Part shown: positions 1 through 64,000 of the stretch, piece by piece
How the letters are laid out: each line of letters starts with the position of its first letter
How positions within the stretch are numbered: the stretch's first letter is position 1
Origin: Cantharellus purpuraceus
Lineage: Eukaryota; Basidiomycota; Agaricomycetes; Cantharellales; Hydnaceae
Assembly (NCBI GenBank): GCA_025174535.1
Contig: JALBUN010000001.1
Coordinates: 2,852,001-2,916,000, forward strand
Direction of reading: 5' to 3'
DNA length: 64,000 nucleotides
Made by a program: the position numbers and the translations under genes
Notes under the pieces: model-generated
Database searches by the model: none
Told to the model about the DNA's origin: nothing
Seen by the model: only the letters and a program-made list of their open reading frames with translations

Positions 1-138
1 ATGCCAACATGGAGCTCAACACCAATGCAGAGCCCAAGGCAGGTGTGGATGTCAGGATGGATACGGAGCCTGATCTGACCTTGAATTGTTACGAGGAGAT
101 GGCCTGGTTAGCCACAGTTGAAGCTCACAAAAGGGTGG
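1..138 (+). pseudogene. Fragment of the family-A antisense accessory ORF
   Basis: The reading frame from base 9 (MELNTNAEP...) matches a stretch of the minus-strand ORF at 39.8-41.7 kb (MELDTNAEP), including NCYEEMAW and TVEAHKRV. The match stops at base 138, where the terminus of an LTR-B copy begins. This is therefore a piece of the same accessory gene, cut by an LTR-B and by the window edge. It has no start or stop of its own. Confidence 0.7.
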
Positions 139-1354
139 TGTTTTGGAACCTGCAAAATTATGGTGTTAGGGCAAACTCTAAATCACCACAATTCCGTGAA
201 TGAACAGCTGAGAAGAATATCAAACCCTGCTGCAGCACAACTCCAGAAATGATTTGATGTTTGTACTTTGGTTACAATCCTTTATATTGGTCAATGCAGA
301 CTGTATGCAGAAAAGTAATATGTTTCTTAGCAGTAGGGAATGAATAAGACTTCCAGAGTCTAGAGTTCATGGACGCTTAGGGGTCCAGATATTATAAAAA
401 GAGGGGAATGCACTTAGAGGCTAAAGGAAGTAGGTGGATGAATCCAACCGTCCAACCAGTGACACTCTGAAGTGGGTAACAGCAATGTGTGAAGTAGTCT
501 AGCAACTGCTTCACATGAATTCAAGTTTCTAATGCTCTGCAAAGGCAGTACACACTAGTTACTTAAACAAGAGCACTAATGGCAGGACTATTGACAATCT
601 CACCCTGTAGATTTGTAGTCATGCGAGGTAGATACTACACTCACACCCAAAGCAGGAATATCACTACTTTGAGTGCAATCAAGTACAGTTACACAACTGT
701 AAAAGATCCTTGAACTGGTAATCAACAGTTGCTGAGATAGAGGATGACACTGTATGTCACTCTAGTCACACTGGTGTGCAGAAGATGGGTAGAATAGGTT
801 GAATATGTTACTATTTCAGAGGCAGAATGACCTCCTTATATATTGTGTTTACAGGGGCTGACTAATGGTTCTGGAATATTCTACCTATTAATAGATGGAA
901 ACTACTGGAAGGTTGTGGAAGGTAGAAGAAAGGGGTAGAATATTCCAAGCCAATCACAGGTTCTGATCACCCATCACCTGATCTGATCCCTGAACTAGGC
1001 ACTGATCAGGCAAAAAGAAGGGTGTCCACCCTGTTTTCTGCACTGGTTTGGACAGCCATGGATAGCCACATCTCAGGTAATGATCTCCACAGAAAATAGT
1101 GCCCTGAGAGGCTGTGGTTGTCAAGTTACAGAATATTTATTGATCAGAGACATCTGAGCTTGAATTCAGGCTGAATGCCTGGTCCAAAGGTGGAGAGGCG
1201 GCTGTGTGAAGGTTTGTGGGTGCCTATGGGTCCACAACTGTAGCACAGCAGAAATAAATGATTCTGGGCCAAGTTCTGCATGGAATATTTGAATAAGTCC
1301 ATTCCAGGTACAAGCACCAAATATATGCTGATATTTAGAAATGGAAAAGCAAAG
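139..1354 (-). repeat. LTR-B variant copy
   Basis: It begins with TGTTTTGGAACC, the terminal sequence of LTR-B, and shares the first ~700 bp with the copy at 59897. It then follows a variant second half that is also found inverted at 31716-32565 and 61620-62510. Around 829-850 the minus strand carries a TATATAAGGAGG box, so its own transcription would run leftwards. It ends against an LTR-A fragment. Confidence 0.7.
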
Positions 1355-1358
1355 TATA

Positions 1359-1558
1359 TGTTATGCACTAGGTCCAATTGGGGGTTGGAGATTGGGTTGG
1401 AGGTTTGGTCAGAGTTGGAGAAGGAGTCGGTTATGTCGTGGGGGTTGGAACGGACTTGGCTTCAGCTTATGTGCTGTGCCCTCACTAATACTGGTGTCCA
1501 AGATTTCAGAGACAGAGTATGACTTAGAGAGTTAGGATTGGACTTAGGAACTAGGTGT
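1359..1558 (-). repeat. Truncated LTR-A
   Basis: It starts TGTTATGCACTAGGTCC, the reverse complement of the LTR-A 3' end, and runs ~200 bp before family C begins at 1559. Complete copies are ~520-540 bp (4261-4789, 41754-42292). Confidence 0.7.
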
Positions 1559-2979
1559 TGTCGGTTCGCTTAAGGAATAGATCCTATAAGCCTGCACGCA
1601 ACGGTCCTAGCAAACAGACGGTGTGTAACGCAGTTGTTCAGCACTCCAAAGATCAATCAGGGGTAGGGGCAGCACTGAGTAATAGGAAAGTGGAATAGTG
1701 CTCTGTGGTTGGATGGGGATGGGAGCAAAAGGTCGGTCCCGATGGCTGATCATGCTCTGTGACTGGATGACAATGTGGAGCCCAGTTGGGAGGTACGTGA
1801 AAGCTGGTTTCAAGAAAAGCAACCTCTCGGTGGCGGAGGGAAATCTGATCGTTGAACCAAGGTGTTTTACCTCAGTGTAGAGATGATGGATTGTGATGTA
1901 GAGCATAGAGCGTAGACTTAGAGCGTGGACTTTGACTTTAGAGCGTTGGCTGAAAACTTGTTGATTGATTCCAAAGGTGAAAACTAGCACCCTTTTATAT
2001 ACAAATCCCCAGGGCACAATGACACAATATGAGGAGCAAATGATGCAATATGATGCAAGAAATGCTGATCAAGCCAGCTGATGAAGCATGTGAAGTTGAA
2101 CTACTAATGGGGAAATCATGGAGAAATGAAACAACAGATAGGGGTAATCTTTGTAAGAATAGGGGGTGATGAGTAATAAAAGAACCAAAAATAGAACAAG
2201 GATGAGTAAGTCATGTATGAATGAATTAAAAGATGAAACAGGGGTGAGTCATATAAAAGAACAATAGAAATGTCCACCAATACCATCTTCCCTATGGCTC
2301 CGAAGGTAAATCAACCCTGAGTCACATGAGGACTTCAGTCAGCATCCACAACAAATACTCCTTATTGTCTTAGTGATCCATCTCCATATGGTATCCCATT
2401 CCAACGGTATTTGGTCCCTTTGCCTGACATGATGTAACCTGAGTCGGATTGACGTGGGAGGATAGGTCGGTGATGGCAACTGAAATTCTACCTCATGTTC
2501 GACTCTTCTATCCGTGTTACGATATAGAGGTGAAATGTTGAGGAATGTATATGGTTCAATGGAATTGTGAAAGAATATGGGATCGCCAATGGCATAAGAG
2601 AGACATGGTGGGGATCTTGGACGTTGAAAGAGTTTTGGAAGTATTTTGACACGTGGAGGTGGCTTAACATGCCCGTGGAGCTCGGCGTATTTTTGATAGT
2701 CCTTTGTGTCCAGAGACCAGTGTGACGTATTATTAGAAGCGATGTTGGAGAGGGGAATAGAATGGGAAGCCATGTGAATGATGATGAAAGGATTGGTGTG
2801 AATAGAAGGCTGATAATGATTGATGGTGATGAAACACGAGTGACGATTGATGGCTAGAATTAGAGACTGAGGTGGAGAGGGAGTTGCGGCGCTGTTTAAA
2901 GTTTGATATGAAAAGATGCTGGTGGAGTTGGACTGTCAGAGTGGTTCAATATACGTCCTCGATGCGTCCTGGCTCGTCA
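1559..2979 (-). mobile_element. Family C unit (1.42 kb, TG...CA) carrying an ORF
   Basis: Read on the minus strand, this unit starts TGACGAGCCAGGACGC and ends AGCGAACCGACA. It has the same two end points, and nearly the same length, as the copy at 32566-33988 (1421 versus 1423 bp). On the minus strand it holds a small ORF (2339-2773), then a GTATATAAAAGGG box near 2000. That places the ORF in the U3-like part of an LTR-like unit. No target duplication is visible: the left flank is LTR-A and the right flank is family-A reverse transcriptase DNA, so the insertion was followed by recombination. Confidence 0.6.
2339..2773 (-). CDS. Small accessory ORF of family C (144 aa)
   Basis: It is an intact 144-residue frame beginning MASHSIPLSN and has no family I can name. 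A second, broken copy lies at 33340-33782. Similarity by eye to the ORF after pol in element D (12900-13361) covers WSLDTKD/WSVDSKD, PPPRV/PPPQV, IGDPIFF/IRDPLFI and PYTF, in the same order. That suggests one accessory family shared by two retroelements. The start is the first ATG after a leader that has TATA-like TATATTGAACC and TTTAAA upstream. No signal peptide or membrane segment is evident. Function unknown. Confidence 0.5.
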   Translation of the reverse strand: MASHSIPLSNIASNNTSHWSLDTKDYQKYAELHGHVKPPPRVKILPKLFQRPRSPPCLSYAIGDPIFFHNSIEPYTFLNISPLYRNTDRRVEHEVEFQLPSPTYPPTSIRLRLHHVRQRDQIPLEWDTIWRWITKTIRSICCGC

Positions 2980-4256
2980 GCGGCCGGAGCATTGGTTAGT
3001 CTGAAGGGCATGACACACCACTCAAAAGATCCATATCAAGTGTGGAAAGTTGTTTTCCACTCATTGCCTTCTCGGATGCAGACTAGATGGTAGGCATGTT
3101 GGAGATCTATTTTGGAATAGATCTTAGCCTTTTGGGGGCTCTTGAGTAAGTCCACAGTGCAGGGTATTGGGTATCGGTCTTTCTTAGTGATCTGTCCTTT
3201 TTGTGGACAAATAGGACCAGAGCTCCATGGGGGTATAAGGATGGGCAGATGAAGCCCGTGGCCAAGTTCTCATCTATGAATGTCCAGAGAGCCAGTAGCT
3301 CTTTTTGGGATAGCAAGTAGATAGGGCCAAGTGGAGGGGTGGAGTTGTTATCCAACTCAATCTTGAGATCATATGTTCGGTGTTCTGCTAGGGAGTTGGC
3401 TTTAGACTTGCTGAACACATTGGTGAACTCATGATACTCCTTAGGAACCATAGATAGGTCCAGTGGAGTTGATTGAGCAGAACGGGTGGCGAGGAGCATT
3501 GGATCAGAGAGATGAACCTGGAACATTTGTTGGGTGAGCTTACGAAGGTTAACCAAAGTATCCAGCTTACTGATGCGTGATATCTTGTCCTTGATGTGGG
3601 ATGGGAGACCAATGTAAAATTGGCATTGGAGTGCAGCATCACCCCATTGGACTTTCAGGGCTAGCTGCTGGAAACTCACAATGTATTTTGGGATTTTGTG
3701 ATTTTCCTTCATCTGAAGTTGATCAGGTTCATTCTCAGCATTGGCCTTGGGGTTGTAAGGACTGAAATTGGTCCAAAGTTCAGAGATGAAGTTGGAGTAG
3801 TCTTCTGACCATATCAGGTCACTGGAGTCATCCATGAGTGCTGGCTTGAAGTAGTCCAGTGCAGTGCCCTTGAGATAGGACATGGTGAAGGTGACCTTCA
3901 CCCAATTGGATGTGAACACATCAGGGTGGTTGTGGAAATTCAACCAGCATTGCACCAAGAATGGCTGGAGCTTGCATGGGTCAGAGCCATTGAATGGGTC
4001 GGGTTCCCAGACCAAGGTCTGGGACTTAGGAGCTTGTGGGGTATGGATGCTGCTGGCAAGCAGGGAGATGGCTTGCGCCAGATTCGGGGAGGGCAGAGTA
4101 TCATCCTCTTCATTGACAGCCTCTATGTGGTCCGTCAGTTCTTCAACAACCTTGGGGATGGTGTTGATGCTGGGAGTGGGCACCTCAATGGTTCATGCGT
4201 GTTTGGAATTTGCAGTGGATCATGGCATTGGTAGGAGTGAGTATGGCAGTTCAAAT
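2980..4256 (-). pseudogene. Family-A chromovirus, gag-RT with internal deletion
   Basis: The minus-strand frame 4183-3107 reads as a Ty3/gypsy Gag (WEPDPFNGSDPCKLQPF, YLKGTALDYF) that passes directly into the start of reverse transcriptase (VPKEYHEFTNVFSKSKA, LPHGALVLFVHKKD). Compared with the copy at 34.5-39.6 kb, about 1 kb holding the zinc knuckle and protease is missing, and the junction keeps the frame open. The RT ends against family C at 2979, so palm, RNase H, integrase and the 3' LTR are lost. Its 5' LTR is at 4261-4789. Confidence 0.8.
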
Positions 4257-4260
4257 ATAC

Positions 4261-4789
4261 TGTTACGCACTAGGTCCGATTGGGGGTTGGAGATTGGGTC
4301 GGAGTTGACGGTTGGAGTTGGAGTGGGAATCGGGGTGCATTGTGGGGGTTGGAATGGACTTGGCTTCAGCTTATGTGCTGTGCCCTCACTGATACCAGTG
4401 TCCAAGATTTCAGAGATGGAGTACAACTTAGATAGTTAGGATTGGACTTAGGAGCTAGGCGTGATTCAATATTCAAACTGGGGAATGAAGTCCTTAGTTG
4501 GGCAACTTAAATACATATTTGAAATCTAATAATAATTACTCTGGTGATGAGTCTCTGAGGCCGACAGCCTTACATGAATATGTCTGAGTCCAACAGGGAT
4601 GGATGTCTGGGTTCCTATGGTGATGCTGATGCATCAATCGGAACCAGAGGCAGATGGGCGGGATCAGCGGTGACAATTGGACAGATAAATGGAGACGTGA
4701 TGGTTTCCAAATGGAGTATAGATTTTATGTGCATGGGGATCTGAGTGGATCAGACAGGGATCTGGGCATTAATGAATATAGTCATAACA
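4261..4789 (-). repeat. LTR-A (5' LTR of the deleted copy)
   Basis: It runs TGTTACGCACTAGG...GTCATAACA on the plus strand, 529 bp, the reverse complement of 41754-42292. The ends form the TGTTA/TAACA inverted repeat typical of LTRs. Gag of 2980-4256 starts just inside it. On its right it interrupts a Harbinger-type MITE. Confidence 0.8.
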
Positions 4790-5288
4790 CATCAGAATTC
4801 CAATAATGATCATAAAAATAGGGAGTTACAATCTGGATATCTTTAAAGATTTCGGATATCCAAGTTTTTTTTGGATATCTTAAATTTTTATAAATATAAA
4901 TATATATTTCATATTTTAATAAACTTTAAAAGATAAGATGTTTGTTATGGATGAACATAATTATTCATATGAATATAACATTAATGTATATATTCTATAA
5001 TTATTGGTATAATATAGAATATTTAGATATACAAATACCAGGTGAGGATTCAAGGTACATTAGATTATTTGACCAGTATAGTATGGGAAAGAATGAGTGA
5101 AAGAAATTAAGTGTAGCAGGAGTAGAATATTCCCTTGAAGCAGTTGCCACCAGTAAATAAATAAAAAAAGAATCATTTTTGAGAATCATGTCAAAATATC
5201 AAAATATGTTTTAATATAAGTATATTATGTAAAATTTGAGGCAATGGGTTGTATATACATATTTGATGTATTTCTGAACAAGCATCTT
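4790..5288 (-). mobile_element. Harbinger-type MITE, truncated by LTR-A
   Basis: This is a reverse-orientation, diverged copy of the ~570 bp AT-rich repeat at 23101-23668. Its outer terminus reads GATGCTTGTTCAGAAATAC on the minus strand. It abuts TAA within a short family-C remnant, whose intact version reads CCTATAAGCCTGC. Its other end was lost where LTR-A inserted. Confidence 0.7.
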
Positions 5289-6496
5289 ATAGGATCTATT
5301 CCATAAGTGAACCAACATCATACACGCTGATAACTGTTCAGCACATGTTGCAACTGTCAGTTTAAATCAACAGCCACATTGAGCTCTTGCTGGGGCCACT
5401 GCTCTCTAAACAGCTGGCTGAGCTCCTGCTCTGCATGTTTAGCCTTCCATTCAAGGGCTAATCTATGTTTACAAGAAGCCTCAACTTCTTGTTGTTTCCA
5501 TAGCTCAATCTCTTGATTGAGCTCCTTTGCCATAGATTGATGAGTTTCCTCTTCAATCTGGATCAGTAGTCCTTGCCTCACAGGGATTACTGGGTCTCTA
5601 ATTCCCTTCATTGGGGGAATTTCATTTCCTGTCTAACTGATCATTCAGTTGGATCCTCTCACCCTGGGGAGGTCCAGTCTCTCTGGATCCAGATTCTTGT
5701 TGAGAATCTGGTCTTCAGCAATGTGACTTGCATCGCTCAGAGTTCTCTTGGAGTGATTTTAACATTGTTCCTAGCAATTTGCTGCCCCATAGTAGTGGCA
5801 GCATGCTCTGCTTCAGCAGCCATCTTAGCTGCCTGAGCACTAGCTTCACTAATGCTCTTCATCTCATGTTGATTACACATGAGTTGTTCAGTCAATCTTG
5901 CAAGTGACCTGTGGGTTTCATGCCACTCCATGCTGTGCGATTCCCTAGTAGAAGTATTGCTACTTCTACTTGTGCTTGTATATTGAGCACATTCCTTTCC
6001 TTTAGGAATGTTGGAGACAGTTGATGACTGTCTCCTCCTTTCTTCTCTAATCAAAGAACCACTTGATGAAGGGTTCTTGTTTGACAGATGATCTATCATC
6101 TGATTGTCTGTAGTCTCGCAATCACGGTGACTCTCTTCTAGAGTCTTCCTTACAAAAAGTCCCTGTGCCTTCTCTAGGGTCTAGCTCCCCTTCCTGGGAG
6201 CTTCTGCTGCTGGCCATGTGCTGCTGTTCATCATTTATGATGTCCTGGGCACTGCCAGCATGACTCACCCTACTGTGAGTCATCATTATGATGACTCCTT
6301 TCTTTCTTCTATCTTTGTAGACTAACTAAGTTAGTCTACTAGTTGCTCACTTATATGAGCAACTGGGGGGGTTGGTATATGTCTGTACACCAGCAACAGC
6401 CGGTTTTCTAGTATTGACTAGAAAACTTCAATAATGAGGAAGAATCAATTGATTCTTCCTTTGGAAGTTCAAAAAAGTGTAATTGGGTGACTTAGA
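5289..6496 (-). pseudogene. Family-F element: degenerate gag and leader, hairpin-rich
   Basis: 5289-5315 is a remnant of a family-C end. The rest is minus-strand coding DNA (5357-5611 and 5737-6099) matching the amino-terminal half of the F Gag at 19.9-21.9 kb, including GSLIREERRRQ, SISEASAQAAKMA and LALEWKAKHAEQELSQLFREQ. It is rich in Gln/Glu and probably coiled-coil. Stops separate the pieces. 6240-6490 is the leader side, non-coding and packed with palindromes. The C-terminal capsid half is absent. A MITE is inserted at a TTA in the leader (6496). Confidence 0.65.
6277..6460. repeat. Array of perfect hairpins in the F leader
   Basis: Consecutive perfect inverted repeats are: GAGTCATCAT/ATGATGACTC (6277-6297, 1-nt centre), GTAGACTAAC/GTTAGTCTAC (6317-6339, 3-nt loop), AGTTGCTCA/TGAGCAACT (6341-6364), GTTTTCTAGT/ACTAGAAAAC (6403-6426) and AGGAAGAATCAA/TTGATTCTTCCT (6437-6460, no loop). 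In the other copy (31.33-31.54 kb) the second, fourth and fifth stems are kept, with a change in the second loop (TAA to CAA). The first and third are weakened. Confidence 0.85.
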
Positions 6497-7075
6497 CACT
6501 TGTTCAGAAATACAACAAATATGTATATACAACCTATTTTCCTCAAATTTTACACAACACACTTAGATTAAAACTTATTTTCATATTTCAACATGACTCT
6601 CAAATTTTACACAATATACTAGACTAAATCATATTTTGATATTTTGGCATAATTCTCAAAAATAATTCTTTTTTTTCCCATTTAGTGGTGGCAACTCTCT
6701 TGAGGGAACATCCAAATATCATTGATTCTTTCTTGTACAATACTTGTAACATAATTTGAACTATCTTTAATCCCCACCTGGTATTTGTATATCTAAATAA
6801 CCTATATAATACCAATTATATTAATACATACATTACTGTTATATTCATATAAACAGTTATGTTCATCTCAACCAAATGTCTTGACAATGGGAGTGGTTTT
6901 TGGTAGACCAATATTTTAAAGTTTATCAAAATATAGAATATATGTTTATATTTATGAAAATTTCACACATCCAAAATCTTTTAAGATATCCAAATTGTAA
7001 CTCCCTGGCTTTATGTATCATTGAAATTCTGATGTATATCTCATAAACATCAGAATATATACTACTCTATAGTAA
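6497..7075 (+). mobile_element. Harbinger-type MITE inserted in F
   Basis: It starts ACACTTGTTCAGAAATAC directly after CTTAG of the F leader, consistent with insertion at TTA. It follows the 570 bp repeat of 23101-23668 with scattered differences. The match is lost after CATCAGAATAT, so the right terminus is diverged or replaced. Confidence 0.7.
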
Positions 7076-7412
7076 GTAAGTACCTAGGGTACTTACACTT
7101 CATCTCAACTTAGTCCTCTTGTCCCTTTGACATTGCACTGAATCGGTGCATATTCAACATTTACAACTGAGCATGAGGCTTCAGCTCACCTAAGATGACA
7201 GTAGGAGATACAAAGAGTCTTTAAACAAAGAGGATTTACAACTGAGCATGAAGCTTCAGTTTACCTAAGATGATGGTAGGAGATACAAAGGAGAATGATT
7301 ACCCAAACAGTCGCATAAGGTTGGTGTGTCCAGCAGTCGGCTGGAAAGCCATGTTGTAGAGTATATTTGTTTATCAGTAATTATCAAGAAACCAATAGTT
7401 ATTGTTGGGAAG
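7076..7412. other. Unassigned spacer
   Basis: It holds a short tandem-like duplication (ACTGAGCATGA...AGATGA...GTAGGAGATACAAAG, at ~7166 and ~7229). No gene or recognised element end was seen. Confidence 0.5.
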
Positions 7413-7723
7413 TGTCAGGGTTCAAATGAGTCATATTCTATTTTTAGTATTTTCTCTTGACGCCCCTATCAGCATAGCCTGTCAGGGTGCATCTCCCCTA
7501 TTTCATTGCCCCTATCACTTCCCCTATCCTTCCTTCCTATTATTCCCCTATCTTGGCTCTCCTATCCGTCTCCATCATTTAGTATAAAGACTCGCCTTGG
7601 TGCAGTGTGATCCCCTCAGCTTGATCTCTGAGGATATCCGCTGTACCAGCTGGCATTATCTCTTATTGGCTCATCTATTGAGTATCTTGTTGTTGTGGCC
7701 TCGTCATCAGCATCGCCCTCACA
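7413..7723 (+). repeat. 5' LTR of chromovirus D
   Basis: It runs from TGTCAGGGTTCAAATGAG to GCCCTCACA, 311 bp, with TATAAAG near 7582. It pairs with 13415-13660; the latter lacks ~65 bp in the U3 part. The base context after it (GAAGATCAAGCTC) lacks the usual TGG-type primer site. The flanking 5-mers (GGAAG and GATTG) do not match, so no target duplication survives. Confidence 0.85.
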
Positions 7724-7791
7724 GAAGATCAAGCTCATAAGATGACCCCACACCTCATAACACTTTCCCTATTAACTTCTTCACCGATACC

Positions 7792-8781
7792 ATGACTGAT
7801 CAGCTCCCTGAAGCCTATTGGAAAACTCTAGGTGAAAGTGGTGGCTTTCTGCAAGCATTGCTCAACACCCAGGCACAGCAGCTCCAGCAGCTGCAACTCC
7901 AGAACCAGTTCACCAATGTCCAGAACAACCTAGCGGATGCTGCCACTGCTGCTGCCATCGCTGCAGCACAGACCATCTCTCAGACCACCTCATTTCCCAC
8001 ACCTCCTCCTGCATCATCATCCGTTCACCCAATAAGGGCAGCTGAACCAGCCAAATTCAATGGAGATCGTGCAGAGACAGAAGGTTTCATTCGCTCTATC
8101 AGGCTTGCCATTGCAGTCCAGCCTACATCTTTCCCAGATGAGCGGACCAAGATCCTCTATGCCCTCTCTTTTATGATGGGAGGTTCTGCTGAAGTATGGT
8201 CGCACAATGAGACACAGGCAGTCATTGACAGGACCTCACTGCTCTCCACCTTGGAGGAATTCATTAAGCAGGTGGAGAATGCTTTTGGGGACCCTGACTG
8301 CTCCTGAACAGCACGAACAAAGTTACACAATCTTAGGATGACACCTGGCATGTCAGTGGATGAATACACGGCACAGTTTGAGATACCAGCAGGAAGGACT
8401 GGGTTTAATGATGCAGCACTGGAAGATGCCTATGCCTGAGGGCTCCCTGCAATGATTCTTGACAAGATCCATGCACAGCCATCCCTCCCATCTGATCTCA
8501 AGGCATGGAAGGAAGCGGCCTGCCAAATTGACCACAACCACCATCGTCTTCTAGAAGTGAGACGTGCTCAGACTTCCCTCACTCCTGCTTGCTCTACCCC
8601 ATCCTGCCCTCACAGCACTCCGGTCATCTCTGTACCACCTACCTTGGCAATCTCTAATGGTGCTGCACCTATGGATATTGACTCCAACCGCCATCACATT
8701 GAGACTCGGATGTGCTATAACTGTGGAAAGCATGGCCATATATCCCCAGCATGCCCTGAACCACGCAAGGAATGTATCTGA
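7792..8781 (+). pseudogene. Chromovirus D gag
   Basis: The frame from MTDQLPEAYWKTL runs through a Gln/Ala-rich segment and a capsid region (AEPAKFNGDR, ALSFMMGGSAEVW) to a CCHC zinc knuckle (CYNCGKHGHISPAC, ~8713). It ends at a TGA at 8779. Two in-frame TGAs interrupt it (8305 and 8437). Gag forms the virus-like particle and packages the RNA; this copy could not do so without readthrough. The start is the first ATG after the 5' LTR leader. Confidence 0.85.
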
Positions 8782-8915
8782 GCTGATCTCACACAAACAG
8801 CAATTGCTGGCATGATATCAGAGTCAGTAGCAGCTGCACTGAAGGCCAAGGAAGAAGCGCAGAAGGCAGTAATTCCAAAGCAAGAGGAGAAGCAGGATTT
8901 TCAGGCCAGCCAGCA

Positions 8916-11900
8916 GTGAAGAGCATGCCCTGCCTGACAAATCAGTTTTCAGTTCTTGAATCATGTACTGTAGGGCTCGCAAGCGATATGTTACATGCAC
9001 ACCCCCTTGTCCATCAGACTGAAACCAAAACAGCCATGCCTGAAACCCCTTCTCAACTTCTAGCTAAACATGATGACCCTCCTCATCTCTACCTTCAATC
9101 TCCAGACATCCATCAATGTACAATTCCCATGAAAATCCACTCGGTAGACACTGGATACCCTCTAGCAGTAGATGCACTCCTCAATAGTGGTGCTACAGGA
9201 ATGTTCATTGATGCAGAATATGTCAAAGCAGAGAAACTTCAAACGCACCCTCTACCATGTGCCATACCTGTTTATAACATTGATGGGACCCCAAATGAAG
9301 CAGGTTCAATCAAGGAAGAAGTCAATCTCATCTGCACATATGGGACCCATACCAAACGTGCCACATTTTCAGTCACAAGCCTGGGAACCTTTGGCATAAT
9401 TGTTGGGCACACTTGGCTCGTGAAGCACAACCCAGAGGTAGACTGGCATACAGGAAAGGTACAGATGACTTGCTGCCCTGATTCATGTGGAGAAGTACCA
9501 GAACATAAAGAGCATTCACTTGGCACAACTCCTTCAAATGGCAAGAACTCACACAGGCAACCCCAATACGAGGGAGACCGAATGTTTGTTATCTTTGTAG
9601 AAGAAGACTTGGAGAATATCTATGCTGGTTCAACAGTTTCTCAACAGCTCACACAGAAGGCTGCAAAATCTACTCCAGTCAAAACCTTTGAGGAGATTGT
9701 CCCAAAGGCGTACTGGGGATTTAAGGATTTTTTGCAAAGGAGTCCTTTGACTAACTTCCACCTCAAAAACTGTGGAACCACACTATTGAACTCACTCCAG
9801 GAGCGCAACCCTTCAGCACAAAGGTCTATCCAATGTCCCCAAATGAGCAGAAGGAGTTGGACGCATTCCTTGAGGAGAACCTACGGAATCATTGTATATG
9901 TCCTACCAAGTCACCCATGGCATCTCCTGTCTTTTTTGTGAAGAAGAAGGACGGTAATCTTTGTTTTGTGCAAGACTACCACAAGCTGAATGATATCACG
10001 ATCAAGAACACCTACCCACTACCCCTGGTACCAGACATCATGAATAAAATTGCCACAGCCAATGCCAAGTACTTTACCAAGCTTGACATCTGATGGGGAT
10101 ATAACAATGTGCGTATTAAAGAGGGTGATGAGTGGAAGGCAGCCTTTCAAACCAATCGTGGTCTATTTGAACCCCTGGTCATGTTCTTTGGTCTCACAAA
10201 CAGCCCAGCAACCTTTCAGACGATGAATGACATTTTCAAGGACCTCATTGATGATGGCACTATGGTAGTGTTCATGGATGACATCCTCATTTTCACTGAA
10301 TCCCTAGAACAACACCACACGATCGTGCAATCTGTCCTTGAAATTCTTCAGGCCAATCACCTGTACCTCAAACCAGAGAAATGCCTTTTCACGCAACAGA
10401 AGGTAGATTATCTTGGATTGATTCTCTCACAGGCACAGGTAGCTATGGGCCCAGTTAAGGTGGCCGGAGTCAGAGACTGGCCCACACCATGCAATGTGAT
10501 AGAAGTCAAATCCTTCTTGGGTTTCATCAATTTCTACCGTCGCTTCATTGAGGACTTCTCACATATTGCAAAGCCTCTGAATCGGTTAACAAAGGCAGAT
10601 ACACAGTGGTCCTGGATACCCGATGGCCCAGAACAAGAAGCCTTTGATAAACTCAAGCAGCTTGTCACGTCAACTCCAATCCTTGTCCTCCCAGATCAAA
10701 CCAAGCGTTTTTGACTAGAGACAGATGCTTCAGAATATGCAACAGGTGCCAACAGGTGCTGTTCTATCTCAACTCTGTGACGATGAGAAATGGAGGCTGG
10801 TAGGTTTTGTATCCAAGAGCCTTTTAGATGCAGAGTGCAACTATGCCATCCATGATAAGGAATTGCTCTCAGTTATCTGTGGACTAGAAGAATGGCGCCA
10901 CATCTTGGAAGGGACCAAATACAAGATTGAAATCCTTAATGACCATCAAAACCTCACATATTTCTGTACAGCTCAGAATCTCAATCGTCGACAAGCTTGC
11001 TGGTCACTATACCCCCCTTGTTTTGACTTTGAACTGATCCACTGTCCTGGACAACATTCAGCCAAATCTGATGCCCTCTCACGACGTGTAGATCATAAGT
11101 GGGGGGAGGAAGATAATCAGAACCAGGTTCTTCTTGGCCCTGAGCTGTTCCACATCGATGTGACATCCACCTATCCAGGGCCAGGAGCTCAAATGATCAC
11201 AGGAGAAGGAGACATATTCCTGGTACGTGTGCGGAACTGCACCAACAGAGATGAAAAGGTTGTGAAGGCTCTTAAGGAACTTGGTCCCTCTCGGAATTTA
11301 CAAGGACAAGAATGGACCAAGGAGAATGGACTCATCCTCTATCATGGCAAGGTATATGTCCCTCTTGACCCAAAATTGCACCATGACATTGTAAGGGCAC
11401 ACCACGATACTCACATTACAGGTCACCCTGGTCGCTGGAGAACAACAGAACTTGTATCCCACAGCTACTGGTGGCCTGGATTTGGATGATATATTGCCAA
11501 ATACGTTAAGGGATGTGACCTTTGCAATCGGACAAAAACTTTCCCCACTCCTCCTATGGGTAAACTCCTGCCTAATCATGTCCCAGATTGGAGGTGGCAA
11601 GTGATATCTGTTGACCTTATTGTAGAGCTACCCATCAGCCATGGCTATGATGCACTCCTTGTTGTTGTGGACCATCTTTCCAAACAAGCACATGTTATCC
11701 CTACCACCTCTGACATCAACTCCATAGGAGTTGCATGACTTTTCCAAGACCATGTGTGGAAACACCACAGCCTTCCTGAGGAGATCATCAGTGACCGTGG
11801 CACCCAGTTTGTCTCTCAATTTATGCGTGAGCTCAATAAGCTTTTGGGGATCAAGGTTGCAGCATCCACAGCATATCATCCACAAACTGATGGTCAGACG

Positions 11901-12817
11901 GAAAGGGTCAATCAAGAAATTGAACAATACTTGAGGCTTTTCATCAATCAGCACCAGGATGACTGGATCAAGTGGGTTCCTCTTGCTGAATTCACATACA
12001 ACAACCACATCCACTCCTCCACGCAATCAACCCCCTTCATGCTTGATACAGGCCAACACCCAAGGCTTGGGCTAGAGCCAATCCGAGAGACATGACTTGA
12101 AGCACTGGAAGAATTCACTGAGCGTATGGAGACGGCCACCACTGAGGCTCGCTCCACCCTGGAAAAGGCAGCAGATGATATGGCACGATTCTATGATGCC
12201 CATTGGCAAGCAGCCCCAGTATACAAGCTTGGTGACAAGGTCTGGCTCAATGCACAAAATATCACCACCACCCATCCAACCAAGAAACTTGATCACAAAT
12301 GGTTAGGACCATATGTGATTAATAAGGTGGTCTCGTGAAATGCCTATGGCCTACAACTTCCCCAATCTTTGGTCACACTCATCCAGTGTTCTCTGTTGTC
12401 TTACTCTGTCCTTATGAAAAGGATCCCATCCCTGAATGCCAGTCATCTCCTCCACCACCTCCAGTCATTCGAGATGGAGTACAGGAATACAAAGTTGAGA
12501 AGATCCTTGACAGCAGAGTTTTCTGAGGAAGACTGGAATACCTGGTGTGTTGGAAGGGCTATGGAGCTGCTGATGACCTCTGGATCCCAGCTAAGGATGC
12601 CAGTGGGGCTAGAAGGTGCATTGCAGACTTCCATCGAGAGAATCCTGAAGCCCCAAGGTGTATTTCGGCAGCCACCTATGCAGCTCTTCCCTTCAGACGC
12701 TTTGAGAACTTCACAGAACCTCCCAAACAGGTCCTCTTTGATTGGACAGCTGGCAGGAACCCAACACGTGGTATTGGACACATTTCAGAGCCGCAGAATA
12801 GGCACAGTGAAGCTTAG
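8916..12817 (+). pseudogene. Chromovirus D pol: protease, RT, RNase H, integrase, chromodomain
   Basis: Order: aspartic protease (LLNSGATGMFIDAEY, with Asn in place of the usual Asp), RT with FMDDILIF (~10273), RNase H (ETDASEYATG), integrase HHCC finger (HHDTHITGH...CDLCN), integrase core (DLIVELP; SDRGTQF; HPQTDGQTERVNQE) and a C-terminal chromodomain (YKVEKILDS...YLVCWKGYG). It is broken by a 1-bp deletion near 9730, a TAA at ~9755, a 10-bp tandem duplication near 10740-10760, and TGA codons at 10091, 10712, 11487, 11736, 12093, 12336 and 12524. The chromodomain identifies a chromovirus. Confidence 0.9.
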
Positions 12818-12852
12818 CACTCACCAAATTCATCCATGCTGAAATTCCACTA

Positions 12853-12862
12853 ACTGTATATA
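12853..12862 (+). promoter_or_regulatory. TATA-like box before the D accessory ORF
   Basis: CTGTATATAAGCC lies ~65 bp upstream of the ATG at 12924, within DNA downstream of pol. A separate promoter for the third ORF is an inference from position and sequence. Confidence 0.4.
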
Positions 12863-12899
12863 AGCCAGTGAATCCACTTCCCCTTCCTCAGTAAAACCA

Positions 12900-13361
12900 T
12901 TGTCGTTCACTACCCAACCCACCATGCCTTACCAGTCTGAATCCACCCCTCTATGCTCACTCCATTCCTACCCATCAATCACTTGGTCAGTTGACTCAAA
13001 GGATACTGCACGTGCCATAGAGGATTATAACCTCCCATCTCCACCTCCACAAGTTCATTTTCCCTTCTGGCATTGTAATCCATCAAGACGCCAGACATAC
13101 TACATCAGGGACCCTCTATTCATCGGCAACTATGACATACCATACACCTTCCAAGGGCTTGCCGGTAAAGTCACCTATGAGGAAGGGGAGATGATACTTG
13201 GAGCAGTTTTCAGCATGGATGATCCCATATCCCCCAGAGAGTTCACCATCCCACTTTACCCCAAGGCAGAGAAGAATCACCATCAACACTCATCATGGGC
13301 TCTACTTTGGCAGAGAGTGAGAAGGGACCTTGCAGAGTGCTTCAGGGTGTGTCTCTCTTGA
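12900..13361 (+). CDS. Accessory ORF 3 of chromovirus D (153 aa)
   Basis: An intact frame lies between the pol chromodomain and the 3' LTR, where retroviruses carry env. The likely start is either MSFTTQ (12900) or MPYQSE (12924). It has no hydrophobic signal or membrane segment, so it does not look like an envelope. It shares an ordered set of motifs (WSVDSKD, PPPQV, IRDPLFI, PYTF) with the family-C ORF at 2339-2773. It is uninterrupted although gag and pol carry many stops. Function unknown. Confidence 0.6.
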   Translation: MSFTTQPTMPYQSESTPLCSLHSYPSITWSVDSKDTARAIEDYNLPSPPPQVHFPFWHCNPSRRQTYYIRDPLFIGNYDIPYTFQGLAGKVTYEEGEMILGAVFSMDDPISPREFTIPLYPKAEKNHHQHSSWALLWQRVRRDLAECFRVCLS

Positions 13362-13414
13362 GATGGATGGGACGATAGTGCATATCGAGATGACATGCAT
13401 TAAGAGGGGGGTGA

Positions 13415-13660
13415 TGTCAGGGTTCAAATGAGTCATATTCTATTTTTAGTATTTTCTCATGACACCCCTATCAGCACATATTCCCCTATCTTGGTTCTCC
13501 TATCCGTCTCCATCATTTAGTATAAAGACTCGCCTTGGTGCAGTGTGATCCCCTCAGCTTGATCTCTGAGGATATCTGCTGTATCAGCTGACATTATCTC
13601 TTATCGGCTCTCATCTATTGAGTATCTTGTTGTGGCCTCATCATCAGCATTGCCCTCACA
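13415..13660 (+). repeat. 3' LTR of chromovirus D
   Basis: It runs from TGTCAGGGTTCAAATGAG to GCCCTCACA, 246 bp, preceded by a purine tract (AAGAGGGGGGTGA). It differs from the 5' LTR by several substitutions and one internal deletion, so the element is not recent. Confidence 0.85.
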
Positions 13661-14125
13661 GATTGTCTGTTGATAGTCCTGCCATTAGTGCTCTTGTTTA
13701 AGTAACTAGTGTGTACTGCCTTTGCAGAGCATTAGGATCTTGAACTTGTGTGAAGCAGTTGCTAGACTACTTCACACATTGCTGTTACCCGCTTCAGAGT
13801 GTCACTGGTTGGATGGTCAGATTCATCCACCTACTTCCTTTAGCCTCTAAGTGCATTCCCCTCTTTTTGGAATATCTGGACCCCTAAGCATCCGTGAACT
13901 CTAGACTCTGGAAGTCTTGTTCATTCCCTACTGCTAAGAAACATATTACCTTCCTGTGTATTGTCTGCATTGACCATTACAACGGATTGTAACCAAAGTA
14001 AAAACATTAAATTATTTCTGGAGTTGTGCTGCAGTAGGATTTGATATTCTTCTCAGCTGTTCATTCACGGAATTGTGGTGATTTAGAGTTTGCCCTAACA
14101 CCATAATTTTGCAGGTTCCAAAACA
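13661..14125 (+). repeat. LTR-B fragment
   Basis: This is the end part of LTR-B read in its TATA-sense direction, ending GGTTCCAAAACA at 14125. It is cut on the left by element D. On its right it interrupts the family-A antisense ORF. Confidence 0.7.
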
Positions 14126-14650
14126 CTTCCCTTCTTCCTCCTTCTGCTTCCGTCTCCATTCCTCCTCCTCCTCCTCCTTCCATCTCCATTCCTCCTCCTC
14201 CTCCTTCCATCTCCATTCCTCCTCCTCCTCCTCCTTCCATCTCCATTCCTCCTCCTCCTCCTTCCATCTCCATTCCTCCTCCTCCTCCTCCTTCCATCTC
14301 TGTTCTGTCTCCTCCTCCTCCTTCTCTGTTCTGCCTCCTCCTCCTCCTCCTTCTCTGTTCTGCCTCCTCCTCCTCCTCCTTCTCTGTTCTGCCTCCTCCT
14401 CCTCCTCCTTCTCTGTTCTGCCTCCTCCTCCTCCTCCTTCTCTGTTCTGCCTCCTCCTCCTCCTTCTGTCTCTGCTCCTCTTCTTCTTCCTTCCATCAGG
14501 CCAGGAGCAACTGCTTGAGCTCAGTCACACTCATGTTGGCTCAACATCATTGAGGATAAAAACTCAAACATGCCCCTCCTTTTATATGTCTCCAGACCCC
14601 CAGTATAACTCCAACTGTGCCCAACTGTCTTGCCTATTCAATTCATGGAC
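14126..14650 (-). pseudogene. Start of the family-A antisense ORF, truncated
   Basis: A minus-strand tract of GAGGAGGAGGAGG-type repeats encodes Glu/Arg-rich sequence. It is followed on the right by the same CTCCTTTTATATGTCTC...CCCAGTATAACTC leader as at 41638-41675. The following LTR-A (14689) gives the same arrangement as in the fuller copy at 39.8-42.3 kb. Only the amino-terminal coiled-coil part is left. Confidence 0.65.
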
Positions 14651-14688
14651 ATGAGGCCTCAAGGGTTTGGCCTTAAATGGAGAGATAC

Positions 14689-15205
14689 TGTTATGACTAT
14701 ATTCATTAACACCCAGATCCCCATCTGATCCACTCAGATCCCCACGCACATGAAATCTATACTCCATTTGGAAACCATCACGTCTCCATTAATCTGTCTG
14801 ATTGTCACAGTTGATCTCACCCATCAGCCTCTGGTTCCGATTGATGCATCAGCATCACCATAGGAACCCAGACATCCGTCCCCATTGGACTCGGACATAT
14901 TCACGTAAGGCTGTCAGCCTCAGAGACCCATCACTGGAGTAATTATTATTAGATTTCAAATATGTATTTAGGTTGCCTGACTGGGGACTTCATTCCCCAG
15001 TTCGAATATTGAACCATGCCTAGCTCCTAAGTCCAATCCTAATTATCTAAGTTGTACTCCATCTCTGAAATCTCAGACACAGGTATTAGTGAGGGTGCAG
15101 CACATAAGCTGAAGCCAAGTCTGTTCTGACCCCCCATGATGCACCCAGATCCCTGCTCCAACTCCGACCCAATCTCCAACCCCCAATCGGACCTAGTGCA
15201 TAACA
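14689..15205 (+). repeat. LTR-A
   Basis: It runs TGTTATGACTATATTC...CCTAGTGCATAACA, 517 bp, with TGTTATG/CATAACA ends. It stands beside the truncated antisense ORF as the remaining 3' LTR of a family-A element. Confidence 0.8.
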
Positions 15206-16133
15206 TAGAGGAAGTAGGTGGATGAATCTGACCATCCAACCAGTGACACTCCGAAGCAGGTAACAGCAATGTGTCAAGTAGTCTAGCAACTGCTTCACAC
15301 AAGTTCAAGATCCTAATGCTCTGCAAAGGCAGTACACACTAGTAACTTAAACAAAGAGCACTAATGGCAGGACTATCAACAGACAATCTCACCCTGTAGA
15401 TTCATAGTCACATGAGGTAGATACTACACTCACACCCAAAGCAGGACAATCACTACTTCAAGTGCAATCAAACACAGTTACACAACTGTAAGCGACCCTT
15501 GAACTGGACAATCAACAGTTACTGAGATATAGAGGATGACACTGTATGTCACTCTAGTCACACTGATGTGCAAATGATGGGGTAGAAATGGTTATTTATT
15601 CAGAGATAAAATGACCCTTATATACTATATCTACAGGAGCTGACTAATCCTTCTACCTATTAATAGTTATGAGTCATGGCAGGAGTCATAGCATGAGTCA
15701 CCATTACTCAAATAACTCTGGAAATACTCCATTTCCTGGGTTGATCAGCACAGCTCTGGGTAGGCACAACTTCTATTGAACTCTCCACCAAAAATGGAGT
15801 CAGGAGGAGCTGTGGTTGCCAAGATATTGAGGATTTAATGGCAGTGGTGATCAGATTGGGTTGGAGATTGAAATGAGTCATGTGATTGAAAATGAGTCAG
15901 TAGATCAGGTGACTCTGCTGACTTTGAAGCTGCTGACATCTGTGAAGTTTTGTGGGTCCATGTGGGTCCAAAACTTTGCCCAGCAGGACAATATGAAAAA
16001 ATAGAGAATATTTGAATGACCCTAAATCAAGACAAAGCAGCATGTATATGCTGATATTCTAAGACCATAAAGCGAAAATATACAATTTCAGGACCATAAA
16101 CAAGATCTTTTCAGGGAAAACCAGTTCCCATAC
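15206..16133 (-). repeat. LTR-B copy lacking one end
   Basis: It matches 60180-61350 and ends GGGAAAACCAGTTCCCATACA at 16133. The GAGTCA array is short here (15668-15706). The TGTTTTGG end is absent; the copy abuts LTR-A directly. Confidence 0.7.
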
Positions 16134-17287
16134 ACTCACAACAGCTCACACAGAAGGCCACAGAATCTGCTCCTGTCAAACTATTTGAAGATATCATCCC
16201 AAAGGCATATTGGGCATTTAAGGATGTTTTCTCAAAGGAGTCTTTTGATCAGCTTCCACCTTGGAAACCATGGGACCATGCCATTGAACTCACTCCAGGA
16301 GCCCAACCCTTCAGCACAAAGATCTATCCAATGTCCCCATATGAGCAGAAGGAGTTAGATGCCTTCCTTGAAGAGAACCTGCAGAATCACCGTGTATGCC
16401 CTTCCAAGTCACTGATGGCATCCCCTGTTTTCTTCATGAAGAAGAAGGATGGCAACCTTTGGTTTGTGCAGGACTACCACAAACTGACATCACAATTAAG
16501 AATGCCTATCCTCTACCCCTGGTACCAGATATCATGAACAAAATTACTGCTGCCAATGCCAAGTACTTCACCAAGCTTGACATCCAATGGGGATATAACA
16601 ATGTGCACATTAAAGGATTAGAGGAATGGTGCCACATCCTGGAAGGAACCAAACACAAGATTGAGATCCTCAATGACCATCAAAACCTCACGTATTTCTG
16701 TACAGCTCAGAACCTTAATTGCCAACAAGCTCGCTGGTCACTCTACCTCTCTTGCTTTGATTTTGAACTGATCCATCATCCTGGATGCCATTCAGCTAAA
16801 CCTGATGCCCTCTCATAATGCATAGATCATAAACAGGGGGAGGAAGATAATCAAAATCAGATTCTCCTTGGCCCTGAGCTGTTTCACATTAACACAACAT
16901 CCACATATACAGGACCTGGAGCTCAAATGGTCACAGGAGAAGGGGACATACTTCTGGATCGTGTGTGGAACTGCAACAGCAGAGATGAAAAGGTTGTGAA
17001 AGCTCTCAAGGAACTCAGTTCTTCTGGAAACCCACGAGGACAGGAATGGACCAAGGAGAATGGACTTGTTCTCTATCATGGCAAGGTGTATGTTCCCCTT
17101 GACCCAAAACTGCACCATGATATTGTAAGGGCACACCATGATACTTGCATCACAGGTCACCCTGGTTGCTGGAGGACAACAGAGCTTGTATCACACAGCT
17201 ACTGGTGGCCTGGAATTGGATGATATATTGCAAAGTATGTAAAGGGCTGTGATCTTTGCAATTGGACCAAACCTTCCCAGCTGCTCC
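16134..17287 (+). pseudogene. Chromovirus D relic with RT core deleted
   Basis: Protease-to-RT linker and RT fingers (SPYEQKELDAFLEENL, ASPVFFMKKKDG) run to KLDIQWGYNNVHIK. They then jump to the RNase H tail (LEEWCHILEGTKHKIEIL), losing the palm with the FMDD motif. It continues to the integrase zinc finger (HHDTCITGHPG, CDLCN) and stops at 17287, where a minus-strand family-E relic begins. At LDIQWG the arginine codon that is TGA in the 10 kb copy reads CAA here. Confidence 0.85.
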
Positions 17288-19404
17288 TATGGGATTGACA
17301 CAGAGTTGGAGGGAACCATCTTTTTTCCAAATGAAAAGGACTGGAGCGCCACCTGGAGATCAGGTCAGCTGGATGAAACCATAAGGTAGGTGCTCATCGA
17401 TGAATTCTCAAGGAGCCTGGAGTTCACCCTGGGACAAGGAGTAGATTGGACTGAAAGGAGGAGATGTTCCATCTTCCATTTTGATCTTCAAATTGTATGG
17501 CTTGTGAGCGGGGAGTGTGTCGGCACAGGTTTTGCTAAAGACGTCCATGAATTCGTGATATTCGGTTGGAATATTCTTCATGTCAACCAGAGGGTCCTTG
17601 GAGTTCTTTGGAACTGTTGAGGAGATGAACAACTTGAATGTTTGTGCGTTGGCTCAGGAAGAGTCACAGGCAAAGGCTGCCACATTGACAAAAGCTATTT
17701 TCAGAGCAATGAACGGAGACAGGGTTATGGAGTTGAGTGAAGCTAATGCTACCAACTCGGGTGGCGCCAAGGATTTAGTCTCTATCAGAGTTCGGAACAA
17801 GATACTGCCCAATACCCAGTCAATCAATGGATTGTAGTGGGTGAGCCAGTTGTGTCCCAAACTGCCAAGCAACTAACATCCAACGGAGTTACATAAAAAG
17901 TAATGGAGTGGGTTTCTCCCATAGGAAAACAGAGTGGCAATTCAATTGTGGATTTGATAACAGAGTTAGAGGATCCATCAAAAAGCTGTAGTGGAATAGG
18001 AGTGATGTCTTCAGTCCGGAGATGATGTCCAGAGACAAACAAGGAGTCAAGGAAACAATGAGTGGAACTGGAGTCCACTAGGGTTGGGATTGGTGTTAAA
18101 GGAATAGTGTTGGAGGTAAGTCGGAGTGTCAAGGAGTTAGGATCAGAAAGAGTGGATGCGTTGAGATGTAGCTCCACAAAGGCACTGATGAGTTCAATGC
18201 AACCCTTGTCCAGTGCTGGAGCTGGAGGGTTGCTTATTATTATTTTGGCTCTGTAGCCTTGGCTTTGGAGCTCTTGTTGGACTTGTTGTCCGTCATAGCA
18301 GTGCAAGCTTTCATAGCTACAGAGGTGGTCTTTGGACAATCCTTGGCAATATGACCTATTCGTCCACAGAAAAGGCAGAGATTCTGCTCGATATGACATT
18401 GTCGTTCCTGTGGAGTAAGTTTACCATCTTTACCAAGCTTGGTAGGGAGATTGGGGGTCTGCTTCGGAGTTCTGGAGGTAGAGGCTGTGGGGGGGTTGGA
18501 TCTGGGGTTTCCAGATTTACCGGAGTTGGGCTGCTTCTTGTTGTCGCTGCCCTGGGTGTTAGTGGATGACATGGACTTGCCCTTGTCATTGGACTTGTCC
18601 TGGTTCTTGCCCAAGGCTGTTTCACAAGCTACCTCGGAGCATTATTCCCAGTACTGAACATCAATGGACTGTGCTAGAGTCTGGAGTTCAGATAGGGTGA
18701 CAGGTTTGCCTACTCTGGCGACTTCATCCTTGATTCAGGATGGAAGGCCATTGTATAATTGGCATCAGAGTGCTGCATTTCCCCATTAGACACGAGTAGC
18801 TAGTCGATTGAACTCAACTAGATACTTAGTGATCCTCTGGTTATCACGCATACAGAGATTCTTGAGTTCAGCCTCAGCTTTGGCCTCCAGGTCATGAGGT
18901 CCAAAGTTGGTCTTCAACTCAGACACAAACTCAGAGTAGTCATCTAGCCAAGAGGCTTTGGAATCTGAGGTTAGGGTGGGTTCAAACCAATTGAGTGCAG
19001 TTCCCTTCAAATAGGATAGAGCATAAGTAACTTTAGCACTATTATCAGAGAATGCATCAGGATGGTCACAGAAATTGAGAGTACATTGCATGAGGAAGGG
19101 CTGGAGTTTGCAGGAATCAGATCTGTTGAAGGTATCTGGTTCTCGGACCTTGGTCCAAGCAGAGGACTTCGGAGATGATATGGAGTTAGCCAACATGCTG
19201 AGGGCTTCCGCAAGGTTAGGGATTGGGATGGATGATGGATTGGCTGGAGGGGTGCCTTCCTGGAGATCAGCCTCGAGCTCCTGATTGGAGGCTGGGGCTT
19301 CTCCAGGGACTTCCTTGATAGTAGCGGGTGGTACTCCTGCTCAGATGGAGGTTTGGGTGCTTTGGGGTGGCATGATGATTGAGGGTGTAGTAGTTCATAT
19401 ATAC
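17288..19404 (-). pseudogene. Chromovirus E: gag, protease, start of RT
   Basis: On the minus strand Gag (KVREPDTFNRSD, YLKGTALNWFEP) is followed by a CCHC knuckle (CLFCGRIGHIAKDC, ~18350). The protease-like region ([16 protein letters not shown], ~18040) has Ser in place of Gly in the usual DSG. RT begins at VDMKNIPTEYHEFMDVFSK and is cut at ~17320. Several TGA and TAA codons interrupt it. It is related to family A but has its own LTR (19405-19849). Confidence 0.85.
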
Positions 19405-19849
19405 TGTTAAGGGTTGAAAATTTTGATTTTGGAGATCAGAGTACAGAGTTGAATCAAGGATCTGGAGTTCAACTTGTCAAGAAGATACTTGTCAAGAAGC
19501 TAGCAACCAAGAAGCTGATGGGGAATCTTAGTCAATATGCAAACTGCTCTAACATACAGAGAGTAGCCCGTATAAGTATGTGAAGAAATGAATGATAAAC
19601 TAAAAATGATAGAACAATAAGACAGATATGGAATACAACACAGAAAGGAGTTTGGAGTTCAGACTCAAGTCCAAACTAATACTAAACAATATAAAGAGTA
19701 ACGGCTTGTTGTAACCCATACGAAGAAAACTACTTATAAGGAGAACAATAATGGAGTTCGGGGTTGACAGAGGTGGAGTTAACAGAGGTGGAGTAAAAGG
19801 AGATGGAGATGAAATCCAGAGATCAGACTCGGTGTTACAGGATGTAACA
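19405..19849 (-). repeat. LTR-E (5' LTR)
   Basis: It runs TGTTAAGGGTTG...GATGTAACA on the plus strand, with TGTTA/TAACA ends, ~445 bp. GTATATATGAACTACTACACC follows it on the minus strand, as a similar sequence does after LTR-A. An alternative right end is 19839 (GTGTTACA). A fragment of this LTR also lies in the integrase of the A element at ~38.2-38.45 kb. Confidence 0.7.
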
Positions 19850-21878
19850 CATCCCCACTCTGTCTCCAGTTGAACTGGAACAGTAAAGTCCCCTCCCCTT
19901 CATCACTAGCATCTGAACTCTGGTTACTCCATTGAAACCCTAATAGCATCCCAGCATTTAACCAAAGGAGTAATTTTTGGAATTGAACCTGGAGCCTCCA
20001 CCATGGTGTCCTGGCCTTGATGCACTCGCTTGTCATGAGTGTGTATTGGGAGTTGTATACACATATCCATGGGGCATGGGTCAACTCCCTGCACTCATCA
20101 TACCAGTAGTTCTATTGACTACTGGTCTATGGGTTGAGGAGGACATGTTAGTCGTGTTCTCTGGGTGTCACATACCATGGTGGTATCATGTCACTTCCTC
20201 TATCATTTGAGCAGTTTCATACAACTGCTCAATACTGCTAAACTTGGCATTGAAGCCCTGCTTGAGGACTTCTTGTCTCAGAGGTTCATGCATTGCAGTT
20301 ATGAACCTCTTCCTGTATGTGTATGCATCCGGCAGCATTATCATGCGGCCTGCATACTTATCTAGATCGTTCATTAATTCATGAATGGTCCTTTGACCCT
20401 GTATTACAGAGTCAAATTTATTTGATGCATGATAATGTGTCAGGGTGTGTAGGAATCTACACTGCAATCCTTGGATTGCAGTTTCCAGGGTCCAGTCTTG
20501 GACTGCCCTGTTGTAGTGTTCTACATTCCTGTAGAACCATTCCTGGGCCTCACCTTTAAGGTGAGTGCCTAAGTACAATAGTTGAAACTTTGTACTTGAT
20601 GGCCCAAGAAGATTGTTCATTTTCAGCCATCATAGCATGCCTGCTACAAAGATCTCAAACTCTTCGAGATCCATGCCTCCTGCATATTGCTCAGGAGGCA
20701 ATACTTTAATGCCCACCTTGGCAAGTACAGACTTCTCTGGGTCTGTATCGCTATTATTGACTATGGCTACTCATACCATGCAAGTAATGCTGTTGATAGG
20801 TTCAATTGTATCCAATTGATCTGGTATGCCTTGACCTTCTAGGATCAATGGCACTGATTGTTCCTTGTTATGGGGAACATCTTCTTGAGGTACCCATTGG
20901 GTATCTCGTTGCTCATGGTGGGTGTCTCCTGAAAGGCCTGCCACTCATACATGCTGATAACTGTCCAGCGCATGTCACAACTGTTGGTTTAAGTTGACAG
21001 CCACATTGAGCTCTTGCTGGGGTTGCTGCTCTCTAAACAGCTGGCCAAGCTCCTGCTCTGCATGTTTAGCCTTCCATTCAAGGGCTAATCTGTGTTTATG
21101 AGAAGCCTCAACTTCTCATTGTTTCCATAGCTTAATCTCTTGATCAAGCTCCTTTGCCATAGATTGAGGAGTTTCCTCCTCAATCTGGGTCAGTAATCCT
21201 TGCTGTACAGGGATCACTGGGTCTCTGATTCCCTCCATTGGGGGAATCTCATTTCCTCTGTCCAACCGATCATTCAGTTGGATCCTCTCACCCTGGGGAG
21301 ATCCAGACTCTCCAGATTCAGATTCTTGTCAAGAATCTGATCTTCAGCAATGCAACTTGCATCGCTAAGAGTTTTCTTGGAGTGATTTTAACATCATTCC
21401 TAGCTCTGCAATTTGCTGCCCCATAGTAGTGGCAGCATGCCCTGCTTCAACAGCCATCTTGGCTGCCTGAGCACTAGCTTCACTAATGCTCTTCATCTCA
21501 TGTTGATTATGCATGAGTTGTTCAGTCAATCTCATGATTGACCTGTGGGTTTCATGCTGCTCCATGCTGTGCAATTCCCTAGTAGAAGTATTGCTACTTC
21601 TACTTGTGCTTGTATATTGAGCACATTCCTTTCCTTTAGGAATGTTGGAGGCAGTTAATAACTGTCTCCTCCTTTCTTCTCTAATCAGAGAACCACTCAA
21701 TGAGGGGTTCCTGTTTGACAGACAATCTATTGTGCAATCATCTGTGTGGTCTCATGACCGTGATGACTCTCTCCTTACAAGAAGTCCCTACAACTTCCCT
21801 AGGGTCTAGCTCCCCTTCATGGGAGCTTCTGCTGCTGGCTATGTGCCACCATTCATCATTTATGATGTCCTGGGCACT
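19850..21878 (-). pseudogene. Family-F gag polyprotein, hairpin-rich
   Basis: The minus-strand Gag reads from GSLIREERRRQ (~21700) through the coiled-coil segment (EWKAKHAEQELGQLFREQ) to a retrotransposon capsid domain at 20620-20186 (LYLGTHLKGEAQEWFYRNVE, HELMNDLDKYAGRM, EVLKQGF). TGA codons break the frame at several places. Throughout, the DNA forms perfect short hairpins. The element resumes at 31313 after the inserted LTR-B and 8 kb element. No pol is present in the window. Confidence 0.75.
20102..20700. repeat. Dense hairpins within F capsid coding DNA
   Basis: Perfect stems include ACCAGTAGT/ACTACTGGT (20102-20126), TTGAGCAGTT/AACTGCTCAA (20207-20232), AGAGGTTCAT/ATGAACCTCT (20280-20310), ACTGCAATCC/GGATTGCAGT with a 2-nt loop (20461-20482), GTTCTAC/GTAGAAC (20518-20537), CTCACCTT/AAGGTGAG with a 1-nt centre (20549-20565) and TGCCTCCTG/CAGGAGGCA (20674-20700). 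Confidence 0.85.
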
Positions 21879-23100
21879 TGTTTTGGAACCTGCAAAATTG
21901 TGGTGTTAGGGAAAACTCTAAATCACCACAATTCCGTGAATGAACAGCTGAGAAGAATATCAAATCCTACTGCAGCACAACTCCAGAAACAATTTAATGT
22001 TTTTACTTTGGTTACAATCCGTTGTAATGGTCAATGCAGACAATACGCAGGAAGGTAATATGTTTCTTAGCAGTAGGGAATGAATAAGACTTCCAGAGTC
22101 TAGAGTTCATGGACACTTAGGGGTCCAGATATTCCAAAAAGAGGGGAATGCACTTAGAGGCTAAAGGAAGTAGGTGGATGAATCCAACCGTCCAACCAGT
22201 GACACTCTGAAGTGGGTAACAGCAATGTGTGAAGTAGTCTAGCAACTGCTTCACACAAGTTCAAGATCCCAATGCTCTGCAAAGGCAGTACACACTAGTA
22301 AATTAAACAAAGAGCACTAATGGCAGGACTATCAACAGACAATCTCACCCTGTAGATTGTAGTCATGCGAGGTAGATACTACACTCACACCCAAAGCAGG
22401 ACAATCACTACTTCAAGTGCAATCAAATACAGTTACACAACTGTAAGCGACCCTTGAACTGGACAATCAACAGTTACTGAGATATAGAGGATGACACTGT
22501 ATGTCACTCTAGTCACACTGATGTGCAGCTGATGGGGTGGAAATGGTTATTTATTCAGAGGCAAAATGGCCCTCCTTATATACTGTATCTACAGGAGCTG
22601 ACTAATCCTTCTACCTATTAATAGTTATGAGTCATGGCAGGAGTCACTATTACTCAAATAACTCGGGAAATACCCCATTTCCCAGGTTAATCAGCACAGC
22701 TATGGGTAGGCACAGCTTTGATTGAAAGCTCCACCAAAAATGGAGTCAGGAGGAGCTGTGGTTGCCAAGATATTGAGGATTTAATGGCAGTGGTGATCAG
22801 ATTGGGTTGGAGATTGAAATGAGTCATGTGATTGAAAATGAGTCAGTAGATCAGGTGACTCTGCTGACTTTGAAACTGCTGACATCTGCGAAGTTTTGTG
22901 GGTCCATGTGGGTCCAAAACTTTGCCCAGCAGGACAATAAGTTTGTGGACTCATTTCTGCATGGAAAATTCCCGAAAAAATATGAAAAAATAGAGAATAT
23001 TTGAATGGCCCTGAATCAAGAGAAAGCAACATATATGCTGATATTTTAAGGCCATGAAGTGAAATTGTACAGTTTCAGGACTTTAAACAAGATCTTTTAA
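21879..23100 (-). repeat. LTR-B inserted in F, first part
   Basis: It begins TGTTTTGGAACC after F sequence ...GGGCACT and runs to AAGATCTTTTAA, where the 8 kb element starts. The missing end (AAGGGAAAACCAGTTCCCATACA) is at 31096-31119. The target duplication GCACT is at 21874-21878 and 31313-31317. Confidence 0.85.
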
Positions 23101-23668
23101 GACGCTTATTCAGAAATACAACAAATACGTATGTACAACCTATTTTCCTCAAATTTTATACAATACACTTCAATTCAAACTTATTTTCATATTTCAACAT
23201 GATTCTCAAATTTTACACAATATACTAGATTAAAACATATTTTGATATTTTGGCATAATTCTCAAAAATAATTCTTTTTTTCCTGATTTAGTGGTGGCAA
23301 CTCTCTTGAGGGAACATCCAAATATCATTGATTCTTTCTTATACAATACTTATAACATAATTTGAACTATCTTTAATCCCCACCTGGTATTTGTATATCT
23401 AAATACCCTATATAATACCAATTATATTCATATATACATTCCTATTATATCCATGTAAATAATTATGTTCATCTCAACCAAATATCTTATCTTTTAAAGT
23501 TTATTAAAATATAGAATATATGTTTATATTTATGAAAATTTCACACATCTGAAATCTTTTAAGATATCCAAATTGTAACTCCCTGGCTTTATGTATCATT
23601 GAAATTCTGATGTATATCTCATATACATCAGAATATTGTATACTGACATGATTCCGAACAAGCGTCTA
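23101..23668 (+). repeat. Left 570 bp terminal repeat (MITE-like)
   Basis: It starts GACGCTTATTCAGAAATAC and ends GATTCCGAACAAGCGTC. By eye it differs from the right copy at only one position (AAGCGTC versus AAGTGTC), whereas the dispersed copies at 4.8 and 6.5 kb differ at many. Its inner flank is TAG, not TAA. Confidence 0.85.
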
Positions 23669-23745
23669 GGGAGGTCATTTTAAAAACAAAAATCATCACC
23701 TTATATCATCAACAAGCTTCTTTCTCCATAGATTTAGACATGCCA

Positions 23746-24243
23746 TTATGAATTCTTATCTTCATTGGTATGTCTGGACACTGTCCAACACAGCAAAGCC
23801 AATAGTATACCAATACTAGTTATGTAGATCATGTGCACTGTACGGCCAAGATATAGTTTCTGCCTATTTATATCTGGGCCTGGCTGTCTAACAAACGCCT
23901 GATTCACATGTGTGGTTATAATGTGTGCATATCCAGAGGTTGGATCAGAACCACTTACAAATCTGTTGGTTTTATTCAGAAAACCTGCAAATTCTGCTAC
24001 AAAAATAGGATCACTTTCATTATAGCCTATTTTATCAGGTTGTAGACCAAGAAATACATATTTGATATGAGGATACTTTGAAAGCTGGAACACTTCACCT
24101 TCAGCATATGAACGGTCCAGATACTGCCCAAAGGGGTACCAGTCACATGTTGTACAATTAGCTAGCCGGTGTGGATTGCTGTGAAAAGGCTTTTGGTAAA
24201 ACTGTTGATTGAGACGCTGTTTCAGTAATGGATCAGTCTCCAT
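23746..24243 (-). CDS. Unknown protein with C-terminal membrane segment (165 aa)
   Basis: The frame opens METDPLLKQRLNQQF. Its middle is polar, with a paired cysteine motif (NCTTCDWYPFG), and it ends with a single hydrophobic helix (IYITSIGILLALLCWTV) plus a short charged tail. That pattern suggests a tail-anchored or type I membrane protein. It lies 182 bp downstream of the transposase, on the same strand. I do not recognise the family, and a further upstream exon cannot be excluded. An integral membrane protein is unusual cargo for a Harbinger element. Confidence 0.55.
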   Translation of the reverse strand: METDPLLKQRLNQQFYQKPFHSNPHRLANCTTCDWYPFGQYLDRSYAEGEVFQLSKYPHIKYVFLGLQPDKIGYNESDPIFVAEFAGFLNKTNRFVSGSDPTSGYAHIITTHVNQAFVRQPGPDINRQKLYLGRTVHMIYITSIGILLALLCWTVSRHTNEDKNS

Positions 24244-24425
24244 AGATACCTATAAGTATAAAACATACAAATATTCAATTTTATTCTGGGAAAAAAATTT
24301 ACAGTTGAATGTAGCATAGGTATACAATAATACTATTACTATTGTCTTTCCAATACTCTTTAATACATTCTGTAGATTTAAAGCTTGATGTTGCTTCCCA
24401 AGTTTTCTCTGCATAACATTTCCAT

Positions 24426-25774
24426 TTAACTAAATATTCTACGTACTTTCCTTTTTCTTTGCCTTATTATTTGTTCTACTTCATTTTCAGTCTCATAATG
24501 CATCTCCACATCATACTCACATCTTTCTAATAGTCGTTGTTGAGATAGAGTCATCTTGTCAACATCTTCTGCTCTTTCCAGTAATGATCTGGGTGGCTCA
24601 ATATCTGGGTCCTCTTCCTCAGGGTAATCAAAATATTGTTCACACCATTTTTCATGATAAGGGGATGGTTTGATCTTACGTAGTTCTACAAATTTCTTAA
24701 TATTCCATAATAGACATGCTACCTTTAATTCCAGATTAAAGACAGCAGGATTTGTAGTTCTAATAGATCTCTTATTATCAAATTTTTCAAACAATATTGC
24801 AAACCCTCCAAAGAATGCTTCTACTGTTGAACTAAAGGCACCAAACTTCTTATTAAAAATCTTTTCTTCAGGTTTAAGTTCAACATTTTTTGGCTTCCGA
24901 AAAGGATAAAAGAAGTTCTTAGGCTTTAATATACTTGCCTTTACTACTTCTGGAATAGCAGATGGATAAGCTCCATCAAAGCCTATCTGATCATTCTTAT
25001 CTATTTTATTCCATACAGCCATCTCTACAAACATTTTTGCATCAGGATTTAGTTTACATGCCAATGAAGGTGAGGTGAATAGAACCATTTGATTAATGTC
25101 AATGCATACTTGAGTACGAAATCCTGCCTTTTTAAATTTATGTGAGTACCCCTCTTCAGATGTCGATCCAATCAAAATTCCTCTTGTATCATGACCATCA
25201 AGAAGTAATGTCACTGATTCCATTTTTGGAGGATTCTTTATAAGAGCTGATAATATCCTTATTATTATATTTGAGAACATTGTACTCAGTGAATCAGTAA
25301 CTTGTTTATCTAGATCAAAGTTAAGATGATGCAGACGACCATAAAATTCCTTATGAACATCATAAAAGCTACTTGATGGCATGAAATTTCCTATTTCTTC
25401 ATAAGTAGGACCTTTGAGTAGATGATATAGTACTAACAAGCCTTTTTCTATCTCTCTATAAGGTGTAGAATGTTCTTCAACTGAAAACAATACCACAAGA
25501 AAGAAAAATACTGGTATTGGTCCAAGCTTGTTATATACTACTTTTTTTACATCATCCATGTCATTCATATCTTTTAGTTTTGTTCTATGATATTTTTGTG
25601 TTCTAAGACAGGCCACTTTGTGTATAGAAAATTCCAATGATTGTCCATCAACTTATTATATGCTCTGTCCCTTTGATCATTCCACATTTTAAGTTGCTGA
25701 AGCTCTTTTTCTTCTTTCTCTTTTTGCTCTTTCTCTTTTTGCTCCTTTGTGTGTTTTTGCTGGTCTGAGGGCAT
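24426..25774 (-). CDS. PIF/Harbinger-like DDE transposase
   Basis: The 403-aa frame (25637-24426) has a helix-turn-helix-like segment (residues ~76-100, GPTYEEIGNFMPSSSFYDVH). It is followed by a DDE_Tnp_4-type core: LLLDGHD (Asp147), QIGFDGAYP (Asp221) and SSTVEAFFGGF (Glu273). These are the residues that would bind metal for strand transfer at the terminal repeats. A Lys/Glu/Gln-rich leader, MPSDQQKHTKEQKEKEQ, lies in another frame at 25774-25574 and overlaps it. An A-run indel, an intron or a frameshift must join the two. The TAA/TTA target sites of the repeats fit this family. Confidence 0.8.
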
Positions 25775-25870
25775 TTTGACTAAGATACTCTTATATTACA
25801 GTAAAACAAAAATATGTTCATTTTTTTGATAATTGAATTTTAAATTAAATAATATTTATTCTATGAAGCT
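25775..25870. promoter_or_regulatory. Short bidirectional intergenic spacer
   Basis: 96 bp of AT-rich DNA (including AAATTAAATAATATTTATT) separate the transposase start (minus) from the 216-aa ORF (plus). Promoters of both must lie here or inside the genes. Confidence 0.4.
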
Positions 25871-26521
25871 ATGTTGTCTGTCTCTAAGCAAGTTGTTAGT
25901 AAAATATCTACTGTCTTTGTTAAAAAAGAACCAGAGGATGATGAAAATCCTTTGTATATAGACTCTGACACCATCTACATAAAATTCAGATTAAGAAATC
26001 CCCCAAAGGACTTCTTTCCAGCTGGATCGGTTTCTCAGGAAAGAGATAAAACACCAGAAGCACTGTACAATAAGATGATTGAAAAGGGCAATGAAATAAG
26101 TAATTCAACCTGGATTCAACAAAATCATTGTATGTCAAGTCTGCAAACCATGCAACAGGATAATCTGCCTAGTTGTAATATTTCTATTGCTAGAGAAACT
26201 GGCAAGAAGTGTGATATTTCTATTGCTGGGGAAACTTGTAAGAACTGTGATGTGTATAACAATTTGGTTACATCAATGGTTGTTGCATTGAAACAACAGC
26301 AGAGAGTTTTCAAGAAAAGTAAAATCACAATCTATGGTATGATCATAACTAAGGATGGTAGGTTAAAATTATATGAAACCACCAATAACAATCAGGGTGT
26401 TTCAATTGTTGTATATCCTTCCTCTGGATACAGCATAGAAGCTCAGTTTGAAGAGTGTTCTAATGCTATTGACATTATATTCCAAAGTATAAGAAATCAG
26501 ATGTTCAAAGAATCCTCATAA
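25871..26521 (+). CDS. Unknown 216-aa protein divergent from the transposase
   Basis: This intact frame begins MLSVSKQVVSKIS. It has an acidic stretch (KKEPEDDENPLYIDSD) and a short internal duplication (CNISIARETGKKC then CDISIAGETCKNC), giving clustered cysteines. The C-terminal half is compact (KITIYGMIITKDGRLKLYE). Harbingers usually encode a second, DNA-binding protein divergent from or next to the transposase. This ORF occupies that place, but no Myb/SANT repeat was seen. Function unknown. Confidence 0.55.
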   Translation: MLSVSKQVVSKISTVFVKKEPEDDENPLYIDSDTIYIKFRLRNPPKDFFPAGSVSQERDKTPEALYNKMIEKGNEISNSTWIQQNHCMSSLQTMQQDNLPSCNISIARETGKKCDISIAGETCKNCDVYNNLVTSMVVALKQQQRVFKKSKITIYGMIITKDGRLKLYETTNNNQGVSIVVYPSSGYSIEAQFEECSNAIDIIFQSIRNQMFKESS

Positions 26522-26539
26522 GGAGTTGATTTAAAAGTC

Positions 26540-26994
26540 CTAGTTTCTACACTCACAACATTTTTCATCTATTTTCACTTGGATAATTTCAAGATTTGAA
26601 CTTTTGTTCACACAACAATAAGTACCATTAGTATCATGATGAGTATTTTTGAATGTTCAGAGCTCTTAGGACATTTAATATCCTTACAATCTGTAACTAC
26701 AGATGTAGTAGTTATATGATTGCACTTCCAAGTAATTTGAATTTTTTCACTATCACCACACATGCCTTCATTTGAGTGAATAAAAATATTGCATATTCAC
26801 TTATCTGATTTATCTTATACTTGTTGTAGTGCACATAGTGGTAGCTGAATCTCATTGTCATCATAAGTAACAGTTATTAGCAAAGTGTCATCTGACAAAG
26901 TGCCAGTTACTAATGTAACAATACCTGTCACTGTCATTTGTGTTCTTGCATTGATAAATGATACCTTATCACCAATCTCGGGTATATTCAACAT
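26540..26994 (-). pseudogene. Cys-rich ORF of the 8 kb element, frameshifted
   Basis: Exon 1 reads MLNIPEIGDKVSFINARTQM and ends ALQQ at a GT donor. After a probable intron of ~55 bp, a Cys-rich segment follows (CGDSEKIQITWKCNH, CKDIKCPKSSEHSK). The frame is lost in an A5 run near 26646; restoring one base would continue through further cysteines (YCCV, EKCCECRN) to a stop at 26540. The regular cysteines suggest a small metal-binding or disulphide domain. Not recognised. Confidence 0.4.
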
Positions 26995-27032
26995 GGTGTC
27001 TCTGGTTATTATATATTAATTTTCAAAACTCA

Positions 27033-27533
27033 TTATTTCTCATCTAATTTCCTATCAAGTATATCTACAAACTTCTTAAATGCTTCAAAACACTGTAGAA
27101 CATTCTTTCTACTATTAATATGTTTCATACCTGTTACTGTTACAGGAAAACAACACCTTACATTTGTTATCACTTCTGAAAACAACCCTTCTGTGATAGC
27201 ATGATCAAGCTCTCTTGTAACAGTTACTAGGTAAAACTGGGGGACTTTTCTCGATGTTTGAATGCAAGGTATTGTCATTTCCTCTAAAGCACTTTTTCCC
27301 TTATTCTTCCTTATCTAAGTATGTAAAAATTTTCTTGAAGACTCCTTTAAACATTTCACATCATCTTTTTGTAATCAAAACTGAGGATCTCATCATCAGT
27401 ATCTAAAGTAATATCTCTAAAATCTGTCTCAAAAAACTGTTTAGTCCATTGTGTGTCAACCATTATACCATAATCCCAAAGATCATGAGAACTCCAATCA
27501 TTGCACTTCTTATCTTTACCCATGATGTCAATA
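27033..27533 (-). CDS. Putative two-exon gene of the 8 kb element
   Basis: Exon 1 reads MGKDKKCNDWSSHDLWDYG to about 27370 and ends at a GT donor. Exon 2 contains EEMTIPCIQTSRKVPQFYL and ends DRKLDEK at 27033. The intron is inferred from in-frame stops between the exons, and its acceptor is not certain. About 140 residues. No family recognised. Confidence 0.4.
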
Positions 27534-27641
27534 AAGAAGGATATATAAAATTTATTTACTAGATATGTGCATAGTTCTGAAGAGCAGAATGTCCATATTT
27601 TTATCTAATATTTATAAATTGAATTATATATATTTTCTAAA

Positions 27642-28015
27642 GTTGTCAATAGCCAGATGCATGCACTCGTTCTGAATACTACAACAAAGTCCCATACAGA
27701 ATTCCCTGTCCTTTCATCTATCATTCTTCTACCAGTTCCTTGTTTCCTATCTTGCCAGTCTTTCATTCCAAATTCTTTGCTGCATAGCTAAATAGGTGTA
27801 CCAGCCGATTGGATATTATCATATCATGGTAATGACGTCGGATGGAAGGTCACCTTGTCAGGAGCAGTTTGATCACATTATCAAAGGACACCCTTTTGGC
27901 TGTGAGGGTTGATAATGATGCACTTACTGAGCAGACAGTAGGTGAGACTTTGCAGCGGCATGGTGTACCAGATAATTGAATCGTTGTCCTTGAGCAGCCC
28001 GATGATGTCACTCGG
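27642..28015 (+). pseudogene. Captured gene fragment of unknown origin
   Basis: This stretch is less AT-rich than its surroundings. A frame from 27842 reads MEGHLVRSSLITLSKDTLL, then VDNDALTEQTVGETLQRHG, a TGA at 27977, then IVVLEQPDDVTR. It looks like part of a conserved protein that has no start or end here. It stops at the family-C piece. The upstream ~200 bp shows nothing clear. Confidence 0.35.
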
Positions 28016-28557
28016 TGTCGGTTCGCTTATGGAATAGATCCTATAAGCCTGCATGCAATGGTCCTAGCAAGCAGACGGTGTGTAACGCAGTTGTTCAGCA
28101 CTCCAAAGATCAATCAGGGCGAGGGGTACGTAACAGGGAAGTGGGATAGTGCTCTGTGGTTGGATGAGGATGGGAGCAAAAGGTCGGTCCCGATGGCTGA
28201 TCGTGCTCTGTGACTGGATGACAATGCGGAGCCCGGTTGGGAGGTACGCGAAAGCTGGTTTCAGGAGAAGCAACCTCTCGGTGGCGGAGGGAAATCTGAT
28301 CGTTGAACCAAGGTGTTTTACCTCAGTGTAGAGATGATGGATTGTGATGTAGAGTGTAGACTTAGAGCGTTGGCTGAAAACTTGTTTTTTGATTCCAAAG
28401 GCAAAAACTAGCGCCCTTTTATATACAAATTCCCAGGGCACAACGACACAATATGAGGAGCAAATGATGCAAGAAATGCTGATCAAGCCAGCTGACGAAG
28501 CGTGTGAAGTTGAGCTACTAAAGGGGAAATCATGGAGAAATGAAACGACAGATAGGG
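28016..28557 (-). repeat. Truncated family-C unit inside the 8 kb element
   Basis: It starts TGTCGGTTCGCTTATGG, as at 1559 and 32566, and is ~542 bp long, ending CAGATAGGG. It includes the TATATAAAAGG box on the minus strand but not the ORF. It is a later insertion or recombination into the cargo. Confidence 0.75.
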
Positions 28558-28572
28558 ACATCATTAGACTGC

Positions 28573-29996
28573 TCATGGACAGCCATTCACTCCAAGGTGA
28601 CCTTGTATCCTACGTCTTCGGAGGCTTACATTACTGGGTTCTCCCTCTACATCTTTTTCTTGAACTAGGAATTTGAGATTGATCAGAGTCTGAATCAGAT
28701 TGATCAGAGTCTGAATCAGATTGATCAGAGTCTGAATCAGATTGTTCAGAGTCTGAATCAGATTGATCAGAGTCTGAATCAGATTGATCAGAGTCTGAAT
28801 CAGATTGATCAGAGTCTGAATCAGATTGATCAGAGTCTGAATCAGATTGATCAGAGTCTGAATCAGATTGATCAGAGTCTGAATCAGATTGATCAGAGTC
28901 TGAATCAGATTGATCAGAGTCTGAATCAGATTGATCAGAGTCTGAATCAGATTGATCAGAGTCTGAATCAGATTGATCAGAGTCTGAATCAGATCGTTCC
29001 TTAGACCTTTTTTCTTGATGCCTTGAACTAGGAGTTTGAGATCGTTCATTAGACCTTTTTCTTGATGCCTTAAACCTTGAGTCATTCCTTGCTTCCATGT
29101 TTGAAAATTAATCCTATTACCATCTACGTCATATGATGACATTTCATTCTTTCTAGTATATATTGTAGATAGTTTTCTAGGCTCACCATTTATGAATAAT
29201 TCCATTCTATTTAGTCTACAAGACTGATCTGAGTCTATAAGTATATAGTCTACACCTCTTTTCACTATCTTAAATGTCACCTTTCTGGTACCATTTTCCT
29301 GTAACCTTGTTACCTCCTGTTCTTGTTTTCCAGCCCAGTGATTCATATCAAATTTCCAGTCAACAATCTCAGATATTATTGCTTTATATTTATCACCCTG
29401 TTTCTGAAGTTTATTAATGTCTGTTCCAAGTTCCACTACAGTATCATCTGTTTCTACAATCCACTCATGCACTTCAGATTTCCATTCCACAATGTCTGAT
29501 ATTGTTGCAATACATCTATTAACCTGTTTCTGAAGTTTATGAATATCTGTTCTATAGTCCAATATAAGATTCTCTGCATTATGTGTATTGACCTGTTGAT
29601 GAATATCTGTTCCATGGTCTGATATTGTGGCAACACACCTATTAACCTGTCTCTGAAGTTTATGAATATCTGTTCCAAATCCTGATACAATATCATTCAT
29701 TTCACTCATCCATTCATCTAAATTCTCTTTCCTGTCTGTCAAAGTAGTTATAATTGTATTTTTTCCTCAACCTGTTTCTTAAGCACCTGAATTTCCTGAC
29801 TCTGGGAATTAACCTGTTGTTCAAGCATAGTGATCTGCCTATCCTTTTCACTCATCCAAGACTTGACATTTATAAGATCAGATATTAATTCATCTTTTAC
29901 TTCCATTTGACTTGCCATAGCTTTTATCAGTGCATCATTGTCACTTATCCAGCCTTTGATTGCTTTTATATCTTCAAAGATTTGTGGCATTTTCAA
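28573..29996 (-). CDS. Long coiled-coil protein with repeated heptads
   Basis: On the minus strand, 29996-29748 reads MKMPQIFEDIKAIKGWISD, a coiled coil. It is followed after a few bases, in a different frame, by 29742-28573 (MTDRKENLDEWMSEMND). That part has three related repeats (GTDIHKLQRQVNRC / RTDIHKLQKQVNRC / GTDINKLQKQGDKY) and a compact domain (TFKIVKRGVDYILIDSDQS). A 21-bp minisatellite follows: one frame gives LIQTLIN heptads, the other SDSDSDQ repeats preceded by SRKRSNERS. An intron or indel probably joins the frames. It resembles no transposon protein I know. Confidence 0.45.
28678..28992. repeat. 21-bp minisatellite, about 15 units
   Basis: The unit is GATTGATCAGAGTCTGAATC plus A, repeated without interruption except one GATTGTTC variant at ~28741. 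Because the unit is 21 bp, each copy adds exactly seven codons. Confidence 0.9.
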
Positions 29997-30136
29997 ATCC
30001 CTCTCTGCTTATAAAACAGAAATGAAAAAACATAATAATCATTTTTTCTGAACATTTGATATTTTGTATAGGCAGTAGATATATACATCTTGCTTTCTTA
30101 ATAAAATGATTATTATGTTTTTATGTTATAAGCATT

Positions 30137-30463
30137 ATGAAGATGCTCTCTTTTATGCTTCAATGCAAGATAGAGTTTGATAGAAGAGTTAATGATTGGT
30201 ATATATCTCGGATAGGATCCCTCCATGATTTGTTTCTGAGGTAAGTTCCTTTATAAATATCAAGGTTCCAATCACTGACTTTATACAGATGTACTGATGG
30301 CACACTTCTGGAACAGAAATTAACAGAGTTATATACTAGTATGGAGCAGGATCATTATTTTCCACCACTTTGGATGGAAAATCTGATGGTATTGCACCCT
30401 AAAGTACGAGGGATAGTCATACAGTCTTATGTTAGAACAAGATTATCTACCACTATGCCCTAA
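30137..30463 (+). CDS. Small two-exon gene of the 8 kb element (~92 aa)
   Basis: Exon 1 (30137-30240) reads MKMLSFMLQCKIEFDRRVND and ends GAG. A 48-bp intron (30241-30288, GTAAGT...TTATACAG) precedes exon 2, which runs to a TAA at 30461 (YTSMEQDHYFPPLW, IQSYVRTRLSTTMP). Both splice signals are canonical and the frame is kept, which supports a real gene. Not recognised. Confidence 0.5.
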
Positions 30464-30532
30464 CTAAGTTACTTTGTTTTAAAAATAGCTTCACTGCATT
30501 AAAGGTGTTTGTTTCCAAGACTTTCCTAAGAC

Positions 30533-31095
30533 GCTTATTCAGAAATACAACAAATACGTATGTACAACCTATTTTCCTCAAATTTTATACAATACACTTC
30601 AATTCAAACTTATTTTCATATTTCAACATGATTCTCAAATTTTACACAATATACTAGATTAAAACATATTTTGATATTTTGGCATAATTCTCAAAAATAA
30701 TTCTTTTTTTCCTGATTTAGTGGTGGCAACTCTCTTGAGGGAACATCCAAATATCATTGATTCTTTCTTATACAATACTTATAACATAATTTGAACTATC
30801 TTTAATCCCCACCTGGTATTTGTATATCTAAATACCCTATATAATACCAATTATATTCATATATACATTCCTATTATATCCATGTAAATAATTATGTTCA
30901 TCTCAACCAAATATCTTATCTTTTAAAGTTTATTAAAATATAGAATATATGTTTATATTTATGAAAATTTCACACATCTGAAATCTTTTAAGATATCCAA
31001 ATTGTAACTCCCTGGCTTTATGTATCATTGAAATTCTGATGTATATCTCATATACATCAGAATATTGTATACTGACATGATTCCGAACAAGTGTC
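30533..31095 (+). repeat. Right 570 bp terminal repeat (MITE-like)
   Basis: It is flanked by TAA on both sides (CCTAA before, TAAGGG after). It is almost identical to the left copy and in the same orientation. It ends GATTCCGAACAAGTGTC. Confidence 0.85.
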
Positions 31096-31312
31096 TAAGG
31101 GAAAACCAGTTCCCATACAAGGACAATAAATTTGTGAACCCATTTCTGCATGGAAAATTCCTGAAAAAATATGAAAAAATAGAGAATATTTGAATGACCC
31201 TTAATCAGGACAAAGCAGCATATACATGCTGATATTTTAAGGCCATAAAGCAAAAATATACAATTTCAGGACTATAAACAAGATCTTTTCAGGGAAAACC
31301 AGTTCCCATACA
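31096..31312 (-). repeat. Remainder of the LTR-B inserted in F, with a duplicated tail
   Basis: 31096-31119 completes the LTR-B broken at 23100 (TAAGGGAAAACCAGTTCCCATACA region). 31120-31312 repeats the last ~190 bp of LTR-B, from AGGACAATAA to CCCATACA. GCACT follows, matching the left target site. Confidence 0.8.
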
Positions 31313-31715
31313 GCACTGCCAGCATGACTCACTCTACTGCAAGTCATCATTATGATGACTCCTTTCTTTATTCTATCTTTGTAGACTAACCAAGTTAGTC
31401 TACTAGTTGCTCACTTATATGAGTGACTGGAGGGGTTGGTATATGTCTGTACACCAGCAACAGCCAGTTTTCTAGTATTGACTAGAAAACTTCAATAATG
31501 AGGAAGAATCAATTGATTCTTCCTTTGGAAGTTCACAAAAGTGTTAATGGGTGTCTTAGTTCACACTGTTACACAGAACTCAACCAAGTATATTGGTTGT
31601 GCAATGTGATGTATAGTGTGGTTGTTAACTAAGTTCTGTCTACTACATGTGGACCCACACATATACTTGGGTCCACTGGCTTATATAATAACTATACATA
31701 TGCACTCCACCTCTG
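31313..31715 (-). repeat. F leader and probable LTR part, hairpin-rich
   Basis: It continues F from 21878 and parallels 6250-6490. The stems GTAGACTAAC/GTTAGTCTAC, GTTTTCTAGT/ACTAGAAAAC and AGGAAGAATCAA/TTGATTCTTCCT are present. Farther right come CAACCAA/TTGGTTG and GTGGACCC/GGGTCCAC. TGTTACACAGAACTC near 31568 may be an LTR terminus. The stretch is cut by an LTR-B variant. Confidence 0.6.
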
Positions 31716-32565
31716 AACCAGGCATTTGGCCTGAATTCAAGCTCAGATGTCTCTGATCAATAAATATTCTGTAACTTGACAACCACAGCATCTCAGGGCA
31801 CCATTTTCCATAGAGATTATGATCTGAGATGTGGCTATCCATGGCTATGCAAACCAGTGCAGAAAAACAGGGCAGATACCCTCTTTTTTGCCTGATCAGT
31901 GCCTAGTGCAGTGATCAGAGTAGGTGACTGGTTGGAATCTTCTACCCCTTTCTTCCATCTTCCACTAATTTCCAGTAGTTTCCCTCTATTATTAGATAGA
32001 AGATTCCAGAAGCATTATTCAGCCCCCTGATCAGTGTTGGTTCAGTGATCAGAGCAGATGATTGGCTTGGAATATTCTACCTCTTTCTTCCACCTTCCAC
32101 AACCTTCCAGCAGTTTCCATCTATTAATAGGTAGAATATTCCAGAACCATTAGTCAGCCCCTGTAAATATATAAGGAGGCCATTTTGCCTCTGAAATAGT
32201 AACCAATTTAATCACTTCTACCCATCTTCTGCATACCAGTGTGACTAGAGTGACATACAGTGTCATCCTCTATCTCAGTAACTGTTGATTACCAGTTCAA
32301 GGATCCTTTACAGTTGTGTAACTGTACTTGATTGCACTCAAAGTAGTGATATTCCTGCTTTGGGCGTGAGTGTAGTATCTACCTCGCATGACTACAAATC
32401 TACAGGGTGAGATTGTCTGTCAATAGTCCTGCCATTAGTGCTCTTGTTTAAGTAACTAGTGTGTACTGCCTTTGCAGAGCATTAGAAGCTTGAACTCATG
32501 TGAAGCAGTTATAGACTACATCACACATTGCTGTTACCTGCTTCAGAGTGTCACTGGTTAGACAG
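31716..32565 (+). repeat. LTR-B variant copy
   Basis: It is the reverse complement of most of 139-1100, including AGGTAGAATATTCCAG, the TATAAGGAGG box and the TCTACAGGGTGAGATTGTCTG stretch. It ends at the family-C unit (32566). Confidence 0.7.
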
Positions 32566-33988
32566 TGTCAGTTTGCTTATGGAATAGATCCTATAAGCCT
32601 GCATGCAACAGTCCTAGCAAACAGATGGTGTGTAAAGCAGTTGTTCAGCACACCAAAGAACAGTCAGGCCGAGGGGTAGCACTGAGTAATGGGTAAGTGT
32701 AATAGTGCTCTGTGACTGGAGGATGATGGGGAGCAAAAAGGACGGTCAAGATGGTAGATCATGCTCTGTGACTGGAGGATAATGGGGAGCCTGGTTGAGA
32801 GGTATGCAAAAGCTGGTTTCAGAAGATGTGACCTCTTGGTGGCAGAGGGAAATCTGATCATTGAACCAAGGTGCTTTACCTCAGTGTAGAGCTGATGGCT
32901 TGTGATGTAGAGCATAGAGTGTAGACTTAGAGCATGGACTTTGACTTTAGAGCATTGGCTAAAAACTTGTTGATTGATTCCAAAGGTGAAAACTAGCACC
33001 CTTTTATATAAAAATCCCCAGGGCACAACAACACAATATGAGGAGCAAATGATGCGATATGATGCAAGAAATGCTGATCAAGCCAGCTGACAAAGCATGT
33101 GAAGTTGAACTACTAATGGGGAAATCATGGAGAAATGAAGCAACAGATAGGGGTAATCTTTGTAAGAATAGGGGGTGATGAGTAATAAAAGAACCAAAAA
33201 TAGAACAAGGATGAGTAAGTCATGTATGAATGAATTAAAAGATGAAACAGGGGTGAGTCATATAAAAGAACAATAGAAATGCCCACCAATACCATCTTCC
33301 CTACAGCTCCAAAGGTAAGTTGGCCCTGAGTCACATGAGGACTTCAGTCAGCATCCACAACAAATACTCCTTATTGTCTTAGTGATCCATCTCCATATGG
33401 TATCCTGTTCCAAGGATATTCAGTCCCTTTGCCTGACACGATGTAACCTGAGTCAGATTGAAGTGGGAGGATAGGTCAGCGATGGCAACTGAAACTCTAC
33501 CTCACGTTCTACTTTTCTATCCATGTTATGATATAGAGGCGAAATGCTGAGGAAGGTATATGGTTCAATGGAATTGTGAAAGAATATGGGATCGCCAATG
33601 GCATAAGAGAGACATGGTGGGGATCTTGGACGTTGAAAGAGTTTTGGAAGTATTTTGACACGTGGAGGTGACTTAACATGCCCATGGAGCTTGGTGTATT
33701 TTTGACAGTCCTCTGTGTCCAGAGACCAGTGTGACATATTATTAGAAGAGATGTTGGAGAGAGGAATAGGATTGGAAGCCATGTGAATGATGATGAAAGG
33801 ATTGGTGTGAATAGAAGGCTGATAATGATTGATGGCGATGAAACACGAGTGATGATTGATGGCTAGAATTAGAGACTGAGGTGGAGAGGGAGTTGCAGCG
33901 CTATTTAAAGGTTGATATGAAAAGATGCTGGCGGAGTTGGACTGTCAGAGTGGTTCAATATATGTCCTCGATGCGTCCTGGCTTGTCA
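32566..33988 (-). mobile_element. Family C unit, second near full-length copy
   Basis: It has the same ends as 1559-2979 (TGTCAGTTTGCTTATGG; CTGGCTTGTCA) and is 1423 bp. Its ORF starts at 33782 (MASNPIPLSNIS) and follows the first copy until a TGA near 33451. There the other copy has CGA (TSIRLRL), and similarity continues to ~33340. Confidence 0.65.
33340..33782 (-). pseudogene. Family C accessory ORF, broken by one TGA
   Basis: This copy of the ORF at 2339-2773 keeps WSLDTED, PPRVKILPKLF, AIGDPIFFHNSIEPYTFL and more. A CGA-to-TGA change after PPTSI truncates it; the remaining frame is still readable. It shows that the protein-coding content is shared between copies. Confidence 0.6.
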
Positions 33989-34471
33989 CCAATCCACTCA
34001 GATCCCTGCACATATGAAATCTATACCCCATTTGGGAACTGTCACATCTCCATTTATCTGTCCAATTGTCACTGCCAAATCTCGCCCATCTGACAGCATC
34101 ACCATAGGAACCTGGACATCCGTCCCCATCAGACTTGGACATACTCATGTAAGGCCATCAGCCTTGGAGACCCATCACCGCAGTAATTATTATTAGATTT
34201 CAAATGTGTACTTAAGTTGCCCAACTGGGGACTTCATTCCCCAGTTCAAATATTGAATCACACCTAGTTCCTAAGTCCGATCCTAATTCTCTAAGTTGTA
34301 CTCCATCTCTGAAATCTTGGAAACCGGTATTAGTGAGGGCACAGCACATAAGCTGAAGCCAAGTCCATTCCGACCCCACGACGTACCCTGACTCCCTCTC
34401 CGACTCCGACCCAACCTCCGACCTGACTTCCAACCCAATCTCCAACCCCCAATCAGACCTAGTGCGTAACA
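33989..34471 (+). repeat. 5' LTR-A of the large A element, missing its first ~38 bp
   Basis: It starts inside LTR-A at CCAATCCACTCAG and ends CCTAGTGCGTAACA, then GTATATTCGAACTGCC leads to gag. The missing terminus is replaced by family C. Confidence 0.8.
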
Positions 34472-34503
34472 GTATATTCGAACTGCCATACTCACTCCTA
34501 CCA

Positions 34504-35643
34504 ATGCCACGATCCACCGCCAATTCCAAATGCGCATGAACCATCAAGGTGCCCGCTCCCAGCATCGACACCATCCCCAAGGTTGTTGAAGAACCGACAG
34601 ACCACATAGAGGCCGCCAATGAAGAGGATGACACCCCACCCTCCCCAAATCTGGCGCAAGCCATCTCCCTGCTTGCCAGCAGCATCCATAACCCACAAGC
34701 CCCTAAGTCCTGGACCTTGGTCTGGGAACCCGACCCATTCAATGGCTCTGATCCATGAAAGCTCCAGCCATTCTTGGTGCAATGCCGGCTGAATTTCCAC
34801 AACCACCCTGATGCATTCACATCTGATCAGGTGAAGGTCACCTTCACCATGTCCTATCTCAAGGGCACTGCACTGGACTACTTCAAGTCAGCGCTCATGG
34901 ACGACTCCGATGATCCGATATGGTCAGAAGACTACTCCAACTTCATCTCCAAACTTCGGACCAATTTTGGTCCTTACAACCCCGAGGCTGATGCTGAGAA
35001 CGAACTTGATTGACTTCAGATGAGGGAAAATCACAAAATTGCAAAATACATTGTGAGCTTCCAGCAGCTAGCCCTGAAAGTCCAATGGGGTGATGCCACA
35101 CTCCAACGTCAATTTTACGTTGGTCTCCCATCCTGCATCAAGGACAAGATATCATGCGTTGGTAAGCCAGATACTTTGGTAAACCTTTGTAAGCTTGCCC
35201 AATCCATCGATGCCTGTTATTGGGAATGTCAATCTGAGGTCTCCCATGAAAATTTGGCTAACAACAAATCAGACAAATTGTCAGACAAGACCCCAAAGTC
35301 CAACAAGGGGTCCGATAAGAAGACCACCAATTCAGGCCAGAAGTCAAACACTGGTAATGCTGCTGCTTCTGGTTCTGGTCAGAACAACTCCAGAACCGGC
35401 AATAGCTCCGGAGCTCACAAGAGCACTCTGGACCTCTCCACCAAGCTGGGAAAAGATGGAAAACTTACCCAGCAAGAATGCCAGAGTCGCATGGACAACA
35501 ACCTCTGTCTGTTCTGTGGAAAACCTGGCCACCAAGCCAAGGATTGCAACAAGGCAACCTTGTCCGCAGCAAAGGCAAAGGGCCATGCCACCAATGCCAC
35601 AACAGACAAGTCCAACGCTAGAGTGATGGACCAAAAAAAATAG
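34504..35643 (+). pseudogene. Chromovirus A gag
   Basis: The start ATGCCACGATCC is shared with the other copy at ~4217. Gag has a capsid region (WEPDPFNGSDP, YLKGTALDYF, WSEDYSNFISKLRTNFG), a Ser/Asn/Lys-rich linker and a CCHC knuckle (CLFCGKPGHQAKDC, ~35511). TGAs at ~34541, 34756 and 35011 break it; other copies have Cys or Gln at the last two, as expected from an ancestral Arg or Gln codon. Confidence 0.85.
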
Positions 35644-35689
35644 TAAGCAGTCCTATAGCCTCTGTACGGGCTGAGGGCTGCGTTGGTAC

Positions 35690-38600
35690 TCCCCGTACGA
35701 CAAACAAGGTCCGCCTGAATGCATCCACTCTTTCCCACTCCGACTCCCTTACCCTCCTCATCTACTCCAACTCCATTCCCAATACCACTATCCAAGCATT
35801 AATTGACTCCGGTTCTACTCATTGTTTCCTCGATTCCTCTTTTTCCAATTTACATAAACTCCATACATACACCATAACTCCAATATCACTCCAATTATTT
35901 GATGGCACTACTAATGCTGTTATTTCACAAGCTATAGATCTGTCTATCCGTTTTTCTGTCGGAGAAATCCAGAACCTTACATTCTATGTTAATCCACTTG
36001 ACTCCAGCTGTTCTGTGGTTCTCAGACATAATTGGCTCACCCGCTACAATTTGTTGATTGACTGGGCATTGGGCCATATCACATTCTGTTCCCCAGTACA
36101 GGCTGTGTCATCCCCAATGTCACCAGCAACTTTAGGTGCAAAATTATCTTCCACCTCTGCTGACTCCGCTCCAATAGATACTCCATCTACCCCTCCATCC
36201 ATATCAATGGTGGATGCTATGGTCTTTGCCAGACTAAGCAAACTGGATGGTTCTCACACGTTCCAGATTCACCTCTCCGATCCAATATTCCTCGCCGCCC
36301 ATTCTGCCTGATCAGCTCCACTGGACCTATCTATGGTTCCTAAGGAGTATGATGAGTTCACTGACATGTTCAGCAAGTCTAAAGCTGACTCCCTAGCAGA
36401 ACACCGACCATACGATCTCAAGATTGAGTTGGATGACAACTCCACCCCTCTGCTTGGCCCTATCTACTCGCTATCCCAAAAAGAGCTATTGGCTCTCCGA
36501 ACATTCATAGATGAGAACTTGGCCACAGGCTTCATCCACCCATCCCTATCTCCCCATGGAGCCCCAGTCCTATTTGTCTGCAAAAAGGATGGATCACTCC
36601 ACCTATGCGTTGACTTCCATGGACTTAACAAGATCACCAAGAAAGACCAATACCCAATACCCCGCACCATGGACCTACTTGAGAGTCCTCAAAAGGATAA
36701 GATCTATTCCAAAATAGATCTCCAACATGCTAGTCTGCATCCAAGAGGGTAACGAATGGAAAACAACTTTCCACACTCAATATGGATCTTTCGAATGGTG
36801 TGTCATGCCCTTCGGACTAACCAATGCTCTGGCTGCGTTCCAGCGGTTCATGAATGATACCTTTGCTGACCTCCTCAATGTGACCATCCTCGTGTACTTA
36901 GATGACATTTTGGTATATTTGGACAACAAAGAAGAGCATTGGACACATGTCTGAGAGGTACTCCAATGTCTCCAAAAACATGGCCTCTTCACCCATGCTG
37001 ACAAATGTGAATTCCACTCCAACTCAGTTGAGTATCTAGGCTATATCCTCTCCCTGGCAGGACTGACAATGTCCAATGACAAAATCAAAGCCATACAGGA
37101 ATGGCCAGAACCGCAGAAAGTCAAAGACGTACAGTCCTTCCTGGGGTTCACCAACTTCTACCGCCACTTCATTTATGGCTACTCTGATATCACCATTCCA
37201 CTCACCCGACTTACTAGGAAGGGTGCCCAATGGAATTTCACTGATGAATGTAGACAGAGCTTTGAGACCTTGAAAAAGGCCTTTACTTCCGCTCTGATAC
37301 TGACTCATTGGGTTCCAGATGTCCCTATCCTATTAGAAACCAATGCCTCCAACTATGCACTTGCCACGATCCTGTCCATCATCTCTCTGGACAATGGACA
37401 AGTCCATCCGATCACTTTTCACTCATGTACATTTACGCCCCCTGAACTGAACTATGACATCCATGACAAAGAGCTCCTTGCCATATATGAAGCCTTCCAG
37501 ATATGGAGACACTACCTCGAAGGCCCCTCTGATCTGGTGGACGTCATAACGGACCACAAGAACTTGAAATACTTCTCCACAATGAAACTGCTCACCTGGA
37601 GACAAGTCTGATGGTCTGAATACCTGTCTCAGTTCAATCTCGTTATCCATTTCCGTCCTGGTCGACTTGGAGCAAAGCCTGATGTGTTAACTAGACGCTG
37701 GGACATCTACCCTAAAGAGGGGAGTAGCGACTATGCCACTGTAAACCCACACAACTTTCGTCCTGTGTTCACTAATGAGCAGCTGGCATTGTCCCTACGG
37801 GCATCCACCCTCATGACTCCCACCCTCCAAGCTGTCACCATTATGGACATCAACCAACTCTGCTCCAACATCCGCTCATCACTCCAATCTGATCCTGTTG
37901 CAGTTAAACACTTGGACAACCCTTCTGATCTAAAATGGTCACTTGACCCCGAAGGACACCTCCGACACAATGACCAGATATATGTCCCCGACGCCAATGG
38001 TCTCCGACTCCGAGTTTTGCAGTATTATCATGATCACCCAATCTCCGGCCATTTTGGGCACAATCGCACACAAGGGTTAATCCGACAAGACTATGTATGG
38101 CCAAAAATGTGAGAATACATTCAACACTACTGTAACTCCTGTACCACATGTATGCGCTCAAAATTGCAAAGGCACAAACCCTATGGAACACTTAAGCAAC
38201 TTATTGTCTTATTGTTTTAGTTTCAGCATTCAATTCTCCATATACATATACAGGCTACTCTCTGTCTATTACAGTAGTTCATATATCAACCAAATTTGCC
38301 CCATCAACTTCTTGGTTGCTAGCTTCTTGACAAGTACTTTCTTGACAAGTCAAACTTTGGATCCTTGATACTCTGAACTCTGAAATATTGGACCGATGAT
38401 CTGGGTGCAACACACAAGTTGAAGCCAAGTCCACTTGATCTGACTCAATATTCTGGTCCTGGAGCAACCATGGAACTCCATCTCCATGGATTTCATAGAG
38501 AAACTCCCCCCATTGCTCGGATTTGACACCATACTTGTGATTGTTGACAGGTTCACTAAACAGTCACTATTCATTCCGATGCATGACACCATCACCTCCA

Positions 38601-39561
38601 CCTCACTAGCTAAATTGTTCACTCCACGTATTCTCTAAACATGGAGTCCCATTGCATGTCACGTCCGATCGGGGCTCAGAGTTTGTGTCCTCCTTCTTCC
38701 ACACATTAGGGAAGGCTCTCAACATGAAGCTTCATTTCACCTCCAGATACCATCCTGAGGGAGATGGACAAACAGAATGAATGAATCAGTCCCTGGAGCA
38801 ATATCTCCAAGTCTATTGTAACTATCAACAAGACAACTGGGCTGATCTACTTCCAATTGCAGAGTTTGCCTACAACAACACTCCAAACACAACTACTGGT
38901 GTCTCTCCGTTCTTTGCTAATAAAGGCTACCATCTGAACATCTCCGTCCACCCCAAGAAGGAACTTGCCTCCACCAAAGCCCACCAATTCGTAACCGACC
39001 TCGATCAACTACACCAACATCTTTGAGAAACCATCTCCGATGCCCAGAAACAATATCAAGTCTCTGCCGACCGACGCCGCATTCTGGCTCTGGACCTGCA
39101 ACTTGGAGACAAAGTATTTGTTAAGGCTGAACACTTCTGGACCACCTGTCCATCAAAGAAACTCTCTGAGAAATACTTAGGTCCTTATGAGGTCATCTCA
39201 TGCAAGCAGCAGATCCTTCACCCTCCACCTCCCTGACCACTTCCAAGCAGTTCATCTGGTCTTCCATATATCAATGCTCAAACCTGCTACTACAAACGAG
39301 ATCTCTGGTCACACGCAACCTCCACCTCCTCCAATCATCATCGAAGGAGATAATGAATATGAGATATCTGAGATCCTGGACTCAAAGATCGATCATCAAT
39401 ACAAGTGCAAGCTCCAGTACCTAGTCAAATGGACTGGATATGAAGGCACCAATGAAGAGTCCTCATGGATCTCCGCATCCAAACTCGATCACGCATCCGA
39501 ATCCATCTCCGATTTTCACTCCACTTATCCAGACAAACCTGGCCCTCTTATGAACCTTTAA
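35690..39561 (+). pseudogene. Chromovirus A pol: protease to chromodomain
   Basis: The protease has [15 protein letters not shown] (~35806). RT begins at VPKEYDEFTDMF and has [10 protein letters not shown] (~36897). RNase H carries ETNASNYAL, with Asn for the catalytic Asp (37342). The integrase has HDHPISGHFGH, CNSCTTC, DFIEKLPPLLGFDTILVIVD and TSDRGSEF; HPEGDGQTE is followed by a TGA. The chromodomain is at 39352-39540 (YEISEILDS, YLVKWTGYEG). TGAs at 36309, 36952, 37609, 38110, 38778 and 39024, small indels and an inserted LTR-E piece inactivate it. Confidence 0.9.
38203..38450 (+). repeat. LTR-E fragment inside the A integrase
   Basis: It parallels LTR-E on its own strand (GGCTACTCTCTGT, CAACTTCTTGGTTGCTAGCTT, CTTGACAAGTACTTTCTTGA). 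It separates the integrase zinc finger from the catalytic core. The boundaries are approximate. Confidence 0.6.
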
Positions 39562-39755
39562 GTTCCATTACTAATGCTAATTCTATTATTTCGCATCATC
39601 ATTTTATTACAAGTCACAAAAGAAAATTACAAGTCTACACCAAACTCCAAAAAAATCTCACTCTGCCCATTTTTCTCCACTCCAAAATATTAAAATCATT
39701 TTCATTTTCATTTTGTTATGTTATACATTGTGTTTCCTTTTTCCCTTCCCCTTGT

Positions 39756-41694
39756 CTACCTCAGGCTCCATCTCCAACACTGTCTCTGACTCATCTCCAA
39801 CTCATCATCACTCTCTACATCTGACACCCAATCTTTCTCATCCCCCATATCTGAATCCTCATCCAAAGGGGCCATGAACTTCCACAGCCAATGCAACTCA
39901 GCAGTCCGCTGACCCTCCAGAACCTCCTTCTGTTTCATCATCTTCACCAACTCCACTAACAACCCCTCCATCCACTGGAGGTGCTCCGACTGCAGGTTAA
40001 CCAGCTGGATAAGCTGGCCCACGGTACTGTTAGGCACAGAAACGTGCCCCGTACCTGCGCCAGTCGTTGCCCCTTCTGATCCAACACTGCTACCTCCAGC
40101 TGCCACAGTGCCCATCTCCATCCACCACTTTTTGGTTGGATGACCTTCTGATTCTTTCTCTGCCCCTCCTTGTACCACTAGTTGGGGCTTGATGCTCCAA
40201 CTTCAGGGATCGAACTTGCCATCGATCCTACACCCTCCTTTCCAACTCCAACAATGATCGCAGGACCAAAGGTGGCAAGTTGGACCGGTAGGCCACACAC
40301 ACTCCACACCCGTGTCATGACACAAATCGCAAATTACACTGGGCCCGCTGAATGGCTCTGTTGGAGCCAGAGCCTTGGGTGGTCTGCCCCTTCTCGATGC
40401 AGCCTCCAAGTGCTCCCTCTCCTCCTCCTTGTCCTGCTGTTCAGCCGCTGCCTTCTCCATCTCACACTTGCAAAGCTGGTGGTAGCAGCATAGAGCTCCA
40501 CCCTTTTGTGAGCTTCAACTGTGGCTACCCAAGCCATCTCCTCGTAACAATTCAAGGTTGGATCCGGCTCTGCATCCATCCCAACATCCATGCCCTCAGG
40601 CTCTGCATTTGTGTCAAGCTCCATATTGGCATTGGGATCCACCTCCACTTCCACCCTCTCCACCTCCACCACATCATCTTCCTCAGCCACACCCACCGCA
40701 AATAACAGCCATGACCACAGGCATAATGGTGAGTCCACCATAGGGGCAGTCATCGGACGGATTGACTCCGTCCACATAATCAAGATGATGGCAACCTCAG
40801 GGGTCCATGCCCGTACTGGCACACTTGGACTCCCCGAGTGACTGGTCACCCCTGCCCCGGTCACCTCCTCCTCTACCTCCATGGCGGCTTCTAGCTCATG
40901 TGCCTGCTCTTCCACTTCCTTCAGTCTTGTGGCCTCCATCGCAGCCACAAGTTCCTTGACCCTGCGGGCTTGCTCTGCTTTCGCTTCCTCCTCCTTCCTT
41001 TTCCGTTCCGTCTCTGCCTCCTCCTTCCGTCTCCACTCCTCCTCCTCCTCCTCCTTCCATCTCTGTTCCACCTCCTCCTCCTCCTTCTCCATTCCACCAC
41101 CTCCTCCTCCTTCCGTCTCTGTTCCACCTCCTCCTCCTCCTTCTCCGTTCCGCCTCCTCCTCCTCCTTCCATCTCTGTTCCACCTCCTCCTCCTCCTTCC
41201 ATCTCCATTCCACCTCCTCCTCCTCCTTCTGTCTCTGTTCCGCCTCCTCCTCCTCCTTCCATCTCCGTTCTGCCTCCTCCTCCTCCTTCCATCTCCATTC
41301 CACCTCCTCCTCCTCCTTCCATCTCTGCTCCTCCTCCTCCTCCTCCTTCCGTCTCCGCTCCTCCTCCTCCTCCTTCCATCTCCGCTCCTCCTCCTCCTCC
41401 TTCTGTCTCCATTCCGCCTCCTCCTCCTCCTTCCGTCTCTGTTCCACCTCCTCCTCCTCCTTCTGTCTCTGTTCCACCACCACCTCCTCCTTCCATCTCC
41501 ATTCTGCCTCCTCCTCCTCTTTCTGTCTCTGCTCCTCTTCCTCTTCCTTCCATCGGGCCAAGAGCAACTGCTCAAGCTCGGCCACCCTCATGTTTGCCAA
41601 AGGGGTTGACATCGTTGAGGATAAGACCTCAATCATGCCCCTCCTTTTATATGTCTCTGAACCCCCAGTATAACTCTGACTGCGCCCAACCATC
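39756..41694 (-). CDS. Antisense accessory ORF of chromovirus A (coiled coil plus Cys cluster)
   Basis: It lies between pol and the 3' LTR but on the opposite strand. The start is most likely MSTPLANMRVAELEQLLLAR (~41609). A long Glu/Arg/Lys tract with variable repeats leads to KELVAAMEATRLKEVEEQ and NCYEEMAWVATVEAH. Then, in another frame, come an AT-hook-like RRGRPPKA and a Cys cluster (CDLCHDTGVECVW...CHLWSCDHC...GGC) reminiscent of fungal Zn2Cys6. It ends with a predicted helix (VGQLIQLVNLQSEHLQWMEG) and an acidic tail. Frames change, so introns or indels are present. Possible DNA binding is inferred. Confidence 0.55.
41030..41560. repeat. Glu/Arg-coding tandem repeat tract
   Basis: Units of ~24-30 bp of the form CCTCCTCCTCCTCCTT plus CCRTCTCYRTTC repeat about twenty times. 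A shorter version is at 14150-14480. The repeat length varies between units, and all frames of one strand stay open, which creates long spurious ORFs. Confidence 0.85.
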
Positions 41695-41753
41695 TCACCT
41701 ATTCAATCCACGGACATGAGGCCTCAGAGGCTCAGCCTTAAATGGAGAGATAC

Positions 41754-42292
41754 TGTTATGACTATATTCATTAATGCCCAGATCCCCGTCCAATCCACTC
41801 AGATCCCCACGCATATGAAATCTATACTCCATTTGGGAACCATCACATCCCCATTTATCTGTCCAATTGTCACTGCCAAATCTTGCCCATCTGTGTCTGG
41901 TTCCGATTGATACATCAGCATCACCATAGGAACCCGGACATCCGTCCCTGTTGGACTTGGACATACTCATGTAAGGCCATCGGCCTTGGAGACTCATCAC
42001 CAGAGTATTTATTATCAGATTTCAAATGTGTATTTAAGTTGCCCGACTGGGGACTTCATTCCCCAGTTTGAATATTGAATCACACCTAGTTCCTAAGTCT
42101 GATCCTAATTCTCTAAGTCGTACTCCATCTCTGAAATCTCAGACACCAGTATTAGTGAGGGCACAGCACAAGCTGAAGCCAAGTCTGTTCCAACCCCCAC
42201 AATGTACCCCGACTCCCTCTCCAATTCTGACCCAACCTCCAACCTGACTTCCAACCCAATCTCCAACCCCCAATCGGACCTAGTGCATAACA
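41754..42292 (+). repeat. 3' LTR-A of the large A element
   Basis: TGTTATGACTATATTC...CCTAGTGCATAACA, 539 bp, complete, preceded by a purine-rich AAATGGAGAGATAC. With the 5' LTR at 33989 it bounds an element of ~8.3 kb. Confidence 0.85.
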
Positions 42293-42894
42293 TATGTCCT
42301 TGATGCATCCTGGCTCATCAACAGTTGGATTCATCCACCTGCTTCCTTTAGCCTCTAAGTGCATTCCCCTCATTTTGGAATATCTGGACCCCTAAGCGTC
42401 TGTGAACTTTAGACTCTGGAAGTCTTATTCACTTTTTGCTGCTAAGAAATGTATTGCTTTTCTGCATATAGTCTGCATTGACCAATACAAGGGATTGTTT
42501 CTGGAGTTGTGCTGCAGCAGGGTTTGATATTCTTCTCAGCTGTTCATTCATGGAATTGTGGTGATTTAGAGTTTGCCCTAACACCATAATTTTGTGGGTT
42601 CCAAAACAGTGGTGACCAGATTGGGTTGGAGATTGAAATGAGTCATGTGATCAAAAATGAGTCAGTAGATCAGGTGACTCTGCTGACTTTGAAGCTGCTG
42701 ACTCCTGCAAAGTTTTTGTGGGTCCATGTGGGGAAAATTTCTGAAAAAAAATATGAAAAAATAGAGAATATTTGAATGACCCTAAATCAAGAGAAAGCAG
42801 CATGCATATGCTGATATTTTAAGGCCATGAAGCAAAAATATACAATTACAAGACCATAAACAGGATCTTTTCAGGGAACACCAGTTCCCATACA
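42293..42894. repeat. Chimeric LTR-B pieces with a family-C end
   Basis: 42293-42319 matches the end of family C (GATGCATCCTGGCTCATCA). 42320-42608 is an LTR-B end in sense orientation (ending GGTTCCAAAACA). 42609-42894 is the other LTR-B end in the opposite orientation (ATGAGTCATGTGATC, ending TTCCCATACA). The two lie head to head. Confidence 0.65.
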
Positions 42895-43540
42895 CCTTTG
42901 CTCCATCTGCCCTGCATCTCCAATCCAATCAGAAAAAGCCCCTGAGGGCCTAAAGGCATAGCACATCACAAGGCCTCAATGATGTAGGCATATAAAGAAC
43001 ATTTCTCTAATAGACAGTGCTGTGAACTGAAGTTCACTGAACTTACCCAGCCAACTTGTCACAGGTCACAGACAATAGCGAACCAGTGAACTGGAGTGAC
43101 TTTGCAGTCACACAGAAAATGGTGTGAACGTATGGTCGAGTTAGTACAGTAGGGTATACCTGTCCTACACATGCCTCTTGTCATCAGGATACCACGTAGG
43201 TGTGGACCTTGCTCGGCAAATAACCGGTGACGGAGTCTTATGAGCGTGGGAGGCATGCTCAGTATGGACAGAAGCAGATTGGCAAGACAGAGAGTAGCGA
43301 ACTCTAGCAAGGAGAATCAATCGATCTCGCACACTGCCGTTGATGTGTATATCTGAGACCGATATGACCGGCATTTGGCATTATCATGGACGTGGTGTTT
43401 GATCCGTAGATCAATCGTGGCGTACTATCTTCCATCTGCACTTACGTATCGTCTACGTATCGTCTACGTGACTTTAGATCAGCATACGGATCAGGTTTAG
43501 GCAGCCTGCCATAACGCGGCTCAGGTACCACTAGAGCAAA
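42895..43540. other. Junction of repeats and host island
   Basis: No gene or repeat family recognised. CTACGTATCGTCTACGTATCGTCTACGTGAC near 43443 holds a short tandem repeat (CGTATCGTCTA). GC content rises here towards the host genes. Confidence 0.5.
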
Positions 43541-45036
43541 CTACGTTAGTCGCCACTCAAAATGCCTACTGACGTCATCCGACTTACTCAGCACGTCCTT
43601 GTACACTTCGCTCACGGCCGCGTCCCACTCCTCTCGCCACATGTGTGCGCCGCCGCCTGTCGCATCGAAACCCCATCGCTCAATGAACGCACGCAGATCG
43701 AAGCCGAGGCGTTCGGCGTCGGTGGGTATGGGGATATCCAGTGCCGTCGTAGGCGCGGCATGTGCGAGGAGGAGCAACACATAGCGGTGGTACGGCGTGC
43801 CTTGTTGCGGGTGCGGCGGGATGTATGGGAGGTGGGCGGTGTGTTCGATGCGCGTGATACGCCGCCCTGTGGAGAGCGAAATGTTTGGTCTGCGGGAGGG
43901 GTGAATTGCGGAGGCGTCGGGATGAGGCGCGGCTTACTGCATCCAGTGGAGATACGTCTGATATGAGCTGCGCGCTTCGTCTGGGACATCTGTCACCAAT
44001 AACAGCGTGAGGACATGGATGAGCGTAGTGTGCATGGTACACACCGGGGTCCAGCATGAGCAGCGTGTACAGGCGCGTGTCGTCGTGGAATGCCGTCGCC
44101 GCTATCCGCGGCGGGGTTCGTGTCTTTTGCAGAAGTAAAGGGCTAAGAAAAGCTGCTGGATCCTGCTGCTGACACGTACCTGCGCCGCTGTCAGAAATGA
44201 CCCCGGCTCAATCGTGGAGAAGCCTCCTTTCTCCCGTGCGCGCTGGTGCGCCGTGCGGGGACCCACATACGGGAACTGCACACGGAGGTCCACAGTCGGG
44301 TGTAGAGCGGGGAGCAGGTCAGGGACTACATGCATCTGATATAGCCGCTCCATCTGCCAGACGCACACTCGTGGACGATGCCGGGCAAGAGAACACGGAC
44401 GAAACTTACCAGGAGGTCAAGTGTACCATCCATACGCCATTTTTGCTCCGTGAGGTGGCGGTACACGGGACGGTGGAAGGGATCTGCGCGACGGTTATCC
44501 GTTACGAGCCGTGTGAAAGGGAAAATAGAGCACGCACATCTGCCCGTCTTGAATGCATAGCGTACTTCTGGGAGGTTGATTTCGCTCTGCACCTCGAGCA
44601 GGCGCACCTTTCCGCGGTACCGCTGTAGCGCCTCGGGATCGTGGCTGCGCCCGGCATGCGCGTCGCGGGTAGAGGCTTCCTGGAAGTCGCGCTTGAGGTC
44701 AGCGAGCTCGCGACGGAGGACGTGTGAGTCGGCGCGAATGTACTTGAGGGCTTCGTCGTACGCCTTGACCTTGCCGTAGCGGAGAGGGGACTTCCAGATC
44801 GGGGAGCGGAGTGGGGACCGACGTCGTGTGGCGGGGAGGAAGGTGGGCGACCGAGAGGGGGAGGCGGTGGTGGCTGCGGTGGTGACGGAGTGCGCGGAGG
44901 GTGGTGCGCGGAGGGCAACGACGACGGTGCGTGTGGTGCACAGGACGTTCATCGCAAGACGTGAATATTCAAGCGCCGCTCCCCAAAGCGGAGTCGGAAA
45001 TACGGTCTGCCTGCCCGCGGAATGAAGCGCATTCAC
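43541..45036 (-). CDS. Mitochondrial ribosomal protein mL38 (MRPL35-type, PEBP fold)
   Basis: The minus-strand gene has four introns or so. The start is MNVLCTTRTVVVALRAP (44952), with a basic mitochondrial-type leader; an upstream ATG at 45036 is the alternative. Exon 1 carries GKVKAYDEALKYIRADS and RVYRHLTEQKWRMDG-like family sequence (the window reads RPVYRHLTEQKWRMDGTLDLL). Exon 2 continues MERLYQMHVVPDLLPALHP. The PEBP-like part follows: LYTLLMLDP, then DVPDEARSSYQTYLHWM, GTPYHRYVLLLLAHAAP and GGAHMWREEWDAAVSEVYKD. It belongs to the large subunit of the mitoribosome. All introns I placed keep frame. Confidence 0.85.
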
Positions 45037-45736
45037 TCGCAGGCAAGGATGTTCCTTACGACACCAGAGCTCAGACGCGCGGAGACCGACATCACGCCGC
45101 GCGCAGGGTCACACGCCCAGATTGACGAGGACGAGAGATCCGTGGGAATGGCAACTGAACATTGAATAAGCACGAGCCTTTGAGGTGGAAGCGTTGTCAC
45201 GCGTCAAGGCCACTCTGGACGCTGCCGGCAGCGATGAGGGACAAGCGTGGCGATGCGACAGACAAGGTTCCAGATAATTTCTGGGGGTCGCTCTGTGGAG
45301 CGTCCCCCTTATCTGGCGCCGTCGCCGCCATCTTCCCGGCTGCAGTTCGCGAGCGCGTGCTCAGGTACATTTTTTTTAAACTTTTTTTTTTTTTCCTATT
45401 CTCTTCTTTTCCTCATTGACAGGGTGGGGGTGGGGTGGGATCGGTGAGGGAGAACCGTGGGTACAGCCTTTGGTGGAACACTGCCCAGTGCTGGTCGTCG
45501 CCGTGAGCTCTGCCGTGGCTCTACTCTCGTCAGCATGTATGTTTCTCCGTCGGTTGTCACCCTGCAGGGAGATAAATCGGGGCGGTGGGAGCCACGTTGT
45601 GGCCCGGGAGATGGGCTCGGCAACTTGCGCCTGACCAAAGTGCCTATTTGGGCCACGGTGATTGGAAACATGTTTAAAGCCTCACACTCGCCTCCGCCAT
45701 TCTCGCCAATTCCCCCCATCCACTCTCCCCACCCTC
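45037..45736. promoter_or_regulatory. Divergent intergenic region, mL38 / FYVE gene
   Basis: 700 bp between two divergent starts. It contains a T/A run (TTTTTTTTAAACTTTTTTTTTT at ~45370) likely to be nucleosome-poor, and pyrimidine-rich DNA just before the FYVE start (45690-45735). No specific site identified. Confidence 0.4.
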
Positions 45737-47064
45737 ATGTCCACCATCCTCAAAGACCGCATCGCCGCCTACGACAGGGAGACCGCCTCCCGCTCAGCCC
45801 CGCCCTCCCTCCCCTCCTCCTCTCCCCCGCCCTCCCCCCACGCCGCCCCCGTCGACATTGAGCAGCCACACGCGCGTTCCTGCCAGCCGCCCCAGAGTAT
45901 GTATCTCCTGCCACATCTGCGCCGCCCACCCTGACCTGCGCCCGCGCCAGATTCCCCCGATTCGTACGCTTCCTCCGCGTCGTCCGAGGACCACGCCTCA
46001 TCGCTCGATGGCGTCGCCATCGTCGCGCCCGTCGTCTCTGCACCGTGTCGTGCAAACGAGCACTTAGCCGTGTTGATTCCTCGTCATCTTTGGAAGGTTC
46101 GTCATGTCGCGTGCGTGTTGTTCCTCGGCGTCACCCGAGGAACGACGGCCGGCGTCATTGTGTCACTCCTATGTGCACGTTGCTGACCCCGCATCCATCA
46201 CAGCCCGATAGCCTCGCGGCGAGGTGTGACAAGTACGCGTGTCGTGCCAAATTCACCCTCTTTGAGCGCAAGCATGTAAGTTTCCATCACCCGCCACATC
46301 ACACCAATCTCACCCTATCCGCCACCACAGCATTGCCGCAAGTGCGGTGGCATCTACTGCCACGCCTGTAGTGCGCGCACAACGCCTCTACTCGATACCA
46401 CCAAGCTTCCCTTCCTCCTTCCCCCCAAGAACACTCCCGTGTCCCAGTTCGCCGCACCCAACGCCCCCGTCGTTGACGCCCGCGTTTGTGACGACTGTTA
46501 CGAGCAGCTCCATGGCTACCCGACCCCACGCGAACTTCCCTCCCCTCCTCGCAGCGTGCCTCTCGCCCACTCTTCCTCTTCCCTCTCCACCGTCTCCCCC
46601 GCCACCCCTCCAGACGGCGGCCCCGTTCCTACCATCCCCCGTGCGTACAGCACCTCCGCCCTCGCCTTCGCAGCCTCTAAACCGCGCTCGCCATATTGGC
46701 CCCTGCCGCCCCCGGTCAAGACGACCAAGCTCGAGGGCGATCTCGATCGCTATCCGCTAAAGGACCCGAGTGCCACATGTAAAGCCGCGGGCGGTGGTCG
46801 CTGGCAGCCGAAACGCTACCCTATTCGTTGGGATGCCCGACTACCTGACGGCCGCCTCCGCTATGAGGTAGAGGCGGAGCGTATAGAGGAGGAAGCTCGT
46901 CGCCGGCGCGCGAACCCTGTCATTGTTGACGGTGGTATGTCTGCTTTGCTTTTCAGCATGCATCTGCGCACTAATCGCGTCTGCTACTAGAAATCCGCGT
47001 GCGGAAACTCCGTCGACCACCTACACCGCCGCGTGGGGGACCCTACAAGCTCCCCACGTTTTAG
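45737..47064 (+). CDS. FYVE zinc-finger protein
   Basis: The start is MSTILKDRIAAYDRETASRS. A Pro/Ser-rich region leads to PDSLAARCDKYACRAKFTLF, then RKHHCRKCGGIYCHACSAR and VCDDCYEQLHGYP, the eight-cysteine FYVE pattern with the RKHHCRKCG basic motif that binds phosphatidylinositol 3-phosphate on endosomal or vacuolar membranes. The first cysteine pair is CX4C rather than the usual CX2C. The C-terminal half is low complexity plus a conserved-looking RWQPKRYPIRWDARLPDGR. The last exon reads IRVRKLRRPPTPPRGGPYKL to a TAG at 47062. Introns interrupt within the FYVE domain (ERKH|HCRK). Confidence 0.85.
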
Positions 47065-50000
47065 CTGCTTTGCATCGCATTGTCGCTCTCGTTTCGCTAT
47101 CGATTTGCTTTGGCGAGGGTGGTTACCCCGCCCCGTGCCCCTTGCATACCCCATACCCGATCACTAATACCACGCCCCCGCGTGCTTCGCGCCGGTGGCC
47201 CCCTCTTGACCTGGCTATCCTGCTCTCTAGCCTTATTCTCTCTCCACCCTCCCTCTCCCCCTAGCTTCATTTATTGTCTATACTTTTCGGCGCGTCCTAG
47301 CCGCGTCGTTGTCTCGTCATGTTTTCTGCTCTGTTCTCGGTCTGTTCTGTTTGTCCCTTGCATATGATGTACCCGTTGTGTTTCTTTCACTTGATTTTTG
47401 TCTTGTCTTTCAGCCTCGAAGGTATAGCGTACCTTCCCCGGTTTGTCATAGATGAGTGTGTTTCTTTTGTCTCGATGTCTAAAGTGTACTGTGAAATAGG
47501 TAGTGTTCGTAACGTAATATATCTGTACGTCTCCGTGTCTGTTTCTGCCACCCAGCTGCGTTCAACGTTGGCTTCACTGCGATTCACAGTATGCAGGTGA
47601 CATCATACCGGATGCCGCCGAGCGGCGAAGAGTCCATTTCTTGTTAGACGCTGAGGCGGGCAAAGTTTGAGTTTCTCAGGGATAGAGTAGAATGGAAAGA
47701 GATGATTTTCGGGTTAGATCCCGGATCTTCAGATGATGCAGGGACGGCTCGGAGTGAACATTGACTGGCTGGTGGCTGCTAAAGGAGAGAAAGGGTCGGG
47801 GTCGCGGGGAGACAGAGCCGTTGTGTCGGAGTGTGTCTACTGGGTCACCGACTTTGGCTTTCCGTCGTGTTTGATGCACCGAAACGGTCAGGGCAGGACC
47901 CAGGACGCCGAACTGGCACCGATATGCACTCTGTGTTTTATGCATTGTATAATGGAAGGGGGACGGAAGGAGGCTGCGAGGGCAGAATGGAACGACAGGC
48001 GCACGGAATCGACGGCCACTGCGGGGCAGGAAGGGAGGTTCAAATACGAAACATGTGCATGAAAAGTAGAGTAGGCACACAATGCAACTTAAAACGCACA
48101 TTAGGCGGCGGCTGGCGTCCCTAAAAGGATAATGGGCACCACTTGTTTGTGTACTTGTTTGCACCTGCTTACGTAACCCCGCCGTTCGACTATTAGCTAC
48201 GTATCGATCTCGTGTGACTCAAGTCACGGAGGCAGCTAGAGCTGCCTAATGCGGATATCCCTGCTCCATTGTGCCCCAGAGGGGGCGCCACCAAGGAGGG
48301 GCGATGCAACCACATTCATCTGCTGGACATGCAAGGAAATGAGAGCCATGGGCCTGGACTAGATCCGTTCCGGTGGGGCTCCATCGGGATCAGCCCAAGG
48401 CGTTGACAGTGTGTTCCCTGGACCTTGTGCACAGATGAAGTGTTTCCTGAGTCTTCGTACACACGAGTGAGCGTGACGCCCTCCGGAGGGTGAAAGAAGA
48501 CTTCCGGGCTTGAACAAAGGACGAGGCAGGTCGAGACGAGAAGCCGCCCATATTCGAGACTCGGAGATGGGCGACTCGAGGGTCCAGTTCTGATTTTGGG
48601 ATCTGTCTGATCGTTGTAGGTTTTGCAATTCAGTCACGCTGTGGTGCAGCCTGAGAATTGGGAAAGGAATTGCTAGTGGCCGGGTCGAATACAAACTCTC
48701 AAAGACACTCAGCGCACGAATCACCGATGCAGAAGACTCAGATGAGCCAAATCTGGACTATGAAGAGAGGGGTAGACGTCTATATGAAGATCATGAAATC
48801 AGGCGGTGACGCCTCACAGTGGCGGAAGTGGCGCTGATGCCTGATGAACAGTGACGAATGCATCAGTACATGTTGCTTGCCTCGTGTCCAGCACAGCACC
48901 TATCAATGCAGTTCACTCCATCGGTCCCCACTCACTCTCAAGCAGCCGAGTCCGAGTCGGCGCTTTCGGAGCCTGCGCGCACAGCGTCAACATCAGTGCC
49001 CTGCCGGGCTGTCGATCAACTGCTTCATTGATGATGGTCGACGAGATAAGGACACGGCACCACCGAATCCAATTCCGTGTCCAATGCCAACGCGATGGAT
49101 GGTTAATATGGATACGACAGCCTCCCAAGCTGCTCTTAGGGGCTCCACCTCTCTCGGAGCCAACTCCCGTCTCACACGGACACAGCTAGGGCTGGCGGTG
49201 CGTGGATATTGCGAGCATGTGCAATTGCTAGAGAGCTGGGAGATGCACTTACGCTTTTGAAATCGGGTTACCTGGCATGTTGACCGCTGTGATCGCTCGG
49301 AGCCAGGGTGGCCCCAGTTTCTCATGGCGCTGTGTGTCATGCTGCCGGTGCAAACGAACCCATATAGTGTTCAGCAAGACGCTGCGACTGCCTTGGATAG
49401 TAAGCCACCGAAGGACGGAATAGGCTCATGGTGTCGTTGAAGAAGCTCTGGCGTAGATGAAAAGCATAACGTACGTTGACGAGCGGAAAGAAGCTTGAGC
49501 TCAGCAGGCGGGAAAGGGCGACCCTCAAGCTTCATAGGTGCCTGTCGCTCCCCATTGCGGCGTAATCTAGCTCTTTCCAGCATTGGAACCATCAACATGT
49601 GGAGCAAGAGGACACATTTATTGAAGGGTAATTGGCCCCGACATGCCCACCCTGATCAAAGACACCCAAAATTGACATTGTGCTCATGTGCCTTTGCGGC
49701 TCCAAAGCTCCACCTATAAGTTATATCTTGCAGTGACAAGTCCAAAATTGGTCGGTCGACATCAATGTCCGCATGTGAAATGTGTACGTTGCAACATCTT
49801 TTGAGCCTCAAGTTTCCTCCCAGTGAAGCAAGACATGAAGCATGAGTCAGATCTGAGCTTATGGTTGTGTTTGCGCTTTAAGTAGACTGGGTTATGTCTG
49901 GATTGACACATGAAAGTGTTTCTTACACAAGGCCTGATCCAAATTACTTAGTAGGCAGAGGGCGGCTTGGCCTTGTGTGCAACTTTGAATTTGAGTTGTC

Positions 50001-50340
50001 AGGGGATGTGGTCTGACTGTATGTACATGTGGCAGCTCAGCTCGGTGGCTCACCTCCTCCTAGCCTGACAAACACCCTTTTGACGTAGTTGCTCTCATCA
50101 GATGGAGAAGACATCTATATGAATGAGAAGTATAGACAAGGTGGTGCCAGCATAGAAATATATAGCCACCCCCCCTTTTATCCCAACTAATTAGAATATA
50201 AAAGATATGTATATTTGAACAAAAGACAACCCAATCCTATTCATGAAATCCTCCTGAACCCAGCCACTTCCTGTCAGCGAATAACATCAGCGTAGAACCA
50301 AATCATTCATCACATAACATCTACATGTTGTTTACCTCCT
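47065..50340. other. Long intergenic region without a recognised gene
   Basis: The first ~500 bp are T-rich and probably the 3' end of the FYVE transcript. ORFs of up to ~160 codons on both strands (for example 47676-48164 minus and 48844-49260 plus) have no recognisable domain, overlap each other and lack supporting splice structure. A minus-strand stretch at 49330-49530 (VNVRYAFHLRQSFF) could be a relic exon. Confidence 0.5.
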
Positions 50341-52798
50341 TCAATAAATATATCCACGACAGTTCTCGGATCCACACATACAATCCGGCGTATCCGGCGT
50401 CTTTCTCTTCGCCCTTCCCTTACCCTTTCTTGCCTGAGGGCGGTAGTCAATTGTGAGCTCTGTTCGCGCCGGGATATCCCTACTAGCGACGAACGCGAGC
50501 TTGGGCTGGTGCATCTAGATGGGGGAGTCGTATGGGAGGGAGGAGGGGGTAAAATAGTACATACTGCTGGAACAGAATCCCAGGTCACAGAGAACAGAGA
50601 GCAGACGGGATCGCATGAGTGACTAATCAGCCAAGTGTCAGACTGACATTTAAGTTCATGAGGATCACGTACTTGATAAACCGTGTCCAATTGCCTTTAT
50701 AAAGTCTCTTTCATCAAGCACAAATTGACTAATCAGCCATAGAAACTCACCACAACGGTATGCATCAACAGAGTAGCCACTCCGGGGTCCGCTCACCAGG
50801 AAGTCAAGGTCAGCTATATAACTTGCACGATGAAGAGAGAGTGTTTCGGCTGCTCCGCGTGAACTACAAAAACCCTTTCATAGTCGTCAATGAAGCTTGG
50901 GCTATGGAGCCACTCACATTAATTCTCTTACAATGCGAAGAATGACGGTGAGTATATACGCCAACGCATCAATACATGAACACACCCAGTGTATACACCA
51001 AGAACAGTCCCCCTCAGGAGCGCAACGGTTGATCGAGCTCCCCAACCACACCTTTCTGTCCTGAAAATTTCAATCGGAATCACACGGGGCCGCTGCGCAA
51101 CGCGAGAACGACAAGACATATCACAGTGACAGTTCTAAGAGCACACTTATTAGCCTAGTCCATGCGATAAGCGGTAAACTTGCCTTATTACATTCGATGA
51201 CATAGCTCAGGATGTCGTCGCTAAATGCAAACAACCCCTGAAAAGATGACGATCAGTCAGGAAATATTGAAACTATAAGGTGTCCGTGTACCTTATCATC
51301 ATATGCAAAGGATTTCGATATTCCTTCATCGTCTTGGATCTCTGAATCGTCTTGACACGAACAGAATGTTGCCGTGCACCTTCCTCTACAATCGCACGAC
51401 CCCATAAATTCATCTGCAGAACGTGTCACTCCAGGTCCACTGCGTACGCAACGCAGGTCAGACGAGTGAATAGTCTCCATGAACTACGCACTATATATAA
51501 TCGGATTCCAGATACTTGAACGTATTCGGGTTTATTATTGGAATTTCTTCGGCATCGACTTCATTCACGATGATCACAGGAGCCGCACCAGCAGCTCGGA
51601 TGGTAGTAGACCACTGGGCTTGAAGAGCATCACGTTTTCGTTGTGCGGAACCTGATGGGCTTGAACGTGCTGAAGTTGGCGACTGACTGACTGCCGCCGC
51701 TTGGGTGCCTCCTAGTGTGAAGATTTTAGAGGTAGTGGGGAGCCGCTTTGGTAAGGGACGAGAAGGTCGTTTCCCTGTTTGTACCCTAGATCCAGAAGGC
51801 TGACCATGATCAACCGTGAAGTTGAACATGTGCGTTGCATTTGACCGTGAACTAGAACTCTCTGGCTGTTTGACAGGCAATGGAGCTCCCAACTCCCCGG
51901 CTGGCTGAAAGTAAACACTATTAGCCATGTAAATACAGACAAAAAGATGAGCGCACCTTTGGGATGTTTTTGGAAATTTGAAGAGCATTCATGCGCCGCT
52001 GAAGCGAGAGTTTTTGTTGCGCCTGATAGCGACCTTCCTTCTGAGGCGCTGGGCCAAGTTCGTGTAGACATTGGGAAACTGCGTCCTGGAGCGTCACATC
52101 GAACGCCTTCAAAGCCTCTTCCCTCTTCGCTCTCATCGCTCTCAGACGCTCAAACGCAGAGGGTAGCGACTTGGATGGTGCAAAGATAGTCTCATCTTTA
52201 AGATCAACTCCCATTTTGTGTGCTTGGTGAGTAAGCTCGGTAAATGCATATCTGACAGGCAACTTTTTCTTTTCTGGTAGTTTCGATGTCGGCTCTGAAC
52301 GCTCATCGACATTGGTTACGTTTTCGTCTTGAGGAATCACGTAGGGGTGGAAAGGAGACACCAATGGAGTATTGATGTATTGCATCGACCTGTTGACTTT
52401 CTCCTTGCGCCATTGCTTTAACATTCCGGATAAATCACTCATTGTGGTTCCATCTTCTTTCTCCCACGTCCAGTTTGTTCCATCCGATCTTGTCCAGCCA
52501 CCCCATGCAATCTAGATGGGAATGGAAGCAAACGATGGGTACGTTGAGGACTACAATTGTGGATGAACATTCGACTAAAACGACATCGCTTACTTTGTAC
52601 CTAGTGGTAAGGTCAACAAAGCAAGCTGGCAATGGAATCAATAATGACAAACCGCCGTTCCCCGCGTGTACTGATGTGTTCTCCAATAATACCGTCCACT
52701 TCCCATGAATCATCTCCCCAATCTTCTTCTGACGAGGAGGAAGGCGCATAGATGTGTTCTCGAGCATCGGCAGATTGTCTGCTGGACCGTTTGGGCAT
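50341..52798 (-). CDS. Chromodomain-SET histone H3K9 methyltransferase (Clr4/SUV39/KMT1 type)
   Basis: The start [15 protein letters not shown] is at 52798. The chromodomain reads [12 protein letters not shown], then across introns YKIAWGGW and [10 protein letters not shown] basic linker ([12 protein letters not shown]) and a long Ser/Pro-rich linker follow. The pre-SET has [33 protein letters not shown] and [19 protein letters not shown] has [27 protein letters not shown] sequence (GWGARS), [26 protein letters not shown] and ELTIDYRP. The post-SET has [13 protein letters not shown] then TGA. All zinc cysteines and the AdoMet/catalytic motifs are present, so it should be active in writing H3K9me for heterochromatin. 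At least seven introns; one (51135-51183) is GC-AG. Confidence 0.9.
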
Positions 52799-53165
52799 AG
52801 TGAGGCTGGGGCCTAAGAGCATACAAATTCACGCAACATCACACAAGAATTACTGATTCTTGTTTCTGTCCAGGCAGATTGAAAGTCTTACAGTTTGGAA
52901 TAACTTGATGTAGCAAGCCGAGATTCAACCAGGACGCTTCAGGGAGAGCTAAAAAGAACAGAACGGTTCCTGAATGGCTAGAACCTAGATTTGTGTGTGA
53001 GCTGTTCTTCTTCAAGCTACAGTAAGAGCCTAAGAAGAGGTCACGACCTCGCGTGACGTTACTGCACAAACAACACGGGCGCTTACCTTACAACTCTTGC
53101 CACAAGCTGTTGGAGAAGGCCCCTGCAAGAGGTAACTTGGCGCAACATCGGCAATCTGCAACATT
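52799..53165. promoter_or_regulatory. Divergent promoter, H3K9 methyltransferase / Prp16
   Basis: 367 bp separate the two divergent start codons. No TATA box or named site was recognised. Shared control of the two genes is possible but not shown. Confidence 0.45.
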
Positions 53166-58204
<5,039 letters not shown>

Positions 58205-59896
58205 TGTGTTTTGTACACCAATATTATCAGGCATCAGGTAGTTGATCACCCCAGGTAAGTGAAAACTCATTGGCACACATGCTGTAACGCCTTGCAAATT
58301 CTAAATAATGATCAGAACACCAATAACATGTGCTATAAATATGTGTGTACCAGTACAAGTGCCTAGCCCTTGTACCAACAGCTGCATGTTAGCCACAAGG
58401 CAACTGAGGAGGGTAAATGTACATTTTATGATCCAGGCACCTGTTGAACTGCTTTTTTTGTATATAAATAATATATCACATATACAAGCAGTAACAAAAT
58501 TCTCCAAGCTCCTGCCACATGCAGGGGAAGCAATGTTGGGGTATATGAAGTTCTAAACTACTTCAAATAAGGACTATTATTTAGTAGTTCAAAGGTATTT
58601 CAAATGTTCTAATGAATGTACTTATATTTTGCATTTCTGTGTATTTGAGCCCACAAGTATACACAATGGGTTGGTTGCTGATATAATATGTCATGTGACC
58701 TCAAAGAGCACTCGCGTGAGAGCGAACGACGCGCATATTACATAAGCAGCAGAGTTCATGCACTTCAGCCAAAAGCTGCCACAGAAGCTTCTGACACCTT
58801 CCTGGACCTTCCACAAGGTTCTCCAGCCTTCTCTTTCCTTCTAGGGGCTTCCCTAAGCCTCAGGAATATTCTCTAATTAGTTACATAAGCTAAATAGCCC
58901 ATGTATATAAAAAGGGCTGCAACAGCAGTGCAAAAAAGAATATCTTTTTACCACACACACACAGCAGTGTCTACTCAAGCATTGAGTAATCATCACATAA
59001 GCAGCATGCTTATATCAGCTTAAGGTATATTAGCTTTGATTGACTCTTGGAGAAGCCAGAAGCTATTATATTGCAAGTGCAGCAGGCTCTAATATTAATC
59101 AAACTCAGAGAAGAGGTTGATACAGAGTAACTGATTAGTAATCAACACACTACAAGCCCACTCGGAGCAGTAACTTGAAATGTATTAATTGTTATTCATT
59201 GATCAAGAACCTTACACATGTAATTGAGACTCTGAGGTTAGTCAGGTTAATACATACTAGGCTATTGGTTGGTCAAGAATACTGCATGTTTAATTGAGAC
59301 TTTGCTATTGATCAGTTGGTTCAATTGTGGGCATTTCAATAAATCAACACCAGTCTATTAACTCACCTCTTTGAGATGAGATTAATATCCCTTGACTGTT
59401 GATTCTATCATGGATAAGACACGTACAGTGAATATGCTTGTTCAGAAGGAAGTGTTCAAGTGTGTATCTATCTTTTTACATTGAAGGGATTATTGTTGGC
59501 TTTAATCCACTCAACCTGTGGTCCTAAGGCACTAGGTTACTTTCCCCTTTGAAGTATCTGAACCCTTGAATGCCTGTCAATCTTGACTTTACATTGCATC
59601 AGCAGTAAAGTGTGAACTACACGTGGCAAGCATAAAAATCTCTATTGCTTCACTTCCTGTGGCAACATTGATTGTGTTTGTTCACCAGAGTATAATTTCT
59701 TAATTGGGTTCTCCGTTGAGATAGTTTCAAGCTTATTGCTAGCCTTGAAAGGTCATACATCCTCAGGCTAAACTTAGATTGTGATTAACACCACAGTTTA
59801 GGTTGAAGTTCACAGTTCCAAAACAAGCAATACTCTAAAGCATGCCTCATGTGATGCAAACATGATACTGGCCCAAGACATGTGAATCAAGTGGAG
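58205..59896. other. AT-rich intergenic region with a possible orphan LTR
   Basis: No gene seen. 58688-59147 (TGTCATGTGACC...GTAATCAACACA) has TG...CA ends and a TATATAAAAAGGGC box at ~58900, like an LTR. No partner or target duplication was found. 59195-59330 contains two imperfect copies of a TTGATCAAGAA...TTGAGACT motif. Confidence 0.4.
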
Positions 59897-60589
59897 TGTT
59901 TTGGAACCCACAAAATTATGGTGTTAGGGCAAACTCTAAATCACCACAATTCCGTGAATGAACAGCTGAGAAGAATATCAAATCCTACTGCAGCACAACT
60001 CCAGAAACGATTTAACGTTTGTACTTTGGTTACAATCCGTTGTAATGGTCAATGCAGACGATACGCAGGAAGGTAATACGTTTCTTAGCAGTAGGGAATG
60101 AATAAGACTTCCAGAGTCTAGAGTTCACGGACGCTTAGGGGTCCAGATATTCCAAAAAGAGGGGAATGCACTTAGAGGCTAGAGGAAGTAGGTGGATGAA
60201 TCCGACCGTCCAACCAGTGACACTCTGAAGTGGGTAACAGCGATGTGTGAAGTAGTCTAGCAACTGCTTCACACGAGTTCAAGATTCTAATGCTCTGCAA
60301 AGGCAGTACACACTAGTAACTTAAACAAGAGCACTAATGGCAGGACTATCGACAGACAATCTCACCCTGTAGATTCGTAGTCACGCGAGGTAGATACTAC
60401 ACTCATGCCCAAAGCAGGACAATCACTACTTCGAGTGCAATCGAATACAGTTACACAACTGTAAGCGACCCTTGAACTGGACAATCAACAGTTACTGAGA
60501 TATAGAGGATGACACTGTATGTCACTCTAGTCACACTGATGTGCAAATGATGGGGTAGAAATGGTTATTTATTTCAGAGGCAGAATGGG

Positions 60590-60600
60590 CTCCTTTTATA
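60590..60600 (-). promoter_or_regulatory. TATA box of LTR-B
   Basis: TATAAAAGGAG on the minus strand. Equivalent TATATAAGGAGG-type boxes occur in the other copies. It sets the LTR sense as leftward here. Confidence 0.6.
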
Positions 60601-60731
60601 TTGTATTTACAGGAGCTGACTAATACTACTGGAAACTTCTACCTATTAATAGATGGAAACTACTGGAAGCTAGTGGAATATGTGAGAAGGGGGTGGAAGT
60701 TTCCTAGCCAATGAGCTGCTTGGATTTGCTC

Positions 60732-61069
60732 TGACTCATGGCATGAGTCATGGATGGAGTCATAGTGTGACTCAGAGCAAGAGTCATAGTATGAGTAATC
60801 ACAGGAGTCATGGTATGAGTTATGGAAGGAGTCATAGCATGAGTCATGGCAGGAGTCATTGCATGAGTCACCATTACTCAAATAACTCGGTCAATACTTC
60901 GTTTCCCAGGCTGATTAGCACAGCTATGGGTAGGCATGGCTTCTATTGAACTCTCCACTGAAAATGGAGTCAGGAGGTGCAGTGGTTGCGAAGATATTGA
61001 GCATTTACTGGCAGTGGTGACCAGATTGAGTCGGAGATTGAAATGAGTCATGTGATCGAAAATGAGTCA
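60732..61069. promoter_or_regulatory. Array of TGA(C/G)TCA sites in LTR-B
   Basis: Exact heptamers occur at 60732, 60744, 60768, 60840, 60864, 61044 and 61063, with many GGAGTCAT near-matches between. They lie 130-470 bp upstream of the TATA box. TGA(C/G)TCA is the binding site of Gcn4/AP-1-type bZIP factors. Confidence 0.7.
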
Positions 61070-61350
61070 GTTGTCCGGGTGACTCCGGCTGACTTTGGGG
61101 CTGCTGACATCTGCGAAGGTTTGTGGGTCCATGTGGGTCCCAAAACTTCACCCAGCAGAACAATAAGTTTGTAGACTCATTTCTGCATGGAAAATTCCCG
61201 AAAAAATATGAAAAAATAGAGAATATTTGAATGGCCCTGAATCAAGAGAAAGCAGCAGATATATGCTGATATTTTAAGGCCATCAAGCGAAATTGTACAG
61301 TTTCAGGACTTTAAACAAGATCTTTTTAAGGGAAAACCAGTTCCCATACA

Positions 61351-62837
61351 TGGAGCTTCAAGTGCATTTAACATGCCATGCCTCTTTCTCTGAATGTGTC
61401 TCACTCAACACCAGAACATGTCCACCTCATGCTTGATTCACATGCCCCCCCCCCCCTCATTTTTCATATATATGTCTGCTGTGCTCACAGGACAAAAGCA
61501 CTCCAGAGCCCCCTCCTCTTCCCACTCCTGTGTTATGATTATATTCATTAATGCCCAGATCCCCATCCAATCCCTCAGATCCCCACACATATGAAATCTA
61601 TACTCCATTTGGAAACCGTATGGGAACCACCTTTTCCCTATCAAATTCCATTTATGCAGCACCAATGTGCTATTCTTTGCTTTTCCATTCCTAAATATCA
61701 GCATATATTTGATGCTTGTACCTGGAATGGACTTATTCAAATATTCTCTAATTTTTCATAATTTTTCGGGAATATTCCATGCAGAACTTGGCCCAGAATC
61801 ATTTATTTCTGCTGTGCTACAGTTGTGGACCCATAGGCACCCACAAACCTTCACACAGCCAGCTCTTCCCCTTTGGACCAGGCATTCGGCCTGAATTCAA
61901 GCTCAGATGTCTCTGATCAATAAATATTCTATAACTTGACAACCACAGCCTCTCAGGGCACTATTTTCCATGCAGATCATCACCTGACATGTGGTTATCC
62001 ATGGCTGTCCAAACCAGTGCAGAAAACAGGGTGGACACCCTTCTTTTTGCCTGATCAGTGCCTAGTTCAGGGATCAGAGCAAGTGATTGCCTTGGAATAT
62101 TCTACCCCTTTCCATAACATTCCAGCTGTTTCCTTCTATTATTAGATAGAACTTTCCAGAATCATTATTCAGCTCCTGATCAGTGTTAATGCAGTGATCA
62201 GAACCTGTGATTGACTTGGAATATTCTACCCCTTTCTTCCACCTTCCACAACCTTCCAGTAGTTTCCATCTATTAATAGGTAGAATATTCCAGAACCATT
62301 ATTCAGCCCCTGTAAATACAATATATAAGGAGGCCATTTTGCCTCTGAAATAATAACATATTCTACCACTTCTACCCATCTTCTGCACACCAGTGTGACT
62401 AGAGTGACATACAGTGTCATCCTCTATATCTCAGTAACTGTTGATTACCAGTTCAAGGATCTTTTACAGTTGTGTAACTGTACTTGATTGCACTCAAAGT
62501 AGTGATATTCTGTTACACACTAGGTCCGATTGGGGGTCAGAGATTGGGTCGGAGGTCAGGTTGGGTTGGAGTCGGAGCACGTCGTGGGGGTCGGAACAGA
62601 CTTGGCTTCAGCTTATGTGCTGCACCCTCACTAATACCGGTGTCCGAGATTTCAGAGATGGAGTACGACTTAGAGAATTAGGATCGGACTTAGGAACTAG
62701 GCGTGATTCAATATTCAAACTGGGGAATGAAGTCCCCAGTCGGGCAACTTAAATACATATTTTGAAATCTAATAATAATTACTCCGGTGATGGTTCTCCG
62801 AGGCCAACGGCCTTACATGAGTATGTCCGAGTCCGAC
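61351..62837. repeat. Nested LTR-A and LTR-B variant pieces between inverted LTR-Bs
   Basis: 61351-61530 is unassigned and has a C14 run at ~61446. 61531-61618 is an LTR-A start (TGTTATGATTATATTC). 61619-62510 is an LTR-B variant in sense orientation. 62511-62837 is an inverted LTR-A end (TGTTACACACTAGG...GTCCGAC), cut by the next LTR-B. Confidence 0.65.
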
Positions 62838-64000
62838 TGTATGGGAACTGGTTTTCCCTTAAAAAGATCTTGTTTAAAGTCCTGAAACTGTACAATTTCG
62901 CTTGATGGCCTTAAAATATCAGCATATATCTGCTGCTTTCTCTTGATTCAGGGCCATTCAAATATTCTCTATTTTTTCATATTTTTTCGGGAATTTTCCA
63001 TGCAGAAATGAGTCTACAAACTTATTGTTCTGCTGGGTGAAGTTTTGGGACCCACATGGACCCACAAACCTTCGCAGATGTCAGCAGCCCCAAAGTCAGC
63101 CGGAGTCACCCGGACAACTGACTCATTTTCGATCACATGACTCATTTCAATCTCCGACTCAATCTGGTCACCACTGCCAGTAAATGCTCAATATCTTCGC
63201 AACCACTGCACCTCCTGACTCCATTTTCAGTGGAGAGTTCAATAGAAGCCATGCCTACCCATAGCTGTGCTAATCAGCCTGGGAAACGAAGTATTGACCG
63301 AGTTATTTGAGTAATGGTGACTCATGCAATGACTCCTGCCATGACTCATGCTATGACTCCTTCCATAACTCATACCATGACTCCTGTGATTACTCATACT
63401 ATGACTCTTGCTCTGAGTCACACTATGACTCCATCCATGACTCATGCCATGAGTCAGAGCAAATCCAAGCAGCTCATTGGCTAGGAAACTTCCACCCCCT
63501 TCTCACATATTCCACTAGCTTCCAGTAGTTTCCATCTATTAATAGGTAGAAGTTTCCAGTAGTATTAGTCAGCTCCTGTAAATACAATATAAAAGGAGCC
63601 CATTCTGCCTCTGAAATAAATAACCATTTCTACCCCATCATTTGCACATCAGTGTGACTAGAGTGACATACAGTGTCATCCTCTATATCTCAGTAACTGT
63701 TGATTGTCCAGTTCAAGGGTCGCTTACAGTTGTGTAACTGTATTCGATTGCACTCGAAGTAGTGATTGTCCTGCTTTGGGCATGAGTGTAGTATCTACCT
63801 CGCGTGACTACGAATCTACAGGGTGAGATTGTCTGTCGATAGTCCTGCCATTAGTGCTCTTGTTTAAGTTACTAGTGTGTACTGCCTTTGCAGAGCATTA
63901 GAATCTTGAACTCGTGTGAAGCAGTTGCTAGACTACTTCACACATCGCTGTTACCCACTTCAGAGTGTCACTGGTTGGACGGTCGGATTCATCCACCTAC
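62838..64000 (+). repeat. LTR-B, opposite orientation to 59897-61350, cut by the window end
   Basis: It starts TGTATGGGAACTGG and follows the reverse complement of 61350 back to ~60187 with no difference noticed in the stretches compared, including the whole GAGTCA array. It interrupts an LTR-A. Confidence 0.85.

Follow-up and report, generated by a model that had tools for sequence, protein, structure and literature searches.

KolobokP DNA transposons, members of the Kolobok superfamily reported from seven animal phyla (Kojima and Bao 2022, PMC9587614), are the closest published system found for the element described here, a ~8 kb unit in the genome of the fungus Cantharellus purpuraceus. 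As described in that paper, they consist of two long terminal direct repeats (LTDRs) around an interior (INT) that holds the transposase gene; the LTDRs measure ~450 or 660 bp and have short inverted ends of their own, solo LTDRs are abundant, and (LTDR-INT)n multimers occur. All of these features have counterparts in the fungal element, and with this eukaryotic precedent the architecture as such is already known. The differences lie in superfamily and accessory genes. In the KolobokP description, solo LTDRs have target duplications mainly of 3-4 or 4-5 bp, the autonomous oyster families are 4.0-4.7 kb long as against 8 kb here, and most families encode a His-Me finger nuclease, whereas neither this nor any other nuclease gave a Pfam match in the ORF stretches scanned here. 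The fungal element also has about seven further ORFs and a DDE_Tnp_4 transposase, set apart from the Kolobok transposase by its Pfam matches.

Other described systems share single aspects of this anatomy. PIF/Harbinger transposons (PHIS, 2015, PMC4482050) have a DDE transposase, 3-bp T/A-rich duplications and inverted ends whose first base is usually A or G, to be compared with GACGCTTATTC and GAACAAGCGTC here. However, no mention of long direct repeats was found for them (the words "direct repeat" are absent from the main text of PMC4482050), their average length there, ~4.1 kb, is half that of the present element, and most autonomous candidates carry a second ORF of the Myb/SANT type, a domain not found by Pfam in 11 unspliced ORF stretches (8 + 3) of this element. 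In bacterial IS26/IS6 composite and pseudo-composite transposons, as presented in PMC9587614, the direct repeats are complete mobile units too, but there the transposase is encoded in the flanking repeats, and here in the interior (24426-25774). Coe1 of Beta vulgaris (PMC2426827) likewise has a DNA transposase gene between LTR-like repeats; it differs in its length (14.5 kb), its 169-bp repeats (96.4% alike), its retroelement genes and its Tnp2/CACTA-type transposase. One more arrangement of this type is described from Arabidopsis, and no multi-copy evidence was found there. A search of the open-access literature for Harbinger elements with long direct repeats, or for eukaryotic composites, gave only KolobokP and Coe1 as relevant.

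What appears to be new is the LTDR-INT-LTDR layout with a Harbinger-like transposase; in the literature searched, the layout was found only in animal KolobokP. Its presence in a fungus, with such a transposase, points to more than one origin of the architecture and to independence from the KolobokP nuclease. No test of left-right identity was found in the KolobokP description; such a test is given here, and the matched-pair data address how the composite structure is kept, a question left open in PMC9587614.

Anatomy of the element and its genes

The element spans positions 23101-31095 (7,995 bp) of the window, which is the whole stretch of 64,000 nucleotides analysed. The sequence-only reading had described an AT-rich segment of 8.0 kb inside a host repeat, bounded by near-identical direct repeats of about 570 bp with inverted termini, and this description is borne out: GC content is 34% as against 45% for the window, TAA stands on both sides, and the repeats, 566 bp each, are one substitution apart. 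The parts are as follows.

23098..23100, no strand: left target-site duplication, TAA
23101..23666, plus strand: left LTDR, 566 bp, with its own inverted ends GACGCTTATTC...GAACAAGCGTC
23667..30529, no strand: INT, ~6.9 kb, starting with TAGGGAGG and stopping with CCTAA
23746..24243, minus strand: small-protein ORF with a C-terminal hydrophobic stretch, membrane-anchor-like as judged by eye; open in 21/21 copies
24302..24463, minus strand: chromodomain-coding piece (Pfam PF00385), in a frame different from that of the DDE core
24426..25571, minus strand: core of the DDE_Tnp_4 (PIF/Harbinger-like) transposase, with catalytic D, D, E
25574..25774, minus strand: N-terminal piece of the transposase, its frame differing from that of the core in the window copy
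25871..26521, plus strand: 216-aa ORF, Cys pairs present; open in 21/21 copies
26815..27604, minus strand: three small ORFs of 66, 93 and 82 aa; open in 20-21/21 copies
27834..28616, no strand: nested block, GC-richer, with 24-bp inverted ends; found in the fetched copies
28631..30008, minus strand: long coiled-coil ORFs, then an SD-rich repeat in another frame
28676..28999, no strand: tandem array with a 21-bp unit, its length varying among elements
30530..31095, plus strand: right LTDR, 566 bp, one substitution from the left LTDR
31096..31098, no strand: right target-site duplication, TAA
61126..61354, plus strand: empty paralogous copy of the host repeat, continuous over the insertion point and 95% identical to the joined flanks

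Of the 15 outermost positions of the inverted ends, 13 match in the left LTDR and 12 in the right one; each LTDR begins with GAC and ends with GTC. No inverted termini of its own were seen in INT. When the element and one TAA are removed in silico, the flanks so joined give uninterrupted alignments with copies of the host repeat elsewhere in the window: besides the copy at 61126..61354, these are 63062-62838 (95%) and 31120-31312 (90%). The alignments extend 21-25 bp beyond the insertion point, where a 190-bp tandem duplication of the host starts.

The transposase foreseen inside the element by the sequence-only reading is present, with D125, D199 and E251 invariant across 11 aligned sequences. 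PF13359 (DDE_Tnp_4) is matched by all 11 members of this alignment, A1 (best E 1.2e-15), although the window transposase taken alone scores 18.0 bits, below the cut-off of 24.8. DDE_Tnp_1 is matched by three of the 11, and no other transposase family is matched in Pfam by any of them at E <= 0.01. We take DDE_Tnp_4 to stand for PIF/Harbinger; by these profile matches the enzyme is of DDE_Tnp_4/PIF-Harbinger-like type, and its chromodomain is frame-shifted. The chromodomain piece matches PF00385 at E 3.5e-5 and 24.1 bits, slightly below the cut-off of 25.1, and a sequence search of the PDB with the transposase alignment returned chromodomain proteins only, at its C-terminal columns. The structure model is poor (pLDDT 58.9) and found no PDB match at E <= 0.001; its best match (E 8.3e-3), the top matches being mostly integrases and mariner, is given no weight. 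The nearest named relatives of the transposase belong to Mucoromycota and Mortierellomycota fungi. A scan of viral contigs with the alignment gave 42 pattern hits and no relative, and a search of phage records gave nothing relevant. Among 21 copies, the N-terminal piece is open in 19 and the core in 11; with the core closed in 10/21 and the chromodomain of the window copy out of frame, activity in cis is uncertain.

Outside the transposase, seven stretches are open in 20-21 of the 21 copies, which makes the earlier count of six or more ORFs a fair one; the small spliced genes named along with it stay putative. The ORF at 23746..24243 has a dN/dS of 0.50 against the sister copy L049, and two metagenomic relatives (P0086 and P0087); the 216-aa ORF had no homologue at E <= 0.01 in the protein database. 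Pieces of the nested block at 27834..28616 are also found in the flanks of two copies, L012 and L025.

Copies, solo repeats and target sites

Genome-wide, 534 matches to the 23 bp of the LTDR left end were found, as against none in the reversed control, which excludes chance repeats as an explanation. About 417 of these left ends adjoin no INT. There are 59 left and 62 right inner junctions, and 54 LTDR-INT-LTDR sets pair up, 53 of them at a spacing of 5,976-7,266 bp and one (L014) at 12,445 bp; five left and eight right junctions are unpaired, some of them at contig ends. Tandem units with a single LTDR in common occur at four joints (one on C38, two on C44, one on C45) and likewise in L024.

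The genome-wide search found no INT-INT junction. An interior with its own ends, which would have told against the composite reading, was rejected for this reason and for the lack of visible inverted termini. Single repeats, also named beforehand as telling against it, are indeed numerous, but an interior clearly living without them was not found. At the unpaired junction on C45 there is no right repeat within the 1.4 kb examined, and none is visible in L049, a diverged copy that is truncated. Of the INTs lacking a left junction, the one examined on its left side (C24) keeps most of a left LTDR; LTDR excision was considered for this lone right junction and rejected, as a deletion spans the missing junction.

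Perfect 3-bp target duplications flank 29 of the 37 full copies judged (15/17 in one set and 14/20 in another), and eight lack one. The 17-copy count leaves out L014, of which the fetched stretch does not reach the right repeat, L024 (tandem, inner ends), and L019 and L026 (one end damaged); the 20-copy count keeps all 20, with L085, whose right repeat is truncated, scored as a miss. Solo LTDRs have their own 3-bp duplication in 17 of 19 cases, L042 being left out. The targets are looser than the TWA of PIF/Harbinger: TWA makes up 17 of the 29 perfect duplications of full copies and 9 of the 17 of solos, the others being TTT, TAT, TGA, ATA, CTA, AAA, TCG, TTG, ATT and CTT. The element thus moves in one piece, all 8 kb with both LTDRs, and duplicates 3 bp of the target. 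Movement as a unit had been proposed at the outset; it is supported by the further insertions, the 3-bp duplications and, in the window, the empty copies of the host repeat.

Three insertion sites are shared between copies (L022/L048, L009/L040 and L046/L047). They were rejected as proof of a passage from solo to full element or the reverse: over the 50 alignment columns next to the element, the flanks are no more than 80-92% identical, and separate insertions into a single preferred site would explain them equally well.

Matched repeat pairs and how they may be kept

Within a copy, the left and right LTDR differ by 2.05 substitutions on average (median 1, zero in 14 of 37 copies); L014, L065, L085 and L087, whose right repeat is missing, truncated or altered, were dropped from this count. 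Between copies, the mean is 10.95, with zero in 11 of 1,332 comparisons, and 10,000 permutations of the pairing gave no mean below 8.24. Eleven of the 37 pairs are identical throughout, in nine distinct haplotypes. Seven pairs differ by at least five substitutions, and matching therefore either does not extend to all copies or does not last; some unmatched variants (L010, L016, L023) lie in stretches common to other copies. Diversity over 20 copies is 0.40% in the interior (first 4,950 bp) and 2.0% in the LTDRs. For example, L011 and L020 differ by 7 substitutions in 4,150 bp of interior and by 18 between their LTDRs, while within each of them left and right are the same. The four-gamete test fails for 120 of 190 LTDR site pairs, which indicates that the LTDRs form a recombining pool; failures occur in the interior too. 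The left-right difference does not rise with private substitutions of the interior (rho 0.12, p 0.6, 20 copies), a rise that a clean birth clock would predict, and there is no excess of private LTDR variants common to both ends (4 in 20 copies).

This pattern of substitutions is not that of two MITEs evolving independently. Since mates are matched, copies differ and interiors are near-identical, the LTDRs appear to have traded sequence with a wider pool and to have been matched again within each pair; the simplest routes would be a single-repeat stage or conversion. In their pure forms, these would be single-repeat replicative insertion and post-insertion gene conversion.

The sequence-only reading had instead proposed two MITEs and a cargo moving together, in analogy to IS-flanked composites. 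Its unit movement and Harbinger-like transposase stand; its two separate MITEs around a cargo are not supported, and the transposase lies in the interior rather than in the flanking units. In its strict, bacterial-style form, the composite would have two independent MITEs flanking a cargo by chance, cut-and-paste from the outer ends, and repeats that evolve separately. In its favour, every repeat has a full set of inverted ends and also occurs singly, with a duplication of its own, and two copies at different sites, L012 and L053, carry nearly the same repeat pair, down to a single T-run difference between left and right, as expected if the unit is inherited whole. However, that common difference is one homopolymer indel, which may recur. 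Left repeats are no nearer to other lefts (10.76; right-right 11.16) than to the rights of other copies, mates are far closer, and LTDRs differ between copies five times more than interiors. These pair data refute the composite as the sole process; it may apply to single transposition steps and is otherwise very improbable.

Gene conversion between the LTDRs of each copy after insertion, with cut-and-paste otherwise and no single-repeat stage, is a possible, tentative account. Exchange is active, as the four-gamete failures and shared-variant stretches indicate, the nested dispersed block of the interior varies more than its surroundings, and the missing correlation with interior substitutions is in keeping with it. 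Against it, conversion from the dispersed LTDRs, several hundred in all, should break up matched pairs roughly as easily as the single mate restores them. This objection falls if conversion in cis is strongly favoured. Replicative insertion of the IS26 type, in which a circular form with INT and a single LTDR inserts by copying that LTDR, is unlikely by itself. It predicts identical repeats and a 3-bp duplication at the birth of each copy. The fully identical pairs with their several haplotypes, the perfect duplications at most identical-end copies (L063 is an exception) and the tandem units agree with it, and one repeat plus cargo is imaginable as the moving form; yet no circle was observed, at least five end substitutions separate the repeats in 7/37 copies, some in variant stretches common to other copies, and exchange with the pool would need an extra step. 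An LTR retrotransposon, or a non-autonomous derivative with an acquired transposase gene, whose repeats are matched by reverse transcription, would account for the LTR-like anatomy, matched pairs, solos and tandems. It is most improbable here: Pfam found no reverse transcriptase domain in 11 ORF stretches, the ends are GAC..GTC, imperfectly inverted (13/15), and not TG..CA, ORFs lie on both strands, the transposase is DDE_Tnp_4, and duplications are of 3 bp, as in most PHIS transposons (PMC4482050). By eye, neither a primer-binding site nor a polypurine tract could be recognised in the element. Equally far-fetched is an artefact, with one repeat overwritten by the other during assembly or polishing. 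In its favour, the repeats exist in many copies, the two of a pair lie 7 kb apart, and several contigs stop within or close to an element (C5, C9, C15, C44). Against it, matched variants vary by copy, a variation that would be lost on polishing to a pooled consensus, and outer flanks and duplications vary among copies as well.

Probably, then, this is a self-contained family of LTDR-INT-LTDR DNA transposons whose ends are used and re-matched in the following way. The short inverted ends of the LTDR (566 bp) would be recognised by the DDE_Tnp_4 transposase, which would join them to a 3-bp, mostly T/A-rich target. Use of the two outermost ends would move the whole 8 kb; use of the two ends of one LTDR, or LTDR-LTDR recombination, would give a solo LTDR. 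Re-matching of the pair may come about by recombination that takes the element through a stage with one LTDR, as a circle or in a tandem array, or by one LTDR being copied over its mate. The pool with which the element exchanges sequence would be the LTDRs dispersed in the genome, several hundred in number. The genome, of 40 Mb, has ~54 full copies besides these, which makes the process testable.

A more speculative extension, to which we give a rather low probability, is that INT spreads by homing into the several hundred solo LTDRs of the genome. A one-repeat circle or a broken element would be repaired on a solo LTDR, and both new flanking repeats would be copied from that one LTDR; this would explain near-identical interiors in different, internally matched repeat pairs. 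If so, solo LTDRs would be not just by-products but also landing sites, and a eukaryotic DNA transposon would have an LTR-like cycle that dispenses with reverse transcription.

Insertion as a unit

The element family inserts as a unit with 3-bp duplications, occurs also as solos and tandems, and has matched ends whose repeats are far more varied than the interiors. The copy in the window consists of a 6.9-kb interior (INT) between long terminal direct repeats (LTDRs):

23101-31095: element of 7,995 bp, bounded by two 566-bp direct repeats

Its GC content is 34%, against 45% for the window, its left and right repeats are one substitution apart, and TAA is found on each side. The element interrupts a host sequence that is itself repeated. 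The joined flanks are continuous with host-repeat copies at 61126-61354 and 63062-62838 of the same window (95%), and also match 31120-31312 without a break (90%), the alignments extending 21-25 bp beyond the insertion point.

In the genome (40.15 Mb, 50 contigs), a DNA search with the interior, with 644 first-look candidates, found at least 22 matching places, the window counted. Of the 21 others, 20 were fetched, and both repeats are at full or near-full length in 18; in L026 the left repeat lacks its first 62 bp, and the sequence fetched for L014 does not reach its right repeat. Inner LTDR-INT junctions, counted genome-wide by pattern with up to two mismatches, number 59 on the left and 62 on the right. 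The 54 pairs that agree in order and strand are spaced 5,976-7,266 bp apart in 53 cases and 12,445 bp in L014. Five left and eight right junctions are unpaired, some of them at contig ends; at one on contig C24 the left LTDR is there and a deletion spans the junction, and at one on C45 the right repeat was not found within the 1.4 kb fetched.

Among 21 copies including that of the window, a perfect 3-bp duplication is present in 15 of the 17 judged (L014, L019, L024 and L026 left out; L016 and L027 fail), and among 20 further copies in 14 (L057, L063, L069, L071, L085 and L087 fail). Solos, that is, LTDRs without INT, have one in 17 of 19 judgeable cases out of 20, L029 and L034 failing. TAA or TTA makes up 17 of the 29 perfect duplications of full copies and 9 of the 17 of solos, the others being mainly T/A-rich triplets and including TCG, TGA, CTA, CTT and TTG. 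The movement of the 8 kb as a unit, as proposed in the sequence-only reading, is borne out by the 54 paired junction sets, these duplications and the unbroken empty host-repeat copies. In three cases (L022/L048, L009/L040 and L046/L047) the same host-repeat position was hit twice in diverged repeat copies, the first two pairing a full copy with a solo, which suggests strongly favoured target positions.

The 23-bp left end of the LTDR has 534 matches with at most one mismatch (reversed control, 0). A single LTDR lies between two INTs at four joints, and by these counts about 417 left ends have no adjoining INT (534 - 59 - 62 + 4 shared joints). Single repeats, one half of what had been named as evidence against a composite, thus exist; for the other half, interiors without them, a genome-wide pattern search found no INT-INT joint. 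A further LTDR in inverted orientation lies near L018, L023 and L025, and the L023 element is inserted within an inverted LTDR.

Matched repeats and their maintenance

The two LTDRs of one copy (mates) were compared by pairwise alignment in 37 elements, a set different from the 37 judged for duplications. On average, mates are 2.05 substitutions apart (median 1, maximum 11; zero in 14 of 37), and left and right repeats of different elements 10.95 (zero in 11 of 1,332). The mate is the closest right repeat in 25 of 37 elements, ties allowed, and 10,000 shufflings of the pairing gave a minimum mean of 8.24. Between elements, left-left (10.76) and right-right (11.16) differences are close to 10.95, which leaves no distinct left or right LTDR lineage. 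In 20 elements, diversity is 0.40% for the first 4,950 bp of the interior and 2.0% for the repeats; between L011 and L020, 7 substitutions separate the interiors (over 4,150 bp) and 18 the repeats, with none between mates in either copy. Because the repeats are so much more varied, LTDRs are not simply inherited along with the interior. They would rather come from a wider pool or trade sequence with it, and are nevertheless set as pairs.

All four combinations occur in 120 of 190 common site pairs of the left repeats (20 copies) and in 66 of 136 of the interior (first 4,150 bp), and recombination is active in both. In copies with unmatched ends, such as L010, L016 and L023, mates differ in stretches of variants that occur in other copies. 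A tree built from 19 solos and 20 pairs shows partial interleaving of solos and full copies: L022 and L025 fall within the solo group, L011 is next to that group, and one solo, L029, is placed with the full copies. Four of the 19 solos are within two substitutions of a repeat of some full copy.

The transposase would act on the LTDR ends, and mates may be kept matched by recombination through a one-repeat circle or a tandem; alternatively, one end might be converted to the sequence of the other. A pure composite, with two independent MITEs as the sole process, is excluded by the difference between mates and non-mates (2.05 against 10.95 substitutions), and the missing left and right lineages speak against it as well. 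The view that ends are identical at birth in every insertion is, in its strict form, weakened because 7 of 37 copies have at least five substitutions between mates and because mate difference does not correlate with private interior substitutions. Weakly against it, L012 and L053, at different sites, have in common that a T run differs by one base between mates. This run, at about LTDR position 176, is one base shorter in six of 37 right repeats and one of 37 left repeats of full copies, and in none of 19 solos.

Affinities and interior

The same anatomy, with solos and multimers, is described for the animal KolobokP transposons in PMC9587614, whose authors call these direct repeats unlike those of any other DNA transposon and suggest, among possible routes, that a circle integrates into a solo LTDR. 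Such an event, as a simple crossover, would be expected to give reciprocally mosaic, unmatched ends, and the matched pairs would fit that route only if gap repair covered most of the repeat. By transposase and duplications, the element is placed with PIF/Harbinger (PHIS), as characterized in PMC4482050. It differs from what is described there in a target looser than TWA and in that no Myb/SANT ORF was found in the scanned ORFs, where nuclease and reverse transcriptase domains were likewise not found. The combination of KolobokP anatomy with a PIF/Harbinger transposase and duplications sets it apart as a second LTDR-type DNA transposon lineage, to judge by the literature searched.

The transposase has 85 relatives at E <= 0.001, the best 51% identical, with named ones from Rhizomucor (Mucoromycota), Mortierella (Mortierellomycota), Haplosporangium, Dissophora, Actinomortierella and Thamnidium. 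To judge by them, the host is probably a fungus. Many relatives carry a chromodomain, matched in 6 of 11 aligned members. In the window copy, the chromodomain piece is present in a different frame and the transposase N-terminal piece is likewise out of frame; open frames are longer in some of the other copies. Of 21 copies, 11 have an open transposase core, and a membrane-anchor-like ORF and a 216-aa ORF are each open in all 21.

L049 (C23:1087000-1096000) is a sister copy that is truncated and diverged: identity to the element is 81-85% in the longer DNA matches, 62% in the transposase protein and 88% in the membrane ORF. Divergence between the two is uneven; with dS uneven along the element, the dN/dS ratios of 0.50 for the membrane ORF, 0.52 for the 216-aa ORF (longest piece) and 0.94 for the transposase core are rough.

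Two further features lie within the interior:

27834-28616: GC-richer block with 24-bp inverted ends
28676-28999: 21-bp tandem array, coding for SDSDQSD-like repeats in one reading frame and for LIQTLIN in a different one

The block is more variable than its surroundings, pieces of it occur in the sequence flanking L012 and L025 (89-95%), and it is a second mobile repeat, which the element family carries nested in its interior. The array varies in length from element to element, apparently in 21-bp steps. Outside the element, 40334-41719 of the window holds long low-complexity ORFs of Arg/Glu/Pro-rich repeats, overlapping in several frames.
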